DNA of 64,000 nt from Solemya velum gill symbiont. Lineage in GTDB: Bacteria; Pseudomonadota; Gammaproteobacteria; Chromatiales; Chromatiaceae. Each line of letters opens with the position of its first letter. Position 1 is the stretch's first letter. Shown one piece after another: positions 1 to 64,000 of this stretch. A program made the position numbers and the translations under genes. Where the stretch lies: NCBI RefSeq assembly GCF_000787395.1, contig NZ_JRAA01000002.1:124001-188000 (forward strand), in the 5' to 3' direction. Under the pieces are notes generated by a model that searched no databases, was not told the DNA's origin, and saw only the letters and a list, made by a program, of their open reading frames with translations.

Positions 1-263
1 TCCTCGCACTGTTCATCCTTTCTGCTACCACACTGTTCAGCACAGTTCTTTGGTCCAAGTTTGCACACATGTTCTTCAAGCCAGCTGCTGCATTCCAGAA
101 GCGTATGACCAAGCTTGACGGCTCGCAGGAAAACCTGCCTGATCTTGGTGATCTGACCGATCCTGAGCTGCAGGCACGCTATCCGGACATCCCCGAATAC
201 ATGGGCACCAACCCACCTAACATGGGTCCTGGTATCAAAAGCGAAGCCCCACAACACTATTAA
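1..263 (+). CDS. aprM: AprM-like membrane subunit, C-terminal part (5' end outside window)
   Basis: The open frame runs in from the left edge (first full codon at base 3), so only the last 86 residues are visible. They begin with a hydrophobic segment (LALFILSATTLFSTVLW) followed by a basic stretch and a hydrophilic, proline-rich tail of about 50 residues that ends GIKSEAPQHY. A membrane protein directly upstream of aprBA, with an 18-base gap and a good ribosome site for aprB, fits AprM, the proposed membrane anchor and electron acceptor of APS reductase in sulfur oxidisers that use it in place of QmoABC. The in-frame ATG at 69 is internal to this protein and not its start. Identity rests mostly on context because the bulk of the protein is missing. 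Confidence 0.72.
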   Translation, partial: LALFILSATTLFSTVLWSKFAHMFFKPAAAFQKRMTKLDGSQENLPDLGDLTDPELQARYPDIPEYMGTNPPNMGPGIKSEAPQHY

Positions 264-281
264 TAGTTAAGGAGAAACGAG

Positions 282-764
282 ATGCCAACTTTCGTATATA
301 TGACACGTTGTGATGGTTGTGGACATTGCGTTGATATCTGCCCTTCAGACATCATGCATATCGACCCGACTTACCGTCGTGCTTACAACATCGAACCAAA
401 CATGTGCTGGGAGTGCTATTCATGTGTAAAAGCCTGCCCTCACCACGCGATTGACGTTCGTGGTTATGCAGACTTCGCACCGCTGGGTCACTCAGTACGT
501 GTAATCCGTGATGAAGAGAAAGGTGTAATCGCCTGGCGTATCAAATCACGTAACGGTGAAAATGACCTGAACCTGCTGGCTCCTATTACGACCAAGCCAT
601 GGAGAGAGCACATTCCTCAGCTGGCTGATGCGCCTGCTCCCAGCCAGGAAATGCGTGACAGTCAGTTACTGTTCAACGAGCCAAAATACATCCGTATGGA
701 TGATGGCGATATTCATACTTTGGAGTCTAATGGACTGCATATGGAAAAAGGGGTGTACTACTAA
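282..764 (+). CDS. aprB: Adenylylsulfate (APS) reductase, beta subunit
   Basis: This is the iron-sulfur subunit of dissimilatory APS reductase, which in sulfur oxidisers works in the direction sulfite + AMP to APS and hands electrons to the membrane partner. Two 4Fe-4S clusters are visible: C10-x2-C13-x2-C16-x3-C20 and C42-x2-C45-x2-C48-x3-C52, followed by the C-terminal extension that wraps around AprA. Length (160 aa) is normal for the family. AAGGAG lies just upstream of the ATG. The TAA stop shares one base with the aprA start (TAATG), so the two subunits are translationally coupled. Confidence 0.97.
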   Translation: MPTFVYMTRCDGCGHCVDICPSDIMHIDPTYRRAYNIEPNMCWECYSCVKACPHHAIDVRGYADFAPLGHSVRVIRDEEKGVIAWRIKSRNGENDLNLLAPITTKPWREHIPQLADAPAPSQEMRDSQLLFNEPKYIRMDDGDIHTLESNGLHMEKGVYY

Positions 765-2668
765 TGGCTAAAACAATTGTTGAAGACAATATTGATGTTC
801 TCGTAGCCGGTGCCGGCCTTGGCGGTACAGGTGCTGCCTGGGAAGCTCGCTACTGGGGCAAAGACAAGAAGATCGTTGTTGCTGAAAAAGCAAACATTGA
901 CCGTTCCGGTGCTGTTGCACAGGGTCTCTACGCGATCAACTGCTACATGGGTACCCGCTTCGGTGAGAACAACCCTGAAGATCACGTTCGTTACGCTCGT
1001 ATCGACCTGATGGGCATGGTTCGTGAAGACCTGCTGTTTGACATGGCTCGCCACGTTGACTCGGCTGTTCACCAGTTCGAAGAATGGGGCATGCCAATCA
1101 TGCGTGATCCTAAGTCCGGCTCTTACCTGCGTGAAGGCCGCTGGCAGATCATGATCCACGGTGAATCCTACAAGCCTCTCGTTGCTGCGGCAGCGAAGAA
1201 GTCAGCTGACAAGGTTTACAACCGTATCTGTGTTACCCACCTGCTGATGGATGACGCCAAGGAAAACCGCGTAGCAGGTGCCGTTGGTTTCAACGTACGT
1301 ACTGGTGATTACCACGTATTCAAGTCCAAGACTGTTGTCGTTGGTGCTGGTGGTGCTTCAAACATCTTCAAGCCACGTTCAGTTGGTGAAGGTGCCGGTC
1401 GTGTATGGTATGCGCCATGGTCTTCCGGTTCAGCTTACGGCCTGATGATCCAGGCTGGTGCAAAGATGACCCAGATGGAAAACCGTATCGTACTGGCTCG
1501 TTTCAAAGACGGTTACGGCCCTGTTGGTGCTTACTTCCTGCATCTGAAAACCTACACTCAGAACTGTGATGGTGAAGAGTATGAATCAAAGTGGTTCCCT
1601 GCCCTGCAGGAAATGGTAGGCAAGGAATACCTCGACGTTGAAGCTTCACACGTTTCTCACCGTCCGATTCCTACCTGTCTGCGTAACCACGCATTCATCA
1701 ACGAGGTAGCATCTGGTAAAGGTCCTATCCACATGGTTACCATGGAAGCGTTCCAGGATCCGCATCTCGAAGAGATCGGTTGGCACAACTTCCTCGGCAT
1801 GACTGTTGGTCAGGCTGTACTGTGGGCTGCTACAGACGTTAACCCCAAGTACGAAAACCCTGAGCTGACTACTTCTGAGCCATACGTTATGGGTTCACAC
1901 GCTACAGGTTGTGGCGCATGGTGTTCCGGTCCTGAAGATATCTCACCTGATGAGTACTTCTGGGGCTACAACCGTATGACTACCGTTGAAGGCCTGTTCG
2001 GTGCTGGTGACGCTGTTGGTGGTACTCCACACGCATTCTCTTCAGGTTCATTCACTGAAGGTCGTCTGGCTGCTAAAGCTGCATGTAAGTACATCGACGA
2101 TGGTAAAGCTGAAGGCATTAATGTTTCACAGGAGCAGATCGATCGCCGCAAGGAAGAGATCTTCAAGCCTATGGAGCATTACAAGATCTACCGCAATGAA
2201 ATCGTTGCAGGTACTGTAGCGCCTAACTACATCAACCCACGTCAGGGTCTTGATCGCTTGCAGAAGCTTATGGACGAGTACGCTGGTGGTGTAACAGTTA
2301 ACTACATGACCAACGAGAAGCTGCTTCACATCGGTCTGAAGAAGATGAAGACTCTCGAAGAGGATCTTCAGAAGGTTGCTGCTGAAAACGTTCACGAACT
2401 GCTTCGTGCATGGGAACTGAAGCATCGTCAACTCGCTTCTGAGTCTGTTATGCATCACACCTTGTTCCGTAAAGAGACTCGCTGGCCTGGTTACTACTAC
2501 CGTGGTGACCACATGAAGGTTGACGATACAAACTGGCATGTACTGACAGTTTCACGTCGTGATCCTAAAACTGGCGAATACACCATGGAAAAAGCTCCTC
2601 TGTATCACCTGGTTGGAGATATCGAGGATAAAGCCCTGGCTGATATGAAAGCCAAAGAGGGTGCATAA
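764..2668 (+). CDS. aprA: Adenylylsulfate (APS) reductase, alpha subunit
   Basis: FAD-binding catalytic subunit of cytoplasmic APS reductase. The N-terminus holds the dinucleotide-binding motif VLVAGAGLGGTGAAWEA (about residues 13-29). Further on come the fumarate-reductase-type FAD region with GLFGAGDAVGGTPHAFSSGS (about residues 410-430) and a C-terminal helical domain. The 634-aa length matches the family. Codon use is strongly biased (arginine nearly always CGT, glycine GGT, asparagine AAC, phenylalanine TTC), unlike most neighbours, which suggests very high expression. The gene overlaps aprB by one base and is followed by two hairpins, so it is the last gene of the operon. Confidence 0.98.
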   Translation: MAKTIVEDNIDVLVAGAGLGGTGAAWEARYWGKDKKIVVAEKANIDRSGAVAQGLYAINCYMGTRFGENNPEDHVRYARIDLMGMVREDLLFDMARHVDSAVHQFEEWGMPIMRDPKSGSYLREGRWQIMIHGESYKPLVAAAAKKSADKVYNRICVTHLLMDDAKENRVAGAVGFNVRTGDYHVFKSKTVVVGAGGASNIFKPRSVGEGAGRVWYAPWSSGSAYGLMIQAGAKMTQMENRIVLARFKDGYGPVGAYFLHLKTYTQNCDGEEYESKWFPALQEMVGKEYLDVEASHVSHRPIPTCLRNHAFINEVASGKGPIHMVTMEAFQDPHLEEIGWHNFLGMTVGQAVLWAATDVNPKYENPELTTSEPYVMGSHATGCGAWCSGPEDISPDEYFWGYNRMTTVEGLFGAGDAVGGTPHAFSSGSFTEGRLAAKAACKYIDDGKAEGINVSQEQIDRRKEEIFKPMEHYKIYRNEIVAGTVAPNYINPRQGLDRLQKLMDEYAGGVTVNYMTNEKLLHIGLKKMKTLEEDLQKVAAENVHELLRAWELKHRQLASESVMHHTLFRKETRWPGYYYRGDHMKVDDTNWHVLTVSRRDPKTGEYTMEKAPLYHLVGDIEDKALADMKAKEGA

Positions 2669-2682
2669 AATAGCAAACGGGG

Positions 2683-2745
2683 GTCCCCTTCCGGGGACTT
2701 CTGTTTGACTTTGAAGAGGCCAATAGTATTATTGGCCTCTTTTTC
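2683..2745 (+). terminator. Double hairpin terminator after aprA
   Basis: Two stem-loops follow the aprA stop. The first is GTCCCC-TTCC-GGGGAC at 2683-2698. The second is AGAGGCCAAT (2715-2724) pairing with ATTGGCCTCT (2731-2740), followed by a run of T: a classic Rho-independent terminator. The double arrangement suits a highly expressed operon. Confidence 0.9.
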
Positions 2746-2778
2746 ATTGCATGTTAGCAAGGTAAGCAAGAGCAACAG

Positions 2779-3132
2779 ATGAATATTATTGACAAGACAG
2801 ATGAAGAGCTCCTGGAAATCGGCCTCCCCTGGTGGGAAGAGCTGATCAAGTTTTCCAACAAGGGGCAATACGGAAAATTCATCCGCAACTTCTCCTATGA
2901 CCTGCTACTGGGCCTGAATGAAGTTGAACTCGGCAAACAGTTTTCCAGAAGCGAATTGACGCGCAGTCTTTCCGAAGATTATGACTTCCTGGGTTTTATC
3001 CGCCGTGGTGAACACGTGACTCTTCTGTTCAGAGTTCGCAGCACCAAGAAAGAAGGCGAATGGCTGGGCAGAATGGTTCTCGGACACGATAAAGAGGGTG
3101 AAGTGAAGATTTTTGGTGCATCAATCTTCTAA
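2779..3132 (+). CDS. Conserved-looking protein of unknown function, 117 aa
   Basis: I do not recognise the family. The protein is soluble, has no signal peptide or membrane segment, is acidic in its first third, and contains a tryptophan pair (LPWWEELIKF, about residues 16-25) and a mixed alpha/beta-looking C-terminal half (RRGEHVTLLFRVRSTKKEGEWLG in two parts, about residues 75-97). It starts about 30 bases after the apr terminator with only a weak ribosome site, so it probably has its own promoter. It precedes the SlyD-like isomerase by 57 bases in the same direction. Confidence 0.75.
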   Translation: MNIIDKTDEELLEIGLPWWEELIKFSNKGQYGKFIRNFSYDLLLGLNEVELGKQFSRSELTRSLSEDYDFLGFIRRGEHVTLLFRVRSTKKEGEWLGRMVLGHDKEGEVKIFGASIF

Positions 3133-3189
3133 TACCCATTCGAGACAGACTGAATCGATACTTTTCATTATTATTAGAAGTAAATTTCT

Positions 3190-3705
3190 ATGAAAGAAAC
3201 CATCCAGCATGACAAATACGTCGAACTGAATTACAAGGTTCTTGACGAAAAAACCGGCCAGGTTCTATCAACAGTAGAATTCCCGATTGGTTATGTCCAT
3301 GGTGCAGACCAGGTACTCGCAACACAGGTCACCGCTCAACTTGAAGGTCGGACTGAAGGTGAGGTCATCGAGATTCCGATTGATGTAAACCTGATTTACG
3401 GTGCCCGTGATGAAGGACTCGTTTTTACTGATAACATCGAAAATGTGCCGGAAGAGTACCGCGAAATCGGTATGAAAATCCTGATGGAAAGTGAAAAAGG
3501 CGAGCCCAAGGAATTCATTGTCACGCGCATGGATGACAAGACCCTGACTATCGATGGTAACAACCCGCTATGCGGCAGAGACCTGATTTTCAAGCTTGAA
3601 ATTCTGAAAGTCCGGGAAGCTACGCCAGAAGAGATCGAGGCTGGAACAAAAGTGGTTAACGGGCCGGATATCGACCACGATCCTGACCGTATTGTTCCTA
3701 TCTGA
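3190..3705 (+). CDS. FKBP-type peptidyl-prolyl isomerase, SlyD-like
   Basis: The fold follows SlyD: an N-terminal FKBP strand region (VELNYKVLDEKTGQVLST, residues 11-28), the loop YVHGADQVL followed by the helix LEGRTEGEVIEI, an inserted flap (IF) domain of about 60 residues, then DGNNPLCGRDLIFKLEILKV and REATPEEIEAG, which closely match the SlyD C-terminal core. Canonical SlyD ends in a His/Cys-rich nickel-binding tail. Here the tail is short (DIDHDPDRIVPI) with only one histidine, so metal delivery to hydrogenase is unlikely and a folding/chaperone role is more probable. The gene is convergent with the next small gene. Confidence 0.85.
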   Translation: MKETIQHDKYVELNYKVLDEKTGQVLSTVEFPIGYVHGADQVLATQVTAQLEGRTEGEVIEIPIDVNLIYGARDEGLVFTDNIENVPEEYREIGMKILMESEKGEPKEFIVTRMDDKTLTIDGNNPLCGRDLIFKLEILKVREATPEEIEAGTKVVNGPDIDHDPDRIVPI

Positions 3706-3729
3706 CCCTGAGTCAGAATCGAGCTGAAT

Positions 3730-3747
3730 AGCCGGGAGCTCCCGGCT
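3730..3747. terminator. Perfect palindrome between convergent genes
   Basis: An 18-base perfect inverted repeat (arms AGCCGGGA / TCCCGGCT around GC) lies between the convergent SlyD-like gene and the 106-aa gene, ending on the latter's stop codon. There is no long T-run on either strand, so it may end transcription weakly in both directions or protect the 3' ends. Confidence 0.5.
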
Positions 3748-4067
3748 TACCCTTCCTTCGCATGGAACAGCTTTTTCATCACGCCCATCATCAAATCGTA
3801 GGTATACGAGTTCTCGCCGCAATGGACTAACTCGTTATCACCTTCCCTGAAGGTCAGATATGGCCTCACCTCGATGCCATCCGCATCAATCCTGGTGGTA
3901 TCATCGATAATACTGGCAACGTTGAACGTAATACTCGCCGTTGCATCTTCCAGCTGATCCCCTTCCAGGCCGGCTTCGACCAGCTTGACCATGACTGTCT
4001 GGGTAATTTCGGCAATGAAAGCCTTCTGGAGTTGTTCGTATTTTTCAGTGTCTAGAGTAAGTTCCAT
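3747..4067 (-). CDS. Protein of unknown function, 106 aa
   Basis: I do not recognise the family. It is an acidic, soluble protein with no signal peptide. The N-terminal half is predicted helical (LQKAFIAEITQTVMVKLVEA) and the C-terminal half more mixed, with one cysteine (HCGENSYTYDLM). It is transcribed convergently towards the SlyD-like gene. The 190 bases upstream, shared divergently with the 242-aa gene, hold no recognisable motif. Confidence 0.7.
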   Translation of the reverse strand: MELTLDTEKYEQLQKAFIAEITQTVMVKLVEAGLEGDQLEDATASITFNVASIIDDTTRIDADGIEVRPYLTFREGDNELVHCGENSYTYDLMMGVMKKLFHAKEG

Positions 4068-4257
4068 TTTGAACCCTTGTGGAAGCTCTTGATAAATTTG
4101 CGCAATTTTAACATATCAGGGAGATTGAAAAATCCCGCAATTTAACAGATTACGACTAATTGCCTCTCTATTCATGTACTAATTCAGCCCATTTGCGGGA
4201 CAATAGAGATGCTATTATTCCCTTATTGATCAGCAGCATTTTACGACTTCACAAATT

Positions 4258-4986
4258 ATGAGTTCACTTGTCATCGAAATACCAACCATTGCCGACCAGG
4301 CACTTGGAATAATGAAACGCGTTATCGACGAAAACGAGAAAACGCAAAAAATTACTGACCAGGCATCAGGCCCCTTGCCTCTCGCATCGGCCTTGTCAGA
4401 TTTTTTCCAGCTTGCTTCCGGTCTGGAACAGGAAGAACAAAAACCTGAAAGCGAGGCAATTTCAGAGCTAGGCCATTACACACTGGATCTGCTCGACCGC
4501 CTCGCATCCCAAATATGGCACCTGGATATCCATGACCAGCGCGACAATATGGCGCGTCTGTTTGTCTCCCTTGCGGTCTGGTTTGCACGTCATAACGCAG
4601 TACAGGATAACCTGCAGGCGACAGCAGACAGCTTTGCCATCCTGGTCAATGGAGAACAGGACTCTGATGAACTCGCCAACCTGAGTCGTTTTATTGATGA
4701 AGTGCTTGAGTCGGCCTCGGACGAAATCAAGACAGACGAGGACAAAAGCGATCCCTGGCGCCCCTGGCGAGTGCTTAATCTCAATTCAGGCGTGGCAGCC
4801 ACACGCGCCCTGGATACGCAGCTGATGCAAACCACTTTTGAACACATGGAACGCCGTCTTCCTTATGACCTGCCCGGCTTTTTTGCTGATGGGAAAAGGC
4901 AGATGGAGTCTCAGGACGTACCCGAGGAAGTGAATCAACTGATAAGCCAGTACGCAGAAAAATGGCCCTTTAATTCACCACACTAG
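4258..4986 (+). CDS. Protein of unknown function, 242 aa
   Basis: I do not recognise the family. It is a soluble, acidic, largely helical protein without signal peptide or membrane segment. The middle contains aromatic helical segments (LASQIWHLDIHDQRDNMARL), and a conserved-looking C-terminal patch (ERRLPYDLPGFFADGKRQME) resembles a binding surface rather than an enzyme site. No clear ribosome site precedes the ATG. It lies 9 bases ahead of the next small gene, so the two are probably co-transcribed. Confidence 0.75.
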   Translation: MSSLVIEIPTIADQALGIMKRVIDENEKTQKITDQASGPLPLASALSDFFQLASGLEQEEQKPESEAISELGHYTLDLLDRLASQIWHLDIHDQRDNMARLFVSLAVWFARHNAVQDNLQATADSFAILVNGEQDSDELANLSRFIDEVLESASDEIKTDEDKSDPWRPWRVLNLNSGVAATRALDTQLMQTTFEHMERRLPYDLPGFFADGKRQMESQDVPEEVNQLISQYAEKWPFNSPH

Positions 4987-4995
4987 AAAGATACT

Positions 4996-5295
4996 ATGAA
5001 ACTGGTACAAAAACATATTCTTAAAGGCACCCAGGAGTTTGAACTGCTGGATGATGAGGTGCGTGTACGCATCAAGGCCCCCTTCAAAGAGAAAGAGAAA
5101 TCGGTGCCATTGTCGATTCTGAATCCGGAACCCGTTATTGAAAATTCGCGCCTGAATTTCCATAGCCGGGTTAAATGTGGCCCGCTACTGTCGCTTTACC
5201 TGGATAAACCAAATGCCAAGGAGTTCAACGCTTTTGTGGAAGCAGTAAAAGAGAAAGCGCTGAAAGAGTACAACGCCTTCGCAGGAATCAAGTAG
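4996..5295 (+). CDS. Small protein of unknown function, 99 aa, paralogue of the 210-aa gene
   Basis: No family is recognised, but the whole protein aligns with the first 100 residues of the oppositely oriented neighbour at 5308-5940. Shared blocks include KLVQKH-LKGTQ near the start, EPVI---RL-F-SRV in the middle and LFLDKPNAKEFNAFV (LYLDKPNAKEFNAFV here) near the end, finishing with AFAG-K. It looks like a compact single domain, rich in lysine and beta-strand-like repeats. It is convergent with its paralogue, with only 12 bases between their stop codons. Confidence 0.85.
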   Translation: MKLVQKHILKGTQEFELLDDEVRVRIKAPFKEKEKSVPLSILNPEPVIENSRLNFHSRVKCGPLLSLYLDKPNAKEFNAFVEAVKEKALKEYNAFAGIK

Positions 5296-5307
5296 CCTCT
5301 GCCCTGG

Positions 5308-5940
5308 CTAAAATGAAAAAGGATCGTCCGATAGCAAGGTGGCAATATAGGGCGCATAGGTCAAAATGGCACCTTGTGTTGAGCCCAGGGCATGAAACTC
5401 ATTCAGTACTTGTGAAAGAGACTCATCACTCTGCGGGTTTGACTTAAGCGATTCGAGGGCTGTCAAAAACGGACCAATCTCTTCACCGCCAAGATGCTCC
5501 CTGAGCATATTGATGGCTTCCTCAACCCCTTCAGCCGTGATCTCCTTGTTTTTTGCGGTACGCGCAGTATCAGGCTCGTCGAATGTCGGTGGTTCTTCAA
5601 ACACATTCCCTTCCAATCCGGAAGATGTACCTGTTTTCAGCCCTGCAAACGCGCTGAATTCTTCTTGAATCTTCTGTTTCAGCAGCGCGACGAAAGCGTT
5701 GAACTCCTTGGCATTTGGTTTATCCAGGAAAAGTGACAGCAAGGCTTCATTGTTGACGCGACTGGTAAACTCAAGTCGGGATTTACTGATGACCGGCTCC
5801 TGGTTCAAAACCGTCAGCATCACTGTCAATGACTCTTCTTTCTTGAAAGGCAGTTTGATCTGGACATTGACGGTGTCATCAATGATTTCAATTGTCTGGG
5901 TTCCTTTTAAAGGGTGTTTTTGTACAAGCTTGGTGACCAT
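5308..5940 (-). CDS. Two-part protein of unknown function, 210 aa, N-terminal half shared with neighbour
   Basis: Residues 1-102 are clearly homologous to the 99-aa protein encoded tail-to-tail beside it (KLVQKH-LKGTQ, EPVI, LDKPNAKEFNAFV). Residues 103-210 are an extra region: a polar linker (SSGLEGNVFEEPPTFDEP) followed by a helical segment (AINMLREHLGGEEIGPFLTA) and an acidic end. No catalytic motif is recognised. The pair probably arose by duplication with inversion, after which one copy gained or lost the C-terminal domain. Confidence 0.85.
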   Translation of the reverse strand: MVTKLVQKHPLKGTQTIEIIDDTVNVQIKLPFKKEESLTVMLTVLNQEPVISKSRLEFTSRVNNEALLSLFLDKPNAKEFNAFVALLKQKIQEEFSAFAGLKTGTSSGLEGNVFEEPPTFDEPDTARTAKNKEITAEGVEEAINMLREHLGGEEIGPFLTALESLKSNPQSDESLSQVLNEFHALGSTQGAILTYAPYIATLLSDDPFSF

Positions 5941-5978
5941 AGTGAATCCGAATTTAATTTGTAAATGGCGGCAATTAA

Positions 5979-7031
5979 TTAACTGCTAACCAGGGAAGCT
6001 TTAAGCAGCTTTACCCATTTTCTGAAAAAAGAATCTAACCACCCTCTCCCGCTATTCGAGATGCGTGGTTTTCCACAAAACAGGCTGAAACGTTCCCTGC
6101 GTTCCGACATCCAGTCCTGTTTGTAGGCATCATTACCGGTCAGGAAGTCTATCTCCTCGACCTTGTCGGTATCAATCACATATTCCATCAGGTAACTAAT
6201 GAGAATAGTGCCTGGTGAATACCGCTTCCAGGCCTCGTCGTAAGCCAGCTTGAAGATACTCGCCTTGCCATGGACCACAAACCAGAACTGGGCTGCTGCA
6301 GGCTGCCCATCGATATAGAGAACTGCCAGCCTCAACCAGCCCGGCTTCGATAAACTGCAGGCCAGGCCTTGAATAAAATCGTCATAGAGTTCAGTCGCTT
6401 TCCAGCTCGCCTTGTAAACGGCATTGAAATCAGCGATGCCCTGCTCCAACTCCTGGTCAATAAAAAGGCGGATTTCATATCCATGCTCACGCTCAAGCTT
6501 GCGCTTTTTACGAGCTATCGTATTGCGCACCCTGGCCGGCCGCGCAGCCAGGTACTCTTCAAAAGATTGCCCATTGACCCGATAGATCCAGTTGTAGAAA
6601 CGTAATTTGAAATGGCATTCGGCTCCTGATGCTTCAATGACTCGCTGCAGGCTTTCCAGGTTGTCATCATTTTCATCCACGGGAGCCAGTCGCAATGGAT
6701 AAACCGGTAATTCAGTCAAACCTTGAACCAGGCATTCGAGAATTTCCTGTCGGTTTGTCTCTGCAAGCAGGAGACTATAGAGCGAGGAGTACAAGTGCGT
6801 GAGGATTGTCCACTGCTCACCTTCGCGCTTCATCAGTGGCAGAATAGCCAGCACATTCTGCCCATCCACGACACAGGCCAGCAACATAGTCTGGCCAGGT
6901 TCCAGAACAGTAGTGACCAGGTTCTCAAACCATGGACGGGAAAAGAAAACACTCTGCTTGCTACCCTCTGTAAAAAGGGCATTGGCACTCTCTGGCAACT
7001 GCTCCCAGTCAGCGTAACAGACAAACTCCAT
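5979..7031 (-). CDS. GNAT/FemAB-like acyltransferase (BioF2 / CelD-like)
   Basis: A 350-aa protein with the layout of CelD/BioF2-type GNAT proteins (Acetyltransf_6): N-terminal part with SVFFSRPWFENLV (about residues 27-39), and a C-terminal acyl-CoA binding core, RLAVLYIDGQPAAAQFWFV, then KLAYDEAWKRYSPGTIL and a final EIDFLTGNDAYKQDW. In known members this last block binds the donor and supports transfer to a sugar or peptidoglycan-related acceptor. The substrate cannot be deduced. The 39 bases between it and the 210-aa gene in the same direction suggest co-transcription. Confidence 0.8.
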   Translation of the reverse strand: MEFVCYADWEQLPESANALFTEGSKQSVFFSRPWFENLVTTVLEPGQTMLLACVVDGQNVLAILPLMKREGEQWTILTHLYSSLYSLLLAETNRQEILECLVQGLTELPVYPLRLAPVDENDDNLESLQRVIEASGAECHFKLRFYNWIYRVNGQSFEEYLAARPARVRNTIARKKRKLEREHGYEIRLFIDQELEQGIADFNAVYKASWKATELYDDFIQGLACSLSKPGWLRLAVLYIDGQPAAAQFWFVVHGKASIFKLAYDEAWKRYSPGTILISYLMEYVIDTDKVEEIDFLTGNDAYKQDWMSERRERFSLFCGKPRISNSGRGWLDSFFRKWVKLLKASLVSS

Positions 7032-7063
7032 CTCTGATCAGTCCAACTGGTGCAATAATCGGG

Positions 7064-7414
7064 CTAGTTAGCCTTGTCGCTACCACCTTCACCAGGATCG
7101 CCTTGCATCTCAAGCATCTCTGATATTTCCAGCGTGCCTTTGATCTCCAGAAATGGACAGTCGCGTGCAGCAGTCAGTGCTTCTTCCATAGAGCCCATTC
7201 TGATGATGCTAAGGCCCGACATGCCTGTCGTTGTTCCAAGCTCGGTCTTGCCATCAGGGTGAACTGTATGGGTATCTTTGAAGGGTATCGCAGCACTCAC
7301 TACTGCATCCCCGAGTGAAGCCAGCCACTTTTGGTATCTTTCAAAATGCTTTTGCCCTTCTCCCGGGCTGGACGGGAGCTCTCCTCCCAGGTAAAAGACC
7401 ATGTACTGTGGCAT
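7064..7414 (-). CDS. YCII-family protein
   Basis: A 116-aa protein matching the YCII/DGPF fold: it opens with MPQYMVFYLGG, has a central alpha-helix (HFERYQKWLASLGDAV) and ends with the typical GLSIIRMGSMEEALTAARDCPFLE segment, where the acidic and histidine residues of the family's putative active site lie. Members are often misnamed DNA-binding or transcription proteins; no biochemical role is established for this subgroup. It lies 32 bases upstream of the acyltransferase gene, in the same direction. Confidence 0.82.
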   Translation of the reverse strand: MPQYMVFYLGGELPSSPGEGQKHFERYQKWLASLGDAVVSAAIPFKDTHTVHPDGKTELGTTTGMSGLSIIRMGSMEEALTAARDCPFLEIKGTLEISEMLEMQGDPGEGGSDKAN

Positions 7415-7642
7415 AGCTGACGCTCCTGTGTAAAAGGACCTTCAGATCTATAAAAACAGGTCAGAGGGCCCAAAATTTAGTAAATTCAAAAATTTACCGA
7501 ATTTTAACGGAAACGGCCTGTGTAATCAGGGAAATTTGCCATAAATAATATTGATCTGAATAGAAATATTAAGATACTCAATCATACTGGTCAGCCGAGA
7601 CATTCTGCTATAAAATTCAGTTTCTAAATTTTTATTGATGTT

Positions 7643-7688
7643 GTTGTGATCGTTATCAACTACTTACTCATGTAGTGGCAATCACAAC
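7643..7688 (+). promoter_or_regulatory. Structured leader upstream of the 53-codon gene
   Basis: GTTGTGAT (7643-7650) and ATCACAAC (7681-7688) form a perfect 8-bp stem enclosing a second small stem, ACTAC (7659-7663) with GTAGT (7672-7676). The structure ends 20 bases before the ATG at 7709, just upstream of the ribosome site (AAAGGTGA). A TATAAA box at 7609-7614 could place the transcription start near 7621. The surrounding 290 bases are AT-rich and hold no other gene. A role in translation control or RNA stability is inference; it could also be a protein-binding palindrome. Confidence 0.45.
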
Positions 7689-7708
7689 TTCAAAGCAAAA
7701 GGTGATTT

Positions 7709-7870
7709 ATGAGCGAACCAGCTAAGACCAGACCTGTAGTTCCTGAAGGCAAATCCCGTTTTCTGGTAACACGTCAGAAACCAGCAAATGAAAAAGGTTT
7801 CGTCGGCTATGAAACCATCTGGGAATCTTTCCAGAAAGAAGCTGACTACCAGACTCCAAAGCGCCCATAA
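7709..7870 (+). CDS. Small basic protein of unknown function, 53 aa
   Basis: The ORF starts with ATG behind AAAGGTGA and ends TAA. It encodes a soluble, charged peptide beginning MSEPAKTRPVVPEGK and ending YQTPKRP, with one Trp and no Cys, signal peptide or membrane segment. Codon use is of the highly expressed type seen in aprA (CGT, GGT, GAA, AAA). It is a single-gene transcript: structured AT-rich leader before it and a strong bidirectional terminator 45 bases after it. I do not recognise a family. The clean expression signals make it a likely real gene despite its size. Confidence 0.72.
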   Translation: MSEPAKTRPVVPEGKSRFLVTRQKPANEKGFVGYETIWESFQKEADYQTPKRP

Positions 7871-7915
7871 GCTGGAAGTAGTCGTTCAGCCTTTAGCTGA
7901 CACAGCAGTATTAAA

Positions 7916-7952
7916 AATGAGGGTTGCCTGTAAAGGGTAACCCTCATTTTTT
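7916..7952. terminator. Bidirectional terminator between the 53-aa gene and nadC
   Basis: AATGAGGGTT (7916-7925) pairs with AACCCTCATT (7939-7948), followed by a T-run on the plus strand and, on the minus strand, by the complement of AAAAA just before the first arm. It can end transcription of the 53-codon gene and of nadC, which stops at 7959. Confidence 0.9.
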
Positions 7953-7958
7953 GTCGTA

Positions 7959-8801
7959 TCAATCCTCGAACAGCATCGACAAATCCAGCGCCCTGACATG
8001 TTTGGTCAGCGCACCGATAGAGATGTCGTCGATCCCGGTCTCGGCCAGTTCACGAATTGTCTCAAGCGTGACGTTGCCAGACACCTCGAGGCGTGCCCTC
8101 CTGGCATTCAGCTCGACCGCCTGCTTCAGCATCTCGATTGAGAAGTTGTCCAGCAGCACGCGTTTTGCATCTGCATCAAGTGCCTCCTCCAGCTGCTCAA
8201 GCGTCTCCACCTCGATCTCGACCTCAACATCGAAGGAATTGCTACGCTCCATCACGCTGTGAATGGAACCTGCTGCAGCTATGTGGTTCTCCTTGATCAG
8301 GATCGCATCATAGAGACCAATCCGGTGATTGGCGCCACCACCGCACAATACGGCGTATTTCTGTGCCAGTCGCAGGCCGGGAATCGTCTTGCGGGTATCC
8401 AGAATTCGAACCCCGGTTCCCGCAACTGCATCAACATAGCTCGCAACAGTGGTTGCTGTGCCACTCAAGGTCTGCAGAAAATTGAGCGCCGTACGCTCAC
8501 CACTCAAGAGTACTCGCGACGGCCCTGCGAGGTAACAGATCGGTTGATCCTCTACCAGTCTGTCACCATCCCGGGCAAGCCATTCGATCTCAACTTCTCT
8601 GCCCAGCTCGTAAAAAATCGCATCGACCCAGGCGCTGCCGGCGAGCACGCCCGGTTCACGAGCGAGAATGGTCGCACGGTCGAGCGCTTTCTCCGGCACC
8701 AGTTCAGCAGTTAGATCACCGTCGCCGATATCCTCGGCTAGTGCATCAGCAACCTGCCGAAAAATTAATTCACCCGGAGGTAGTTGCGGCATATCAGGCA
8801 T
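7959..8801 (-). CDS. nadC: Nicotinate-nucleotide pyrophosphorylase (carboxylating)
   Basis: Quinolinate phosphoribosyltransferase of de novo NAD synthesis: quinolinate + PRPP to nicotinate mononucleotide. Family hallmarks: [14 protein letters not shown] near the start, [12 protein letters not shown], the [22 protein letters not shown] block that binds quinolinate and PRPP, then KENHI, VEVEVE-type strands and [23 protein letters not shown]. The frame stays open to 8840, but that would overlap the FKBP gene deeply; the start [10 protein letters not shown] at 8801 (280 aa) overlaps the FKBP stop by only 8 bases and gives the usual family length. Confidence 0.95.
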
Positions 8802-9141
8802 CGACCGCGAGCAGTTCGACATCAAATACCAGTGTTGCATTGGGTGGAATCACACCACCCGCTCCCGCCGCACCATAACCAAGCTGTGGGGGGATTGTCA
8901 GTTGGCGCTTGCCACCCACTTTCATGCCTTCGACACCCTCGTCCCAGCCACGGATAACCATGCCTCTGCCAAGTGTGAACTGAAACGGGTCGTTACGATC
9001 GTGGCTGGAATCAAACTTGTCGCCGCCCTCAAGCCAGCCGGTGTAATGAACGGTAACGCGTGCGCCAGATACGGCCTCGTCGCCCGATCCTGCCTCCAGG
9101 TCTTCAATCTTGAGTCCCGAATCTGTTATACGTTGTGACAT
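8794..9141 (-). CDS. FKBP-type peptidyl-prolyl cis-trans isomerase
   Basis: A compact single-domain FKBP (115 aa from [10 protein letters not shown]). It has the family core [18 protein letters not shown], a hydrophobic pocket with [18 protein letters not shown] and [29 protein letters not shown]. There is no signal peptide, so it is cytoplasmic. The ATG at 9141 was chosen because GGAGATGATT precedes it at good spacing; the frame extends further upstream but with a poor N-terminus. It sits immediately before nadC with a short overlap. Confidence 0.93.
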
Positions 9142-9212
9142 AATCATCTCCATGGTGGTATTTGCGCAAATCATGCTGCACATACCCAATATTAAAAACA
9201 GAAGCTGATTTT

Positions 9213-9593
9213 ATGCCAAAACAGGCGGGAAAACACGGCGGAATGCAAAACGAAAACAGCTTGCCCGAGCTCGACCAGTACAATTTTCATCACCGCATCA
9301 GCGAGATGACGGGGCGCACAGTGGTGTTTTTCACTTCCCCTGACTGTGGCGCCTGTCGTGCCGCACGCTTTGCGCTTTCATCATTGCATGAAAAGAGTGG
9401 CCTGCAAGTCTACGAGGTCGATGCCGTGATGAATCCTGCGCTGACGAATGAATTCGGTTTTTTCCACCTGCCATCACTCTATCTCTATATCGACGGCGAC
9501 TATCATGCACAGATTCAGTCCGAGGCAAATCCGGACTCAATGGCTCATGCTATCGAAACATTCAGTGCACTGCCTGCCGAGGAAGAGCCCTGA
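9213..9593 (+). CDS. Thioredoxin-like protein with CGAC motif
   Basis: A small thioredoxin-fold protein: TVVFFTSPDCGACRAARFALSSL carries the redox motif C-G-A-C at the right place after the first strand, and the cis-proline loop appears as FHLPSLYLY. A role in thiol-disulfide exchange in the cytoplasm is likely. The first in-frame start is at 9162, but 9213 (MPKQAGKHGG) or 9243 (MQNENSLPEL) give more typical N-termini; the choice is uncertain. The stop overlaps the ampD start (TGATG), so the two are co-translated. Confidence 0.82.
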   Translation: MPKQAGKHGGMQNENSLPELDQYNFHHRISEMTGRTVVFFTSPDCGACRAARFALSSLHEKSGLQVYEVDAVMNPALTNEFGFFHLPSLYLYIDGDYHAQIQSEANPDSMAHAIETFSALPAEEEP

Positions 9594-10156
9594 TGCCTGA
9601 GAATCCTGTCTGGCTCGACAATGCCGAGTGTTGCCCTTCGCCCAACTGTGATGAGCGTGCTGCTGATGAGCAGATCTCGCTACTGGTTATTCACAACATC
9701 AGCCTGCCACTCGGCAAGTTCGGTGGCCCATGGATAACCGACCTGTTTCTCAATCGCCTTGACCCGGGGGCTGATCCCTATTTTGAAGAGATCGCAAATC
9801 TGAAGGTCTCATCTCACCTGCTGATCCGCAGGGATGGTGAACTGGTTCAATACGTCCCTCTCAACATGCGTGCATGGCATGCAGGTGTGTCGAACTACTG
9901 CGGTCGTGAAGCCTGCAATGATTTCTCCATCGGTATTGAGCTGGAAGGCACAGACGAGACTCCCTATACAGATGAGCAGTATCGCCGACTGGTCGACGTA
10001 ACAATTGAAATCATGGAAATCTACCCGGCCATTACACCGAAACAGATCACCGGTCACAGCGACATAGCACCCGGACGCAAGACAGATCCCGGACCGGCAT
10101 TTGACTGGAAAAAATATCAGGAAATGCTCAGGGAAGAACCCAAGCACAGCGTATGA
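9593..10156 (+). CDS. ampD: 1,6-anhydro-N-acetylmuramyl-L-alanine amidase AmpD
   Basis: Cytoplasmic zinc amidase of peptidoglycan recycling, which removes the peptide from anhydromuropeptides and thereby limits AmpR-type induction. Visible family features: LVIHNISLPLGKFGGPWI with the first zinc histidine, the WHAGVSNYCGREACNDFSIGIELEG block (split here at residues 84-108), and TGHSDIAPGRKTDPGPAFDW with the remaining zinc ligands. The 187-aa length and lack of a signal peptide separate it from periplasmic amidases. It overlaps the genes on both sides by 1 to 4 bases. Confidence 0.96.
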   Translation: MPENPVWLDNAECCPSPNCDERAADEQISLLVIHNISLPLGKFGGPWITDLFLNRLDPGADPYFEEIANLKVSSHLLIRRDGELVQYVPLNMRAWHAGVSNYCGREACNDFSIGIELEGTDETPYTDEQYRRLVDVTIEIMEIYPAITPKQITGHSDIAPGRKTDPGPAFDWKKYQEMLREEPKHSV

Positions 10157-10932
10157 AACAGCTTTTTGCTCTACTGCTATTGCTTGCATACGTGCCCATT
10201 CAGGCTCAAGAGCCCTCCCCTCAACGAATTGTGGCCTTGTCGCCGCATGCTGCAGAACTGGTCTATTTTGCCGGTGGAGAGAATCGGCTCATTGGTGTTT
10301 CAGCATTCAGTGACTTTCCGGCATCAATCAACACGCTGCCAATTGTCGGCGATGCCAACGGTTTTGATCGCGAGCTGTTGCTGACACTGAAACCGGACCT
10401 GGTCATTGCCTGGAAACAGAGCCTCGACAGCCACGATATTGCATGGCTGCAAAAAGAGTCATTCCGGCTATTTCTCAGTGATCCCATGTCGCTGGATGCG
10501 ATTGCAGATGAAATCGACAAGCTTGGGGAGATACTCAATACGAAGAAATCTGCGCAACAGAGTATCGACAGGATGAATCAAACACGTCTCGAACTACAAA
10601 TGATAGCTTCAGCGCGGCAACGTCCTGTACGCGTGATACACCAGCTGTGGAACTCTCCCCTGATGGCGCTGACAGATAGCTCGATGGTCTCTTCGGTACT
10701 TGCGTTGTGCGGTATCGAGACACCGGTTCACGTCGAGAACAGGCTCTCGGCAACTCTGTCGAAAGAGCAGATGTACACGGCAGAAATTGACGCCATCACC
10801 GTCGATGAGAAAGGTCAGATCGAGCCCGTCAATCCGAATGGGCTCCCTGTTGTCAGGGTCGATACATTGAAACTGCATCGTGCCTCGCCGCGGATGTTGG
10901 AAAGTGCGTTAGAACTGTGTAGAAAGTTATGA
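10153..10932 (+). CDS. Periplasmic cobalamin/metal-chelate binding protein, BtuF-like
   Basis: N-terminal signal peptide (MKQLFALLLLLAYVPIQAQ), then a helical-backbone metal receptor fold: RIVALSPHAAELVYFAGG and LIGVSAFSDFPASINTLPIVGDANGFDRELLLTLKPDLVIAW are typical of BtuF and related ABC binding proteins. The protein would capture vitamin B12 or an iron chelate and deliver it to a BtuCD-type transporter, but no permease or ATPase gene is adjacent. The start overlaps the ampD stop (ATGA). The C-terminal lobe is shorter in conserved motifs, so substrate is uncertain. Confidence 0.85.
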   Translation: MKQLFALLLLLAYVPIQAQEPSPQRIVALSPHAAELVYFAGGENRLIGVSAFSDFPASINTLPIVGDANGFDRELLLTLKPDLVIAWKQSLDSHDIAWLQKESFRLFLSDPMSLDAIADEIDKLGEILNTKKSAQQSIDRMNQTRLELQMIASARQRPVRVIHQLWNSPLMALTDSSMVSSVLALCGIETPVHVENRLSATLSKEQMYTAEIDAITVDEKGQIEPVNPNGLPVVRVDTLKLHRASPRMLESALELCRKL

Positions 10933-10940
10933 ACTCAATT

Positions 10941-11026
10941 CGTCACTCCCGCAAAAGCGGGAGTCTGAGAAGTCCGGGCATACTGTTCAGATTCCGGGCC
11001 GCCTCTTCGCTCTGCCCGGAATGACG
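10941..11026. repeat. REP-like palindromic repeat (CGTCA-type)
   Basis: The stretch starts CGTCACTCCC, holds a perfect hairpin ACTCCCGC-AAAA-GCGGGAGT (10945-10964) and two TCCGGG copies, and ends CCCGGAATGACG, an imperfect inverted copy of its start. Related sequence occurs at 20299-20331 and 31013-31138. It lies between convergent genes and could also serve as a terminator. Confidence 0.65.
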
Positions 11027-11037
11027 GTTTTATACTT

Positions 11038-11712
11038 CTAAACCTCAGCCCACATACGCAACAGGTTGGCATAGGAGCGGTCAATCTGCTGATGCATCTC
11101 ACTACCCGACTCCTGCTCGTTAAGCTGGTCACGTACTGTCACCAGGTCATACAACACTTCCCTGCGTGCAGGGTCACGAATCATACTCTGAATCCATGTC
11201 AACGCGACTGTGCGCTGGCCAGAGGTGACTTCCGCAACCTTATGCAGACTTGAAGATGGATAAAGTACAGCATCACCGGCATTGAGTTTGACCATCTTGT
11301 CGCCAAAGGTCGTGCGAATCACGAGTTCGCCACCCTCGTAAGTCTCAGGCGGATTGAGAAATATGGTCATCGAGACATCGGTTCTGAAACGTGGCCCGCC
11401 CGAGCCCATCACTGGCTCATCGATATGATCACCGTAAGTCATGCCGGATGTGTAACGTGCAATGATGAAATCGGCCATTTTTGCCGGCAAAGCAGCATTG
11501 TTGAAAATCGTGCTATGACCAAGGCTACTCATCAGAATGCGGTTGATCAGCTCCTGCCCCTCCTGGGTTGCCGCCAGCTCCTCGTTGTTCTTGACCTTGG
11601 TCGCTGCCGTGCCTGCTGTCATGCGACCGTCGTGAAAAGCGGCACGTTTTGCGATCATGAAAATCTTACTGATTTGCGCCTCGTTGAGGAGGCCTGGTAA
11701 TTCCAGCAACAT
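11038..11712 (-). CDS. PKHD-type Fe(II)/2-oxoglutarate-dependent hydroxylase, YbiX/PiuC family
   Basis: Complete 224-aa member of the PKHD-type hydroxylases. The iron-binding facial triad is visible: H and D in YGDHIDEPVM (about residues 94-103) and the distal H in SSSLHKVAEVTSGQRTVALT, whose arginine binds 2-oxoglutarate. The N-terminus ELPGLLNEAQISKI and the spacing fit YbiX. The family is often linked to iron uptake, but no TonB receptor is nearby here. It is divergent from the 196-aa gene with 68 bases between them. Confidence 0.93.
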   Translation of the reverse strand: MLLELPGLLNEAQISKIFMIAKRAAFHDGRMTAGTAATKVKNNEELAATQEGQELINRILMSSLGHSTIFNNAALPAKMADFIIARYTSGMTYGDHIDEPVMGSGGPRFRTDVSMTIFLNPPETYEGGELVIRTTFGDKMVKLNAGDAVLYPSSSLHKVAEVTSGQRTVALTWIQSMIRDPARREVLYDLVTVRDQLNEQESGSEMHQQIDRSYANLLRMWAEV

Positions 11713-11780
11713 GAGTAGTGTCTCCAGTCAGTGTTCTCTTGCTAGAATGTCACAATTCGAAGATGTAAAAAAGCACAGAT

Positions 11781-12371
11781 ATGGAACTTAAGGTAATTAT
11801 TGAGGATCAGCTCTATACGCTGAATGTCCCCGAAGAGTTGCTGCAAAAGGCAGCGGAATTTTTCGACAAGATGGATGCAGACATGGACAAAGGCATCCAG
11901 ATGAGCCGCCAGTGGGTACAGAAACCCGGGCTCATAGAGCGCCTGCAGCTTGTCGGCAACAAACTGCTCACAGCCATCGAGAACGAAAATGAGAATCTCG
12001 GGCGCATGATGGCTGGTTATATCCTGTCGCGTGCACCCAATATCGACACCATCGACCTGGATACATCCGGCGAAATGCAGGGTACAGAAATCACTTTCAA
12101 GGAGCAGGCGGCGCCTGTCTCTTTCGGCATGCCACCCGGTGCCAGCATGGGAATGGATCTAGAAGACCCCTACGGTATGGATCCTGCGCTGCGTGAAAAT
12201 GCTGAGAAGAAAGTCTCAAGTGTTTTCAAGCAGGGGCGCATCTATGCTTTCTCTATCTACAATTCCAGGTCCGACAGCTGGGAAACCATCACGGTTGGAA
12301 AGGATGAGGCCGAAGCACAGCGAATGCGTGACGAGACGGTCATCAGCAAAATGCTGGAAATGGCGCATTAA
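11781..12371 (+). CDS. Protein of unknown function, 196 aa
   Basis: I do not recognise the family. It is a soluble acidic protein with a helical N-terminal half (QKAAEFFDKMDADMDKGIQM, LIERLQLVGNKLLTAIENEN), a methionine- and glycine-rich central linker (FGMPPGASMGMDLEDPYGMD, about residues 116-135) and a small C-terminal strand-helix unit (IYAFSIYNSRSDSWETITVG followed by a charged helix). There is no signal peptide. The gene lies 116 bases upstream of selD, with a palindromic repeat between them, and is divergent from the hydroxylase gene. Confidence 0.75.
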   Translation: MELKVIIEDQLYTLNVPEELLQKAAEFFDKMDADMDKGIQMSRQWVQKPGLIERLQLVGNKLLTAIENENENLGRMMAGYILSRAPNIDTIDLDTSGEMQGTEITFKEQAAPVSFGMPPGASMGMDLEDPYGMDPALRENAEKKVSSVFKQGRIYAFSIYNSRSDSWETITVGKDEAEAQRMRDETVISKMLEMAH

Positions 12372-12376
12372 GATCC

Positions 12377-12445
12377 AATCACCCCGGTGACGGGGCTCCT
12401 ACAATCCTCATCCAACCCTGTAGGAGCGGCGCACTCGCCGTGATT
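12377..12445. repeat. REP-like palindromic repeat (CTCCTACA / TGTAGGAG type)
   Basis: A 69-base element with ends AATCAC / GTGATT, inner arms CTCCTACA (12396-12403) and TGTAGGAG (12419-12426), and small GC-rich hairpins on both sides, including GGCG-CACT-CGCC. The TGTAGGAGCGGC core resembles the widespread REP sequences of pseudomonads and other gammaproteobacteria. It lies between the 196-aa gene and selD. Confidence 0.7.
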
Positions 12446-12487
12446 AAGATAGAATATCCGATTCCTTGATAAATTAACCTTCCAAGC

Positions 12488-13525
12488 ATGGATTCAGCAC
12501 CAATACGACTAACCGAATACAGCCACGGCTCAGGCTGCGGCTGCAAAATCGCGCCCGGCGTACTCGAAAAGATTCTCAAGACAGAGATTCCACAAGCGCC
12601 CTTCCCGGAGTTGCTGGTAGGCAACCAGAGCAAGGATGATGCGGCAGCATTTGATCTCGGCAACGGCACCTCGGTCCTCAGCACAACCGACTTTTTCATG
12701 CCAATTGTTGATGATCCATTTGAATTTGGCCGGATTGCAGCAACCAATGCACTCAGCGACATCTATGCCATGGGCGGCAAACCCCTGATGGCGATTGCGA
12801 TTCTCGGCTGGCCCATCGACAAACTACCACCCGAGGTTGCGCAGCGTGTCGTAGAAGGCGGGCGCAGTGCCTGTGCCGATGCCGGTATTCCACTCGCCGG
12901 TGGCCACTCAATCGATGCTCCCGAGCCCATGTTCGGTCTCGCCGTAACCGGCCTGGTGGAAAACCGCTTCCTGAAGCAGAATAACACTGCCTCCAGCGGC
13001 TGCCAGCTGTTTCTGACCAAGCCGCTCGGCATTGGCATTCTGTCGACTGCGCAAAAGAAAAAGCTGCTCGAAGACGACCACAGCCGCATCGCTCCCGATA
13101 CCATGTGCCAATTGAACAAGATTGGCTCTGAGCTGGCTCAAATTGAAGGCATTGAGGCGCTCACTGATGTCACCGGGTTTGGCCTGCTCGGCCATCTCTC
13201 TGAAATTTGTGAAGGCAGTGGTATCTCGGCCATGGTCGATTTTGACTCTGTGCCAACACTGCCGCATACGCACACCTATCTCGACCTCGGCTGTTCCCCC
13301 GGCGGCGCACAACGCAATTTTGACAGCTATGGTGACAAAATCGGTGACATGAGTGACAGGCAACGTTCACTACTGTGTGATCCACAAACCTCGGGAGGCC
13401 TGCTCGCCGTGGTTCGCCCCGAAGCGCTTGAAGAGTTCCACCAGTGCGCCAAGGCACATGGGCTGGAGTTACAGCCGATTGGTGAAACCATTGCAGCGAC
13501 CAATCCGCTAATCCAGGTGCGATAA
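12488..13525 (+). CDS. selD: Selenide, water dikinase (selenophosphate synthetase)
   Basis: Makes selenophosphate, the selenium donor, from selenide and ATP. The active-site region reads [20 protein letters not shown], with the catalytic Cys and Lys; it is an ordinary Cys codon, not selenocysteine. The ATP-binding region has [28 protein letters not shown], followed by GG-HS-D and the [11 protein letters not shown] and [12 protein letters not shown] motifs. The 345-aa length is normal. The next gene, 20 bases on, is selU, a selenophosphate user, so the two form a functional unit. Confidence 0.97.
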
Positions 13526-13545
13526 CAGTTTCGGTGCCAGGTTCA

Positions 13546-14667
13546 ATGCCAGACTCAACCAGGGAACTTCCCGTCATTTCCGTCTACCGCAAACTGCTGC
13601 GTGACGGCACGCCGCTGCTGGATGTGCGCGCACCGGTCGAATTTGAAAAAGGTGCATTTCCGGATACCACAAACCTGCCACTGCTGGCCGACGAAGAGCG
13701 CCACCAGATTGGCATCGAGTACAAGGAAGAGGGACACGATGCTGCGGTGGATCTAGGCAAGGAGCTCATCAGTGGTGAAATCAAGGACGCACGTGTCGCG
13801 GCCTGGATAGAATACGTCAAGGCACACCCCGAAGGCGCTCTCTACTGCTTTCGCGGCGGCATGCGTTCTCGCATCACGCAGATGTGGATAGAGGAAGCGA
13901 CAGGCATCGCCTATCCGCGTATCGAAGGTGGCTACAAGGCGCTTCGGCGTTATCTTGTCGACCAGCTTGAAGACGAGATTCCGCAGCAGATTGATCCAGT
14001 CGTTATCGGCGGGCGTACCGGTGTCGGTAAAACCCGCCTGCTGGTTACCCTGCCCTATTTTGTCGACCTCGAAGGACTCGCGTGTCACCGCGGTTCAGCC
14101 TTTGGCAACTATGCCATCCCGCAGCCGACCCAGATCGACTTTGAGAACAGCCTCGCAATCGAGTTGATTCGCCTGATTGACAGTGGCCATCAAGCCTTCG
14201 CCGTGGAAGACGAAAGCCGCAATGTCGGCCGTGTGCACGTTAACCAGGAACTGCACGACCGCTTCGCTTCAGCACCGCTGGTGATTCTTGAGGCATCGCT
14301 CGATGAGCGTGTCGAGATCACTTTCGATGAATATGTCACCGAGGCGCTGGCCGAGTTCACCAATCTACATGGTGACGATACTGGCTTCGATGCATGGAAG
14401 AGCTACGTTATAGACGCTTTTACACGTATTCGCCGTCGACTCGGCGGTGAGCGACATCAGATCATGATGCAGCAGATCGAAACGGCTATGCAACTACATC
14501 AAAACCAAAACAGGCCGGATACCCACAAGGCGTGGATTGCCGACCTGCTCGAAAACTACTACGACCCCATGTACGACTACCAGCTGTCGAAAAAACAGGA
14601 ACGCATCATCTTCTCAGGAAACCGGGAAGCGGCGGCAGAATTCCTGACAACACGTCTCTCCCGATAG
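13546..14667 (+). CDS. selU: tRNA 2-selenouridine synthase
   Basis: Converts 2-thiouridine at the wobble position of certain tRNAs to 2-selenouridine using selenophosphate. Domains in order: an N-terminal rhodanese domain whose active cysteine lies in LYCFRGGMRSRITQMW, then a P-loop domain with GGRTGVGKTRLLVTL and HRGSAFGN. Length (373 aa from the ATG) matches MnmH/YbbB. A GTG start at 13534 is possible, but the ATG at 13546 gives the usual N-terminus. It follows selD directly and is probably in one operon. Confidence 0.96.
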   Translation: MPDSTRELPVISVYRKLLRDGTPLLDVRAPVEFEKGAFPDTTNLPLLADEERHQIGIEYKEEGHDAAVDLGKELISGEIKDARVAAWIEYVKAHPEGALYCFRGGMRSRITQMWIEEATGIAYPRIEGGYKALRRYLVDQLEDEIPQQIDPVVIGGRTGVGKTRLLVTLPYFVDLEGLACHRGSAFGNYAIPQPTQIDFENSLAIELIRLIDSGHQAFAVEDESRNVGRVHVNQELHDRFASAPLVILEASLDERVEITFDEYVTEALAEFTNLHGDDTGFDAWKSYVIDAFTRIRRRLGGERHQIMMQQIETAMQLHQNQNRPDTHKAWIADLLENYYDPMYDYQLSKKQERIIFSGNREAAAEFLTTRLSR

Positions 14668-14740
14668 CTCCATACGCCAGATCCTTCCATGTTGAAGTCA
14701 ATACCGCAATGACTCCAACAGCGATACTCAACGCTATATA

Positions 14741-14771
14741 ACTAAACACTGTTCATATGTATATGTTTAGT
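14741..14771. promoter_or_regulatory. Inverted repeat upstream of the secreted-protein gene
   Basis: ACTAAACA (14741-14748) is repeated inverted as TGTTTAGT (14764-14771) in a very AT-rich stretch 106 bases before the 837-aa gene. The arms are perfect with a 15-base spacer that contains TATGTATA. It is a candidate operator; it has no T-run that would make it a terminator. Confidence 0.35.
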
Positions 14772-14876
14772 CTAGTCTCATTACAATGTACTATTGTTTA
14801 TGTTTATCTTTGCAGCAAACAAGGGACTTTCTGTGCATGAAAAAAACCAGTTCAACAAGAGACCAGAGAAGCCTCA

Positions 14877-17390
14877 ATGCCAAGTAGAAACAGCCTGATC
14901 ACGGCTGGCTGGGTTGGCACCCTATTACTGCTGCTATTCACAACCAACCTGCAGGCACAAACCTGCGATTACTCCGGGCTCACACTTGCAGCTCGCTACA
15001 CGCTCGACAATGTCACCACAGACTCCTCCGGAAACGGGAATGATCCTGTCAATACGCCCGGCCTGACTTTCAACAACTCGGACATGATCGAGGGCACACA
15101 TTCAGGCCAGTACAATACAGCCGGTATGCAGTTGACAACCGGGGCGAACGGTACCTTCCTGACCGAAGTAATAACAACCAGAAGCCTCTCCATGTTCATC
15201 AAGCCCTCGGCACTCAATACAGGCCAGGTACTGTATGATGAGGGTGGCCCTAAGGGGGGGTCCGGTGTTACCGGCATCTCTCTGCGCCTTACCTCATCAG
15301 GCAACCTCGAACTGAACGTGGCTGACCACGGAACCATCAACACCTCAAGCTTTCCATTTCCAACTGACGGTAACTGGCATCAGGTTGGCTTTGTCTATGA
15401 CGGCACGACGCCCTCCCCGAATATGGCATGGATCTACCTCGATGGTTATCCAGTAAATGCGTCCAGTGGAGTTGACAACATTCGCGGGCATGCTGGCGGC
15501 GAAGGCGGCGGCATATTTGACTATTTTGACGGCCTTGTCGGAAACATCACAGGCTATGGACCCTACACAGGCCTGATGGACGAAGTCACCATCTTCAACG
15601 CGGCACTGACACCGAAACAGATGCTGGATGTCGCTAATAGCTGTACGCCAGCGGCGGACAATTTCCTCAAAGACCTCACCGCCATGAGTTGCAGTTCAGA
15701 TGCCTATATCGTGCAGGGTGCTACAGAATCCGCATGGAGTTCTGTTGTCCTTCATACGGGTGTCTCTACATCAGAAACGGATGATCATGGTTCCGGCCTT
15801 AACGCCATCGGCTACAACCGCCAGGACAACCGCATCTGGGGTTATGACAAGGAGAATTTTGACGGGCGTCTCAGCGTTTCGATCAAGAGCGGCTTCACCT
15901 GGAATACAAAACTGGTCGGCCCCATTCCCGAGCTGGTCGGTATCAACAACCTGGTTGTCGGTGATGTCGACGACAACGGTAATCTTTACCTCGCGCCGCA
16001 CAGTGGAAGCGTCACAGCCCACGTCATCGACGTCAACCCAACATCGGCCACCTACCTGACACGCACCGGTACCCGCACCATCAACTGGCCCACCGGCTCT
16101 AACTCTGACTGGGTCTTCAATAATACGGACGACATGCTCTACGCCGTCAACAACGATACAGGAGCAAACCTGATCCAGGTCGATCCGTCTGACGGCAGCG
16201 TCACTGACCTTGGAACATCGGGTGCAGACGACGACACCTACGGCGGCATCTTCGGAGACGTCAACGGCTTCATCTACGCCATTGCAAACAGTGACGGTGA
16301 TATCTTCCGCATCGACCTGAGAAACGATCCCGGTTCTGATTACGACGAGACCAGGACTCTACAACTGTCGACAGCCACATCGTCAACCGACAACGACGGC
16401 GCACGCTGTGTGACCGCAGGACTCTTTATGGACTTCGGTGACATCGATGCCGCCAATATCGACACCACGCTGGCTGACAACGGGCCAAGGCATGCGGTGA
16501 TCGGATTTTCCGGCGGAACCACCGATCTGATGATTGGTACCGGTATCGATATTGAACTCGATGTGACGCCTGATTCAGACGCAACTGCAGATGGTGCCGA
16601 TGAAGGTGGCGTTATCTTCAACACATCGCTTGGCGATATCCTCACAGCCGCGGTCACAGTGACAAACAGTACCGGCAGTGATGCCACCCTGTGCGGATGG
16701 GTTGACGCTGATGCCGACGGTTTACTCGAAACCAGCGAAAGGCAGTGTTCAACAGCGGCCAACCCGGGAGGCAGTTTCAACTGGACACTGACCGGAACCG
16801 GTGTTACCAACCACTACAGTCGTTTTCGTCTCTGCTCAATCTCTGCAGACTGCCAGGCAACCACCGGAGTTGCAGGCATTGGCGAAGTTGAGGATTACGT
16901 TATCGCCTATGATGCCACCTCGACGACAATTGAAGTCATCAGGCTCACCAGCATGCCGGTCGGCCAGGTGTTCACTTCACTGGGCATTGAATCGATGACT
17001 CTCCCTGACCTGCACGCCCTGCTCTCTTCATGGGATACGCAAGCTGCGGGCAACGGTGTCGAAAAATCTCGCGAAGAACTGTTAAATGGACTGCGCAACT
17101 TTCTCGACCCGGACGACGATGACCGTATCGCGGTACTGCGCTGGCAGACAGCAGACGAAAGCGGCACCGTCGGCTTTTTTGCCGAGCGCAAGGGTGAGCA
17201 GGAGTGGAATTGGCAACGTATCAATAAAAACCTGCTTCCAGGACTAATAGATGCACCGCTCGGTGCTGAATACATGCTACTGGATCCGAATGCTAAAGAG
17301 GGAGGCAGCTACATCTACCAGATAATTGAACAGGAGGCCTGGGCCTCACAAAAAAGCTACGGGCCTTACATCCTGGAGATGCCTCGTTAG
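14877..17390 (+). CDS. Large secreted LamG/GEVED-domain protein, 837 aa (copy 1)
   Basis: Signal peptide at residues 1-27 (TLLLLLFTTNLQAQ). A concanavalin/LamG-like jelly-roll domain follows at about 35-255 (DGNWHQVGFVYDG, WIYLDGYPV, GLMDEVTIFNAALTPKQM). Next is a six-bladed-looking region like DUF6923 at about 265-515 (GYNRQDNRIWGYD, DMLYAVNN, GGIFGDVNGFIYAI), a GEVED-type domain at about 530-680 (DFGDIDA, ADADGLLETSERQCS, GIGEVEDYVI), and a C-terminal module at 700-837 (LRWQTADESGTVGFFAERK, YQIIEQEAW). It is a probable cell-surface or extracellular carbohydrate-binding protein. Its paralogue follows immediately. Confidence 0.85.
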   Translation: MPSRNSLITAGWVGTLLLLLFTTNLQAQTCDYSGLTLAARYTLDNVTTDSSGNGNDPVNTPGLTFNNSDMIEGTHSGQYNTAGMQLTTGANGTFLTEVITTRSLSMFIKPSALNTGQVLYDEGGPKGGSGVTGISLRLTSSGNLELNVADHGTINTSSFPFPTDGNWHQVGFVYDGTTPSPNMAWIYLDGYPVNASSGVDNIRGHAGGEGGGIFDYFDGLVGNITGYGPYTGLMDEVTIFNAALTPKQMLDVANSCTPAADNFLKDLTAMSCSSDAYIVQGATESAWSSVVLHTGVSTSETDDHGSGLNAIGYNRQDNRIWGYDKENFDGRLSVSIKSGFTWNTKLVGPIPELVGINNLVVGDVDDNGNLYLAPHSGSVTAHVIDVNPTSATYLTRTGTRTINWPTGSNSDWVFNNTDDMLYAVNNDTGANLIQVDPSDGSVTDLGTSGADDDTYGGIFGDVNGFIYAIANSDGDIFRIDLRNDPGSDYDETRTLQLSTATSSTDNDGARCVTAGLFMDFGDIDAANIDTTLADNGPRHAVIGFSGGTTDLMIGTGIDIELDVTPDSDATADGADEGGVIFNTSLGDILTAAVTVTNSTGSDATLCGWVDADADGLLETSERQCSTAANPGGSFNWTLTGTGVTNHYSRFRLCSISADCQATTGVAGIGEVEDYVIAYDATSTTIEVIRLTSMPVGQVFTSLGIESMTLPDLHALLSSWDTQAAGNGVEKSREELLNGLRNFLDPDDDDRIAVLRWQTADESGTVGFFAERKGEQEWNWQRINKNLLPGLIDAPLGAEYMLLDPNAKEGGSYIYQIIEQEAWASQKSYGPYILEMPR

Positions 17391-17650
17391 TCATTGCTCT
17401 TTGGCCCCCTTGGTCACGGATTGAACAGGACTAGTCAATAAAATGACTCAAATGCCTAACTTTCTACTTTAGTCACAACTTTATGCTTTGCACTTTTATT
17501 CCATTAAACGCATTGCTTTCTTGTTGATACCCTACCTATAATCAGCTTTATGAAGCTGTGACAGCCAGTGAATTCACGAGGCAGTCACAACTATTTCACC
17601 AGGACGGTATACCGGTTTCGACCGGCACTTCAACACGGATGGTTGATCAA

Positions 17651-20248
17651 ATGAATAATATAGCCTGCTCACACTCGTCTCGTTTCTTTTCCTGCTGTTT
17701 TCTCGCACTGACTGCCTCACTGGCACTAGTAAGTACGCTACAGGCACAAACCTGCTCCTATCCTGTCACACCGGAAGCACGCTACACACTCGATAGCACC
17801 ACTGCGGACTCCTCGGGAAACAGCCATAATCCTGTCAACTCACCATCCCTGACCTACAACAGTACAGATTTTGTCGAAGGCACCCATTCAGCCAGACGTA
17901 ATACTGCTGGCATGCAACTCAATGACGGTACCTTCCTGGAAGACGGTTTCATAACGAAAAGCCTTTCGATGTATATCAAACCATCAACACTGACAGGCAC
18001 TGACCAGGTGCTCTTTGAAGAGGGAAATGCAGTCAATGGCATCATATTGCTACTCAACAGTAGCGGGAATATTCAACTTACTGTTGAAAGTAATTCCGGA
18101 ATCAGAACCATTGAATCGCCGTTTCCTACAGATGGCAACTGGCATCAGGTTGGCTTTGTTTATGATGGAAACGCGGCGGTGAATACTTCCTGGATCTATC
18201 TCGATGGCTATCCAGTCAATTCTGCTTCCTCTGTAGGCAACTTGTCTCCGCATATTGATGGAGGTGGCTTGTTTGAGCAATTTGGCCAGGCAGCCGGCGC
18301 AATAACTGCGTCTCAATATACCGGGCAGATGGATGAAGTCACGATCTTCTCAGCTGCCCTGACGCCGAAGAACATGCTGGATATCACCAGTTGTGGAGGC
18401 AGTGGTGGTGGCGCTGGTGAAGCCACGGTTGCAGACCTGTTGACAGAACAGGGCACCATGGAGTGCGGTTCAGACGGCTACCTGGTGCACACCACTGCGA
18501 CGACCAAGTCAACCTGGCGGACCGTAGACCTGATCACCAGCGCCTATACCCAGTCCGATGACAATCTTGACAGCACCATCAATGCCATTGGCTATAACGT
18601 CATGGACAACCGGGTCTGGGGATACAACAAGGAAGATGGTGATGGCAGCCTGAGCGTTTCCGTTGTTGACAACGTTGGCAACTGGACGACGCAAATCATT
18701 GGCAAGGCAGTCGACCTCGACTCGCTCAGCAACCTCAATGTCGGCACTGTCGATGACCAGGGGCGCTACTGCCTGTCACCCAGCACATCAGGCATCCACA
18801 CGGTTCAGGTCGTAGACCTTGACCCTGCATCGGCGAACTACCTGATGAAAATTGATAACTTTTCAGTGACCTGGCCAAGCGGTCAAACCCCGGACTGGGC
18901 CTTTAACCCGATTGACGATCATCTCTACGCCATCAACTACAATTCGAGCGTTGGTAGTGATTTTCCCAAGCTCTTGCAAATCGTTGTACCCGTACTTGAT
19001 GGAGACGCGTCAACCATGGAGACAGCCACCGTCAACAACCTCGGCATTGCCCTGAATGATGGCGTCAAGGATGTCTTCGGCGGCGTCTATTTTGATGACG
19101 ACGGCTATTTCTATGCGCAGGGCAATGGCACAGGATTTCTATATCGCCTCGATCTGCGTGATGTCTCCGGATCAGGCTTCAATAATGCAAACACAGTAAT
19201 CATCGCAAATGGCTCAACATCCACTGAGAATGACGGTACCCGCTGTCTGTCAAGTACGGTCAAGCCGCCTACCCCGTTAGAAAGGGATTTTGGAGACATC
19301 AATGCTCTCGGCATCAATACATCACTGCAGCAAGACGGCCCACGCCACGCAGTCATCGGCCTAAGTGGCAGCGTGACAGACCTGATGATCGGTTCCAGTA
19401 TCGATGTAGAGGAAGATGCCGCATCCAATGCTGCCGCTACTGCAGATGGCTCCGAGGAGGGTGTCAGCTTTACATCCTCTTTAGGCGATGTGGTCACTGC
19501 AACTGTCTCAGTGACTAACAACACGGGAGAAGACGCCAGACTGTGCGCCTGGCTTGATGCTGATGCCGACAGCACATTCGAAGCAGGTGAAAGGCAGTGT
19601 TCAACTGCTGCAGACCCGGGCGGCGACTTTGACTGGACGCTGACAGGGGGTACCGGCAACTACTACAGCCGCTTTCGCCTATGTGACCTGCCCGGTACCA
19701 ATACAGGTGACTGCGACGGCCCTGATGGTGTCGCCGGCAACGGCGAGGTTGAGGACTACCTGATTTCCTACAATGCGACTGCAGCCACGATTACCACAAT
19801 TCGTCTCGATGGCATGCGTCCGGATCAGATTCTGGCACAGCTTGATATCGCCTCGATGTCATCACAACAGCTCTTCGGCCTGCTCTCGATATGGAATCCT
19901 GAAGTTGCAGCAAGTATGGCAGAGGCCTCACACGCGGAACTGGCTGAAGCCCTGCGTAACCATCTCGATCCCGACAGCGATGTCACCACGGCTGCGCTGC
20001 GCTGGGAAACAGTGGAAGAGAATGGAACTGTTGGTTTCTATGCCGAGCGCAGGGATTCTCCGGATTCGCCATGGCAACGTATCAATGAAAAGCTTCTGCC
20101 CGGACTCATCGATGCACCACTCGGAGGTGAATACATGTTGTTTGATCCCGAGGCAGAAACCGGCCAAAACTACCAGTACCAGCTGATTGAGCAGGAAGCC
20201 TGGGGAACGCAAAAAACCTACGGTCCTTATGAACTGCGACTGCAATAG
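17651..20248 (+). CDS. Large secreted LamG/GEVED-domain protein (copy 2)
   Basis: Tandem paralogue of the preceding gene with the same architecture throughout: signal peptide (FLALTASLALVSTLQAQ), LamG-like domain (DGNWHQVGFVYDG, WIYLDGYPVN, DEVTIFSAALTPKNM), DUF6923-like region (IGYNVMDNRVWGYNKEDGDG, GGVYFDDDGYFYA), GEVED domain (ADADSTFEAGERQCS, GNGEVEDYLISY) and C-terminal module (ALRWETVEENGTVGFYAERR, LIDAPLGGEYMLFDPEA). It has an extra glycine-rich linker (GGSGGGAGE) after the first domain. The frame is open to 17558, but the signal peptide points to a start at 17651 (or ATG 17639). Confidence 0.85.
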   Translation: MNNIACSHSSRFFSCCFLALTASLALVSTLQAQTCSYPVTPEARYTLDSTTADSSGNSHNPVNSPSLTYNSTDFVEGTHSARRNTAGMQLNDGTFLEDGFITKSLSMYIKPSTLTGTDQVLFEEGNAVNGIILLLNSSGNIQLTVESNSGIRTIESPFPTDGNWHQVGFVYDGNAAVNTSWIYLDGYPVNSASSVGNLSPHIDGGGLFEQFGQAAGAITASQYTGQMDEVTIFSAALTPKNMLDITSCGGSGGGAGEATVADLLTEQGTMECGSDGYLVHTTATTKSTWRTVDLITSAYTQSDDNLDSTINAIGYNVMDNRVWGYNKEDGDGSLSVSVVDNVGNWTTQIIGKAVDLDSLSNLNVGTVDDQGRYCLSPSTSGIHTVQVVDLDPASANYLMKIDNFSVTWPSGQTPDWAFNPIDDHLYAINYNSSVGSDFPKLLQIVVPVLDGDASTMETATVNNLGIALNDGVKDVFGGVYFDDDGYFYAQGNGTGFLYRLDLRDVSGSGFNNANTVIIANGSTSTENDGTRCLSSTVKPPTPLERDFGDINALGINTSLQQDGPRHAVIGLSGSVTDLMIGSSIDVEEDAASNAAATADGSEEGVSFTSSLGDVVTATVSVTNNTGEDARLCAWLDADADSTFEAGERQCSTAADPGGDFDWTLTGGTGNYYSRFRLCDLPGTNTGDCDGPDGVAGNGEVEDYLISYNATAATITTIRLDGMRPDQILAQLDIASMSSQQLFGLLSIWNPEVAASMAEASHAELAEALRNHLDPDSDVTTAALRWETVEENGTVGFYAERRDSPDSPWQRINEKLLPGLIDAPLGGEYMLFDPEAETGQNYQYQLIEQEAWGTQKTYGPYELRLQ

Positions 20249-20298
20249 CAGCTCACACGCCAGCCCGAGCAACTCCTTGTTGCTCTGGAAACACGACT

Positions 20299-20331
20299 CG
20301 TCACCCCGGGCTTGACCCGGGGTTCATCACG
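20299..20331. repeat. REP-like palindromic repeat (CGTCA-type)
   Basis: A short element CGTCA + CCCCGGG-CTTGA-CCCGGGG ending in CATCACG (hairpin 20304-20322). The CGTCACCCC...TTGACC pattern matches the element at 31013-31138 and, more loosely, 10941-11026. It sits in the 244-base spacer before the aminotransferase gene. Confidence 0.6.
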
Positions 20332-20492
20332 AAATGTGCAACAACTCATGAATACCGACATGTTAACTGTATGACAAGAAAGTAAAAATGCTGCATTGCA
20401 CATTGATATCCATAGTTTTTTTCCTGTTGCCGAGCGTTGAACACACCCATATACTTCAGCATTGATCAAATTTCAGCGTAGTAACAGACAAG

Positions 20493-21656
20493 ATGACAAC
20501 TTCATTCATACCCCCGCTCCGGACTCTCATGGGCCCCGGCCCTTCTGACGTTAACCCCCGCATTCTGGAGGCGTTGAGCCGCCCGACAATCGGACATCTC
20601 GATCCCGCATTTACAGACATGATGGAAGAGACCAAGGCACTGCTGCAGTATGCGTTTCAGACCAGCAACAGGCTCACCATGCCCGTTTCTGCACCCGGTT
20701 CAGCCGGTATGGAGACCTGCTTTGCCAACCTGGTGGAAGCAGGCGACAAGGTTATCGTGTGCCAGAATGGTGTATTCGGTGGTCGTATGAAAGAGAATGT
20801 CACGCGCTGTGGTGGTACAGCCGTGATGGTGGAAACTGAATGGGGCCGTGCGATCAACCTCAATGCGACCGAAGATGCGCTCAAGGCAAACCCTGATGCC
20901 AATATCCTCGCTTTCGTCCACGCTGAAACATCTACCGGTGCCCAGTCGGATGCAAAAGCCTTGTGTGAATTGGCGCGCAAGTATGACTGCCTGACAATTG
21001 TCGACGCCGTGACCTCACTTGGTGGTACACCAGTACTTGTCGATGAATGGGGAATCGATGCGATCTACTCCGGTTCACAGAAATGTCTCTCCTGCACTCC
21101 AGGCCTCTCGCCGGTCAGCTTCAGCGACAAGGCAACAGACAAAATCTCGAACCGCAAAACACCTGTTCAGAGCTGGTTTCTCGATCTCAACCTGGTGATG
21201 GCATACTGGAATTCAGAAGGTCCTCGCTCCTATCACCATACTGCGCCAGTCAACTCACTCTACGCCCTCCACGAGGCATTACTGATTCTCAAGGAAGAAG
21301 GCCTCGAGAATTCATGGGCGCGTCACCAAAAGAACCACGAAATGCTCAAGGCGGGTCTTGAATCCATGGGTATCGAATTTATCGTGCCGGAAGCGGAGCG
21401 CCTGCCACAACTGAATGCCGTGGCCATTCCCGACGGAGTCAATGATGCCGAGGTTCGCTCCAGGCTGCTGCATAAGTTCAATCTTGAGATTGGTGCCGGA
21501 CTCGGCCCGCTGGCGGGTAAAATCTGGCGTATCGGCCTGATGGGCTATGCAAGCAACACTGACAATATCAAGCTTTGCCTGAATGCGTTAGGGACGGTTC
21601 TCAACGAGTCGGGTTATAATGTCGACATTGAGGCGGCTCTCAAGGCCGCTGGCTAA
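20493..21656 (+). CDS. Class V aminotransferase, alanine/serine-glyoxylate type
   Basis: PLP enzyme of the AGXT / serine-glyoxylate aminotransferase group: LRTLMGPGPSDVNPRILEAL near the start, PGSAGMETCFANLV, the DAVTSLGGTPV segment with the PLP-contacting Asp, and the PLP lysine in YSGSQKCLSCTPGLSPVS. The C-terminal half carries the family's YHHTAPVNSLYALHEAL and RIGLMGYAS. Transfer of an amino group from serine or alanine to glyoxylate is the likely reaction (photorespiratory-type or glyoxylate detoxification). It is followed 21 bases later by the SCO gene. Confidence 0.9.
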   Translation: MTTSFIPPLRTLMGPGPSDVNPRILEALSRPTIGHLDPAFTDMMEETKALLQYAFQTSNRLTMPVSAPGSAGMETCFANLVEAGDKVIVCQNGVFGGRMKENVTRCGGTAVMVETEWGRAINLNATEDALKANPDANILAFVHAETSTGAQSDAKALCELARKYDCLTIVDAVTSLGGTPVLVDEWGIDAIYSGSQKCLSCTPGLSPVSFSDKATDKISNRKTPVQSWFLDLNLVMAYWNSEGPRSYHHTAPVNSLYALHEALLILKEEGLENSWARHQKNHEMLKAGLESMGIEFIVPEAERLPQLNAVAIPDGVNDAEVRSRLLHKFNLEIGAGLGPLAGKIWRIGLMGYASNTDNIKLCLNALGTVLNESGYNVDIEAALKAAG

Positions 21657-21677
21657 TACTATCGATACGAGAAACAG

Positions 21678-22316
21678 ATGCGACGAAACTCCGGCCTCAA
21701 ACGGCTGATCACCATCATTGCAGCAGTTGCTGCCCTGGGTGGTGGTTATTACCTTGGCAACCTCAACAAAGACCTGGTCCAAGCGAAACCGCAAAGTGCG
21801 ATCGTGTTCGAGAACGGGCGACCCCTGAAGCCCTTCACGATGCACACCGCAAGTGACAGCGAGTTCAACAATGAAGACTTGCTGGGCAAGTGGTCATTTC
21901 TCTATTTCGGTTATACATTTTGTCCGGACATCTGCCCCACCACCCTGACACAGTTCGTGCTGATAACGAACCGTCTCTCGGGTGACAAGGAGCTGCTCGA
22001 CAAGAGCCAGTTCATCATGTTCTCTGTCGATCCTGAGCGTGACTCAGCGGAAAAGCTTGAAGCCTATATGACACACTTTCATCCCGGTTTCATCGGTGCG
22101 ACAGGTAGTCGCGAGGCGATTGATTCAATCACGCAGGACCTCGGTGTATATTACAAGCTGCATGAGCCGGATGAGAATGGACACTACCCGGTGGATCACA
22201 CATCTGCAGTGATGCTGGTCGATCCCGAGGGCAATCTCGCAGCTATCTATAGTTCGATAACAGACCCTAAAGTCGCTGCCGGTGATTTTCAGCTGATCGC
22301 CAACCAGGCAGAATAA
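21678..22316 (+). CDS. SCO1/SenC-family copper chaperone
   Basis: Membrane-anchored thioredoxin-fold protein that delivers copper to cytochrome c oxidase. It has an N-terminal transmembrane anchor (RLITIIAAVAALGGGYYLG), the copper-binding FCPDIC motif (C82 and C86) and the ligand histidine H174 in PVDHTSAVML. Residues FSVDPERDS are also typical. Length 212 aa is normal. The TAA stop shares a base with the psd start, though the two functions are unrelated. Confidence 0.95.
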   Translation: MRRNSGLKRLITIIAAVAALGGGYYLGNLNKDLVQAKPQSAIVFENGRPLKPFTMHTASDSEFNNEDLLGKWSFLYFGYTFCPDICPTTLTQFVLITNRLSGDKELLDKSQFIMFSVDPERDSAEKLEAYMTHFHPGFIGATGSREAIDSITQDLGVYYKLHEPDENGHYPVDHTSAVMLVDPEGNLAAIYSSITDPKVAAGDFQLIANQAE

Positions 22317-23218
22317 TGGGGCTTCCTGTCGTCCAAACGGGAGATAAGGCACCTCTCGGAAAAAGGCTGTTCATCCTCCTGCAGCAGCTGATTCCACAGC
22401 ACTTTCTGTCGTCCCTGATGTACGCACTGGCACGTAGTGAGATCGGCTTCATCAAGAACAGCGTCATTCGCATCGTCAACTGGATGTTTGATATCAACAT
22501 GCAGGATGCCGTTGTCAAAGATCCGCTTGCCTATCCAAGTTTCAACGCCTTCTTTACGCGTGCACTTGAACCCGCAAGCAGGCCGTTGGATTCCAATTCG
22601 ACCACGATTATCAGCCCGGTCGATGGCGCCGTGAGCCAGGCAGGCCATATAGAGAGCGGCCTGCTCTTTCAGGCCAAGGGCATTCACTACTCGATTACAG
22701 CCCTTCTCGGCGGCGATGCTGAAACTGCAAAACGTTTCTCCGATGGAGATTTTGCAACCATCTATCTGTCACCACGCGATTACCACCGTATACACATGCC
22801 GGTTGACGGAAAACTCTCCAGCATGACCCATGTACCTGGCGAGCTCTTCAGTGTAAATGAAACCACCACATCTTTAATTCCGGGCCTGTTTGCACGCAAT
22901 GAACGTATCATCAATCTCTTCGAGACGCCAGCCGGACCGATGGCCCTGATCATGGTTGGAGCGATATTTGTCGGCAGCATGGATACCGTGTGGGCAGGTA
23001 CTGTCACACCGTCATCAAAACGTATCAGCCACCAGGAGTACCTCGATCAGCCACATGCGGAAATCAGCCTTGAAAAAGGCGAAGAGATGGGACGCTTCAA
23101 CATGGGTTCAACCGTTATCCTGCTGTTCGGTAAGAACCAGGTGAATCTGGACGGGATGATTGCTGCTGGCAGGGAAGTAAAAATGGGTGAGCGTATCGGC
23201 ACCCGAATTCAGGCGTAA
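22316..23218 (+). CDS. psd: Phosphatidylserine decarboxylase
   Basis: Converts phosphatidylserine to phosphatidylethanolamine at the inner membrane. The self-cleavage site that generates the pyruvoyl group is visible near the C-terminus as NMGSTVILLF (cut between G264 and S265). Other family motifs are FNAFFTR-L, SPVDGAVSQ and YHRIHMPVDG. The start overlaps the SCO stop (TAATG). Confidence 0.96.
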   Translation: MGLPVVQTGDKAPLGKRLFILLQQLIPQHFLSSLMYALARSEIGFIKNSVIRIVNWMFDINMQDAVVKDPLAYPSFNAFFTRALEPASRPLDSNSTTIISPVDGAVSQAGHIESGLLFQAKGIHYSITALLGGDAETAKRFSDGDFATIYLSPRDYHRIHMPVDGKLSSMTHVPGELFSVNETTTSLIPGLFARNERIINLFETPAGPMALIMVGAIFVGSMDTVWAGTVTPSSKRISHQEYLDQPHAEISLEKGEEMGRFNMGSTVILLFGKNQVNLDGMIAAGREVKMGERIGTRIQA

Positions 23219-23227
23219 AGAGCGGCC

Positions 23228-23875
23228 CTACTCAACAGCTGGCGTGGTCGTGCCACTGCAGATAATTGCCATACGGACCAGCTCCGCGAGTGAACCTGCC
23301 TCCATCTTTTCCATCACGCGTGCACGGTGTGCTTCAACAGTTTTTGCGCTGACATCAAGTCGCGAGGCGATCTCCTTGTTCGAGAGACCACTGGTCACCA
23401 TCTCCATAACTTCCTGCTCACGCCGCGTGAGCTGCGCCATGCGTGCAAGTATTTCTGACTGACTGGCCCTGCTCTCACGCTGTGCGGCATCCACGACAAG
23501 TGCACGTCTTATTGCCTTGAGCAATACCTCGTCATCGAATGGCTTCTCGATAAAGTCGCGTGCGCCGGCCTTCATCGCCTTGACTGCCATTGCGATATCA
23601 CCATGACCTGTAATGATGATCACTGGTGCGCGTATTTCCCGCTCCTCAAGCTGCGATTGTAGTTTGAGCCCAGACATTCCCGGCATGCGAACATCCAACA
23701 GCAGACAGCCTGCCTGCCCCGGATAATAGCTTTCGAGAAACTTCTGGGCTGATTCAAAGGTCTCGACCTCGAGCCCATCTGACTCAATCAGCCAGCGTAA
23801 CGAACTGCGCATCGCTTCATCGTCATCAACGACAAAAACCTTGCCCGTGATTTTTTTGTCACTACTATCACTCAT
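23228..23875 (-). CDS. FixJ-family response regulator
   Basis: Receiver domain at residues 11-125 with the acidic pocket VVDDDE, phosphorylated D61 in LLLDVRMPGMSG, and the conserved lysine in RDFIEKPFDDE. A LuxR-type HTH follows (LTRREQEVMEMVTSGLSNKE, then IASRLDVSAKTVEAHRARVM). The arrangement is that of FixJ/TtrR/DctR-type regulators. The start overlaps the kinase stop by 4 bases (ATGA), so the pair is one operon. Targets are unknown; a palindrome upstream of the operon may be its own site. Confidence 0.95.
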   Translation of the reverse strand: MSDSSDKKITGKVFVVDDDEAMRSSLRWLIESDGLEVETFESAQKFLESYYPGQAGCLLLDVRMPGMSGLKLQSQLEEREIRAPVIIITGHGDIAMAVKAMKAGARDFIEKPFDDEVLLKAIRRALVVDAAQRESRASQSEILARMAQLTRREQEVMEMVTSGLSNKEIASRLDVSAKTVEAHRARVMEKMEAGSLAELVRMAIICSGTTTPAVE

Positions 23876-26430
23876 GCGATCTGTTTATTCCTTGCTAATA
23901 GCGGGAGAGAGAGTCTGAAAGTCGCACCACCCAATTCTCCAGAAGAGACATGAATTCTACCATCATGTTCCTCGATAATGCTCTGCGAGATGGCCAGTCC
24001 CATACCCATACCCGTGGTCTTGGTACTAAAAAAGGGCTCAAACAGATGCTCCATCGCCTGTTCCGAAATTCCCGGACCATTGTCCTCGATCAGAATGACC
24101 AGGTTGTCATTCTCAAAGCGTGTACTGATTCGGATTTTACCCTCAACCCCGCTGGCTGCAATCGCATCAATGGCATTACGCAACAAGTTAAGAATCACCT
24201 GTTCAACCTGCACCAGGTCAAGCGGGATGGGTGGCAAGTCGCTGCCAGCGTCAAATTCGACATCCAGGCGTGCCTTGCGGATTTCGAAATCCATAAATGA
24301 GAGGACTTCACGAATCATCTCGTTAACATCAACTGATTGACGCACCCTGCTCTGTCTTTCCACCAGGCCTCGCAACCACTTGATAATCTGTGCTGCGCGC
24401 GTTGCCTGTGCAGTGATATTCTCGAGCGGTTCGAGCAACTCCTCACCACTTGCACCACGCACAAAGCGACGCTTGGCACCATTGGCGTAGTTGATAATTG
24501 CCGACAGCGGCTGGTTGAGTTCGTGTGCCAGCCCGGTGGCCATCTCTCCCATGCTACTGACACGACAGACATGAATCAGTTCGTTCTGGTGGCGTCGCGC
24601 CTCCTCCTCGGCAAGACGCGTCTCCGTGACATCACGTGCATAGAGGTTGACATACTCAAGCTCGGGTATCGGTGACAACATGATCGAGTAGACGGCGTCT
24701 TCCGTTTTAACTTCACGCTCAAAGTCTTCGCCGCTTGAGAGCGCCTCTGCAACACGAATACGCCACTCAAGCGGTAGCTCCTGCATGCGTCCACTATGCC
24801 AGAAAGCCATCAAGGGTTCGCTCGCCTGGTTGGCATACTGAATAATACCCTGCTTGTCGATACGCAGGATGGGAGACGGGCTTTCACTCGGGAAAGCAGC
24901 AAGAGCACGAATCTCATTTTCCTGCCTGCGGCGCTCTGAAATATCGTGAAAGTAAAAGGTAAACAGCACCTCGTCACGGAGCTGAATTGACTGGATAGCA
25001 ATTTCGACAGGAAAACGACTGCCGTCTGACCTCTGTGCCACCAGTTCGGAACGCGCATCATTGAAATCCTTCGCACGCTGACACTCGGCGAACAGGTTGA
25101 GAAAATAGATCCTGCTTTCCGGTGCGATGAGACGTTCAACTGACAGGTTATCGACGACCTCATCTTCACTATAATCGAACTCCTCCTCGGCAGTTGGATT
25201 GAAGTCGATGATGGTGCCGTCACTGGTGGTTGTAATGATTGAATCAACCGAGGCATCCATAATGGCACTGGTGAGTGCTTCCTTCTCGAGTATCTCGGAT
25301 TCATGCCTGCTGCGCATATCCTCACGGGCCTCGCGTACCAGGTTGATAAACTGCTTCATCCACTCCTCCAGCACCATCAACTGGTTACCACTGCGCGCTA
25401 CCGGCTGGCTGATCCCCAAGGCACGCTGGGAGAAGTCGGAGAGACGTTTCAACGCCCGGCTGAGACGATTTGAAACCAGCATGAAAAGGAGTGAGAAGAA
25501 GATAATAAAACTGAAAGCAACAATGGCACGCTGACGCCGTTCAAGCGCGATAACAGAGCGACGCAGTTCGCGCACACTTGCTTTCGGGATCATGGTTGCA
25601 AAGAGCAAATTGCTGTTCGCACCACCATATTCGGCAAATGATTGTGTGGTTACAGCGTATTTTTTGTCCAGTTGATCCAGTGTCACACCCTTACCAATTA
25701 CTTCCGGATCACTGCTATTGAGTATCACCTGGGTGGCACCATCAACAACAGCCGTGAGTGCCTCTGTGACAAGACCTCTCTGTGCTGAAGAGAGAAAGGT
25801 TGCATCAACAGGCACAACCATCACCAGGGTGCCCATGATGTTGTAGGCCGCATCCTCCGCTACAGTCGCTGCCAGCAGGTAAGGCTCACCATCAATGTCG
25901 GTCAGAATGGTCTGTGGTGATGAAATATAGGAGGCAAGCTGTGACAACAACTCTTCCGGAAGAACCGTTTGTTGCAGGCGATACTCCTCGCGTATCTGAC
26001 CCTGGGTATCAAGAAGCATGATATGAGTCGGTGAAGCAAGGGGTTTCCAGCGCTCAGGCTCAGGCAACCAATTGGGTTGTTTGTCTGTATACAGAAGTCT
26101 TGGTTCCTGGTCATCAGGGAACCAGTAGACAGGATTAAGATAGTTGGCCAGTTTCCTGTGATTGGAGAGCAGCCGGATGGTGGTCTCGTAACTCTGTACC
26201 GAGTGATCAAAATGTATCAGTGCCTCACGGGCGCGCTGATCGAGGTTGCTTTGGAGCTGTTCGTCGTAGATCTTGTTAACCGCATCTTTCTGAACGGTAT
26301 CTATCACTTCCCACAGTGCATATCCTGCCAGTAAGCCGAAAAATGCAGCAAACAGGGACATTGGCGTATAACGCAGGATCGCACGCCCCAACTGGCGCAG
26401 CTTCTCGTTCAACATGTGAAGAAGTTTCAT
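23872..26430 (-). CDS. FixL-like membrane sensor histidine kinase, double PAS
   Basis: 852 aa. N-terminal transmembrane segment (about 22-42), a large periplasmic sensor region (about 43-300, double-Cache-like), a second transmembrane segment (about 303-322), PAS1 (SAIMDASVDSIITTTSDGTI), PAS2 (PSPILRIDKQGIIQYANQAS), the phospho-acceptor helix MGEMATGLAHELNQPLSAI, and an HATPase_c domain (NLLRNAIDA, EDNGPGIS, GMGMGLAISQSIIEEHDG). No haem-binding PAS signature was seen, so the input is probably an extracytoplasmic ligand rather than oxygen. Operon partner of the FixJ-like regulator. Confidence 0.94.
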   Translation of the reverse strand: MKLLHMLNEKLRQLGRAILRYTPMSLFAAFFGLLAGYALWEVIDTVQKDAVNKIYDEQLQSNLDQRAREALIHFDHSVQSYETTIRLLSNHRKLANYLNPVYWFPDDQEPRLLYTDKQPNWLPEPERWKPLASPTHIMLLDTQGQIREEYRLQQTVLPEELLSQLASYISSPQTILTDIDGEPYLLAATVAEDAAYNIMGTLVMVVPVDATFLSSAQRGLVTEALTAVVDGATQVILNSSDPEVIGKGVTLDQLDKKYAVTTQSFAEYGGANSNLLFATMIPKASVRELRRSVIALERRQRAIVAFSFIIFFSLLFMLVSNRLSRALKRLSDFSQRALGISQPVARSGNQLMVLEEWMKQFINLVREAREDMRSRHESEILEKEALTSAIMDASVDSIITTTSDGTIIDFNPTAEEEFDYSEDEVVDNLSVERLIAPESRIYFLNLFAECQRAKDFNDARSELVAQRSDGSRFPVEIAIQSIQLRDEVLFTFYFHDISERRRQENEIRALAAFPSESPSPILRIDKQGIIQYANQASEPLMAFWHSGRMQELPLEWRIRVAEALSSGEDFEREVKTEDAVYSIMLSPIPELEYVNLYARDVTETRLAEEEARRHQNELIHVCRVSSMGEMATGLAHELNQPLSAIINYANGAKRRFVRGASGEELLEPLENITAQATRAAQIIKWLRGLVERQSRVRQSVDVNEMIREVLSFMDFEIRKARLDVEFDAGSDLPPIPLDLVQVEQVILNLLRNAIDAIAASGVEGKIRISTRFENDNLVILIEDNGPGISEQAMEHLFEPFFSTKTTGMGMGLAISQSIIEEHDGRIHVSSGELGGATFRLSLPLLARNKQIA

Positions 26431-26570
26431 GCAGAGACGATAATCAATTTAGATAAAAGCTACAAGTAACAGGCGCTGTCTTCCAGAAAAAACTGCTTTG
26501 ATTAGCCATATTGTGTCAAATCAGATGGATTTTGCAGGAAAACCCTGTCAATTCTCATATCCACGATACA

Positions 26571-26588
26571 TGTAGGTAAATTCCTACA
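26571..26588. promoter_or_regulatory. TGTAGG-N6-CCTACA palindrome between divergent genes
   Basis: Perfect 6-6-6 inverted repeat (spacer TAAATT) in the 244-base gap between the two-component operon and the divergent 63-aa gene, 86 bases from the latter's ATG. Size and symmetry fit a dimeric response-regulator site, so the FixJ-like protein is a natural candidate; this is inference. Confidence 0.4.
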
Positions 26589-26674
26589 AAAAGTTCAGAA
26601 AAACCCTCTACCAACTTCTTTGTTAAAGCACTAGATTTACTCATACAACATGGCTAAATAACAAGGAGAGTGAC

Positions 26675-26866
26675 ATGTTGAAATCGAGTGTTATCTATTC
26701 AAAAATAACGAGGCAGTTAATCACTGAATCAGACACTCATGATGTACCTGCCACCATTGCAGAAATGCATAAGGGAAACCTGGATATGGAACTGTTTCAT
26801 GTCAGGCAATGGGCAGTGAAAAAAGGTCTCATTAAACCAAATGAGGAAATTGTCGCATTCGACTAG
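26675..26866 (+). CDS. Small protein of unknown function, 63 aa
   Basis: Strong ribosome site (AAGGAGAGTGAC) before the ATG supports translation. The peptide is soluble and mixed-charge, with a helical-looking middle (HDVPATIAEMHKGNLDMELF) and an end KKGLIKPNEEIVAFD. There are no cysteines, signal peptide or membrane segment, and I do not recognise a family. It is divergent from the two-component operon and may be one of its targets. The 270 bases after it, up to mutM, hold nothing recognisable. Confidence 0.7.
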   Translation: MLKSSVIYSKITRQLITESDTHDVPATIAEMHKGNLDMELFHVRQWAVKKGLIKPNEEIVAFD

Positions 26867-27138
26867 GGATGGAAACACTTGCTGAAAACCCGGTGCTGAT
26901 GACTCAATAGCCAGGCGATCTGCAAGACCTGCATTGAAGGGGCATTTTCATCATAAATCAACCGCATAAATTCTTATCCTTATAGTTTTTAGTAACGCAA
27001 GGTATACATATCACGACACAAGGAAAGGGATTTCACACGAAAATCGCATTACCATGCTCTGCGCAACCTAGACCTGACAGGAGCATCCTTTATACTAGGG
27101 ACTCCTGTCCTCTCTTTCATAAAGCCTCGTAAAACACC

Positions 27139-27951
27139 ATGCCGGAACTGCCCGAAGTTGAAACAACAAAACGCGGCATCGAGCCATACCTGGAAGCAAA
27201 ACGCATCACAGATATCGTGGTGCGAAACGCTTCCTTGCGCCAGCCTGTTACTGCAAACATTGCCGAGTGCTGCAAGGGACAACGCATACTCTCTGTTTCC
27301 AGGCGTGGGAAATACCTGCTGATTGCCACAGCAAATGGCAATATCCTCATTCACCTGGGGATGTCAGGCAGCCTGCGCGTCGTACCTGCCAAAACGCCAG
27401 CGCAGAAGCATGATCATGTCGATCTTGTCGTTGGCAAGCAGGCCGTGCGTCTGCGTGATCCTCGACGTTTTGGCCTGTTTCTGTGGAGCGAAGAGGAGCT
27501 TGCTGAACACCCGTTACTTAAATACCTCGGTCCCGAGCCTCTCGATGATGCGTTCACAGGTGAGTATCTGTGGAAGATGTCGAGGAAGCGACGTGTTGCA
27601 ATCAAGAACTTCATCATGAACAGCCACATCGTTGTCGGAGTTGGCAATATCTACGCAAACGAGGCGCTGTTTATGTGTGGTATCCGCCCTACCCGCCAGG
27701 CAGGAATAATCTCAAGAGCCGACTACGAACGCCTGGCGACGAATATCAGGAGAGTACTTGAAGAGGCGATCAGGCAGGGAGGAACAACCCTGAAGGATTT
27801 CCGTAACGAGGAAGGTAAACCGGGTTATTTTGCGCAAGAACTGCAAGTGTATGGTCGTGCTGGTGAGGCGTGTAGCTGTTGTGGAGAAACAATCAGGAGC
27901 AAGGTGATTGGTCAACGTTCCAGTTTTTACTGCAGTAAGTGCCAGAAATAG
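27139..27951 (+). CDS. mutM: Formamidopyrimidine-DNA glycosylase
   Basis: Bifunctional DNA glycosylase/AP lyase that removes 8-oxoguanine and formamidopyrimidines. It begins MPELPEVETTKRG (catalytic Pro after Met removal, plus Glu), has HLGMSGSLRV, KN--MNSHIVVGVGNIYANEALF with the helix-two-turn-helix, and a C-terminal zinc finger CSCCGETIRSKVIGQRSSFYCSKC in two parts (about residues 244-267). Length 270 aa is normal. It is convergent with the ferredoxin gene; mutM, ferredoxin and coaD are commonly adjacent in gammaproteobacteria. Confidence 0.97.
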   Translation: MPELPEVETTKRGIEPYLEAKRITDIVVRNASLRQPVTANIAECCKGQRILSVSRRGKYLLIATANGNILIHLGMSGSLRVVPAKTPAQKHDHVDLVVGKQAVRLRDPRRFGLFLWSEEELAEHPLLKYLGPEPLDDAFTGEYLWKMSRKRRVAIKNFIMNSHIVVGVGNIYANEALFMCGIRPTRQAGIISRADYERLATNIRRVLEEAIRQGGTTLKDFRNEEGKPGYFAQELQVYGRAGEACSCCGETIRSKVIGQRSSFYCSKCQK

Positions 27952-27985
27952 TGCGACAGAGAAGTCACTCTGCCGCACTCGATAA

Positions 27986-28261
<276 letters not shown>

Positions 28262-28750
28262 TTACTCGGTTTCAATTGAATATTTATCTTTCAAAGCCGC
28301 TTCCACAACCGGATGGACAAGGCTTGAAACATCACCACCATGTGCCGCGACATTTCGTACCAGGCTTGAGGAGGTGAAAGTGTATCTCTCTGCCGGTGTC
28401 AGAAACATGGTCTCTATTTCCGGCGCCAGACGGCGGTTCATTCCCGCCAACTGGAATTCATGTTCGAAATCTGAAACTGCCCGCAAGCCACGCAGGATAA
28501 CCTCGGCACCTTCCGTCTTGGCCAAGTCCACCAGCAATCCACTGAATGACTTGACTTCAACGCTGTCGAATTCAGCCAGAACTGTTTTTGCAAGCTCAAC
28601 CCGTCTGTCGAGCGTACATGCGGGCTCTTTGCCGGCATTCAAGGCCACTGCGACAACGACCTTGTCAAACAGCCTGGTTGCGCGCCTGACAATATCTGTG
28701 TGTCCGTTGGTTATCGGGTCGAAAGTCCCGGGATAAATCGCTGTTATCAT
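28262..28750 (-). CDS. coaD: Phosphopantetheine adenylyltransferase
   Basis: Penultimate step of coenzyme A synthesis: 4'-phosphopantetheine + ATP to dephospho-CoA. Hallmarks are [20 protein letters not shown] with the nucleotidyltransferase TNGH motif, [20 protein letters not shown] and [19 protein letters not shown]. Length 162 aa is normal. It is followed by the ferredoxin gene on the same strand. Confidence 0.97.
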
Positions 28751-28835
28751 CGAAAATCGTCCATTTTCAGGAGCGGCTATTTTAGCCTAAAAATGATGCT
28801 GCGTCCTGAGGTACCTCTGCCCTATTCCCTCTGAC

Positions 28836-29159
28836 TTAGTCAGCGAATCTGGCTGCAATCGCACTGATCTCTCTTGCCAGCTCGAAATCAAGACCAGTAA
28901 TTGTGCCAATCTCGTGGGTGGTCAGCTGTATATCGACAGTTTTATAGACGTTGCTCCACTCCGGGTGATGATTCATGCGCTCTGCAACCAGCGCAACCTG
29001 GGTCATAAAACCGAATGCAGTGACAAAATCACTGAATTGATAGCGGTTCTCCAGCGTCTGCCCCACGATTGTCCATTCACCCGTCTCATCATTCAGGGCA
29101 AGCAGTGCTGCCTCTATATCGTCAGAGTGCATTGGTTGGGTGTGATCACTCGTCGTCAT
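28836..29159 (-). CDS. phhB: Pterin-4a-carbinolamine dehydratase
   Basis: Small enzyme (107 aa) that recycles the pterin cofactor of aromatic amino acid hydroxylases and can also act as a transcription co-factor. The diagnostic motif is ERMNHHPEWSNVYKTVDIQL followed by T-LD. Its start overlaps the stop of the DUF255 gene by 4 bases, suggesting one transcript. No phenylalanine hydroxylase gene is adjacent, so the pterin partner may lie elsewhere. Confidence 0.93.
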   Translation of the reverse strand: MTTSDHTQPMHSDDIEAALLALNDETGEWTIVGQTLENRYQFSDFVTAFGFMTQVALVAERMNHHPEWSNVYKTVDIQLTTHEIGTITGLDFELAREISAIAARFAD

Positions 29160-30955
29160 GGTTTTGCCTCCGTAGTGAATTGTCGCGCCGCTAACAGGTG
29201 TCCCGGATACCAGAATGGTTCATTTGCAATCGCTGTCAGTTGCCTGCTGTATGCCCGCTGAAGTGATTTATCGTTACCACCAAGTGATATCAGGACAGCA
29301 GCCGGTGACGGCATCGGTGCCCCCTGGAGAGCGCCAGCACCACCCGGGGCCGGAATCAGCATTGCATCACTTGCATGCCATCCTGCACTATCAAAATAGC
29401 GTGACCATGCCACCTCGGCTATTTTATCGGATTTTTCACTGAATTCATTAATATTACTCAATTTCCACGCCTTTTTAAGCCCTTCAGCAACGTAGGCATA
29501 ATCTGCCAGTGCCGCACTTCCTACTGGTGTCGATCCATCCATGGAACGGGATAAGTTTTCACCATCCCAGGAACGCAACAGCCAACGAGCAAGGCTCACT
29601 GCTGCATTTGAATAACGTCTCTCACCGGTCAGCAGTCCAAGTTCGCTGAAGGCAGAGAGCATCAGGCCGTTCCATGCTGTCAATTGCTTGTTGTCCTCGG
29701 GCGGGGAATTTCTGCGTCGCTCACCAAGCAGACGCTGCCTGACCCGCTCCTGCAATCGCAAGGCTTCGTCTTCACCTATCTCCAGCTGTGATGCAACCGC
29801 CTCAATCGTCAGTAGCTCTGTTGGTAACTGTTCATCACTCCCTGCTGTCTCCAGTCCCCAGCGTTGCGCTGCAAATTTTTTCTCATCTTCATTGAGAAGA
29901 GTCGAAAGCTTGTCTGCACTCCACAGGTAGCTACCCCCTTCCACGTCGTGTTGATCAACAGCAGAGAGGCTGGAGATGTAACCACCACTGCGCCCACGCA
30001 TAGACTTCAGCACAAAATCAGCGGTTTCAGTTGCGATCTGGATATAGTCCGGACGTTCCAGGCGTTTAGCTGCAAGCAGGTAAAGGCGAACCATCTGCGC
30101 CTGCGTATAGAGCATCTTCTCGTAGTGCGGTATTTTCCATGCCGGATCGATGGTGTAGCGGAAAAAACCACCTGCAAGATGGTCACGTAATCCCTGCTGT
30201 ACCATCTGGTCAAGTGTCAGCTCAAGAAATTCTGCGAGATGCGTATCCTTCCTGGTGGTATTCACAGTCAGCAGAGCCGTTAACTGCGGTGCCATCGGAA
30301 ATTGATTCTGCTGGCCAAACCCACCCTGCAGTTCGTTCGCCAACGACATGGCATCATGAATAAAGCGGGTCTCGACACTCTTTACAGTAATATCCCCTGC
30401 CGGCTGCTCTTCACCTGCGAGATACATCTGCTCATAAGCCTCGCGTGCAAGTTTTTTAAGTTGCAACGACTCCTGCTGCCAGCGCGCATCAATCCGTGTC
30501 AGTGCAGTCATTAGCTGCTTACGCGGTGCGTAGGTAAAACCTGTCACCGGATAACCTTCAGGAGTCATGATGACATGCAGCGGCCAACCTCCGGCACCCC
30601 TGGTGCGTTCAACAAAATTGATCAGGTAACTATCCAGGGCAGGTTCCAGTTCACGATCAATCTTCACCGGAATGAACAAGCTGTTGATGAGCTTTGCTAC
30701 TTCGTCGTTGACAAAACTCTCGCGGTGCATGACATGACACCAGTGACAGGAGAAGTATCCGCTGGAGATAAACAGGGGCTTGTTGCTCTTGCGTGCTGCA
30801 TCCAAGGCCTGCTGTCCCCATGGATGCCAGTCAATTGGATCATCTCCATGCAGCGCCAGGTATGGTGAGGAATGACCCTTAAGTTGATTTGCCTGCAGTG
30901 CAGATGAGAGCAGCAGCAAGCTTGCAGCAATAGTGATAACGATTTTGTATTTCAT
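29156..30955 (-). CDS. Exported thioredoxin-domain protein, DUF255/YyaL family
   Basis: 599 aa. Unlike the usual cytoplasmic YyaL proteins it opens with a signal peptide (MKYKIVITIAASLLLLSSAL then QA-N). A thioredoxin-like domain follows, with the family motif FSSGYFSCHWCHVMHRESF-type region (SCHWCHVM, about residues 68-75), then GGWPLHVIMTPEG and an alpha/alpha six-barrel-like C-terminal domain (WNGLMLSAFSELG). It lacks the cellobiose-epimerase catalytic signatures I would need to name an activity. It is co-transcribed with phhB. The export signal is the odd point. Confidence 0.85.
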   Translation of the reverse strand: MKYKIVITIAASLLLLSSALQANQLKGHSSPYLALHGDDPIDWHPWGQQALDAARKSNKPLFISSGYFSCHWCHVMHRESFVNDEVAKLINSLFIPVKIDRELEPALDSYLINFVERTRGAGGWPLHVIMTPEGYPVTGFTYAPRKQLMTALTRIDARWQQESLQLKKLAREAYEQMYLAGEEQPAGDITVKSVETRFIHDAMSLANELQGGFGQQNQFPMAPQLTALLTVNTTRKDTHLAEFLELTLDQMVQQGLRDHLAGGFFRYTIDPAWKIPHYEKMLYTQAQMVRLYLLAAKRLERPDYIQIATETADFVLKSMRGRSGGYISSLSAVDQHDVEGGSYLWSADKLSTLLNEDEKKFAAQRWGLETAGSDEQLPTELLTIEAVASQLEIGEDEALRLQERVRQRLLGERRRNSPPEDNKQLTAWNGLMLSAFSELGLLTGERRYSNAAVSLARWLLRSWDGENLSRSMDGSTPVGSAALADYAYVAEGLKKAWKLSNINEFSEKSDKIAEVAWSRYFDSAGWHASDAMLIPAPGGAGALQGAPMPSPAAVLISLGGNDKSLQRAYSRQLTAIANEPFWYPGHLLAARQFTTEAKP

Positions 30956-31012
30956 ACTGCAAGCTTACTGCAAGATGGCTTGTGGGAATACCGGGTCGAG
31001 TGTAGTGGTTAG

Positions 31013-31138
31013 TTCGTCATCCCTGGCTTGAACCGGAATCTGGCCATTGTGCAGCATTCAGATCCCCGCATTCGACCGCCATGGATGGCGGAAGTGTCAG
31101 TGTTGCAGGAGCAAAACACTGACCGCGGGGATGACGAA
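31013..31138. repeat. REP-like element with 11-bp terminal inverted repeats
   Basis: TTCGTCATCCC (31013-31023) and GGGATGACGAA (31128-31138) are perfect inverted repeats bounding 126 bases. Inside is a second hairpin, GTCAGTGTT (31096-31104) with AACACTGAC (31115-31123). The CGTCATCCC + GGCTTGA pattern is shared with 20299-20331. No coding sequence is contained in it. Confidence 0.7.
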
Positions 31139-31166
31139 GCAACAGCAGGCAGCGACTATAAAATTA

Positions 31167-31751
31167 TCAGTCGAGATCTTCGCTCAATGAATCACGGATA
31201 TTGGCAGGAATCGGTGAAACTGAAATATTGTAGTGATCATGATCAATGCCGCCGTTGATAGCTGCACCCTGCTTGGCGGCTGCTGCCATCTCGGGGGTCA
31301 GTTCGAAACGCATGAAGTGCACGGCAGAGGTCTTGTCGGCCTCGGTACGCTCAAGATCTTCATCGGCAATTGCATACACCTTGTCGAAACCCTCAACTTG
31401 CATCCAGGTCTTGTCCTCGATACCAACCAGTTTCTCGAGTGCCTTGCGGCGCTCCTCGACATCACCATACTCAATCATGAAGGTTGCTTTCCAGTTGCAA
31501 CCATCCGGAACCAGGGGGTTGTAGGCATCAAGCTCTTCCTCGATACCCGCCTTCTCGAAGATTTTCTCGATGCGCAGCATCTCCTGTACCTGGTATTTCA
31601 TGGTCAGGTAATCTTCAAAATAGAGTGTGGCGTGCTCACCGATCGCGAGCGCGCGGTTTTTCTTGTGTTGCAGTACCTCTGCCCTGAAAGTCGGACGGGC
31701 TTCTGCGTATTCTTCAAGTGAGTAGAGTGTTTCGCGGGATAATTTTTGCAT
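31167..31751 (-). CDS. DUF3501 family protein
   Basis: 194-aa protein of the DUF3501 family: it opens with SRETLYSLEEYAEARPTFRA, has RALAIGEHATLYFEDYLTMKY and QVQEMLRIEKIFE, and ends with a FMRFELTPEMAAAAKQG segment. Function is unknown, but the family is consistently encoded beside rubrerythrin and CCG-type iron-sulfur proteins, as it is here, and an oxidative-stress or redox role is usually inferred. It is the third gene of this run. Confidence 0.92.
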   Translation of the reverse strand: MQKLSRETLYSLEEYAEARPTFRAEVLQHKKNRALAIGEHATLYFEDYLTMKYQVQEMLRIEKIFEKAGIEEELDAYNPLVPDGCNWKATFMIEYGDVEERRKALEKLVGIEDKTWMQVEGFDKVYAIADEDLERTEADKTSAVHFMRFELTPEMAAAAKQGAAINGGIDHDHYNISVSPIPANIRDSLSEDLD

Positions 31752-31822
31752 CAGTATTCAGTCGTGGGTAATTGATAGTCTATACACCGGAACTCCTGCA
31801 GGAGCCCCGGCGTCTCTACATG

Positions 31823-33145
31823 TCAGATTCCGTATGCCTTACGGATCAGTGAAATCGGATGTTCCGGATCACCATCGTCAGCAAGCGTATTTGAAATGTG
31901 TTGTGCCGCCATGACACAGTCCGAGGTGTAATGATCCGCCTCTGACTGGGTGACCTTTTTGGCGACCGGACGCGCGATTTTCATCGATACGTCATGAAAC
32001 TCTTTCTTCACTGCATATGTGCCATCATGTCCGGAACAACGCTCAATGGTATCGACTGATGTATCCGGAATCAGCTCCAGCAGTTCACGTGTCTTGGGAC
32101 CGATACGCTGTACACGCTGATGACAGGCAACATGCCAGGCAACTTTTCCCAGCGGCTGTTTGAAATCTGTTTTCAGCTTGCCGTGCTTGTGGCGCAGCAT
32201 GAGATACTCGAACGGGTCAAACATCGCTTCTGCAACTTTTGCGACATCCGCATCATCAGGAAACATCAACGGCAGTTCCTGTTTGAACATCAATACACAT
32301 GAGGGCACTGGTGCGACCAGGTCCCAGCCTGCATCGACCATTTTTACCATTGCCGGGATATTCACCTCTTTGGCAGCAGCAACCGCCTCGAGATCACCAA
32401 GCTCAAGCTTGGGCATTCCGCAGCACTGCTCTTTTTCAAGCAGGGTAACCGGAATCTCATTATGTTCAAATACGGCTTTCAGATCCTCACCGCTTGAAGG
32501 CGCATTGTAGTTACCGTAACAGGTAGCGAAAAGTGCAACCTTACCCTTTGTCGGACCGGCCTCTTCGCCTTGCGCCGAATCATTTTTCGAGAGGCGCTTG
32601 CGCAGGGTTGAACTGTGATATTCAGGCAGTTTCGCGCGAGCATCAACACCCAGGGTGTTTTCTATCAGCTTGCGCGTTGAGCTGTTTTTGTTAACGGAGT
32701 TAACAATACCGGCAACAACAGGGATACCGGCAAGTTTTCCGATCGTGTCGGTACTTGAGAGCAGTTTGTCACGGAATGTGGCACCCTCCTCACGGAACTT
32801 GACTGCCTTGGCACGCAGCATGACGTGCGGAAAATCAAGATCCCATTCGTGCGGGGGAACGTAGGGACACTTGGTCAGGAAGCAGAGATCACACAGGTAG
32901 CAGTGATCAACAACCTTCCAGTAATCATCCTTGGCAACGCCATCAACCTCGAAGGTATCTGATTCATCAACCAGGTCAAAGAGTGTCGGAAACGCATGAC
33001 ACAGGCTGACACAGCGTCGACAGCCGTGGCATATATCATAGACGCGCTCCAGCTCTTTAAAGAGATCTTCCTTATCGTAGAACTTCTCATCCTGCCAATT
33101 CAGCGGGTGGCGTGTTGGCGCCTCAAGGCTTCCCTCGCGTGACAT
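31823..33145 (-). CDS. Iron-sulfur CCG-domain oxidoreductase (GlpC/HdrD-like)
   Basis: N-terminal pair of 4Fe-4S motifs, CHGCRRCVSLC and CYLCDLCFLTKC, followed by two CCG cysteine-rich domains (EQCCGMPKLELGDLE; CHQRVQRIGPKTRELL and ERCSGHDGTYAV). This is the heterodisulfide-reductase subunit type, related to GlpC. It was assigned start ATG 33145 because GAGGT precedes it; the open frame extends to a TTG at 33163. It is flanked by rubrerythrin and DUF3501 genes on the same strand, a known gene set, and may pass electrons to rubrerythrin. Confidence 0.92.
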   Translation of the reverse strand: MSREGSLEAPTRHPLNWQDEKFYDKEDLFKELERVYDICHGCRRCVSLCHAFPTLFDLVDESDTFEVDGVAKDDYWKVVDHCYLCDLCFLTKCPYVPPHEWDLDFPHVMLRAKAVKFREEGATFRDKLLSSTDTIGKLAGIPVVAGIVNSVNKNSSTRKLIENTLGVDARAKLPEYHSSTLRKRLSKNDSAQGEEAGPTKGKVALFATCYGNYNAPSSGEDLKAVFEHNEIPVTLLEKEQCCGMPKLELGDLEAVAAAKEVNIPAMVKMVDAGWDLVAPVPSCVLMFKQELPLMFPDDADVAKVAEAMFDPFEYLMLRHKHGKLKTDFKQPLGKVAWHVACHQRVQRIGPKTRELLELIPDTSVDTIERCSGHDGTYAVKKEFHDVSMKIARPVAKKVTQSEADHYTSDCVMAAQHISNTLADDGDPEHPISLIRKAYGI

Positions 33146-33221
33146 CGTATCGACCTCGCACAATATAAATTCTGTATTTATGGAGGCTCCTCACCAGTAA
33201 GGTGAGGAGCACTTCAATGGA

Positions 33222-33641
33222 TTAACCGTCGAGGTTATCCAGTGCTTTCTGGAAGCGGTTAGCGTGTGAACGCTCGGCTTTCGCAAGGGTTTCGAACCAG
33301 TCAGCAATTTCGTCGTGACCTTCGTCACGTGCATCTTTTGCCATACCCGGATACATATCAGTGTACTCGTGAGTCTCACCGGCGATTGAAGCCTTCAGGT
33401 TGTCAGAAGTGCTACCGATTGGCAGACCGGTTGCCGGATCACCAACCTCTTCGAGGTACTCAAGGTGGCCGTGTGCGTGACCTGTTTCGCCTTCCGCAGT
33501 TGAACGGAATACAGCTGCAACATCGTTGTAACCCTCGATGTCGGCTTTTGATGCGAAGTAGAGATAACGACGGTTTGCCTGGGACTCACCGGCGAAGGCG
33601 TCCTTCAGGTGCTGTTCTGTCTTTGAACCTTTCAGTGACAT
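33222..33641 (-). CDS. Rubrerythrin-family ferritin-like protein (no rubredoxin domain)
   Basis: 139-aa di-iron protein: the ferritin-like four-helix region contains the metal-ligand glutamate/histidine pairs AGESQANRRYLYFASKAD, STAEGETGHAHGHLEYL, SIAGETHEY and AKAERSHANRF. The C-terminal rubredoxin domain of classical rubrerythrin is missing, so it depends on an external electron donor, perhaps the next gene's product. Peroxide reduction is the expected role. Start ATG 33641 is supported by GAGGAACAAG; the frame continues upstream without a good N-terminus. Confidence 0.92.
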   Translation of the reverse strand: MSLKGSKTEQHLKDAFAGESQANRRYLYFASKADIEGYNDVAAVFRSTAEGETGHAHGHLEYLEEVGDPATGLPIGSTSDNLKASIAGETHEYTDMYPGMAKDARDEGHDEIADWFETLAKAERSHANRFQKALDNLDG

Positions 33642-33853
33642 AACTTGTTCCTCGATTGTTTTATTGTGATTAATCATCCAGAACCACTCTGGATACCCAT
33701 GAATATGTCGCCCTGTTGATATTCTGCAAATCGCGATTGAAAACCGGACTTAAATCAGGGACAGAAGTAAGTTTACCCCTTATGAAAATTATTTTAATTG
33801 ATTATCTTAACGCAACCGATAGTTATTATTTATTCATGCGGAAATGAAAACGC

Positions 33854-33877
33854 ATGAACACCGGCAGCGATGTTCAT
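33854..33877 (-). terminator. Hairpin after the SMC-like gene
   Basis: ATGAACA (33854-33860) and TGTTCAT (33871-33877) form a 7-bp stem with a 10-base loop, 29 bases beyond the end of the SMC-like gene. There is no long T-run, so it is only a possible terminator. Confidence 0.3.
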
Positions 33878-33905
33878 ACGTCAATCTGTGGCCCTGAAAA
33901 GAGAA

Positions 33906-35741
33906 TCAGGCGATGAGTTCAGTCGCCGTGCGGTCGATTTCGATACACATGGCGAATTGCTGCGGATGCTCGGCAAATTCCTGTGCAATAACAAATATTT
34001 GTGGCAACTGTCTAAAGCCAGTTAGACCATTGAGTCCAGCCTGCGTACGCTCTGCATCAAAGAATGCAAAAGGCTCATCGAGGAACAGGAACTGGTCACC
34101 CTTGACGCAATCGCGAGCCAGGGCCTGGGAGATGACGAGACGCACCGACAAAAGAATCTGGCGCTGTGTTCCACTCGAAACCTCATCAAAAACCATGAAG
34201 TCACCCTTCTCCGTCGACAGCACCTCGACATTCAGATTATCGTCGAGCTTGATGTGCTCATAACGACCCTGGGTCAGCATCGGCAGCAGCTGGGCTGTGC
34301 GCTCGCGGACTTCACGATTGAAAGCAGTGGCAAGATTCTCTGTTGCACCATCAAGGAGTGAGATCGCCGTCTTCAGTACCTTGAGCTGATGATTACTGTG
34401 CTCGAGAGCCTGCTCGTGGCCACCCTGCTCAAAGCGCAGACCATCAACAATCTTGGTGCGCTGCTCTTCCTTGTTGATCTGCTCTACCATTTCTGCAGCG
34501 AGTTCCGACTCTGCCTTGCTGACCTCGTTCAACCAGGTCACCTCAAGCTCGGACGCCTCACGTATATTGTCGATCTTTGCCTGTTGGCGCGCCATCTTGT
34601 GGCGCAGGTTTTGCGCCTCTGCATCGTCGATGGCCACGTCGATCGCACTGGCCGGAATATCGAGAAGAGCGAGATCATATCCACTTGCACGATGTTGCTG
34701 AACCTTTTCAAGCCCTTCCAGGTAGCCACTGGTCACGACAGAGAAATGCGCAATGCGGTATTTCGCCGTCATTTCCCGAATCCACAGGATAAATGCAATC
34801 AGGCCGAGACCTGCAGCTGCATAAACCAGGTATTGATAGTGACCTGAACCAAGCTGAACACTCTGCTTCAATTGCTCGGCAACACCAGTCACCATCTCGT
34901 TACTGCCAAGGTAGGCAAGCGCAAACCAGAGGAGAGCGGCAACTGCACCGGGTAAAAGGAAAGCCATCTGCAGCAAGCGACTGCGGAATCTCGCTCCGAT
35001 TGCCTGCTTGTATTTTTCCAGCTCAACCAGGTAAGCAGCACTCTTCTGACCAAGATCGATCGCCTGTTGCTGACATCTCGTTGTCGACTCCAGCAACGCA
35101 CCGCGGCGCTTCTGCATTTCCTCGAGTTGTCCGGGTACGACACCGAGTGCTTCGATCTCTCCCTGCAGGCGAATATGGTTATCGTCAGCCTCGACCATGA
35201 TGCCTTTATGGCGTTCGATCTCGTTTTGAAATTCGTCACGCAGCTGCTCCAGCGGCAATACACCTGCTATCGACTTGACCGCGTCACTGTGAGGATGCGG
35301 AGCAGAAATCTCGCGCTGTGCAAGATAGAAGGATTCAACATACTCGGGATAACCGAGTCCGATCAACTGCTGGATCATTGCAGTGACGGTATCGTTACCG
35401 CGTGCCAGGATGTTATCCGGATCTGATGTCTTGACCAGGCGTGCACCCTGCGTCAGGTTTTTGTCGATATGACGTGTCACTTCGTATTCAGTGCCATCGC
35501 CGACAACGAATCCGAGTGTCACCTGGCATGCGTTCTCACCCCAGCGGATAATTTTTGTCAGGTGATCTTCATCGAGAGAGAAAGTACGTCCGAAGAGTGC
35601 GTAACAGATGGTCTCGCCGATGGTACTTTTTCCAGATTCATTCGAGCCACTGATACCGATAAGGCCCAGGCGCGGGAGATCATCGAGTTGCAGACGGGCA
35701 TACTTGAGAACATTCTCCGCCCGCAGGTGAGTAATAATCAA
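33906..35741 (-). CDS. Rad50/SbcC-like ATPase with a membrane hairpin in the coiled coil
   Basis: 611 aa. N-terminal ABC-ATPase half with Walker A GSNESGKST (32-40) and Q-loop region; a coiled-coil arm (about 165-250); two strongly hydrophobic segments, MAFLLPGAVAALLWFALAYL (259-278) and YLVYAAAGLGLIAFILWI (304-321), with a 25-residue loop; a returning coiled coil (about 340-470); and the C-terminal ATPase half with signature SSGTQRQ (522-528) and Walker B FLFLDEP (551-557). The H-loop histidine is replaced by Q (VIAQEF). It starts at TTG 35741, overlapping the upstream stop (TTGA). No SbcD-type nuclease gene is next to it. Confidence 0.85.
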   Translation of the reverse strand: MIITHLRAENVLKYARLQLDDLPRLGLIGISGSNESGKSTIGETICYALFGRTFSLDEDHLTKIIRWGENACQVTLGFVVGDGTEYEVTRHIDKNLTQGARLVKTSDPDNILARGNDTVTAMIQQLIGLGYPEYVESFYLAQREISAPHPHSDAVKSIAGVLPLEQLRDEFQNEIERHKGIMVEADDNHIRLQGEIEALGVVPGQLEEMQKRRGALLESTTRCQQQAIDLGQKSAAYLVELEKYKQAIGARFRSRLLQMAFLLPGAVAALLWFALAYLGSNEMVTGVAEQLKQSVQLGSGHYQYLVYAAAGLGLIAFILWIREMTAKYRIAHFSVVTSGYLEGLEKVQQHRASGYDLALLDIPASAIDVAIDDAEAQNLRHKMARQQAKIDNIREASELEVTWLNEVSKAESELAAEMVEQINKEEQRTKIVDGLRFEQGGHEQALEHSNHQLKVLKTAISLLDGATENLATAFNREVRERTAQLLPMLTQGRYEHIKLDDNLNVEVLSTEKGDFMVFDEVSSGTQRQILLSVRLVISQALARDCVKGDQFLFLDEPFAFFDAERTQAGLNGLTGFRQLPQIFVIAQEFAEHPQQFAMCIEIDRTATELIA

Positions 35742-35968
35742 AGCACGTCCTCCACCAGCATACTGCGCAGACGATGCACCGTCATATCCACAGCCTCATC
35801 AAAGAGGCGGACATTAAATTCGTTATCGGTGCTCATCAAGTGCTCTTTTTCCTGTGACGCGTGATGAAGAAAGGCATTGATCTCTTTCGGATTATCCTGT
35901 TCTGAAGAGACGCCGTACAAGGTAGCAAGCGTCTCTTTAAGCGACTTTTCGGATTGATCCTGATCCAT
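35738..35968 (-). CDS. Small acidic protein coupled to the SMC-like ATPase, 76 aa
   Basis: Soluble acidic protein with a strong ribosome site (GGAGAAG before the ATG). It is predicted mostly helical (EKSLKETLATLYGVSSEQ, EINAFLHHASQEKEHL, LFDEAVDMTVHRLRSML). The frame is open to a GTG at 35989. I do not recognise a family. Its stop overlaps the TTG start of the ATPase gene by 4 bases, implying that the ATPase is translated by coupling and that the two products work together. Confidence 0.75.
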   Translation of the reverse strand: MDQDQSEKSLKETLATLYGVSSEQDNPKEINAFLHHASQEKEHLMSTDNEFNVRLFDEAVDMTVHRLRSMLVEDVL

Positions 35969-36169
35969 TTTTTCTTCTCCGGATTGCACTAAATGGGGGA
36001 ATATTATAAATCATTAATACACTGCTTTTCCCGGAATTTACTTGCGGAAAGAAAATCCCTGCTAAATGATGCCCTTACCTCCGGATTGCAGCCTGAATCA
36101 AGCACAGCAGATTCGAAAGTCAGAACAGATTTCAGGTAAGAGTTGCCTGCCACTGTCAACTTGCAGGAG

Positions 36170-38002
36170 CTATCCCAGGATCCGGAAACGCGCCTCAAGA
36201 TCACTGATATTGATGGAATCCACGGCAAGCCTGACCTGCTGGTCAAGTTCAAGACCGGCAACACGGCGCTGCTTCATCTCGAGCGCCAGCTGCGGAATAA
36301 TCAGCGTCATCTTTCGTTCATCCAGCTCTGCAACGACTGCTTCACCCTGCCACTCCCGGTTACGATGCAAATAGAGCAGTTTCCAGTGTTGATTGGAGAG
36401 CCGCTCACCCTTGCGAATCAACCTGCTGGCAGATTCGGCAATCGACAGGCGCTCACTCACCTGTGACTCATCAAGTAGCGTGTCTCCTCTTAGCCAGGCA
36501 TGCAGTTGCTGATGCGCAAGCAGGTCGGGATAACGTCGCAGAGGACTGGTCGTGCGCGTGTAATGTGGCAGGCCGAGACCGAAATGCGGTGCGGGCTCAA
36601 CTGTACCGCGGGACGGCTTGAACATGCGCCGGTAGGCAAATGTTTCACTCATCGTCTGTGGCTGGCGCACTTCGTCAGGCTCAGGCTGGCTCGCGAAAGG
36701 AATCGCAATCGTGTGCTCCTGGGCATACTTGGCCACTGCCTCACCTGCGGCAAGCATCGCTTCTGTCACCAGTTGTCGGCTGCCTCCCCTCTGGTAAGGC
36801 TGAATGACTATTTCATCATCGATGACGCGAACATTGACCTCGGGCAGATCCAGCGTGGCAGCACCTGCCTGCAACCTGCGTGCAGCAATCCTGTCTGTCA
36901 GCACCTTCAAACCGGCAAGATTGCCATCCAGTTCATGATCAGCGGCATCGTAGCTGGTGCGTGTCACTCTAACCAGGCTGGTCTCAATGCGAATATCATC
37001 CAGTTCGCCAGCATCATCGACGATGAAGCTGATACTGAGTGCGGGACTGGTCTCCTGCAGACCAAGACCAAGCTGCTGTGTCATGGCGTGCGGCAGCATG
37101 TGAATAACGCGGTCCGGTAGATAGAGGTTTGCCCCACGGCTACGCGCCTCTTCATCGAGGTTGGAACCCGGCTGAACAATCGCCGCTGCATCGGCGACAT
37201 GTACATAGAGCCGGTCACCATCAAGACTGATGGCATCATCAGGATCCTGGCTACCAGCATCATCGATTGCCCAGGCAATTAAATCGCGAAGATCTGTACG
37301 CTGCGGTTCAGCCGGGTCATCGAAATCAAGCAGGTTGTCGTCAAGGCTAATACCATGACGGCGTGGATGCGGGTTGTACTCTTCGCTCCAGTAACCAATC
37401 TGAACCAGCAAACGGTGTGCATTGGCCGGTGTTACCGACAGGTCAATTGCATCGAGAATTCGGCTCTTGTCAGATTCTGCATGTGCAACCCGCTCAACCT
37501 CGACAAGTGCGGGCCTGTCACTCTCTGCCATCTGCCTCTTCTTCAGGCGTTCCAGCATCTCTTCCCAGTCAGCCTTCTCTCGTGCCTTGGCATCACGCTT
37601 GGCAATATCCTCTTCGACCAGCTCTGCCGGCCTGGCCTTGACGGCATCCGCTTCGCCGCTGAAATAGAGACCTTCATTGAGAAGCTGCCAGGCGCCCCAT
37701 GCCGAAGCAGGCGTAAACTCGCCGTAGAGCAGGTCGGCAAAATCCTCAAAAGGAAGCGCTTCATCGAGCAGCAGCTCGCGTGCATCATCAAGTCCGGGGG
37801 CATCGGCGACGCCACCCGGTAATACTGAAACAGGTCCCGGATGCAGTGGCGTCACATCTTTTTCACGCACGCGTTTGCTTCCACCATCGTATTCAATATC
37901 GATTTTATCGCTGATTGCGCGCACTACTGCTGGCCGGCTCTTGTAAAGCACCAGGCCGTTTGTCTGTATTTTTTGTCCCACGGGGCTCACGAATTGAGTC
38001 AC
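36170..38002 (-). CDS. RNase II/R-family exoribonuclease
   Basis: 610 aa. A cold-shock/OB-like N-terminal region is followed by the RNB catalytic domain: DDAGSQDPDDAIS (247-259), whose aspartates match the metal ligands of RNase II, and later YTRTTSPLRRYPDLLAHQQL. A C-terminal region (LSNQHWKLLYLHRNREWQG, VDSINISDLEARFRILG) resembles the S1 part in reduced form. It degrades RNA 3' to 5'. The GTG start (38002) has AAGG at the right distance. It is shorter than RNase R (about 800 aa) and has no clear full S1 domain. Confidence 0.92.
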   Translation of the reverse strand: MTQFVSPVGQKIQTNGLVLYKSRPAVVRAISDKIDIEYDGGSKRVREKDVTPLHPGPVSVLPGGVADAPGLDDARELLLDEALPFEDFADLLYGEFTPASAWGAWQLLNEGLYFSGEADAVKARPAELVEEDIAKRDAKAREKADWEEMLERLKKRQMAESDRPALVEVERVAHAESDKSRILDAIDLSVTPANAHRLLVQIGYWSEEYNPHPRRHGISLDDNLLDFDDPAEPQRTDLRDLIAWAIDDAGSQDPDDAISLDGDRLYVHVADAAAIVQPGSNLDEEARSRGANLYLPDRVIHMLPHAMTQQLGLGLQETSPALSISFIVDDAGELDDIRIETSLVRVTRTSYDAADHELDGNLAGLKVLTDRIAARRLQAGAATLDLPEVNVRVIDDEIVIQPYQRGGSRQLVTEAMLAAGEAVAKYAQEHTIAIPFASQPEPDEVRQPQTMSETFAYRRMFKPSRGTVEPAPHFGLGLPHYTRTTSPLRRYPDLLAHQQLHAWLRGDTLLDESQVSERLSIAESASRLIRKGERLSNQHWKLLYLHRNREWQGEAVVAELDERKMTLIIPQLALEMKQRRVAGLELDQQVRLAVDSINISDLEARFRILG

Positions 38003-38046
38003 TAATACCTTATGATACCTTTCTACCCGACCGGATTGACGGATTT

Positions 38047-38583
38047 ATGACAAAAAAGATTCATTTCATCGATAAACTACTCTACAGGTTCACTGGCCTT
38101 TTGCGCTGTCGCATCATTCGCGGCAACCATGGTGAACCCTACCTAGAACGCTATCACCTGTTCCGTCTGCCTGGTGGTGGTGGCGCCTATATCCACCGTT
38201 TTCTTGCCAGTGATCCGGATCGCGGTCTTCACGACCACCCATGGGATAAAGCTATTGGAATGGTGTTGGCTGGCGGATACACGGAAGAGCGTCTGGACGA
38301 GAACAAGGTGGTGACACGCAGCCTCGGGCCCGGTGCTATCAACAGGATCACCGCCACGGATTTCCATCGTGTCGTGCTGCCACACCAGCGCGAGGCATGG
38401 ACCTTTTTTGCTCACAGCAAAAAGCACAAGGACTGGGGCTTTCTGACAAATATTGGTAATAGCCAAGAGAGTTTCACACCGCATGAATCAGTCAACAGCG
38501 AGGGTTCACATGAGAACTGGTGGATCAATGCTGCTCGTGGTCGCAACAGCGAACGTGAGCCCCTGCTACCGCGCCAGCAATAG
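38047..38583 (+). CDS. Cupin-like protein, 178 aa
   Basis: Small beta-barrel protein: YHLFRLPGGGGAYIHRFLAS-like strand, DRGLHDHPWDKAIGMVLAGG with two histidines of a cupin metal site, RITATDFHRVVLPHQREAW with a third, and a final KDWGFL. I recognise the cupin/RmlC-like family found in many bacteria and phages, but not a specific function. The frame continues upstream of 38047 into the divergent RNase gene; ATG 38047 gives a sensible N-terminus (MTKKIHFIDKLLYRF). Confidence 0.8.
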   Translation: MTKKIHFIDKLLYRFTGLLRCRIIRGNHGEPYLERYHLFRLPGGGGAYIHRFLASDPDRGLHDHPWDKAIGMVLAGGYTEERLDENKVVTRSLGPGAINRITATDFHRVVLPHQREAWTFFAHSKKHKDWGFLTNIGNSQESFTPHESVNSEGSHENWWINAARGRNSEREPLLPRQQ

Positions 38584-38680
38584 CGGGATTCAAAAGCAGG
38601 CTAAATGTACGCTTGAAAAACTCTCACGCATCACCATACTGAGTTAAAATCGAGTCAACAGTTTTTCAATACGGGCAACC

Positions 38681-39619
38681 ATGAGCAACATACAACTACA
38701 CGAACTGAAACACCTCGCCATCCTCATCATCGAGGGAGAAGAGCGTGAAACCTTCCTGCAGGGACAGCTGACAAATGATGTTCGTGAGGTTACCCAGGGA
38801 GAGAGCCAACTGACCGGCATCTGCACACCCAAGGGACGCATGCTCGCCAACATGCGCATGTTTCCAGGTGACAGTCGCTACTACCTGGTTCTGGCAAAAG
38901 AGCTTGCAGAAGCGATTCAGAAACGTCTCGGGATGTTTATCTTGCGCTCAAAGGTCACTATCAGTTCCGGCAGTGATGACTATGCCCTTCTCGGTGTTAG
39001 CGGTGAAGCTGCAGAGCTTTTGCCGGAAGCTGCACAATTGACACAAGCAGACCAGGCCGTACTTGCCGATGACGGCTGTACCCTTGTTCGTGTCGCAGGT
39101 GAATCACCGCGCTACATGATCGTTGGCCCTGCTGATGCCATAGAGGCAAGACGCCAGTCACTACAGGAGTCTGCTGAATCAGCCGATGATGCGACATGGC
39201 AACTCGATGATATTCGGGCTGGCTTACCCCTGATTCAAGAGCCGACTGTTGAGGCCTTTGTTCCGCAAATGACCAACATGGGATTGATAAACGGAATCAG
39301 TTTCACCAAGGGCTGCTACACGGGACAGGAAGTTGTTGCACGCATGCAGTACCTCGGCAAGTTGAAACGCCGCATGTACCGGGTTGAGATTGATGGCGAT
39401 TGCCCTGTTCCAGGAACTGATCTCTACGCTCCCGGCAGCCAGTCCAGGCAGGGTGCGGGCAAGATAGTCATGAGTGCTCCTGCCTCTGACGACAAGTGCG
39501 AGGCGCTCATTGTGACCGAGGTCAGCAGTGCAGAATCAGGCGATGTACGACTGCTTGATGAAAATGGGCCTGTGCTCAGGTTCCTTGACCTGCCCTACGC
39601 TTTTGAAGAGTCAGAGTAA
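38681..39619 (+). CDS. ygfZ: Folate-binding iron-sulfur assembly protein YgfZ
   Basis: 312-aa protein of the GcvT/YgfZ family, which uses tetrahydrofolate and supports repair or assembly of some Fe-S enzymes. The diagnostic motif KGCYTGQEVVARMQYLGKLK (about residues 208-227), with its conserved cysteine, is intact, and the N-terminus has LQGQLTNDV and GRMLANMR. It lies 97 bases after the cupin-like gene and ends before a hairpin shared with the convergent haem lipoprotein gene. Confidence 0.94.
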   Translation: MSNIQLHELKHLAILIIEGEERETFLQGQLTNDVREVTQGESQLTGICTPKGRMLANMRMFPGDSRYYLVLAKELAEAIQKRLGMFILRSKVTISSGSDDYALLGVSGEAAELLPEAAQLTQADQAVLADDGCTLVRVAGESPRYMIVGPADAIEARRQSLQESAESADDATWQLDDIRAGLPLIQEPTVEAFVPQMTNMGLINGISFTKGCYTGQEVVARMQYLGKLKRRMYRVEIDGDCPVPGTDLYAPGSQSRQGAGKIVMSAPASDDKCEALIVTEVSSAESGDVRLLDENGPVLRFLDLPYAFEESE

Positions 39620-39685
39620 ATAATCAATTCTGACCATGGCGATAGAGTGTACCGCCATTCTTACTAATAGATTCAGAAACAGAAA

Positions 39686-39729
39686 GACCCCGGCAGAACC
39701 GGGGTCTCAGATGCAGGCTGAATGCCTGC
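39686..39729. terminator. Hairpins between convergent genes
   Basis: GACCCCGG-CAGAA-CCGGGGTC (39686-39706) is followed by GCAGGC-TGAAT-GCCTGC (39713-39729), between ygfZ and the convergent haem lipoprotein gene. On the minus strand the first stem is followed by TTTCTGTTTCT; the plus side lacks a T-run. Confidence 0.7.
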
Positions 39730-39751
39730 AAAAGCTATGACTCGTGGCTTA

Positions 39752-40609
39752 TCAAAGAGTCTTCGTTACAACAAATGCACCACGAATATCGCCTTCCTTG
39801 TAACCACGGGCATTGTCGTCAGGATAGAGCTCATCAAGTTTCGAAGTGACTTCGTCCTTGATCTCGCTACCGTGACAGTTGAGGCAAACCTTACCAGTCG
39901 GAATCGCCTTCATCATGCGGAACTCCTGGCTGCCATCTTCCCGGGTAACGATGGTTTTGAACACCAGCTTGTCGATTGGCTCACCATTGGCAAGACGTGC
40001 TTCGAACTCTTCAAGAACTGTCTTGTTCCAACCGGATGCTGCCTGGTCAGGATTACGGTTCTTCAGAGAAACACGGCCCAGGTTGTAACCTGTTTCAGCA
40101 GAGATATCACTGGCGATTCCCCCTGCCTTTTCATTACAGACCTGGATTGCATTTGGTGCACCACCAGCTGACATTGCTGCTTTCAGCTCACCCTGCAGGG
40201 TCCTTGCGAATTTCTTGATTCCTGCCACAGCTCTTGTGGTATGTGAAACCATCGGGTCATCAACGATGCCTGTTGCAACTGCCATATCGGCTGCAGCAAC
40301 TTTTGCCTTGTCGACCATTGATGCGGCTTTTTCAGTCGCTTTCTCGACACGTTCGTCACTTTTGACCTTTTCGACCATTTCGCTTGTAGCCTTGACGACA
40401 TCATCCTTAACGGCAATTGCTGCCTCTTTTGTGGCTTCAGCTGCCTTATCAATCTTTTCAGAGGTTGTAGCTTCAGGTTTTTCAGCCATTGTTGCTGCCG
40501 GTGTTTCAGCAGGTGCCGCCTGTTCGGTAGTCTGGGTTGATTCAGGTGCCTGTCCACATGCAGTCAGGGCTACAGCAAGAATCGCAAGTGGAAAAAATGG
40601 ATGCTTCAT
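39752..40609 (-). CDS. Outer-membrane-type lipoprotein with c-type haem (DUF3365/Tll0287-like)
   Basis: 285 aa. A lipoprotein signal peptide (AILAVALTACGQ) with lipobox L-T-A-C leads into about 100 residues of Ala/Lys/Glu-rich sequence (AEATKEAAIAVKDDVVKATS and similar), probably a long helix or spacer. The C-terminal domain (from about residue 125) has VCNEKAG, DEFEARLANGEP-type patterns and one haem motif CLNCHG (residue about 247). The fold matches DUF3365, a sensor-like or electron-carrying haem domain. TGGAGTAAAAT precedes the ATG. Convergent with ygfZ. Confidence 0.88.
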   Translation of the reverse strand: MKHPFFPLAILAVALTACGQAPESTQTTEQAAPAETPAATMAEKPEATTSEKIDKAAEATKEAAIAVKDDVVKATSEMVEKVKSDERVEKATEKAASMVDKAKVAAADMAVATGIVDDPMVSHTTRAVAGIKKFARTLQGELKAAMSAGGAPNAIQVCNEKAGGIASDISAETGYNLGRVSLKNRNPDQAASGWNKTVLEEFEARLANGEPIDKLVFKTIVTREDGSQEFRMMKAIPTGKVCLNCHGSEIKDEVTSKLDELYPDDNARGYKEGDIRGAFVVTKTL

Positions 40610-40768
40610 ATTTTACTCCAGTATGATTATCGGTATTGTTTACAGCCTGTCGGCTGCGCCTGACTTATGTACATCAGGACTTATAAAATCATTCTACCGT
40701 TATCTGCACCGTAGTAAATATGATAATTTTTAATTTTCTCGATTGAGAAAGAATACGATTAAAAATAG

Positions 40769-41665
40769 TTATTCTGTAGGCAGGGGTTCTGCTTGCTGAT
40801 TCAGACCGTCAACATAACGGTCACGCGCTTGCTTGGCGTTGTCAAATAGCGCCAGGAGCTTCTCTCCATCGCGTGAACGTATCACACTGGCAAGCTCTTT
40901 CATCTCCTCTGCATAGTTGTCAACAAGAGTCGATACAGCATCGCTGTTGGCAATACAGATATCCCGCCACATCGCCGGATTGCTCGATGCAATGCGTGTG
41001 AAATCACGAAAACCACCTGCTGCATATCGGAAAATATCCTCTGTATCCCCAAGCCTGCTAAGCATATCGACCAGTGCAAAAGCCAGCATATGCGGCAAAT
41101 GACTGGTTGCTGCAAGAATACGGTCGTGGTCGACCACCAACATGCGCGTCACTTCTGCACCGCAATCTCGCCACATTGTCTCTACGCGTGCAATTGCGCT
41201 CTCATCCGTCTGGCTAACAGGTGTCAGGATAATGCGGCGATCCTTGTAGAGCTCGGCAAAAGAGGCCTCGACACCGCTATTTTCCGTACCGGCAATCGGG
41301 TGGCCAGGCACGAAGTTTGGCAGCGCTTCACCGAACACAGAACTACAGTCCTCAATAACGCTTCCCTTGGCGCTGCCGCCATCTGTCACCACTGCATTGT
41401 CTGACAAATGCCCTTTCATCGCTGCAAAAGTGGTCCGCATGGCGCTCAGGGGAACGGCTAGAAAAACCACATCGGCACCTTCAACTGCTTCACCGATATC
41501 ATGGGTATAACGATCGATCACACCGAGTTCAACGGCTTTCTCAAGGTTTTCCTTACCACGTCCACAGCCTATCACTTCACCGACCACACCCTTCTCTCTC
41601 AGGGCACGTGCCAGGGAGCCGCCAATCAGGCCAACACCGATTATCGCGAGACGTTCTATTTTCAT
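40769..41665 (-). CDS. tyrA: Prephenate dehydrogenase
   Basis: Tyrosine branch: prephenate to 4-hydroxyphenylpyruvate with NAD. Rossmann motif IGVGLIGGSLARALREKG at the N-terminus, GGSAKGSVIED, FVPGHPIAGTENSG with the catalytic histidine, and LAATSHLPHMLAFAL. Last gene of the five-gene array; hisC ends 2 bases upstream. There is no aroA, cmk or rpsA after it, the usual continuation in pseudomonads and relatives. Confidence 0.96.
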   Translation of the reverse strand: MKIERLAIIGVGLIGGSLARALREKGVVGEVIGCGRGKENLEKAVELGVIDRYTHDIGEAVEGADVVFLAVPLSAMRTTFAAMKGHLSDNAVVTDGGSAKGSVIEDCSSVFGEALPNFVPGHPIAGTENSGVEASFAELYKDRRIILTPVSQTDESAIARVETMWRDCGAEVTRMLVVDHDRILAATSHLPHMLAFALVDMLSRLGDTEDIFRYAAGGFRDFTRIASSNPAMWRDICIANSDAVSTLVDNYAEEMKELASVIRSRDGEKLLALFDNAKQARDRYVDGLNQQAEPLPTE

Positions 41666-41667
41666 CT

Positions 41668-42789
41668 TCAGAGTACCTCGCGAAGTGCTTCAAGAAGCAC
41701 CTCGTTTTCATTTCTGCTGCCGATGGTAATGCGCAGATGATTGGGTAACTGGTAATTCGCTACCGGGCGCACGATCACTCCCTTATTCAACAGGGCATCG
41801 TAAACTTCACCACCTGGACGCTCAAACTCGACACAGAGGAAATTACCCACCGAGGGAATCGTTTTCAGACCAAGTGCATCAAAGCCTGCTTCGAGCTGCT
41901 GCATACCTTCACTGTTTGTCAGGATGCTCTGCTTGAGAAACTCAACGTCTTCGAGCGCCTTCTCAGCAGCGGCGAGTGCCGGCAGGCTAACATTAAAAGG
42001 CGCCCTGAGCCTGCCAATAACACCAAGTAAATCAGGCGACGCGATACCGTAACCTACGCGCAGTCCGGCAAGTCCGTAGATTTTAGAGAAGGTACGCGTG
42101 ACGATCAGGTTGGGATAGTCTGCTATCCACTCGATTCCATCAGGAAAGCGTTCATCTTCGACATATTGCGTATATGCCTCGTCGAGAACCACAACAACAT
42201 CAGCAGGAATCCTGTCGAGAAACCGTTTCAGCTCGTCTCGTTGCAGCCAGGTGCCGGTCGGATTATTCGGATTAGCGATAAAGATCACGCGGGTATTTTC
42301 ATCTACCTGGGCCAGCATCGCATCCAGGTCATGACCATAAGGCATCTCGGCATGATCAGCAGGTAGTGGATCGGCAACCTTTGCGGTTGCACCACAGGCC
42401 TGCGTATAGATGGCATACATAGCAAAGCTGTGTGCGGAAAAGACCGCGTTAACACCTGGGCTGAGAAAAGCGCGTGCCACCATGTTGAGCACATCACTTG
42501 AGCCTGCGCCAAGAATGAAAGCATCTGGGCTGATCGCATGGAATTCTGCGAGGCAGTTCCTCAGCCTGAAACCTGAATCATCCGGATAGAGGTTCACATC
42601 ACCCACCACCATCTGCGCCTGTGACCAGGCAAGTGGGCTCGGGCCAAGTGGATTTTCGTTCGAAGCGAGCTTGATTGTTTCGACCAGACCTAACTCGCGT
42701 TCGAGTTCCTCGATCGGTTTACCGGGAATATAGGGGTGCAGATCGGCAATACCGGGGGCTGCTTTTTCAAGCCAGGTAGTTTCTTTCAT
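41668..42789 (-). CDS. hisC: Histidinol-phosphate aminotransferase
   Basis: PLP-dependent class I aminotransferase (373 aa) with NPNNPTGTW, VLDEAYTQYVEDE and the PLP lysine in TRTFSKIYGLAGLRVGYGIA. In this position, between pheA and tyrA, HisC-type enzymes (HisC2) generally act as phenylalanine or tyrosine aminotransferases as well as or instead of serving histidine synthesis. It lies 6 bases downstream of pheA and 2 bases upstream of tyrA. Confidence 0.94.
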   Translation of the reverse strand: MKETTWLEKAAPGIADLHPYIPGKPIEELERELGLVETIKLASNENPLGPSPLAWSQAQMVVGDVNLYPDDSGFRLRNCLAEFHAISPDAFILGAGSSDVLNMVARAFLSPGVNAVFSAHSFAMYAIYTQACGATAKVADPLPADHAEMPYGHDLDAMLAQVDENTRVIFIANPNNPTGTWLQRDELKRFLDRIPADVVVVLDEAYTQYVEDERFPDGIEWIADYPNLIVTRTFSKIYGLAGLRVGYGIASPDLLGVIGRLRAPFNVSLPALAAAEKALEDVEFLKQSILTNSEGMQQLEAGFDALGLKTIPSVGNFLCVEFERPGGEVYDALLNKGVIVRPVANYQLPNHLRITIGSRNENEVLLEALREVL

Positions 42790-42795
42790 GATGTG

Positions 42796-43884
42796 TCAGA
42801 GAACTGCTACGGGGTATGAGCCAAGCACTTTACACATGCCAGCCTCGGTTTCGAGTATTTTCAGTGCTTCAGCAACTTGCGGATCATCGATGTGCCCACA
42901 GATATCGACAAAAAAGACATAATCCCAAACGCCACGACGTGACGGGCGAGATTCAATCCGCGACATGCTGATACCCTGCTCTGCAAGTGGTGCCAACAGA
43001 CGATGCAGGCCACCCGCCTCGTTCTTTGTCGACAGCAGCAGGCTGGTCTTGTTTTGACTGCTCGGCGCCGCCTGCTGTTTACCAATAACGAGGAAGCGCG
43101 TGGTATTACCTGGCTCGTCTTCGATATTAGGCGTTGCGGTATCCAGCTGGTAGATTGTTGCTGCCTCGGAGCTGGCAATTGCGACATCTTTACCCGACTC
43201 GGCAACATGACGTGCCGCCTCGGCATTGCTCGGATAAGGAATCTGCTCAGCATGCGGCAGATTCTGATCAAGCCAGTGCCTGCACTGCCCGAGTGACTGC
43301 TGATGACTGTATATTGTTTCTGCCTGTTTCCAGTCATAGCCAGGTGAACACAGCAGGTTATGATGTATGCGCAGGACAACCTCACCGCAAATAACCAGCG
43401 GTGAATTGAGAAACATATCCAGCGTGTGGCTGATGACGCCCTCGGTCGAATTTTCGACCGGGACTACGCCGTAATCACATGAACCGGATTCGATCTCGCG
43501 GAATACATCGCCAATAGAATTAAATGGAGTCGTGGTGACGGAGTGGCCAAAATGCTTGAGCGCAGCAGCCTGGGTAAAGGTACCGTCAGGACCAAGAAAA
43601 GCGATCGACATCGGCTTTTCAAGCGCCAGGCATGCTGACATGATTTCACGGAACAGGCGCGCCATCTCCTCGCCGTCCAGCGGTCCCTGGTTACGCTCCT
43701 TGACTGTGCGTAAAACATCCGCCTCGCGCTCAGGACGATAGAAGAGCGCATCATCACCCGAGGCAAGCTTGATACGCGCAACCTCCTGTGCAAGCGCAGC
43801 ACGCTTGTTGATTCGCGCCTGTATCTCCTCGTCGACTGCATCAATCTGCTGCCGAATTGCGTCGAGTTGCTGTTTTTCCATCAT
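42796..43884 (-). CDS. pheA: Bifunctional chorismate mutase / prephenate dehydratase
   Basis: N-terminal AroQ chorismate mutase (RQQIDAVDEEIQARINKRAA, residues about 10-30), prephenate dehydratase (IAFLGPDGTFTQAAALKHFG; VPVENSTEGVI) and C-terminal ACT regulatory domain for phenylalanine feedback (SLLLSTKNEAGGLHRLLAPL; SRIESRPSRRG). The open frame begins with a TTG at 43893, directly abutting serA; the ATG at 43884 (or 43881) gives the usual start. Same operon as serA, hisC and tyrA. Confidence 0.96.
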   Translation of the reverse strand: MMEKQQLDAIRQQIDAVDEEIQARINKRAALAQEVARIKLASGDDALFYRPEREADVLRTVKERNQGPLDGEEMARLFREIMSACLALEKPMSIAFLGPDGTFTQAAALKHFGHSVTTTPFNSIGDVFREIESGSCDYGVVPVENSTEGVISHTLDMFLNSPLVICGEVVLRIHHNLLCSPGYDWKQAETIYSHQQSLGQCRHWLDQNLPHAEQIPYPSNAEAARHVAESGKDVAIASSEAATIYQLDTATPNIEDEPGNTTRFLVIGKQQAAPSSQNKTSLLLSTKNEAGGLHRLLAPLAEQGISMSRIESRPSRRGVWDYVFFVDICGHIDDPQVAEALKILETEAGMCKVLGSYPVAVL

Positions 43885-43893
43885 CTCATTCAA

Positions 43894-45072
43894 TCACTTT
43901 TTAGTGCATCCAAGACAGCGAACCGAGAGTACGCCCTCAATTGAGACCATTGCGTCGATCAGACCTGCACTTGGCTCATCATCCACATCAACAAGAGTAA
44001 CAGCAATCTCGTCATGTGACTTGTTGAGCATATCTACGATGTTGCGTCCGTCATCTGCAAGCAGAGTTGAGATCTGGCCGAGCATGTTCGGAACGTTGCG
44101 GTTAACAATAGCCATCCTGTGTCCGCCATTACGTGGCAGGTTGATCTCCGGAAGGTTAACCGAGTTGCTGATATTGCCATCTTCGAGATAACAACGCACC
44201 TGGTCTGCGACCATGATGGCACAGTTCTCTTCCGCCTCACGTGTTGACGCGCCAAGGTGCGGTAAGGTCAGACACTTTGGATGATCCTTCAGCAGGTTGC
44301 TTGGGAAATCGCATATATAGGCATAGAGCTTACCACTGTCGAGCGCCTCAACAGCCGCTTCATCATCAATGATGCCGTTGCGGGCAAAATTGAGCAGGAC
44401 GGCGTTGTCCGGCATTAGTCGGATACGCTCTGCGTTGATCATATTGCTGGTCGCTTCGTTAAGCGGTACGTGAAAGGTCACAAAATCGGAACGTGACAAC
44501 AGGTCATCAACGCTCATCGCCTGCTCGACACCAGCCTCCAGTGCCCAGGCACTCTTGACTGTTATAGTTGGATCATAACCAACCACGTTCATTCCCAGCG
44601 AGCGTGCGGCATTTGCAACCTTGACGCCAATCGCACCGAGGCCGATGACACCGAGGGTACGTCCGGGCAATTCAAATCCGACAAAATTCTTTTTACCCGC
44701 TTCGACAGACTTGCCGATGACAGCATCATCGCCTTCGAGCGAACGGGCAAAACTCCACGCCTGGCCGATATTACGCGCAGCCATCAACATGCCGGCAAGA
44801 ACAAGCTCCTTGACCGCATTAGCATTGGCACCCGGTGCATTGAACACAGGTATGCCAAGCTCTGTCATCTTATCAACAGGAATATTGTTGACACCTGCAC
44901 CGGCACGGCCGATCGCCTTGACCGACTCGGATAACTCCATATCGTGCATTTTCGAGGAGCGCACCAGAATCGCATCCGGATGTGTTATTTCAGATGCAAT
45001 CTCGTAGGCATCACGTGGAAGTCGCTCCAACCCAGCAACAGAAATATTGTTTAAAGTCAGTATCTTATACAT
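43894..45072 (-). CDS. serA: D-3-phosphoglycerate dehydrogenase
   Basis: First step of serine synthesis. NAD-binding domain with TLGVIGLGAIGVKVANAARS, catalytic histidine in LTLPHLGASTREAEENCAIM, and a C-terminal ACT-like segment (ALVDVDDEPSAGLIDAMVSI) that ends in LGCTKK. The 392-aa length matches the ACT-containing short form. It abuts pheA with no gap and follows serC by 42 bases, so serine and phenylalanine genes share one transcript. Confidence 0.94.
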   Translation of the reverse strand: MYKILTLNNISVAGLERLPRDAYEIASEITHPDAILVRSSKMHDMELSESVKAIGRAGAGVNNIPVDKMTELGIPVFNAPGANANAVKELVLAGMLMAARNIGQAWSFARSLEGDDAVIGKSVEAGKKNFVGFELPGRTLGVIGLGAIGVKVANAARSLGMNVVGYDPTITVKSAWALEAGVEQAMSVDDLLSRSDFVTFHVPLNEATSNMINAERIRLMPDNAVLLNFARNGIIDDEAAVEALDSGKLYAYICDFPSNLLKDHPKCLTLPHLGASTREAEENCAIMVADQVRCYLEDGNISNSVNLPEINLPRNGGHRMAIVNRNVPNMLGQISTLLADDGRNIVDMLNKSHDEIAVTLVDVDDEPSAGLIDAMVSIEGVLSVRCLGCTKK

Positions 45073-45114
45073 TATTTTTTTACGTCTTTTGTTATATTGT
45101 GTTAAATCAGCCTG

Positions 45115-46197
45115 TCAGCCGTTTTTGCTTTCAAATTCCTGCATATATTCAACCAGTCGCTCGACACCCTCACGCGGCATGGCGTTATAAATACTGGCAC
45201 GCATACCACCAACCGACCTGTGACCCTTTAGAGTCATCAGCCCGACTTCCTGCGCTCCCTTGAGGAACTCAGCATCGAGATCAGGATTGGCCAGTGTGAA
45301 CGGAACATTCATCCACGACCTGCTCTCCTTTTCAACAGGGTTTGCGTAGAAATCAGAGCCGTCGACAGCATCGTAAAGCAGCTGCGCCTTGGCCTGGTTA
45401 ATACCAGCCATCGCTTCGAGTCCGCCAAGGCCCTTTAGCCATTTAAAGACGAGCCCTGCAAGATACCATCCGTAAGTGGGTGGCGTGTTGTACATGGAAT
45501 CGTTGTCGACATGTGTTGCATAACGGAACATGCTCGGCGTGGATTCCAGTGCATCACCAATCAGATCATCACGAATGATGGCAATAGTCAGGCCAGCCGG
45601 ACCAATATTCTTCTGTGCGCCTGCGTAGATCATGCCGTAACGGCTGACATCGATTGGACGCGACAGAATAGTGGATGACATATCAGCGATCAGTGGCGCG
45701 TCGCCGGTTTCCGGAATATATGGAAACTCGACACCGCCAATAGTTTCATTTGGCGTGTAGTGCACGTAGGCAGCATCAGCAGAGAGGTTCAGTTCCGCCT
45801 GGGTTGGCGTGCTTGAGAAGGAAGTTCCCTCGGTTGTCGCTGCAATGTTGACATCACAATAGCGCTTGGCCTCGGCAATTGCTTTCTTTGACCAAGCACC
45901 GGTGTTGATATAGTCAGCGCCTTTCTTTTCGCCCAACAGGTTCATCGGGATCATCGCAAACTGTGATGATGCACCGCCCTGCAAGAACAGTACCTTGTAG
46001 TTGTCAGGAATTGCCATCAGTTCACGCAGATCGGCTTCTGCCTCAGCTGCAATCGACATAAACTCCTTGCCGCGATGGGACATCTCCATGACAGACATGC
46101 CGCTGCCGTTCCAGTCGAGCATTTCGGCCTGCGCCTGTTCCAGAACAGCCTGAGGAAGAGCAGCCGGACCGGCGCTGAAATTAAAAACACGTGACAT
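45115..46197 (-). CDS. serC: Phosphoserine aminotransferase
   Basis: Second step of serine synthesis (and of pyridoxine synthesis in this lineage). 360 aa; starts [20 protein letters not shown], with [14 protein letters not shown] and the PLP lysine in [13 protein letters not shown]. It sits 51 bases downstream of gyrA and before serA. The gyrA-serC-pheA-hisC-tyrA order is a gammaproteobacterial hallmark; serA has been inserted here. Confidence 0.96.
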
Positions 46198-46248
46198 AGT
46201 TAATCCTGCTAGATATTTAATTAAATGTATTGGAAATGACGAAACCTG

Positions 46249-48864
46249 TTATTCCGCTGCTTCGTCACCTGTTGATTCATCTGCGCCTGTCTCCTCAGAG
46301 GCCTCTTCAGAAGTCTCGTCAAGTTCATCTTCATCAGATTCCAGCGTGACAACAGGTTCAATTCCGATGAGATGCTCCTTGGCAGACAGCGAGATCAGCT
46401 TCACGCCCTGTGCGCTTCGACCTGTAACTGAAACATCCGACACACGTGTGCGCACAAGAGTGCCACCATCGGTGATCAGCATAATCTCATCATCCTCATC
46501 AACAATAACAGCACCCACCTGCTTGCCGTTTCGCTCTGAAGTCTTCAACGAGATCACACCCATGCCGCCACGACCTTTCTGAGGATAATCCTCAACCGGC
46601 GTACACTTGCCATAGCCGTTTTCCGATGCACTCAGAATGCGTGAACCTTCACGCGCAATAATCAGGGACGTGACCTGGTGATCTTTGCCCAGCTTGATGC
46701 CACGTACACCTGTTGCTGTACGTCCCATGCTACGAACCTGTGATTCGCTGAAACGCATCGCCTTGCCTTCAGTGCTGAAGAGCATCACGTCCATGCTGCC
46801 ATCGGTGATATCAACCCCGATGAGCTTATCGTCATCACGTAACTCAACAGCAATAATGCCGCTGGCACGCGGACGCGAGAAGGCTTCGAGGGAGGTCTTT
46901 TTGACTACACCTGAACTGGTCGCCATGAAGACGAACAGATTCTCGTCATATTCACGTACCGGCAGAACAGCGTTGACGCGCTCATCCTCTTCGAGCGGCA
47001 AGAGGTTGTTCATTGGTCGACCACGTGCTGTGCGCCCTGCCTGGGGCAAATCGTAGACCTTGAGCCAGTACACCCTGCCACGACTGGTAAAACACAAAAT
47101 GGTGTCGTGGGTGTTGGCAACAAACAGCTTGTCGACAAAATCCTCTTCCTTGGTCTTTGTCGCAGACTTACCCTTGCCACCACGGCGCTGTGCCTGGTAG
47201 TCAGCAAGTGGCTGAGATTTCGCATAACCAAGGTGCGAGATAGTCACGACCATATCCTCTTCCGGAATCAGATCCTCGGTCGTCAGATCAAGCCGATTAA
47301 AGATGATCTCGGTACGTCGTTCGTCTCCGAACTGCTCCCTGATAGCGACCAGTTCCTCTCGAATTACCTTCATCAGGCGATCCGGGCTTGAGAGAATATT
47401 CAACAGGGCTGCAATCCTGGCGAGAATCTCTTCATACTCCTTGAGGATTTTTTCCTGCTCGAGTCCTGTCAGTTTTTGCAGGCGCAGATCAAGAATTGCC
47501 TGTGCCTGTATCTCTGTCAGCTGATATCCATCAGCCGTCAGGCCAAATTCGGTAGGAAGCCCTTCAGGACGCGTTGATTCAGCGCCTGTTTGTTTTAGCA
47601 TCGCCTCGACAGCACCAGACTTCCAGGTACGCGCGACCAGTTTCTGCTTGGCTTCTGCAGGCGTTGGAGCCGTCTTGATCAGTTCGATGATCTCATCGAT
47701 ATTGGCAAGTGCAACCGCGAGCCCCTCAAGAATGTGGGCGCGATCACGTGCCTTGCGCAGATCGAAGAGTGTTCTGCGTGTCACCACTTCGCGACGGTGA
47801 CGCAGGAAATACTCAAGGCACTGCTTCAGATTCAGCGTGCGTGGCTGACCGTCAACCAGTGCCACCATGTTGATGCCGAAGACATTCTGCATCTGCGTGT
47901 GCTTGAACAGGTTATTCAGCACCACCTCTGGCACTTCACCGCGCTTGAGCTCAATGACCATACGCATGCCGTCCTTATCGGACTCGTCACGCAGGGCACT
48001 GATACCCTCGAGCTTCTTCTCTTTTACCAGTTCGGCAATTTTTTCCAGCAGGCGCGCCTTGTTGACCTGGTATGGCAATTCATTTACGACGATGCGAACC
48101 CGGCCGTTATCGTGCTCCTCGAACTCGGTACGTGCGCGAATGTAGACCTTGCCACGCCCGGTGTTATAGGCGTCAACAATTCCGCGTGCACCGTTGATGA
48201 GGCCGGCTGTAGGAAAATCAGGTCCCGGGATATGCGCCATCAGACCGGAGATATCGATATCAGGCGTATCGATAATTGCCACGCAGGCATTAATCGTCTC
48301 GGTCAGGCTGTGCGGCGGTATATTGGTCGCCATGCCAACAGCAATACCGGCAGAGCCGTTAATCAGCAGGTTTGGCAGGCGCGCCGGCAGAACTGCCGGT
48401 TCATGTTCTGATTCATCGTAGTTGGCGATGAAGTCGACCGTCTCCTTGTCGATATCCTCGAGCATGGAGTGGGCGATTTTCGCCATGCGCACTTCGGTGT
48501 AACGCATCGCTGCCGGCGAATCGCCGTCAACCGAACCGAAGTTACCCTGTCCGTCAACGAGCATATAGCGCATTGAGAATGGCTGCGCCATACGTACGAT
48601 CGTATCGTAGACCGCGGTGTCACCATGCGGATGGTATTTACCGATCACGTCACCGACGATACGGGCGGATTTTTTATAGGGTTTGTTCCAGTCGTTGTTG
48701 AGTACGTTCATGGCGTAAAGAACGCGCCGGTGAACAGGTTTGAGTCCGTCACGAACGTCAGGCAGTGCACGCCCGACAATAACGCTCATTGCATAGTCGA
48801 GGTACGACTGCTGCATCTCCTCCTCAAGATTGATGGGGAGTATTTCCTTGGCAAATTCACTCAT
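46249..48864 (-). CDS. gyrA: DNA gyrase subunit A
   Basis: Catalytic breakage-reunion subunit. The N-terminal domain contains [20 protein letters not shown], the quinolone-interaction region [20 protein letters not shown] (Thr where E. coli has Ser83) and the DNA-cleaving tyrosine in [10 protein letters not shown]. The C-terminal domain has the GyrA box [10 protein letters not shown] that wraps DNA, six pinwheel-type repeats and an acidic tail ([20 protein letters not shown]). Start ATG 48864 matches the family ([16 protein letters not shown]); the frame runs to a TTG at 48906. Confidence 0.97.
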
Positions 48865-49019
48865 GGGGGATGTTACAAACCCTCTCTGGTTGATCGATTC
48901 AGCCAATGGTTTTTAGCTGTTTTTCTTATCCATCGTCTGGCTGTAATTTCAGCTCGAAAATCATACCATTATTTGGGTAAAAAAGCACTGTCCCGGTGTG
49001 GACTTAGGGCGAATCCGGA

Positions 49020-49055
49020 GAACAAAAAACCCGGTCTGTCAGACCGGGTTTTTCT
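49020..49055 (-). terminator. Rho-independent terminator
   Basis: AAACCCGGTCT (49027-49037) pairs with AGACCGGGTTT (49041-49051) around a 3-base loop, giving T-runs on both strands. On the minus strand it lies just after the DUF882 gene and ends that transcript before gyrA. Confidence 0.9.
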
Positions 49056-49086
49056 GGTGAATAATGAGCTACAGGATAAGAGTTGA

Positions 49087-49752
49087 TCAACCCCTCCAGG
49101 AGCGTACACCACCAACGTCGAGATGGACGAAGCGGCTCTTGCCGTAATAGCCTGCGCCACCGGTCTTGAGATCTTTGGCTGCATTGAAAACCAGGTCGGA
49201 AGATGTACCGGGAATCTGGATATCAACCGCCATGCCTTTCATGTGAAAGCTCTCCTTGGCAACTCCCCTGCTCTTCTGACGCAGTTTTGCGTTACTTGCA
49301 GGTGAACGATAGCCTGAGATGACTTCCAGAGTCTTATCTTCCACACCAAGCTTGCGTTGCAGGCTGCTGAGATAATCGATGAGCTCACAATTGATTTCAC
49401 ACACAGCATCGTTGCGATGATCGCGCAATACCTTGTTGATCTCAGCCAGCGCATCTTTCTCGTACTGACCGTCAATCCAGTAATCGACACTGCTCTTTTC
49501 GCCCGTATGCAGGTTGTGCAGTGAAATTGAGCGAACATCTTTTGGCCTGGCTTTTTCAATTGCCGCCTGTTCAGCCTCAGGACCCTTGGTCAGCAGAGTA
49601 AACAGGTTGCGCAGAGAAGAACTGATTTCTTTCAGATCAGTCGGGGCAGCCATAGCCTGAGGAACGATGGTTGTTCCAGCAAGAAGTGAGGCTGTCTGTA
49701 TGAATCGGCGTCTAGGGAGATGTACAGCTGTCTCTTTAGTCATAAATTCCAT
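49087..49752 (-). CDS. Tat-exported DUF882/YcbK-type peptidase (Peptidase M15-like)
   Basis: N-terminal twin-arginine signal (PRRRFIQTASLLAGTTIVPQ), then the DUF882 domain: EVISGYRSPASNAKLRQKSR, SFHMKGMAVDIQIPG with histidine/aspartate zinc ligands, and GGAGYYGKSRFVHLDVGGVR. This is the YcbK / LAS-peptidase-like fold that hydrolyses peptidoglycan peptides. It follows the L,D-transpeptidase gene with a 133-base gap, the same neighbourhood as ycbB-ycbK in E. coli. Start could be 49752 or 49743. Confidence 0.9.
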   Translation of the reverse strand: MEFMTKETAVHLPRRRFIQTASLLAGTTIVPQAMAAPTDLKEISSSLRNLFTLLTKGPEAEQAAIEKARPKDVRSISLHNLHTGEKSSVDYWIDGQYEKDALAEINKVLRDHRNDAVCEINCELIDYLSSLQRKLGVEDKTLEVISGYRSPASNAKLRQKSRGVAKESFHMKGMAVDIQIPGTSSDLVFNAAKDLKTGGAGYYGKSRFVHLDVGGVRSWRG

Positions 49753-49885
49753 GCGTTAATTGGTGGCATTCGAAAAATTTCGACAAATGATATAGAAAAA
49801 AGTTTCAAGGGGCAACTATAGTATAAGCTTATACCAATGTAACCCATTGATTAATTAAGGATTAACTTATCGTGTTTTTCGCCGT

Positions 49886-51484
49886 TTATTTCGCCGCCAA
49901 TAAGCGGCGGTCCCTCTTGTAGATATCATTAAAGAAAGAGATATCACCCTTTCCTTCGCTCCAGGCTGTCATGTAGACCAGGTAAACTGGAATCTCACCT
50001 TTCAGATTGACATGGCGATTGTGTGAAGATGACTGGATCATACTGGCTATTTCATCAGGTGAACTCGTACCGAGTATTCTCGCTGCCAGTTCCAAGGGCT
50101 TCTCGATTCTGATACAACCATGGCTCAGCGCACGCTTGTCCTTCCTGAAAAGCGAAGGCGCACTGGTATCGTGCAGGTAGATACCATGCCGATTCGGAAA
50201 GATGAACTTGATGTCGCCAAGTGCATTTGTGTTGCCCGATGACTGAACTATCCTGTAGGGAAATTCAGAACCGGTGCCCAGGCTAGCCCAGTCGACCGAT
50301 GCTGGATCGATTTGCTGCTTGCTCTGCTTGTCATACACCTTGAAACCTGCACGGTCAACATAGTCCGGATCCTCGCTAATCTTCGGTGCCAGCTCCTTGG
50401 AAGCAATTGAGTTCGGAACATACCAGTTGGGATTCATCACCAGGTACTTCATTTTCTGGGTAAAACTCGGGGTCTGGTTTTTGTAATCCCCGACAATGGT
50501 TCGCATCGTCAGCGGCTTCTTTCCGGGCTGATGAAACCACAGGCGATAGGCAGGCACATCGACAATAACGTAGCTGCTGCCAAGTTCTCTTGGCATCCAG
50601 CGCCAGCGCTCCATTGAGGCAATAATCTGTTCGATACGCTGTTCAATTGGAACGGCAAGTGCCGCACGGGTTGCACCGCCGACAACACCATCGTCATTAA
50701 GTCCATGGCGACGTTGGAAACGTTTCACGGCCTCCACCAGCGCATCATCATAGAGTTGTGAATCAGCAGACGATGAAGCCGCTTTATCGGTCACGGCAAG
50801 GCGCGCCCGAAGCGATTCAACCTGCTGATGTCGATCTCCAGGGTCCAGACGTCTCGGTCCCCTTGCAGGAAAATCGGGCCAACCGCCTCTCTTGGCTACT
50901 TTGCGGTGTTCACGCAACTGTGCGCGAAGAGCAGCATACTCTTCATGAGGAGGCGCCAGATCCTTGAGGAAAGCCCGTAATCTGCCATATTCAACGGCTT
51001 TTGATACTTCTCCAACCAGGTTGAATTTCGGCTTCCTGATATGCCACCTGCGATCGACCTGCTGAGGTGAATGGACTCCATCACGAAGGTCGTGGGCATA
51101 AGAGAGTAATACATCTGTCAGTATCAACTCCTGCTGCAATCCGGAAGCCTGCTTGATCTCGTCAAGCCGGTAATCTGCAGGGTTAAGACCCTCCTTGTCG
51201 GATTCGCGAAGATTCTTTAGCAGTGCACTTACCTGGGAGTAGTTCTTCCATGTTGGTTGATAATTTCGAAGAGTATAGAAACTCTGCAGGAGTTTCCTGT
51301 GCTTTTTGGGTCGAACTTTCTGAACTGCCTGCTTGAGTTCGATGGCCTCATCACTTAAAACAGGCTTGCTGGATACCGCCTTATTATCAGCCTGCGCTGT
51401 AGCACTGAGCAGCAACAGAGACACGAGAGAAACTATTGCCCCTTTTACCGAAAACCATCTATTCACAGCCATCAACATCATCAA
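49886..51484 (-). CDS. L,D-transpeptidase, YcbB-like
   Basis: 532 aa. A signal peptide (GAIVSLVSLLLLSATAQA) is followed by a long N-terminal domain, a peptidoglycan-binding repeat (KRFQRRHGLNDDGVVGGATR) and the YkuD catalytic domain with HDTSAPSLFRKDKRALSHGC, whose Cys is in the SHGCIRIEKP motif. It makes 3-3 cross-links in the periplasm. The start codon among the ATG-rich N-terminus is ambiguous; 51484 has GAGGAG behind it. It is upstream of the DUF882 gene. Confidence 0.92.
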   Translation of the reverse strand: MMMLMAVNRWFSVKGAIVSLVSLLLLSATAQADNKAVSSKPVLSDEAIELKQAVQKVRPKKHRKLLQSFYTLRNYQPTWKNYSQVSALLKNLRESDKEGLNPADYRLDEIKQASGLQQELILTDVLLSYAHDLRDGVHSPQQVDRRWHIRKPKFNLVGEVSKAVEYGRLRAFLKDLAPPHEEYAALRAQLREHRKVAKRGGWPDFPARGPRRLDPGDRHQQVESLRARLAVTDKAASSSADSQLYDDALVEAVKRFQRRHGLNDDGVVGGATRAALAVPIEQRIEQIIASMERWRWMPRELGSSYVIVDVPAYRLWFHQPGKKPLTMRTIVGDYKNQTPSFTQKMKYLVMNPNWYVPNSIASKELAPKISEDPDYVDRAGFKVYDKQSKQQIDPASVDWASLGTGSEFPYRIVQSSGNTNALGDIKFIFPNRHGIYLHDTSAPSLFRKDKRALSHGCIRIEKPLELAARILGTSSPDEIASMIQSSSHNRHVNLKGEIPVYLVYMTAWSEGKGDISFFNDIYKRDRRLLAAK

Positions 51485-51543
51485 GAAGACTCCTCAGCTT
51501 ATCTCTTACTTCAACCTTCTAATTATTATATAGAACCATAGAC

Positions 51544-52692
51544 TCACCCGCCGCGTCTGTCCATGCCTATTATTGTAATTAGCATACCTGAAAAAGCGAT
51601 AACTGCGGCAATAGAGAAAACCGTCGTTGCCCCCCAAAGCTCCCAGGTAGCGCCACTGGCAACGCTTCCGGCTGCCCCGCCCGCACCAAAACTGATGCTG
51701 CTGTACAGTGCTTGCCCACGACCCTGCAATTTGTGTGTAAATGCATGATGCACATAGTGAATTGCTGCCGCATGAAAACTACCAAAAGTCGCTGCGTGCA
51801 ATAACTGCGCAAATAGCAATATTGCCAGGGAATCGCCAAAATGGCCGATCAGCAACCAACGCAGGCCGGCAATAGCCAGGCTGGCGATTAAAAGCGTGCG
51901 CGCTCCAAAACGCTCAAGCAGCTTGTGCATGAAAAAGATATAGAGCACCACCTCAGCAATCACACCGAGTGCCCACATCTCACCTATCAGGGTCTCCGAA
52001 TAGCCAAAACCCTGCATGTAGATCGTATAGAAGGTGTAATAGGCACCGTGACTGAACTGCATCAGGAAACAGGCTGCAACAAATGTCAGTATTGGCGGCG
52101 ATTTCAGCAGCGAGAAAAATGAGTGCGGCTGGTGCTGGTGCTCGTGCTCAGCCGGTGTGCTCTCTTCAGGCACCAGTTGTGTCGCCACCCAGATACCGGC
52201 ATAGAGTACTGCAAGCGTGTAGAGAATCACCCTGCTGCCATGATGGTCGATGAGATAACCAACGCCGACAACCATGGCGATAAAACCGATTGAGCCCCAC
52301 ACACGCACCCTGCTGTACATGGCGCTTTCCTGATCCAGGTGGCGGAAAGTAACCGCTTCTACCTGTGGCAACACAGCGTTCCAGAAGAAACTGAACAGGG
52401 TCATCGCAATTGCCAGGGGCCAGAAACCCGATACCCAGAAAACCAGCAGAAAAGTAAGAAATGCAGCGAGTGCACCGCTGCGTACTATTTGCATGCGCTT
52501 ATTGGTGTGATCGGCAATCACGCCCCACACGAAGGGTGCGATCATTTTGGTCGCCATCGGTATCGCCATCAGCTCACCGATCTGAATCGCAGTATAACCG
52601 CTATCTTTCAGGTATAGCGCCCAGAAAGGTGCAAGAACACCGAGTGCCGAGAAGTAGAAAAAATAGAATGCCGAGAGGCGCCAGTATGGCAT
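51544..52692 (-). CDS. MFS transporter, HcaT/3-phenylpropionate-type
   Basis: 382-aa inner-membrane protein with 12 predicted transmembrane segments, starting MPYWRLSAFYFFYFSALGVL and containing GVIADHTNKR between helices 2 and 3, and a histidine-rich central loop (PAEHEHQHQPHSFF). The pattern is that of PPP/HcaT-like MFS_1 carriers. Substrate unknown; the aromatic-compound annotation is a family guess. aroC ends 8 bases upstream of its start, so the two may be co-transcribed. Confidence 0.85.
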   Translation of the reverse strand: MPYWRLSAFYFFYFSALGVLAPFWALYLKDSGYTAIQIGELMAIPMATKMIAPFVWGVIADHTNKRMQIVRSGALAAFLTFLLVFWVSGFWPLAIAMTLFSFFWNAVLPQVEAVTFRHLDQESAMYSRVRVWGSIGFIAMVVGVGYLIDHHGSRVILYTLAVLYAGIWVATQLVPEESTPAEHEHQHQPHSFFSLLKSPPILTFVAACFLMQFSHGAYYTFYTIYMQGFGYSETLIGEMWALGVIAEVVLYIFFMHKLLERFGARTLLIASLAIAGLRWLLIGHFGDSLAILLFAQLLHAATFGSFHAAAIHYVHHAFTHKLQGRGQALYSSISFGAGGAAGSVASGATWELWGATTVFSIAAVIAFSGMLITIIGMDRRGG

Positions 52693-52699
52693 CGAGAAA

Positions 52700-53806
52700 T
52701 CAGCTTTCGCCTGCAGGAACTACCGGAACAGGTGGAGTGACATCAGCGTTCTGACCACGCTGCCTGAGCAGGTGATCAAGCAGTACGATAGCAGTCATCG
52801 CCTCAACAATCGGGGTTGCACGAATACCAACGCAGGGATCATGACGCCCCTTGGTCACGACATCGACAGGTTCACCCTCTTTATTGATCGTATTGCCGCC
52901 AATCCTGATACTCGAGGTTGGCTTGAAGGCGACCCGCGCAACAATATCCTGACCACTGGAGATACCACCGAGGATGCCGCCGGCATTATTCGACAGAAAA
53001 CCCTCAGGCGTCATCTCGTCGCGATGTTCCGTGCCCTTCTGCGCAACCGAGTTGAAACCGGCTCCGATCTCAACACCCTTGGCGGCATTGATACTCATTA
53101 ATGCATGGGCAAGATCGGCATCAAGACGATCGAAAATCGGCTCGCCAAGACCAGGCGGCATGCCGCTTGCAACAACAGTGATCTCCGCACCGACAGAATT
53201 ACCCTCTTTGCGTAAATCATCCATATAGGCTTCCATCTCTGGAATGGCATCCAGATCCGGAACAAAGAAGGGATTATCGTCATTCTCGACAACATCCCAA
53301 TCGAACTTTGCAGGGCGTAGCGGGCCCAATGCTGACAGGCAGGCACGCACCTCGATACCTAGGCTCTCCTTCAGATACTTCTTGGCAACCGCACCGGCAG
53401 CAACACGCATTGCCGTTTCGCGTGCAGAGGAGCGGCCACCGCCACGATAGTCACGCGTTCCGTACTTCTGTAAATAGGTGTAATCGGCATGACCGGGGCG
53501 AAAACGGTCAGAAATATCGGAATAGTCTTTTGAGCGCTGATCCTGGTTAAAGATAACCAGCCCAATCGGTGTGCCCGTGGTCTTGCCCTCGAAAATACCG
53601 GAAAGAATCTGCACTTCGTCGGGTTCACGACGCTGCGTGGTGTGGCGTGTTTTGCCCGGGCGGCGACGCTCCAGGTCACCCTGGATATCTGCCTCACTCA
53701 GCTCCATTCCCGGCGGACAGCCGTCAATGACGCAGCCGATAGCCGTACCGTGGCTTTCGCCAAATGAAGTGACTGTGAAAAGCTTGCCGATTGTATTCCC
53801 GGACAT
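52700..53806 (-). CDS. aroC: Chorismate synthase
   Basis: Last step of the shikimate pathway: EPSP to chorismate with reduced FMN. Starts [20 protein letters not shown], contains [20 protein letters not shown] and [38 protein letters not shown] and [17 protein letters not shown]. 368 aa is the usual length. It feeds pheA/tyrA, encoded about 8 kb away on the same strand. Confidence 0.97.
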
Positions 53807-53896
53807 AATAGACTCAATCTCTAATGATAGCGTTGCATTGTACCAACCTGCCCCGCACCAGTCATCAATGGAAACAACAAACCAGGTGTGGTGCGC

Positions 53897-54047
53897 AGTA
53901 CCAGTTAGCGTGCCTCTCCACGGCTGCGCCTGATCATTCGCCCCACAGCGCGAAAGGAACTCGCAATCTCCGATTGCTCAAACAACCTTTCGCTTCTTCA
54001 GTGGAACGAATGGGCTACGCCGACGTCGAGTCACGCTAACTGGTACT
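53897..54047. repeat. 151-bp fold-back element with 16-bp perfect terminal inverted repeats
   Basis: The ends are perfect 16-base inverted repeats (AGTACCAGTTAGCGTG at 53897-53912, its complement at 54032-54047). Inside, further arms pair: 53935-53946 with 54001-54012 (10 of 12), GCGAAAGG (53950-53957) with CCTTTCGC (53986-53993), and GCAATC (53963-53968) with GATTGC (53972-53977), so most of the element can fold into one long hairpin. It contains no ORF and no obvious target-site duplication. A MITE-like or other mobile palindrome is likely. Confidence 0.75.
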
Positions 54048-54081
54048 ACCCTGATTCTATAGTCGTCTGCAGGTGCCGTAC

Positions 54082-54447
54082 TTATCCAGAAATGGACTCG
54101 AGCAACCTCTCTTTCAGCTCCTCGATACTCTCGCAAGAATTGATTGCACTGGCATCGAGGCGTAATTCGAGCCCGTCAGGAGACTCCATGTAGATCGCAG
54201 GCAACTGGTCAGTCACGCCATACTGTTCCCTTGCCTCGTTTCGATGCAGGAACAAGACCGGAAAATCGATCTCGTTGATAAAACTCTTCCACTCGCTGTG
54301 CATGCTGAAATTGCCATGCGTAATACTGCAAAGATTGCATTCGTAGGTTTCAGGCGAAACGATTTTATGGGTGATGTCTTTCAGCGTGTTGAACATACCG
54401 CTGTCGGCGTTGTAAACAAAAACGAGCTGCCTGTTCGTGTCAGACAT
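54082..54447 (-). CDS. Unknown protein with CxxC, arsenosugar cluster, 121 aa
   Basis: Soluble protein starting MSDTNRQLVFVYNADSGMFN, with a CNLC motif in SPETYECNLCSITHGNF and a second cysteine near the end (NSCESIEE). The pattern suggests a small metal or redox protein. I do not recognise a named family. The frame is open to ATG 54459; ATG 54447 has GGTGAAGAG behind it and overlaps the preceding stop by 8 bases. It is the last gene of the run. Confidence 0.72.
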   Translation of the reverse strand: MSDTNRQLVFVYNADSGMFNTLKDITHKIVSPETYECNLCSITHGNFSMHSEWKSFINEIDFPVLFLHRNEAREQYGVTDQLPAIYMESPDGLELRLDASAINSCESIEELKERLLESISG

Positions 54448-54673
54448 TCTCTTCACCATCGTTACTTCTCATTCGAACCAGCTTGATACCGACCAGTATC
54501 AATGGTGAACCATGCATAAGCAGGTCGAATATATCGATGGGACGTGACAGGGTTCCTGCTGCCAGCATCTTGAGCTTCTCCCATAAATGCGGTTCGGGCG
54601 AAAATGGTGCCAGTCCGAGAAAAACTGCAATAAGCAGTAGTGATGAGAGTGGGAATCGATCAATCCAGTTCAT
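54440..54673 (-). CDS. Small membrane protein, 77 aa
   Basis: Two hydrophobic segments (LSSLLLIAVFLGLAPFS, residues 8-24, and LLMHGSPLILVGIKLV, 51-66) and a polar tail. The short length and the PEPHLWEKLKML linker resemble small RND-type/membrane accessory proteins, but no function is recognised. It overlaps the TIGR04282 gene by 14 bases and the 121-aa gene by 8 bases. Confidence 0.75.
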   Translation of the reverse strand: MNWIDRFPLSSLLLIAVFLGLAPFSPEPHLWEKLKMLAAGTLSRPIDIFDLLMHGSPLILVGIKLVRMRSNDGEENV

Positions 54674-55316
54674 AGTTCTTGATACCAGTTTGTTGCATTA
54701 ATTCAGGAAAACGGGCCAGGTCCTCTGGCCTGTCCAGGTCATTCAGGGTGTCTAGCATACAGCAGGATAGAGCGGATCTCTCTAATCGCGCTTCAATCTC
54801 TTTCATCACGTTCTCATCTCCCCACTGCATATTCGAAAAGAGACCTTGCGGATACCTCCTCAGCCCGACAAGGTAAAAACCACCATCAGCAGCTGGGCCA
54901 AATACAATCTCTTCTCCACCTTCGAGTTTCCGTTTTGCCTCGTCAATGATTCCGGCGTGCAATTCCGGGCAATCCGTACCGATCAATATGGCCCATTGGT
55001 ATTTTTCAACCGCCTGGCAGAGTGCAAATGCCATGCGTTCACCAAGATCCTTGCCGTGCTGCTCATGCAGGGAAAAATCATGTGTTTCCCCTGCCTCCTG
55101 AAAGAAAGGATCGGATGTATCCGGGGCACACCAGAGCTCGGCAACACCTGTCATTCTCTCGCTGATTTTAGTAAAAGTGCTGTTAGCCAAATGTGCATGC
55201 AGCCTGGCCGCGCCCTCCGCACCCAACTCGGGAATCAGGCGTGTTTTTACCTTGCCCGGCACAGGGGCCTTGCAGAAAACCTGGATAACGCCGCCTGAAC
55301 TATTATTGCAATTCAT
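54660..55316 (-). CDS. TIGR04282-family glycosyltransferase (arsenosugar-type cluster)
   Basis: 218 aa. Nucleotide-diphosphosugar-transferase-like fold beginning VIQVFCKAPVPGKVKTRLIP, with LIGTDCPELHAGIIDEA (TDCP motif) and FGPAADGGFYLVGLR. This matches the TIGR04282 group, which is encoded beside ArsS and TIGR04283 in arsenosugar clusters. The actual sugar donor is not known. The ATG directly follows the TAA of the upstream gene with no gap. Confidence 0.9.
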   Translation of the reverse strand: MNCNNSSGGVIQVFCKAPVPGKVKTRLIPELGAEGAARLHAHLANSTFTKISERMTGVAELWCAPDTSDPFFQEAGETHDFSLHEQHGKDLGERMAFALCQAVEKYQWAILIGTDCPELHAGIIDEAKRKLEGGEEIVFGPAADGGFYLVGLRRYPQGLFSNMQWGDENVMKEIEARLERSALSCCMLDTLNDLDRPEDLARFPELMQQTGIKNYELD

Positions 55317-55994
55317 TTAACGGTACAACCTTGCCAGCTTTCCGGCAGGGACACCGAATGCATAGGCGGCGCGCAGATACCACATCAACAAAACCGTCCT
55401 GATAACCCCCTTCTCCTGCCACCGTCGGCTGGAAGTCACCAGCACCTGCTTCATACAGAGTGGTGATGCTGTTGTTTTAAGACGCTTGCTGAGTTCAATA
55501 TCTTCCATCAGTGCCTGCCGAGGCACACCTCCAATCGCTTCAAGTGTATCGCGGCGCACGAAAATACCCTGGTCGCCTGTACAGATACCGGTAATACAGG
55601 AGCGATAGTTCATCATCTTCTCGATAATCCGAAACAGGGGGTGCCGTCCATCAAGCCTGACGTTGAAACGTCCCCATGTCGCATCCTGTTTCTCCAGTGC
55701 AATCTCGATCACTTCATCTGTATTTTCAGGAACACGTGTATCGGCATGGAGAAACCAGATCAGCGGTGCAGTTGAGTGTTTGACACCATGCTCGAGCTGG
55801 TTAGCCCGTCCTTTTTCGCAGGTGAGAATTCTATCTGCCAGGGGCCCTGCCAAATCCATGGTGGCGTCATTACTACCCCCATCGACAAGAATCACCTCAC
55901 AGTTTCGGCCTCTCATCATCTGCAGGCAAGAGAGTGTCTGTTCAATTGTTTCTGCCTCGTTCAAGGCAGGAATGATAATCGAAATTGCGGGCAT
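55317..55994 (-). CDS. TIGR04283-family glycosyltransferase (arsenosugar-type cluster)
   Basis: 225-aa GT2-type glycosyltransferase: ISIIIPALNEAETIEQTLSC at the N-terminus, ILVDGGSNDATMDLA, FLHADTRVP (DxD-like region) and GDQGIFVRRDTLEAIGGVP. It matches the TIGR04283 group. It lies 27 bases downstream of the radical SAM gene. Confidence 0.92.
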   Translation of the reverse strand: MPAISIIIPALNEAETIEQTLSCLQMMRGRNCEVILVDGGSNDATMDLAGPLADRILTCEKGRANQLEHGVKHSTAPLIWFLHADTRVPENTDEVIEIALEKQDATWGRFNVRLDGRHPLFRIIEKMMNYRSCITGICTGDQGIFVRRDTLEAIGGVPRQALMEDIELSKRLKTTASPLCMKQVLVTSSRRWQEKGVIRTVLLMWYLRAAYAFGVPAGKLARLYR

Positions 55995-56021
55995 GCTGTA
56001 TCGGATTGGATGGCCCTGCAG

Positions 56022-56981
56022 TCAGGCCAGCGCCCCACCACAGCTGCTTCCCTGCCCCGCAGTACAGCCGTAGCAGTGATCTGCCATCGTGATATCACTG
56101 CCGGTCAAACCCTCGGTGTCGATATCCTTGATGTGAAGTCTCTCTTTGCCCAATGGCAAACCGATCATCTGGTTGAAATCACAATCATAGACATAGCCCT
56201 GCCAATCGACACTGATCAATGTACGGCACATAACACTCTGCAGATTCTCCGCTGCAAAGGAACTGCGCAACAGCTGCATGTATCCGTCAAACTCCCCTTT
56301 TGAAACCAGCATGCTGCCAAATCGCTGTATCGGCATGTTAACAAGCGTAAAGAGGCGACTGAATTCAACCCCATATTGTGCTCTCAGTTTTTGCCTGTAA
56401 TCATCTTCCAGGCTCTCCTGTGACGGTGGCAGGTGCGAACCCACAGGGTTGTACATCAGGGTCAGTTCAAGCCCACTGCCAGGAACACCATAACCAAGTG
56501 AGTTGAGTTGCCTGAGCGCATCGATACTCCTGGTAAAGACACCCTTGCCACGTTGTGAATCGACATTCTCTTCGAGGTAGCATGGCAAGGAAGCGACAAC
56601 CTCGACCTTGTATTGCGCCAGGAATTCAGCAAGTGACTCCTGCCCCGGTTCGGAAAGAACGGTCAGGTTGCAGCGATCAATAACATGTACACCCAGTGCG
56701 CTCGCTTTCTCAACAAGCTGCCGAAATGGCGCGTGGATTTCTGGTGCACCGCCGGTCAGATCAAGTTGCCTGATTGTGCCTGACTCGAGAAAATTGAGAA
56801 TATCTCCGGCTGTTTCGGCAGACATCTCTTCTGTCCGGTTTGGCCCGGCATTCACATGGCAATGCTGGCACTGCTGATTACACTTGTAGCCTAGGTTGAC
56901 CTGGAGTGTTTCCAGCCTGCTTCTGTACAACACAGGAAAATCGCTCTTGCCCGGGTTGAGCTTTGGCAATACATCTATCAT
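56022..56981 (-). CDS. arsS: Radical SAM protein ArsS (arsenosugar biosynthesis)
   Basis: 319 aa. The radical SAM motif is GYKCNQQCQHCHVNAGPNRT (CxxxCxxC), and the C-terminus carries the cysteine-rich tail YGCTAGQGSSCGGALA typical of TIGR04167. ArsS-type enzymes transfer a deoxyadenosyl group to arsenic on the route to arsenosugars. A methyltransferase (ArsM) is expected in the same cluster but none is present within the window. Next to the two TIGR0428x glycosyltransferases. Confidence 0.94.
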   Translation of the reverse strand: MIDVLPKLNPGKSDFPVLYRSRLETLQVNLGYKCNQQCQHCHVNAGPNRTEEMSAETAGDILNFLESGTIRQLDLTGGAPEIHAPFRQLVEKASALGVHVIDRCNLTVLSEPGQESLAEFLAQYKVEVVASLPCYLEENVDSQRGKGVFTRSIDALRQLNSLGYGVPGSGLELTLMYNPVGSHLPPSQESLEDDYRQKLRAQYGVEFSRLFTLVNMPIQRFGSMLVSKGEFDGYMQLLRSSFAAENLQSVMCRTLISVDWQGYVYDCDFNQMIGLPLGKERLHIKDIDTEGLTGSDITMADHCYGCTAGQGSSCGGALA

Positions 56982-57044
56982 TTACAAAAACGCCTGTAAT
57001 CTTTCACTTATCAGCTGATTTTACTACGTACAGCCGGGCAAAAA

Positions 57045-57389
57045 TCAGAAAGTCAGTACCTTATCAGCATTCAGGGTATTTTCGGTCAGTTCATCGAGCG
57101 TGCTGCGCTTGCAACCCGCAATGACCTCGCTCTCTTTCAGACCGCGTGCATCCATACAGGTCCCACACAATAAAACCGAGCCCTTGCGAACAACTGCATT
57201 GATCATGAGTTCGACATTATAGAAACCCTGTGGCACCGTCTGCCCCGCCTTCGCACAGAAAACTGCATCAGCAAGCAGAAACAGCGTGACATTTTCATCC
57301 TTGCCGAGCAGGGACTTGGCCAGCCTCAGGCCGTTATAGCTGCGCTCGGTTCCATATGGTGGATCATTCAGAATAATCAGTGTAGACAT
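57045..57389 (-). CDS. DsrE-family sulfur-transfer protein
   Basis: 114 aa DsrE/YchN-like fold: LIILNDPPYGTERSYNGLRL at the N-terminus and the conserved cysteine pair in VLLCGTCMDARGL. Such proteins carry persulfide in sulfur-oxidising and tusBCD-like systems. It lies 63 bases ahead of ArsS and 15 bases after the VTT-rhodanese gene, linking the arsenic genes with sulfane-sulfur handling. Confidence 0.9.
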   Translation of the reverse strand: MSTLIILNDPPYGTERSYNGLRLAKSLLGKDENVTLFLLADAVFCAKAGQTVPQGFYNVELMINAVVRKGSVLLCGTCMDARGLKESEVIAGCKRSTLDELTENTLNADKVLTF

Positions 57390-57404
57390 TATCTTTACCC
57401 TCTT

Positions 57405-58382
57405 TTACACGGGTGGCTCATGTGAAACAGGCTCCCCAGCCGAATTCCAGGCTGTCATACCATTTCTGACAACATGGACATTCGAGAATCCATTTCGGGC
57501 TAGTATCCTGGCAGCCTTTACAGAGCGTTTGTCCGTTCGACAGACGATCGCAACTGGCGAGTCATTATGATCGGATATCTCTGCAATACGTTGCTTTAAC
57601 TCTTCAAGCGGGATATTAAATGAACCAATGATATATCCTTGCTTGCCGACATAATCTTCTACTGTGCGAACATCAAGAATCAGTGGCGGATCATTTTCTT
57701 TTAACTGTTTGGCAAGTTCAGAAACATCTATCATCGGACCCTGGCGAAGCCTTCCCACCAGGCGCGGAATAAATGCAACAACGGCAAGCAAGGCGAGAGC
57801 CAGCAGCCCTTTCTGTATGAAGGACTCACCACCTGAGATTGCTTCACGACCCGCGTAACCGAGATAAGTATATGCAAAGGCCCCCGGAAGCATGAACAGA
57901 TAGGTGGCAAGTATATAGTCGAGCAATCGTATGCGGGTCAGTCCAAGCGCATAGTTCAACAGGTTGAAAGGAAACAGGGGAACAAGACGCACGAAAGCAA
58001 CGAATCGCCATCCTTCCGCCTCGACACCCTCCTTCAGCTTTGCAACTCTCTTTCCGCTGTTCTTTTCGACCCACTCAGAGGCAATGTATCGGGCAATGAT
58101 AAATGCCAGTGTTGCGCCGATTGTCGCACCGGTCAGGTTGTAAAAGGTTCCCCAAACAGGTCCGAACAGAGCGCCACCGGCAAGAGTAAGGACAGAACCG
58201 GGCAGGAACACCAGCGTCGAAACGATATAGATGAGCATGAAAACGACAGGCCCTGCACTGCCCAGGCTTATCACCCACTCCTGCAGGGCATCTCCGCTCA
58301 ATTGCTCACGGTAAACCACGGCGAGCGCAATACCGGCAGCAATCAGCAGCAGCAACAGAACCTGTGTGATGCGTTTATTCAT
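57405..58382 (-). CDS. VTT-domain membrane protein fused to a rhodanese
   Basis: 325 aa from ATG 58382. The N-terminal 220 residues form a VTT/DedA-like (SNARE-associated) membrane domain with VFLPGSVLTLAGGALFGPVW and RLVPLFPFNLLNYALGLTRI; the C-terminal 100 residues are a rhodanese domain with the active-site cysteine in VAIVCRTDKRSVKAARIL. Fusion of a membrane carrier-like domain to a sulfurtransferase is unusual. The open frame extends to 58472; 58382 gives a typical N-terminus and an 8-base overlap with the hydroxylase gene. Confidence 0.9.
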   Translation of the reverse strand: MNKRITQVLLLLLIAAGIALAVVYREQLSGDALQEWVISLGSAGPVVFMLIYIVSTLVFLPGSVLTLAGGALFGPVWGTFYNLTGATIGATLAFIIARYIASEWVEKNSGKRVAKLKEGVEAEGWRFVAFVRLVPLFPFNLLNYALGLTRIRLLDYILATYLFMLPGAFAYTYLGYAGREAISGGESFIQKGLLALALLAVVAFIPRLVGRLRQGPMIDVSELAKQLKENDPPLILDVRTVEDYVGKQGYIIGSFNIPLEELKQRIAEISDHNDSPVAIVCRTDKRSVKAARILARNGFSNVHVVRNGMTAWNSAGEPVSHEPPV

Positions 58383-59232
58383 CATCACTCCACTGACGGC
58401 GATTGATCGCGTAGTCACTGATCTTGCCTCGGAATGGCAGCCATAACATACCAGGAAGCCAGGTGACGTCACGTGCGTCCCTGTATTTCCGAATACCGAT
58501 CGTCATCCCGACATGGCCGTCACGTGGTTGGTCACGGTAGGTTCCGAACAGGCGGTCCCACAGTGACAGGTTGAAACCGAAATTACTGTTTGCCTCGTCA
58601 TCATTAACCGAGTGGTGAACTCGATGCATGTCCGGTGTCACGACGAACCAACGAACAAACCGGTCAACAGCTGCCGGCAAGCGTACGTTACCGTGATTGA
58701 ACATCGCCATCAGGTTTAAAATCACTTCAAACAGGATGACCGCAACAACCGGTGGTCCCAGCAAAATGATGGTGGCGAACTTGATCAGCATCGACAGGAA
58801 TATCTCGATTGGATGAAAGCGTGCGCCGGTAGTGAAATCGTAATCAATGTCCGCATGATGCACCCTGTGCAAACGCCACAACAGCGGCACCGCATGCACC
58901 ATCACATGCTGCAGATAAATAACAAGATCCATCACCACGATCGACACAATAATCGCGAGAACAGGTGAGACCGAGTAGTAGTTGAAAAGCCCCCAGTTCT
59001 GTTCGACCGCAGTCATCGCAACACCGATAGCTGCCGCAGGGAAAGCGAGGCGCAGCAGGAAGCTGTTAAGAAACACGATGCCTAGATTATTGGCCCAGTG
59101 GACTGCTCTTGGAACCAACAAAGCACGGCATGGCGAGAGGTATTCCCAGCTCGCCATGATCACGATCATGCCGAAAAAACAGCTCATCCGAACCACTTTT
59201 TCATTGGCAACGACCCAGTCAACAAATTCCAT
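58375..59232 (-). CDS. Sterol desaturase / fatty acid hydroxylase family membrane protein
   Basis: 285 aa with four to six hydrophobic segments and the histidine clusters of the di-iron hydroxylase family: LQHVMVHAVPLLWRLHRVHH, a following DIDYDFTTGARFHPIE and MHRVHHSVNDDEANSNFGFN. The substrate is not known. It is the first gene of the minus-strand run, with a strong ribosome site (GAGGGGGTCTG) and a promoter overlapping the ArsR operator. Confidence 0.9.
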   Translation of the reverse strand: MEFVDWVVANEKVVRMSCFFGMIVIMASWEYLSPCRALLVPRAVHWANNLGIVFLNSFLLRLAFPAAAIGVAMTAVEQNWGLFNYYSVSPVLAIIVSIVVMDLVIYLQHVMVHAVPLLWRLHRVHHADIDYDFTTGARFHPIEIFLSMLIKFATIILLGPPVVAVILFEVILNLMAMFNHGNVRLPAAVDRFVRWFVVTPDMHRVHHSVNDDEANSNFGFNLSLWDRLFGTYRDQPRDGHVGMTIGIRKYRDARDVTWLPGMLWLPFRGKISDYAINRRQWSDDE

Positions 59233-59262
59233 CAGACCCCCTCAGCAAAATAACAAGAACTT

Positions 59263-59290
59263 GCTATACTAAGCACAACCTATTATTCAA
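59263..59290 (-). promoter_or_regulatory. Candidate sigma-70 promoter of the arsenosugar-type run
   Basis: On the minus strand TTGAAT (complement of 59285-59290) and TATAGC (59263-59268) are 16 bases apart, a fair -35/-10 pair. The -35 box lies inside the 24-bp palindrome, so repressor binding would block this promoter. Confidence 0.55.
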
Positions 59291-59306
59291 GTAATTACTT
59301 GAATAA
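59283..59306. promoter_or_regulatory. 24-bp perfect palindrome, probable ArsR-family operator
   Basis: Perfect inverted repeat with arms TTATTCAAGTAA and TTACTTGAATAA, between the divergent hydroxylase and ArsR-rhodanese genes, 22 bases before the latter's ATG. ATTCAA...TTGAAT symmetry is typical of ArsR/SmtB-family sites. The rhodanese-ArsR product is the obvious ligand-sensing repressor. Confidence 0.8.
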
Positions 59307-59327
59307 AGCATATAGGATAAGGAAAAC

Positions 59328-59996
59328 ATGTCAAGAAACCACTTCAAGCAGGATCTGTTTGCGCAATTTGCCCGCGTCGGCAAGGCACTGGGTCACGGCA
59401 ACCGACTTGAACTGATCGAATTTCTCGCACAGGGCGAGCGCAGTGTCGATGAGCTTGCCAGGGTTTCCGGACTGACGGTTGCCAATACCTCACAACACCT
59501 GCAGCAACTGCGCCAGGCAGGGCTGGTCGAATGTAGAAAAGAGAGCCAAAGGGTCATCTATCGACTGAGCGGAAATGATATAATTGACCTGATGACACAC
59601 CTGCGCCAGGTCGCAGAACGCCACCTGGATGAAGTTGATCAGCTTGTAACAACCTACCTGACAACACGTGATGATCTTGAACCCATTCCGCGCGAAGAAT
59701 TGCTATCCCGGGTGAAAGATGGACTGGTCACAGTGATAGATGTGCGTCCGGTAGAGGAATACAACAACGGCCATGTCACAGGGGCCGTAAATATCCCTCT
59801 GAATGAACTGATGCATCATCTGGATGATTTCGATCACCGGCAGGAAATCGTTGCATACTGCCGGGGACCTCATTGCATTCTCGCATTCGACGCCGTTGCC
59901 AATCTGCGCTCAGCCGGAATCAGGGCCAGAAGACTTGAAGACGGCTTTCCTGAATGGCAAAGAGCCGGCTTACCAGTTGAACGTACTGAACAATAG
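59328..59996 (+). CDS. ArsR-family regulator fused to a rhodanese domain
   Basis: 222 aa. N-terminal winged helix (ALGHGNRLELIEFLAQGERS, VDELARVSGLTVANTSQHLQ) of the ArsR type; C-terminal rhodanese domain with VEEYNNGHVTGAVNIPLNEL and active-site AYCRGPHCILAF. A sulfane-sulfur or arsenic-sensing repressor is likely; the classic ArsR cysteines of the alpha-3 helix (CVC) are not evident. It is divergent from the arsenosugar-type run across the palindrome. Confidence 0.92.
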   Translation: MSRNHFKQDLFAQFARVGKALGHGNRLELIEFLAQGERSVDELARVSGLTVANTSQHLQQLRQAGLVECRKESQRVIYRLSGNDIIDLMTHLRQVAERHLDEVDQLVTTYLTTRDDLEPIPREELLSRVKDGLVTVIDVRPVEEYNNGHVTGAVNIPLNELMHHLDDFDHRQEIVAYCRGPHCILAFDAVANLRSAGIRARRLEDGFPEWQRAGLPVERTEQ

Positions 59997-60018
59997 CTTC
60001 AGTTATTAAACCTGTTCG

Positions 60019-60495
60019 TTACTGGCTAACAGCTGTCATCATCTTGCCAATATCAGCAGATGCATCCCCCATCACTTCAGCAATGGTTCCGCCAAACATC
60101 ATGCCTACGAGACCGACATTCATTTCAGACATGTAAACAGAGCCGTCACCAGTCTCATATACGCCAATTCCCAGCGGCATCATCGTGGTTACAACCTTGT
60201 CTTTGTCGTCTGTCAGAATGCGATTGGCATAATGTGGATTACACAAGGTGACAATCTTGACTCGAGCCATCCCCTCGTGGCCTGCATCAGTAATGTTCTT
60301 CTGAATGTCGAAGAATTTTGCCACTTTCCAGCCAGGTTGTGCAGCAACTGCACTCTCTACTGCGGCGACAGTTTCATCGAATCCCTGTGTACTTTTATGT
60401 ATGTTGATCATCATCGGTGGCATCGAAAACCACACTGCAACACCCATGAGAAGGAAACCAATGATGACACCGACAATCAGTGATTTTGATTTCAT
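60019..60495 (-). CDS. DUF302 domain protein with N-terminal anchor
   Basis: 158 aa from ATG 60495 (AAGGTGAG ribosome site). One transmembrane anchor (LIVGVIIGFLLMGVAVWF) followed by a DUF302 domain with STQGFDETVAAVESAVAAQP, KIVTLCNPHYANRIL and MPLGIGVYETGDGSVYMSEM. The family is common in sulfur and metal-oxidising bacteria; its biochemical role is not established. It is convergent with the ArsR-rhodanese gene. Confidence 0.88.
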   Translation of the reverse strand: MKSKSLIVGVIIGFLLMGVAVWFSMPPMMINIHKSTQGFDETVAAVESAVAAQPGWKVAKFFDIQKNITDAGHEGMARVKIVTLCNPHYANRILTDDKDKVVTTMMPLGIGVYETGDGSVYMSEMNVGLVGMMFGGTIAEVMGDASADIGKMMTAVSQ

Positions 60496-60879
60496 AGCGC
60501 TCACCTTGATCTGTATTCCAGCCAAATGGCCAATTGAGCGCTACCGCAACAAAGCACTTAGAAGCGATAACGCTCCTATTAATAGGTTAGTAAGCATAAC
60601 GGCATAGTGCAATATCTACAGGCAGATAAAAGTCATTTAGGCGTTCGGATATTCATCCGAAAAATCGGTTGATATCAAAAAAAGTCCCGGCGAGGAGCCG
60701 GGACAAAAACTAGGAGAAGTGTTTCCAAATAAGGAAAGGTTAAGAGATCATGACTTAACCTCGAGAACCTGAGTTCCAGACACAGAAAGTGGACACTCAA
60801 ACCCTCTGCTTTTAATTAGTGCAATATGCGTGCCAGCCATTAAAAAGCTAATTTACAGGGTTTCTCTCTTTAATTTGCC
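60496..60879. other. Gene-free interval, 384 bases
   Basis: No ORF of credible length. It contains a hairpin at 60684-60704, a weaker repeat (AGGTTAAG at 60737 with CTTAACCT ending at 60762) and AT-rich sequence. The interval separates the DUF302 gene from the membrane spermidine-synthase-like gene, both on the minus strand. Confidence 0.6.
60677..60704 (-). terminator. Rho-independent terminator
   Basis: GTCCCGGC-GAGGA-GCCGGGAC (60684-60704) with seven T on the minus strand right after it (complement of 60677-60683). It can end the transcript of the spermidine-synthase-like gene, whose stop is about 175 bases upstream. Confidence 0.85.
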
Positions 60880-63342
60880 TCATGATGAGGCATTTACCGA
60901 GTCAGAATGCACCTGTTTGGTTAGATTCAACGCAAAAACCAGCGCTGCAAGAGAGTAGAACAGTACTGCCAGAAGCATGACTGAAGTGAAACCGAAATGG
61001 ACTGCGATAAGGGTTGCAACAATTGCACTCATAAGCGATGCGAAACCATTAACGCTCCATGCCCACGGTAAAAGCCATCCTGCCCTTTCAGATACGCTAT
61101 TCAATGCAATTGGAAACGGCATTCCCATGAAAAAAGCGAGAGGCGCAATAAGAGCAACGGATGCGATGAGCTTGATTGCAGTTGTCTGAATCGCCAAGGC
61201 CTGAAAAACCAATGGGTGAAGCCATAACGAAGCAAGTATGACAATCGTTATACCGGTAACTGCGAGCACCACCGGATTTATCCTGCAACAACGCCTGACA
61301 AACGGAGCCGTGAAGCTGCCAAGCCCTGAAAAGACCAGGAAGCCGCACAGTACAGCTGCCACTGCATAGACAGGATCACCAAGGAAAAGTATGAAGCGCT
61401 GGATAAATGCGATCTCGACGAACAGGAAAGCAAGGCCAATCAGCACAAAATAGAGCATGACAGCGGCAATGTACGGACGATCTGGAGCGTTATTCTCTCG
61501 TGGCACAAACCGAAGCGGTAGCAGTACCAAAAGAACACTGACAAGCAGTGCCTGTATCAGTGTAAATACCAACACGAGATAACCGAGTTCAATCAGTGAA
61601 AAACCGGCCCTGCGCTGCAGCGAAAGAATTTCGGCCAGTGACTCCCACTTGAAAAAGTTGAAGTAATAGGGACGGTCATCAGTAGCAGGTGAAATAGAGA
61701 ATTTGTAGTCATCTATAAATGCAGCCGCACTCTTCCCAAGCAGTGCGCGAGCGCCTTCATAAAAGTAGGGTTTATCGATAGCATTGAAAAGATTCACCTC
61801 GGAATCTGTGATGCCCGGGTACCAGGCCACATCGAATGAGCGTTCATCGCAAAACTGCTGCAGTGAGCGGATATCTTCCGCAGTAAATACACCATGTTTG
61901 ATCAGCAGTGTGCTGGTATTCCAACCACGAATCATTGCCAACTGGTTTTCCGGATGACTTACCCCCTCCTCCCTCAATGCAGTCACAGCCGTAGCAAAGA
62001 GTTTTAATGCATCACGTGGTGGAACCTTGATCCAGCGGGTAATCGAAAGCATGCCTCCCGGCTGCAGTCTCCGGTAATAGAGCCCCAGAGCCTCGGTTGT
62101 ATAAAGGTAGTTCTCACTTAGTGCGTAAAGCCCGGCACTAGATGCGCCTGCTGCATCCAGCAGCGACATCTGGATAAGATCATAAGTCGATTGATTGTGC
62201 GCCAGGAAGGCACGCGTTTCCGACAAATGAATCCGGGTATGATCTTGCAGAAATGCCCAACCGGCGAAATCTGCATAGTCATCCTGCAACAGCTCGACCA
62301 GGTGTGGATTCATCTCAACCGCTTCGATATTGCCCACATCGTGATACTCCGCCTGCAGTATGTCGCTTCCTCCTCCCATACCAAGAATCAGGACGCGAGC
62401 CGGATTTGAAAGGTGATACGGCAGTGCCGATGTCTGGTAATCGAGATAGATCAATTTCGAACGATCGCCATCATAGCGGGTCAGCGCACTTGGGCCATCA
62501 CTGTCGACAAATAGTGCGTACTGGGTTGGTGGCTCTGCACTATTGTTAAGACTGATACCTGATGCAAGTCGAAACGGGATTTGCCGGTTTTCAAGCACAG
62601 TAACAACGCCATGCGGCCCCGAGAGCACGCGCTCTACATGTGAACCGGATACCTGCATGTACTGGCTCAATGGCTTGTATGGTGACATCTGCAGTGACAA
62701 CCACCCTTTCGGCAACATTAAGAGAGTTGCAATTGAGATGACAACAATGACAACTGCAGTCAGACGATAGTCGGTTCGCATCTCAAGCATCGCAACGACG
62801 ACCGCAATCAGAACCGTAAAAGAGATAAGCAGCAATACCTGCTGAGGCTGCAAGAACATAAGGGAATAGATCAACACAAGCGAACCGACACCAGCGCCAA
62901 ACAGGTCAAAACCATAGATCCGGGGAATCTGCTCGCTAAAAGCACCAAACGTCAGGACGATACAGTTCGCTACAAAGAAAAAAGGCAGTAGCAACAGCAG
63001 GTATGCAGCAAGCAAGTATCCCCATTGTGCCGAGTCCCACAGGATTTCCAGTGCATTGAATGGCAATTTCTGTACCAACAGAAAACTAGCGATGATCGTA
63101 AGTGCAAAACCGATGCCGTTGACGATATACGCGGTCACATAATGCGGCATCACCCTTTCCCGTAAAAGAGTCATTATGGTTCCGCTGACGCCATACCCAA
63201 GCAGTGCCAGGCTGATAATCATGTAGGCAAAATGATGCCACTGGATGATCGAGAAGAGGCGAATCAGGAGTACTTCGAATGCGAGCGCCGAGGCAGACAC
63301 CAGCATGATGGAAATGACAGGAGGTTTGGCACTGGTGTCCAT
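60880..63342 (-). CDS. Membrane protein with spermidine-synthase-like methyltransferase-fold domain
   Basis: 820 aa. About 7 hydrophobic segments at the N-terminus (from SIMLVSASALAFEVLLI to about residue 200), a Rossmann-like domain in the middle (about 260-510) with RVLILGMGGGSDILQAEYHD and YDLIQMSLLDAAGASSAG, then more membrane segments at 580-800. The arrangement is that of membrane-embedded spermidine synthase-like proteins (fused-MFS/SpeE-like). Polyamine activity is not proven. It lies 27 bases downstream of pcm, on the same strand. Confidence 0.88.
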   Translation of the reverse strand: MDTSAKPPVISIMLVSASALAFEVLLIRLFSIIQWHHFAYMIISLALLGYGVSGTIMTLLRERVMPHYVTAYIVNGIGFALTIIASFLLVQKLPFNALEILWDSAQWGYLLAAYLLLLLPFFFVANCIVLTFGAFSEQIPRIYGFDLFGAGVGSLVLIYSLMFLQPQQVLLLISFTVLIAVVVAMLEMRTDYRLTAVVIVVISIATLLMLPKGWLSLQMSPYKPLSQYMQVSGSHVERVLSGPHGVVTVLENRQIPFRLASGISLNNSAEPPTQYALFVDSDGPSALTRYDGDRSKLIYLDYQTSALPYHLSNPARVLILGMGGGSDILQAEYHDVGNIEAVEMNPHLVELLQDDYADFAGWAFLQDHTRIHLSETRAFLAHNQSTYDLIQMSLLDAAGASSAGLYALSENYLYTTEALGLYYRRLQPGGMLSITRWIKVPPRDALKLFATAVTALREEGVSHPENQLAMIRGWNTSTLLIKHGVFTAEDIRSLQQFCDERSFDVAWYPGITDSEVNLFNAIDKPYFYEGARALLGKSAAAFIDDYKFSISPATDDRPYYFNFFKWESLAEILSLQRRAGFSLIELGYLVLVFTLIQALLVSVLLVLLPLRFVPRENNAPDRPYIAAVMLYFVLIGLAFLFVEIAFIQRFILFLGDPVYAVAAVLCGFLVFSGLGSFTAPFVRRCCRINPVVLAVTGITIVILASLWLHPLVFQALAIQTTAIKLIASVALIAPLAFFMGMPFPIALNSVSERAGWLLPWAWSVNGFASLMSAIVATLIAVHFGFTSVMLLAVLFYSLAALVFALNLTKQVHSDSVNASS

Positions 63343-63369
63343 ATTGATACTCCTGTCAGCCCCCTGTCA

Positions 63370-64000
63370 TTATCGCTGGCCCTGATCTCCGGTAAGAGGA
63401 ACAAATACGACGGGCAGAACCTGGCGCGTACGCAGTTTTCCGTCATCACCCTTCTTCACCAGTACCAGTTGTTGCGTCTGGAATGCACCGCCAACCGGCA
63501 CAACCAGGCTGCCACCCGGCTTCAGCTGCTCAATCAATGGCGGCGGTATATTGCCCGCAGCCGCGGTCACAATAATTGCGTCATACGGCGCATGTTCTTT
63601 CCAGCCGTAGTAGCCATCACCATGACGTGAATGAATATTTGCATAGCCCATCTGCTCAAACACTTGCGTTGCCCGTTGATGCAAGGGCTCTATAATTTCT
63701 ATTGTGTAGACTTCTTTGGCCAGTTGCGACAGGACAGCAGCCTGGTAGCCGGAGCCGGTACCGATTTCCAGCACACGATCACCCGGCTTGATCTCAAGCA
63801 GGTCGGTCATCAGGGCGACGATGTAGGGTTGGGAAATCGTCTGCCCGTGGCCAATCGGCAACGGCCTGTTCTTATAGGAGTTATCAAGCTGCTCCTCTGG
63901 CACGAATTGATGTCGAGGGACGTTTCCCATGGCTTCCATCACGCGCTCATCGAACGCTGACTTTTTAATATATGAAGCAGTAAGACGCGCTTCTGCACCG
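63370..64000 (-). CDS. pcm: Protein-L-isoaspartate O-methyltransferase, C-terminal part (5' end outside window)
   Basis: The frame stays open to the right edge (visible N-terminal residues include ARLTASYIKKSAFDERVMEA). Family motifs follow: VPRHQFVPEE, HGQTISQPYIVALMTDLLEI, the SAM-binding VLEIGTGSGYQAAVLSQLAK, and VTAAAGNIPPPLIEQLKPGG. It repairs isoaspartate damage in proteins by methylation. An internal GTG at 63942 is not the start. It is followed by the spermidine-synthase-like gene. Confidence 0.93.
   Translation of the reverse strand, partial: GAEARLTASYIKKSAFDERVMEAMGNVPRHQFVPEEQLDNSYKNRPLPIGHGQTISQPYIVALMTDLLEIKPGDRVLEIGTGSGYQAAVLSQLAKEVYTIEIIEPLHQRATQVFEQMGYANIHSRHGDGYYGWKEHAPYDAIIVTAAAGNIPPPLIEQLKPGGSLVVPVGGAFQTQQLVLVKKGDDGKLRTRQVLPVVFVPLTGDQGQR

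Follow-up and report, generated by a model that had tools for sequence, protein, structure and literature searches.

YhaN and YhaO together make up the SbcEF pair. PMC6452273 implicates SbcEF in double-strand-break repair and calls its role poorly characterised. PMC7260605 describes the Rad50-binding domain of Mre11 as a helix-loop-helix that makes contact with the coil at its base, and PMC10586767 describes the Lamassu protein LmuB as being about 650 aa long, often accompanied by a small protein (LmuC), generally carrying a Glu-to-Gln change in Walker B and often having a zinc hook. In this work a gene pair from the Solemya velum gill symbiont was analyzed within a stretch of 64,000 nucleotides, referred to below as the window, together with its homologues. 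Our best explanation, which we hold with moderate confidence, is that the two genes constitute a chromosomal system from a branch of the YhaN/Rad50 group that is tethered to the membrane and carries no nuclease gene, in which a helical-hairpin partner may dock in the manner of the Mre11 Rad50-binding domain and which would serve in DNA capture or tethering.

The ATPase and its hinge

The features of the locus, in window coordinates, are the following.

33906..35741, minus strand: Rad50/SMC-like ABC ATPase with arms and predicted hinge hairpin (ORF of 611 aa, TTG start)
35625..35648, minus strand: Walker A motif GSNESGKS, residues 32-39
34158..34178, minus strand: modified ABC signature SSGTQRQ, residues 522-528
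34074..34088, minus strand: Walker B motif LFLDE, residues 552-556
33981..33983, minus strand: H-loop position, Gln587
34908..34967, minus strand: predicted transmembrane segment 1, residues 259-278 (from hydropathy and sequence)
34779..34835, minus strand: predicted transmembrane segment 2, residues 303-321, preceded by a loop predicted to be periplasmic
35738..35968, minus strand: 76-aa putative partner protein, probably a helical hairpin, whose gene ends in a 4-nt overlap with the start of the ATPase gene

The initial annotation had described the larger gene as encoding a Rad50/SMC-like ATPase with Walker A, signature and Walker B motifs, and all three (GSNESGKS, SSGTQRQ and LFLDE) are present. 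In a 34-row alignment of the family, residues G32, N34, E35, G37 and K38 of Walker A, S522, G524 and Q528 of the signature, D555 and E556 of Walker B, and Q587 are invariant, while Q142 is kept in at least 90% of the rows. The replacement of the H-loop histidine by glutamine, first noticed as Gln587 of the window protein, extends to 57 of 59 members of a wider set; the remaining two, L111 and L112, have proline, and L098 and L101, which lie outside the 59 scored sequences, have glutamate at this position as judged by eye and are thus further exceptions to Gln. In members from outside the class of the window genome the signature has for the most part changed to S[ST]G[VA]..Q or SRGL..Q. Besides their proline, L111 and L112 have a Walker B region reading DEPLAYSD and diverged small proteins, which suggests a functionally altered subgroup; the small protein of L109 is diverged as well.

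The generic Pfam family AAA_23 was the only model whose cut-off was reached by the ATPase (3.2e-13 for the window protein), the window protein being compared with Pfam, NCBIfam and PADLOC and 34 family ATPases with NCBIfam and Pfam. The window ATPase stays below the cut-off of SMC_N (28.2 bits, cut-off 40) and does not reach that of AAA_27 (13.9 bits, cut-off 22); at E <= 0.001 SMC_N matches 34 of 34 family ATPases and AAA_27 matches 2 of 34. Scores against the NCBIfam SbcC model TIGR00618 (46.5 bits, curated cut-off 478.5) and four NCBIfam Rad50 models (35.8-45.7 bits, cut-offs 847-1087) are far below those required. The Rad50 structure 5f3w was matched at 5e-15 with the single sequence and at 1.5e-43 with the family profile, the Rad50 profile matches covering both head lobes. 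An AlphaFold2 model of the ATPase, made from a two-row alignment, had a pLDDT of 34 and was not used, and the assignments of fold and topology rest on profiles, hydropathy and charge.

These matches bear on a reading in which the ATPase is a membrane-tethered SMC protein that organises or tethers the chromosome, with the small protein as a kleisin-like or otherwise regulatory subunit bridging the heads. The short helical partner and the tight pairing of the two genes would fit such an arrangement, as would the SMC_N matches in all 34 members, yet the window protein itself falls below the SMC_N cut-off and the heads match Rad50 far better than Smc5, for which the family profile gave only 7.3e-7 as against 1.5e-43 for 5f3w. 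Moreover, SMC_N is the only SMC family listed for these ATPases, with no hinge-domain family among the matches listed, and a kleisin would be expected to be longer than 65 aa; we consider this reading unlikely.

At the hinge, where a zinc hook would be expected of a Rad50 relative, the initial annotation had instead noted two hydrophobic segments. Read from the sequence, they span approximately residues 259-278 and 303-321 of the window ATPase, and L020, a 92% identical copy, has hydrophobic windows at 260-278 and 303-321. Both segments are found at a Kyte-Doolittle value (KD19) of at least 1.4 in 62 of 65 members and of at least 1.2 in 64 of 65, and in the same scan of 65 members L093 showed a single segment. 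A CxxC motif of the zinc-hook type occurs within residues 200-560 in four of 66 sequences and is absent from that range in the window ATPase. All 64 scorable sequences follow a positive-inside pattern, lysine and arginine being denser outside the pair of segments than in the loop (4.4 K+R per 15 aa before the first segment, 3.8 after the second and 0.7 in the loop), and the loop has a median length of 28 aa (range 6 to 52). The hairpin is the fastest-changing part of the ATPase, with a dN/dS of 0.33 as opposed to 0.013 in the C-lobe, which counts against the preferred explanation. At a hydropathy threshold of 1.5, the 29 related Rad50-like proteins encoded on viral contigs all lacked a central hairpin. 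The topology put forward initially, with the heads in the cytoplasm and the hinge tethered in the membrane, is therefore also the one predicted from the positive-inside pattern. That the segments form a buried hinge and do not span the membrane is a reading that might be entertained on the grounds that the topology rests on hydropathy and charge and that the model had so low a pLDDT; with the charge pattern in 64 of 64 sequences and the range of loop lengths against it, we regard it as very improbable indeed.

The small protein and its pairing with the ATPase

The gene preceding the ATPase was initially described as translationally coupled to it through a TTGA overlap, and this is borne out: the TGA of the 76-aa ORF overlaps the TTG start of the ATPase by 4 nt, and an alternative GTG start at 35989 would give a small protein of 83 aa. 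When 65 loci were searched with a profile built from 28 small-protein sequences, 59 proved to have a small protein immediately upstream of the ATPase, 50 of them sharing the 4-nt overlap, and the profile had no match elsewhere in those loci (11,601 ORFs); in held-out loci outside the class of the window genome, which were absent from the profile, it was found in 25 of 29. The six loci missed by the profile were inspected by eye. Three (L109, L111 and L112) have a diverged look-alike ORF with a 4-nt overlap, L087 is cut by a contig end, and no small ORF was seen in L081. At the sixth, L082, a 102-codon frame unmatched by the profile shares 4 nt with the beginning of the ATPase gene; its kinship is doubtful, and it may be either a diverged or a different partner.

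Within the class of the window genome, homologues of the ATPase occur in 38 of 274 genomes (window genome included), 27 with strong matches (E < 1e-20) and 11 with weak ones; the weak homologues that were opened proved to be SbcC- or YhaN-like. The small protein is present in 25 of the 274 genomes, each of them one of the 27 strong ATPase carriers, and in none of the 247 lacking a strong match, the latter being the informative half of the comparison since the profile was partly built from these class genomes. The two strong carriers without the small protein, G126 and G242, belong to one bacterial family. From this co-occurrence the small protein appears to be a dedicated partner of the ATPase.

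Small proteins of the family are 65-76 aa long. An AlphaFold2 model made from two near-identical sequences has helices at residues 3-17, 27-46 and 50-75, with a mean pLDDT of 74 and values of 83-92 over residues 31-70. Compared with Pfam, the 28 small proteins gave nothing better than E 0.02, and the window protein reached no cut-off in Pfam, NCBIfam or PADLOC. A Foldseek search of the PDB with the model returned nothing significant (best E 2.5), and a sequence search of the PDB with the profile gave matches only at E 0.18 and above.

A different partner in place of a linked SbcD had been proposed for the ATPase, and the loci agree with this: no SbcD/Mre11 gene lies next to the ATPase, and the small protein occupies that place in the 59 loci where the profile found it. 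We also considered whether the ATPase forms a complex of the Rad50/SbcC type with an SbcD-like nuclease encoded elsewhere. SbcD was surveyed in 35 of the 38 strong ATPase carriers (G002, G006 and G009 are incomplete and were left out) and in 35 genomes without the ATPase, and it was above cut-off in 13 carriers as compared with four non-carriers, which is the point in favor of a distant nuclease. Against it, the gene lies on another contig in 12 of these 13 carriers and about 198 kb away in the other, five further carriers have only weaker matches between 1e-10 and 1e-15, and nothing SbcD-like stronger than 1e-10 was found in 17 of the 35. The candidate in the window genome is likewise only a weak match, and the distant-nuclease reading seems to us very unlikely. 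This candidate, a metallophosphoesterase of 377 aa whose N-terminal part is hydrophobic, sits among unrelated genes and was rejected as an SbcD partner.

Distribution, phylogeny and gene neighbourhood

The window genome has one ATPase match. A 92% identical copy is present in the Solemya elarraichensis gill symbiont, and homologues were found in 15 of 38 relatives, again counting the window genome. Across the phylum, 34 of 398 genomes match the family profile at E <= 1e-20, of which 33 are outside the class of the window genome. The ATPases range overall from about 560 to 790 aa, with short members of about 560-655 aa and long members of about 720-780 aa, which have approximately 100 extra residues in the first arm. 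In the comparison with the Solemya elarraichensis symbiont the ATPase gene is under purifying selection (dN/dS 0.079); the small protein has a dN/dS of 0.044, from just 12 differences, and the pair lies in the range of three neighbour genes (0 to 0.072).

A tree of the head domains was calculated from 59 family sequences, six YhaN or LongTM sequences, four SbcC sequences and nine sequences from viral contigs. The 59 were taken from 62, leaving aside L098 and L101 (Walker A GPDExGKS) and L114 (cut short); L047, L055, L063 and L073 had been dropped earlier as near-duplicate or truncated. The family forms one clade with a UFBoot support of 100 (an unrooted split), lying outside the YhaN clade, and the six YhaN/LongTM sequences form a clade of their own, also at 100. 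The two together are joined at 91.

The neighbourhood of the pair was counted as ORFs of at least 100 aa within 4 kb of 37 loci from 17 bacterial families, some of the contigs being short. No fixed neighbours emerged, as no ORF cluster spans more than four families, the widest being GGDEF-like (named by eye). An RNase II-family gene had been noted upstream of the pair in the window, and it is indeed there (36170-38002, minus strand), encoding a protein of 610 aa in which an HTH_RNase_II part precedes the RNB domain and which scores far below the NCBIfam cut-offs for RNase R and RNase II. The functional link that had been considered for it was not supported. Joint RNA processing with this protein would be in keeping with the presence of the RNB gene near nine of the 13 loci that belong to the window's own bacterial family and of an HrpB-like helicase (named by eye) near 6 of the 13, but both genes are missing from the 24 loci that represent 16 further families; a joint role has next to no likelihood in our judgement, and the RNase II gene seems to be there through synteny within the lineage. 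Downstream of the pair, 31167-33677 (minus strand) encodes in a row a DUF3501 protein, a GlpC-like Cys-rich Fe-S protein and a rubrerythrin.

A link to defence had also been suggested initially. Anti-phage systems of the Lamassu or MADS sort are brought to mind by the PADLOC models mad3, mad8 and one for LmuB, which match 34, 33 and 31 of 34 members, respectively, at E <= 1e-5, as well as by the similar size of LmuB and its frequent small companion LmuC (PMC10586767). Nevertheless, among ten neighbours in the window there was no PADLOC match at 1e-5, and hence no LmuA effector, the neighbours being mostly metabolic genes. No match was found in 50,697 phage records, and plasmid matches were limited to seven of 72,556 records, all of them partial and covering at most 37% of the query. 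E556 is invariant in the 34 rows and the hook is absent, as opposed to the general Glu-to-Gln change and frequent zinc hook of LmuB described in that source. The small-protein profile had no match in the 29 viral-contig relatives. A defence role is possible and poorly supported, and as an explanation of the locus we hold it to be improbable; the suggestion was not upheld.

Mode of action and comparison with known systems

The small protein was compared with the C-termini of YhaO. Its 59-sequence profile aligned to them with a score of 16.0 (P 0.011, hhalign probability 3.9%), setting last helix on last helix, whereas 60 column shuffles all scored less (maximum 13.3), the reversed profile scored 10.1 and six other YhaO windows scored 7.9-11.1; with the 28-sequence profile the score was 10.8, near the controls of the larger profile. 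Taken singly, 18 YhaO C-termini had a median of 11.2 and a maximum of 19.8 and as a group scored above 197 control C-termini (of 220 submitted; median 7.5, maximum 14.8), 6% of which reached the YhaO median. The Mann-Whitney value of 5e-8 for this difference is not a true probability, since the 18 are homologous with each other. We regard this likeness as weak, a lead and not homology. Tentatively, the small protein might be a stand-alone Rad50-binding helical hairpin that derives from the C-terminus of a metallophosphoesterase, as a relic of it or as a copy that still functions. The system would then be a machine of the Rad50-Mre11 type that has lost the nuclease and set the hinge into the inner membrane, where it would act as an ATP switch that captures DNA; taken as a whole, we give this possibility a fairly low probability.

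Under the preferred explanation of a membrane-tethered branch without a nuclease gene, the ATPase would dimerise head to head in the manner of Rad50, and its short arms would end in a transmembrane hairpin instead of a zinc hook or an SMC hinge, so that the hinge would be fixed in the inner membrane with the heads facing the cytoplasm. The small partner would most likely dock on the ATPase head or on the base of the coil, which is where the C-terminal helices of metallophosphoesterases hold Rad50 relatives. Opening and closing of the heads, driven by ATP, would then serve to catch DNA, or some other nucleic-acid structure, or to tether it at the membrane, and not to cut it, since the system has no nuclease gene of its own. 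On the sequence evidence the system is most likely an ATP switch that sits at the inner membrane and captures or tethers nucleic acid. If this is true, the Rad50/YhaN architecture can work without a nuclease and with a membrane-fixed hinge, and coiled-coil DNA machines would be linked to the cell envelope; the two small genes would also offer a minimal system for studying head movement without hook or nuclease.

The family resembles Rad50/SbcC with Mre11/SbcD in having both head lobes. It differs in that those systems have a zinc hook, an LSGGE signature, the H-loop histidine and a nuclease, whereas the family has a predicted hairpin, SSGTQRQ, glutamine and no linked nuclease. With Lamassu LmuB/LmuC, as PMC10586767 describes them, it shares size, SMC-like heads and a small companion; relative to LmuB as described there, the family is without an effector beside it and without a hook, keeps the Walker B Glu and has the predicted hinge hairpin.

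YhaN/YhaO are the nearest sampled relatives in the tree and are alike in their SxGT..Q signature and the surroundings of Walker B. For this comparison YhaN-like loci L084, L155, L156, L157, L164-L166, L172 and L173 were used, L169 being cut by a contig end and left out. A predicted hinge hairpin is present in four of 11 sisters from two genera, L084 and L155 in one and the LongTM loci L158 and L159 in the other, and was not seen in L156, L157, L164, L165, L166, L172 or L173. A hinge hairpin is accordingly not new in the YhaN/Rad50 group, some sisters apparently carrying one too, and L084 and L155 share this trait of the family. A metallophosphoesterase-like frame, recognised by its motif pattern, adjoins and precedes the ATPase in nine of the 11 sisters, including all four with the hairpin; the two exceptions, which count against the preferred explanation, are L156, with no adjoining phosphoesterase, and L157, which begins at a contig end. 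A YhaO-protein search also finds the phosphoesterase in L084, L155 and L165, and it is marked by a weak SbcD match in L164, L166 and L173. At another locus, L168 (G107:C10), a YhaN-type N-terminal match runs across stop-bearing frames close to where the contig ends, next to a YhaO-type gene whose frame is open, and the same genome (G107) also carries the ATPase/small-protein pair.

The LongTM ATPases of L158 and L159 are similar to the family in their predicted hinge hairpin, their SSGTRMQ signature and the Gln at the apparent H-loop; they differ in the adjoining metallophosphoesterase-like frame (by pattern) and in a long extension after the head. Their frames (L158:2459-5990 and L159:2629-6160, 1176 aa each, with the extension after the C-terminal head lobe) seem to be a further variant.

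No description of such an ATPase/small-protein pair was found in the literature, the search covering open-licence papers only. The survey of homologous neighbourhoods for which the initial annotation had called showed the pair to be conserved, without a linked SbcD, while the sister YhaN-like loci usually have a metallophosphoesterase. YhaN-like proteins are about 900-1250 aa long, usually with an adjoining metallophosphoesterase, and have His at the H-loop in the four sequences compared, whereas members of the family are about 560-790 aa long, have Gln at that position and have the small protein instead. As far as can be judged from the sequences, it is the dedicated small partner, together with the lack of a linked phosphoesterase, that sets the family apart from its YhaN-type sisters.
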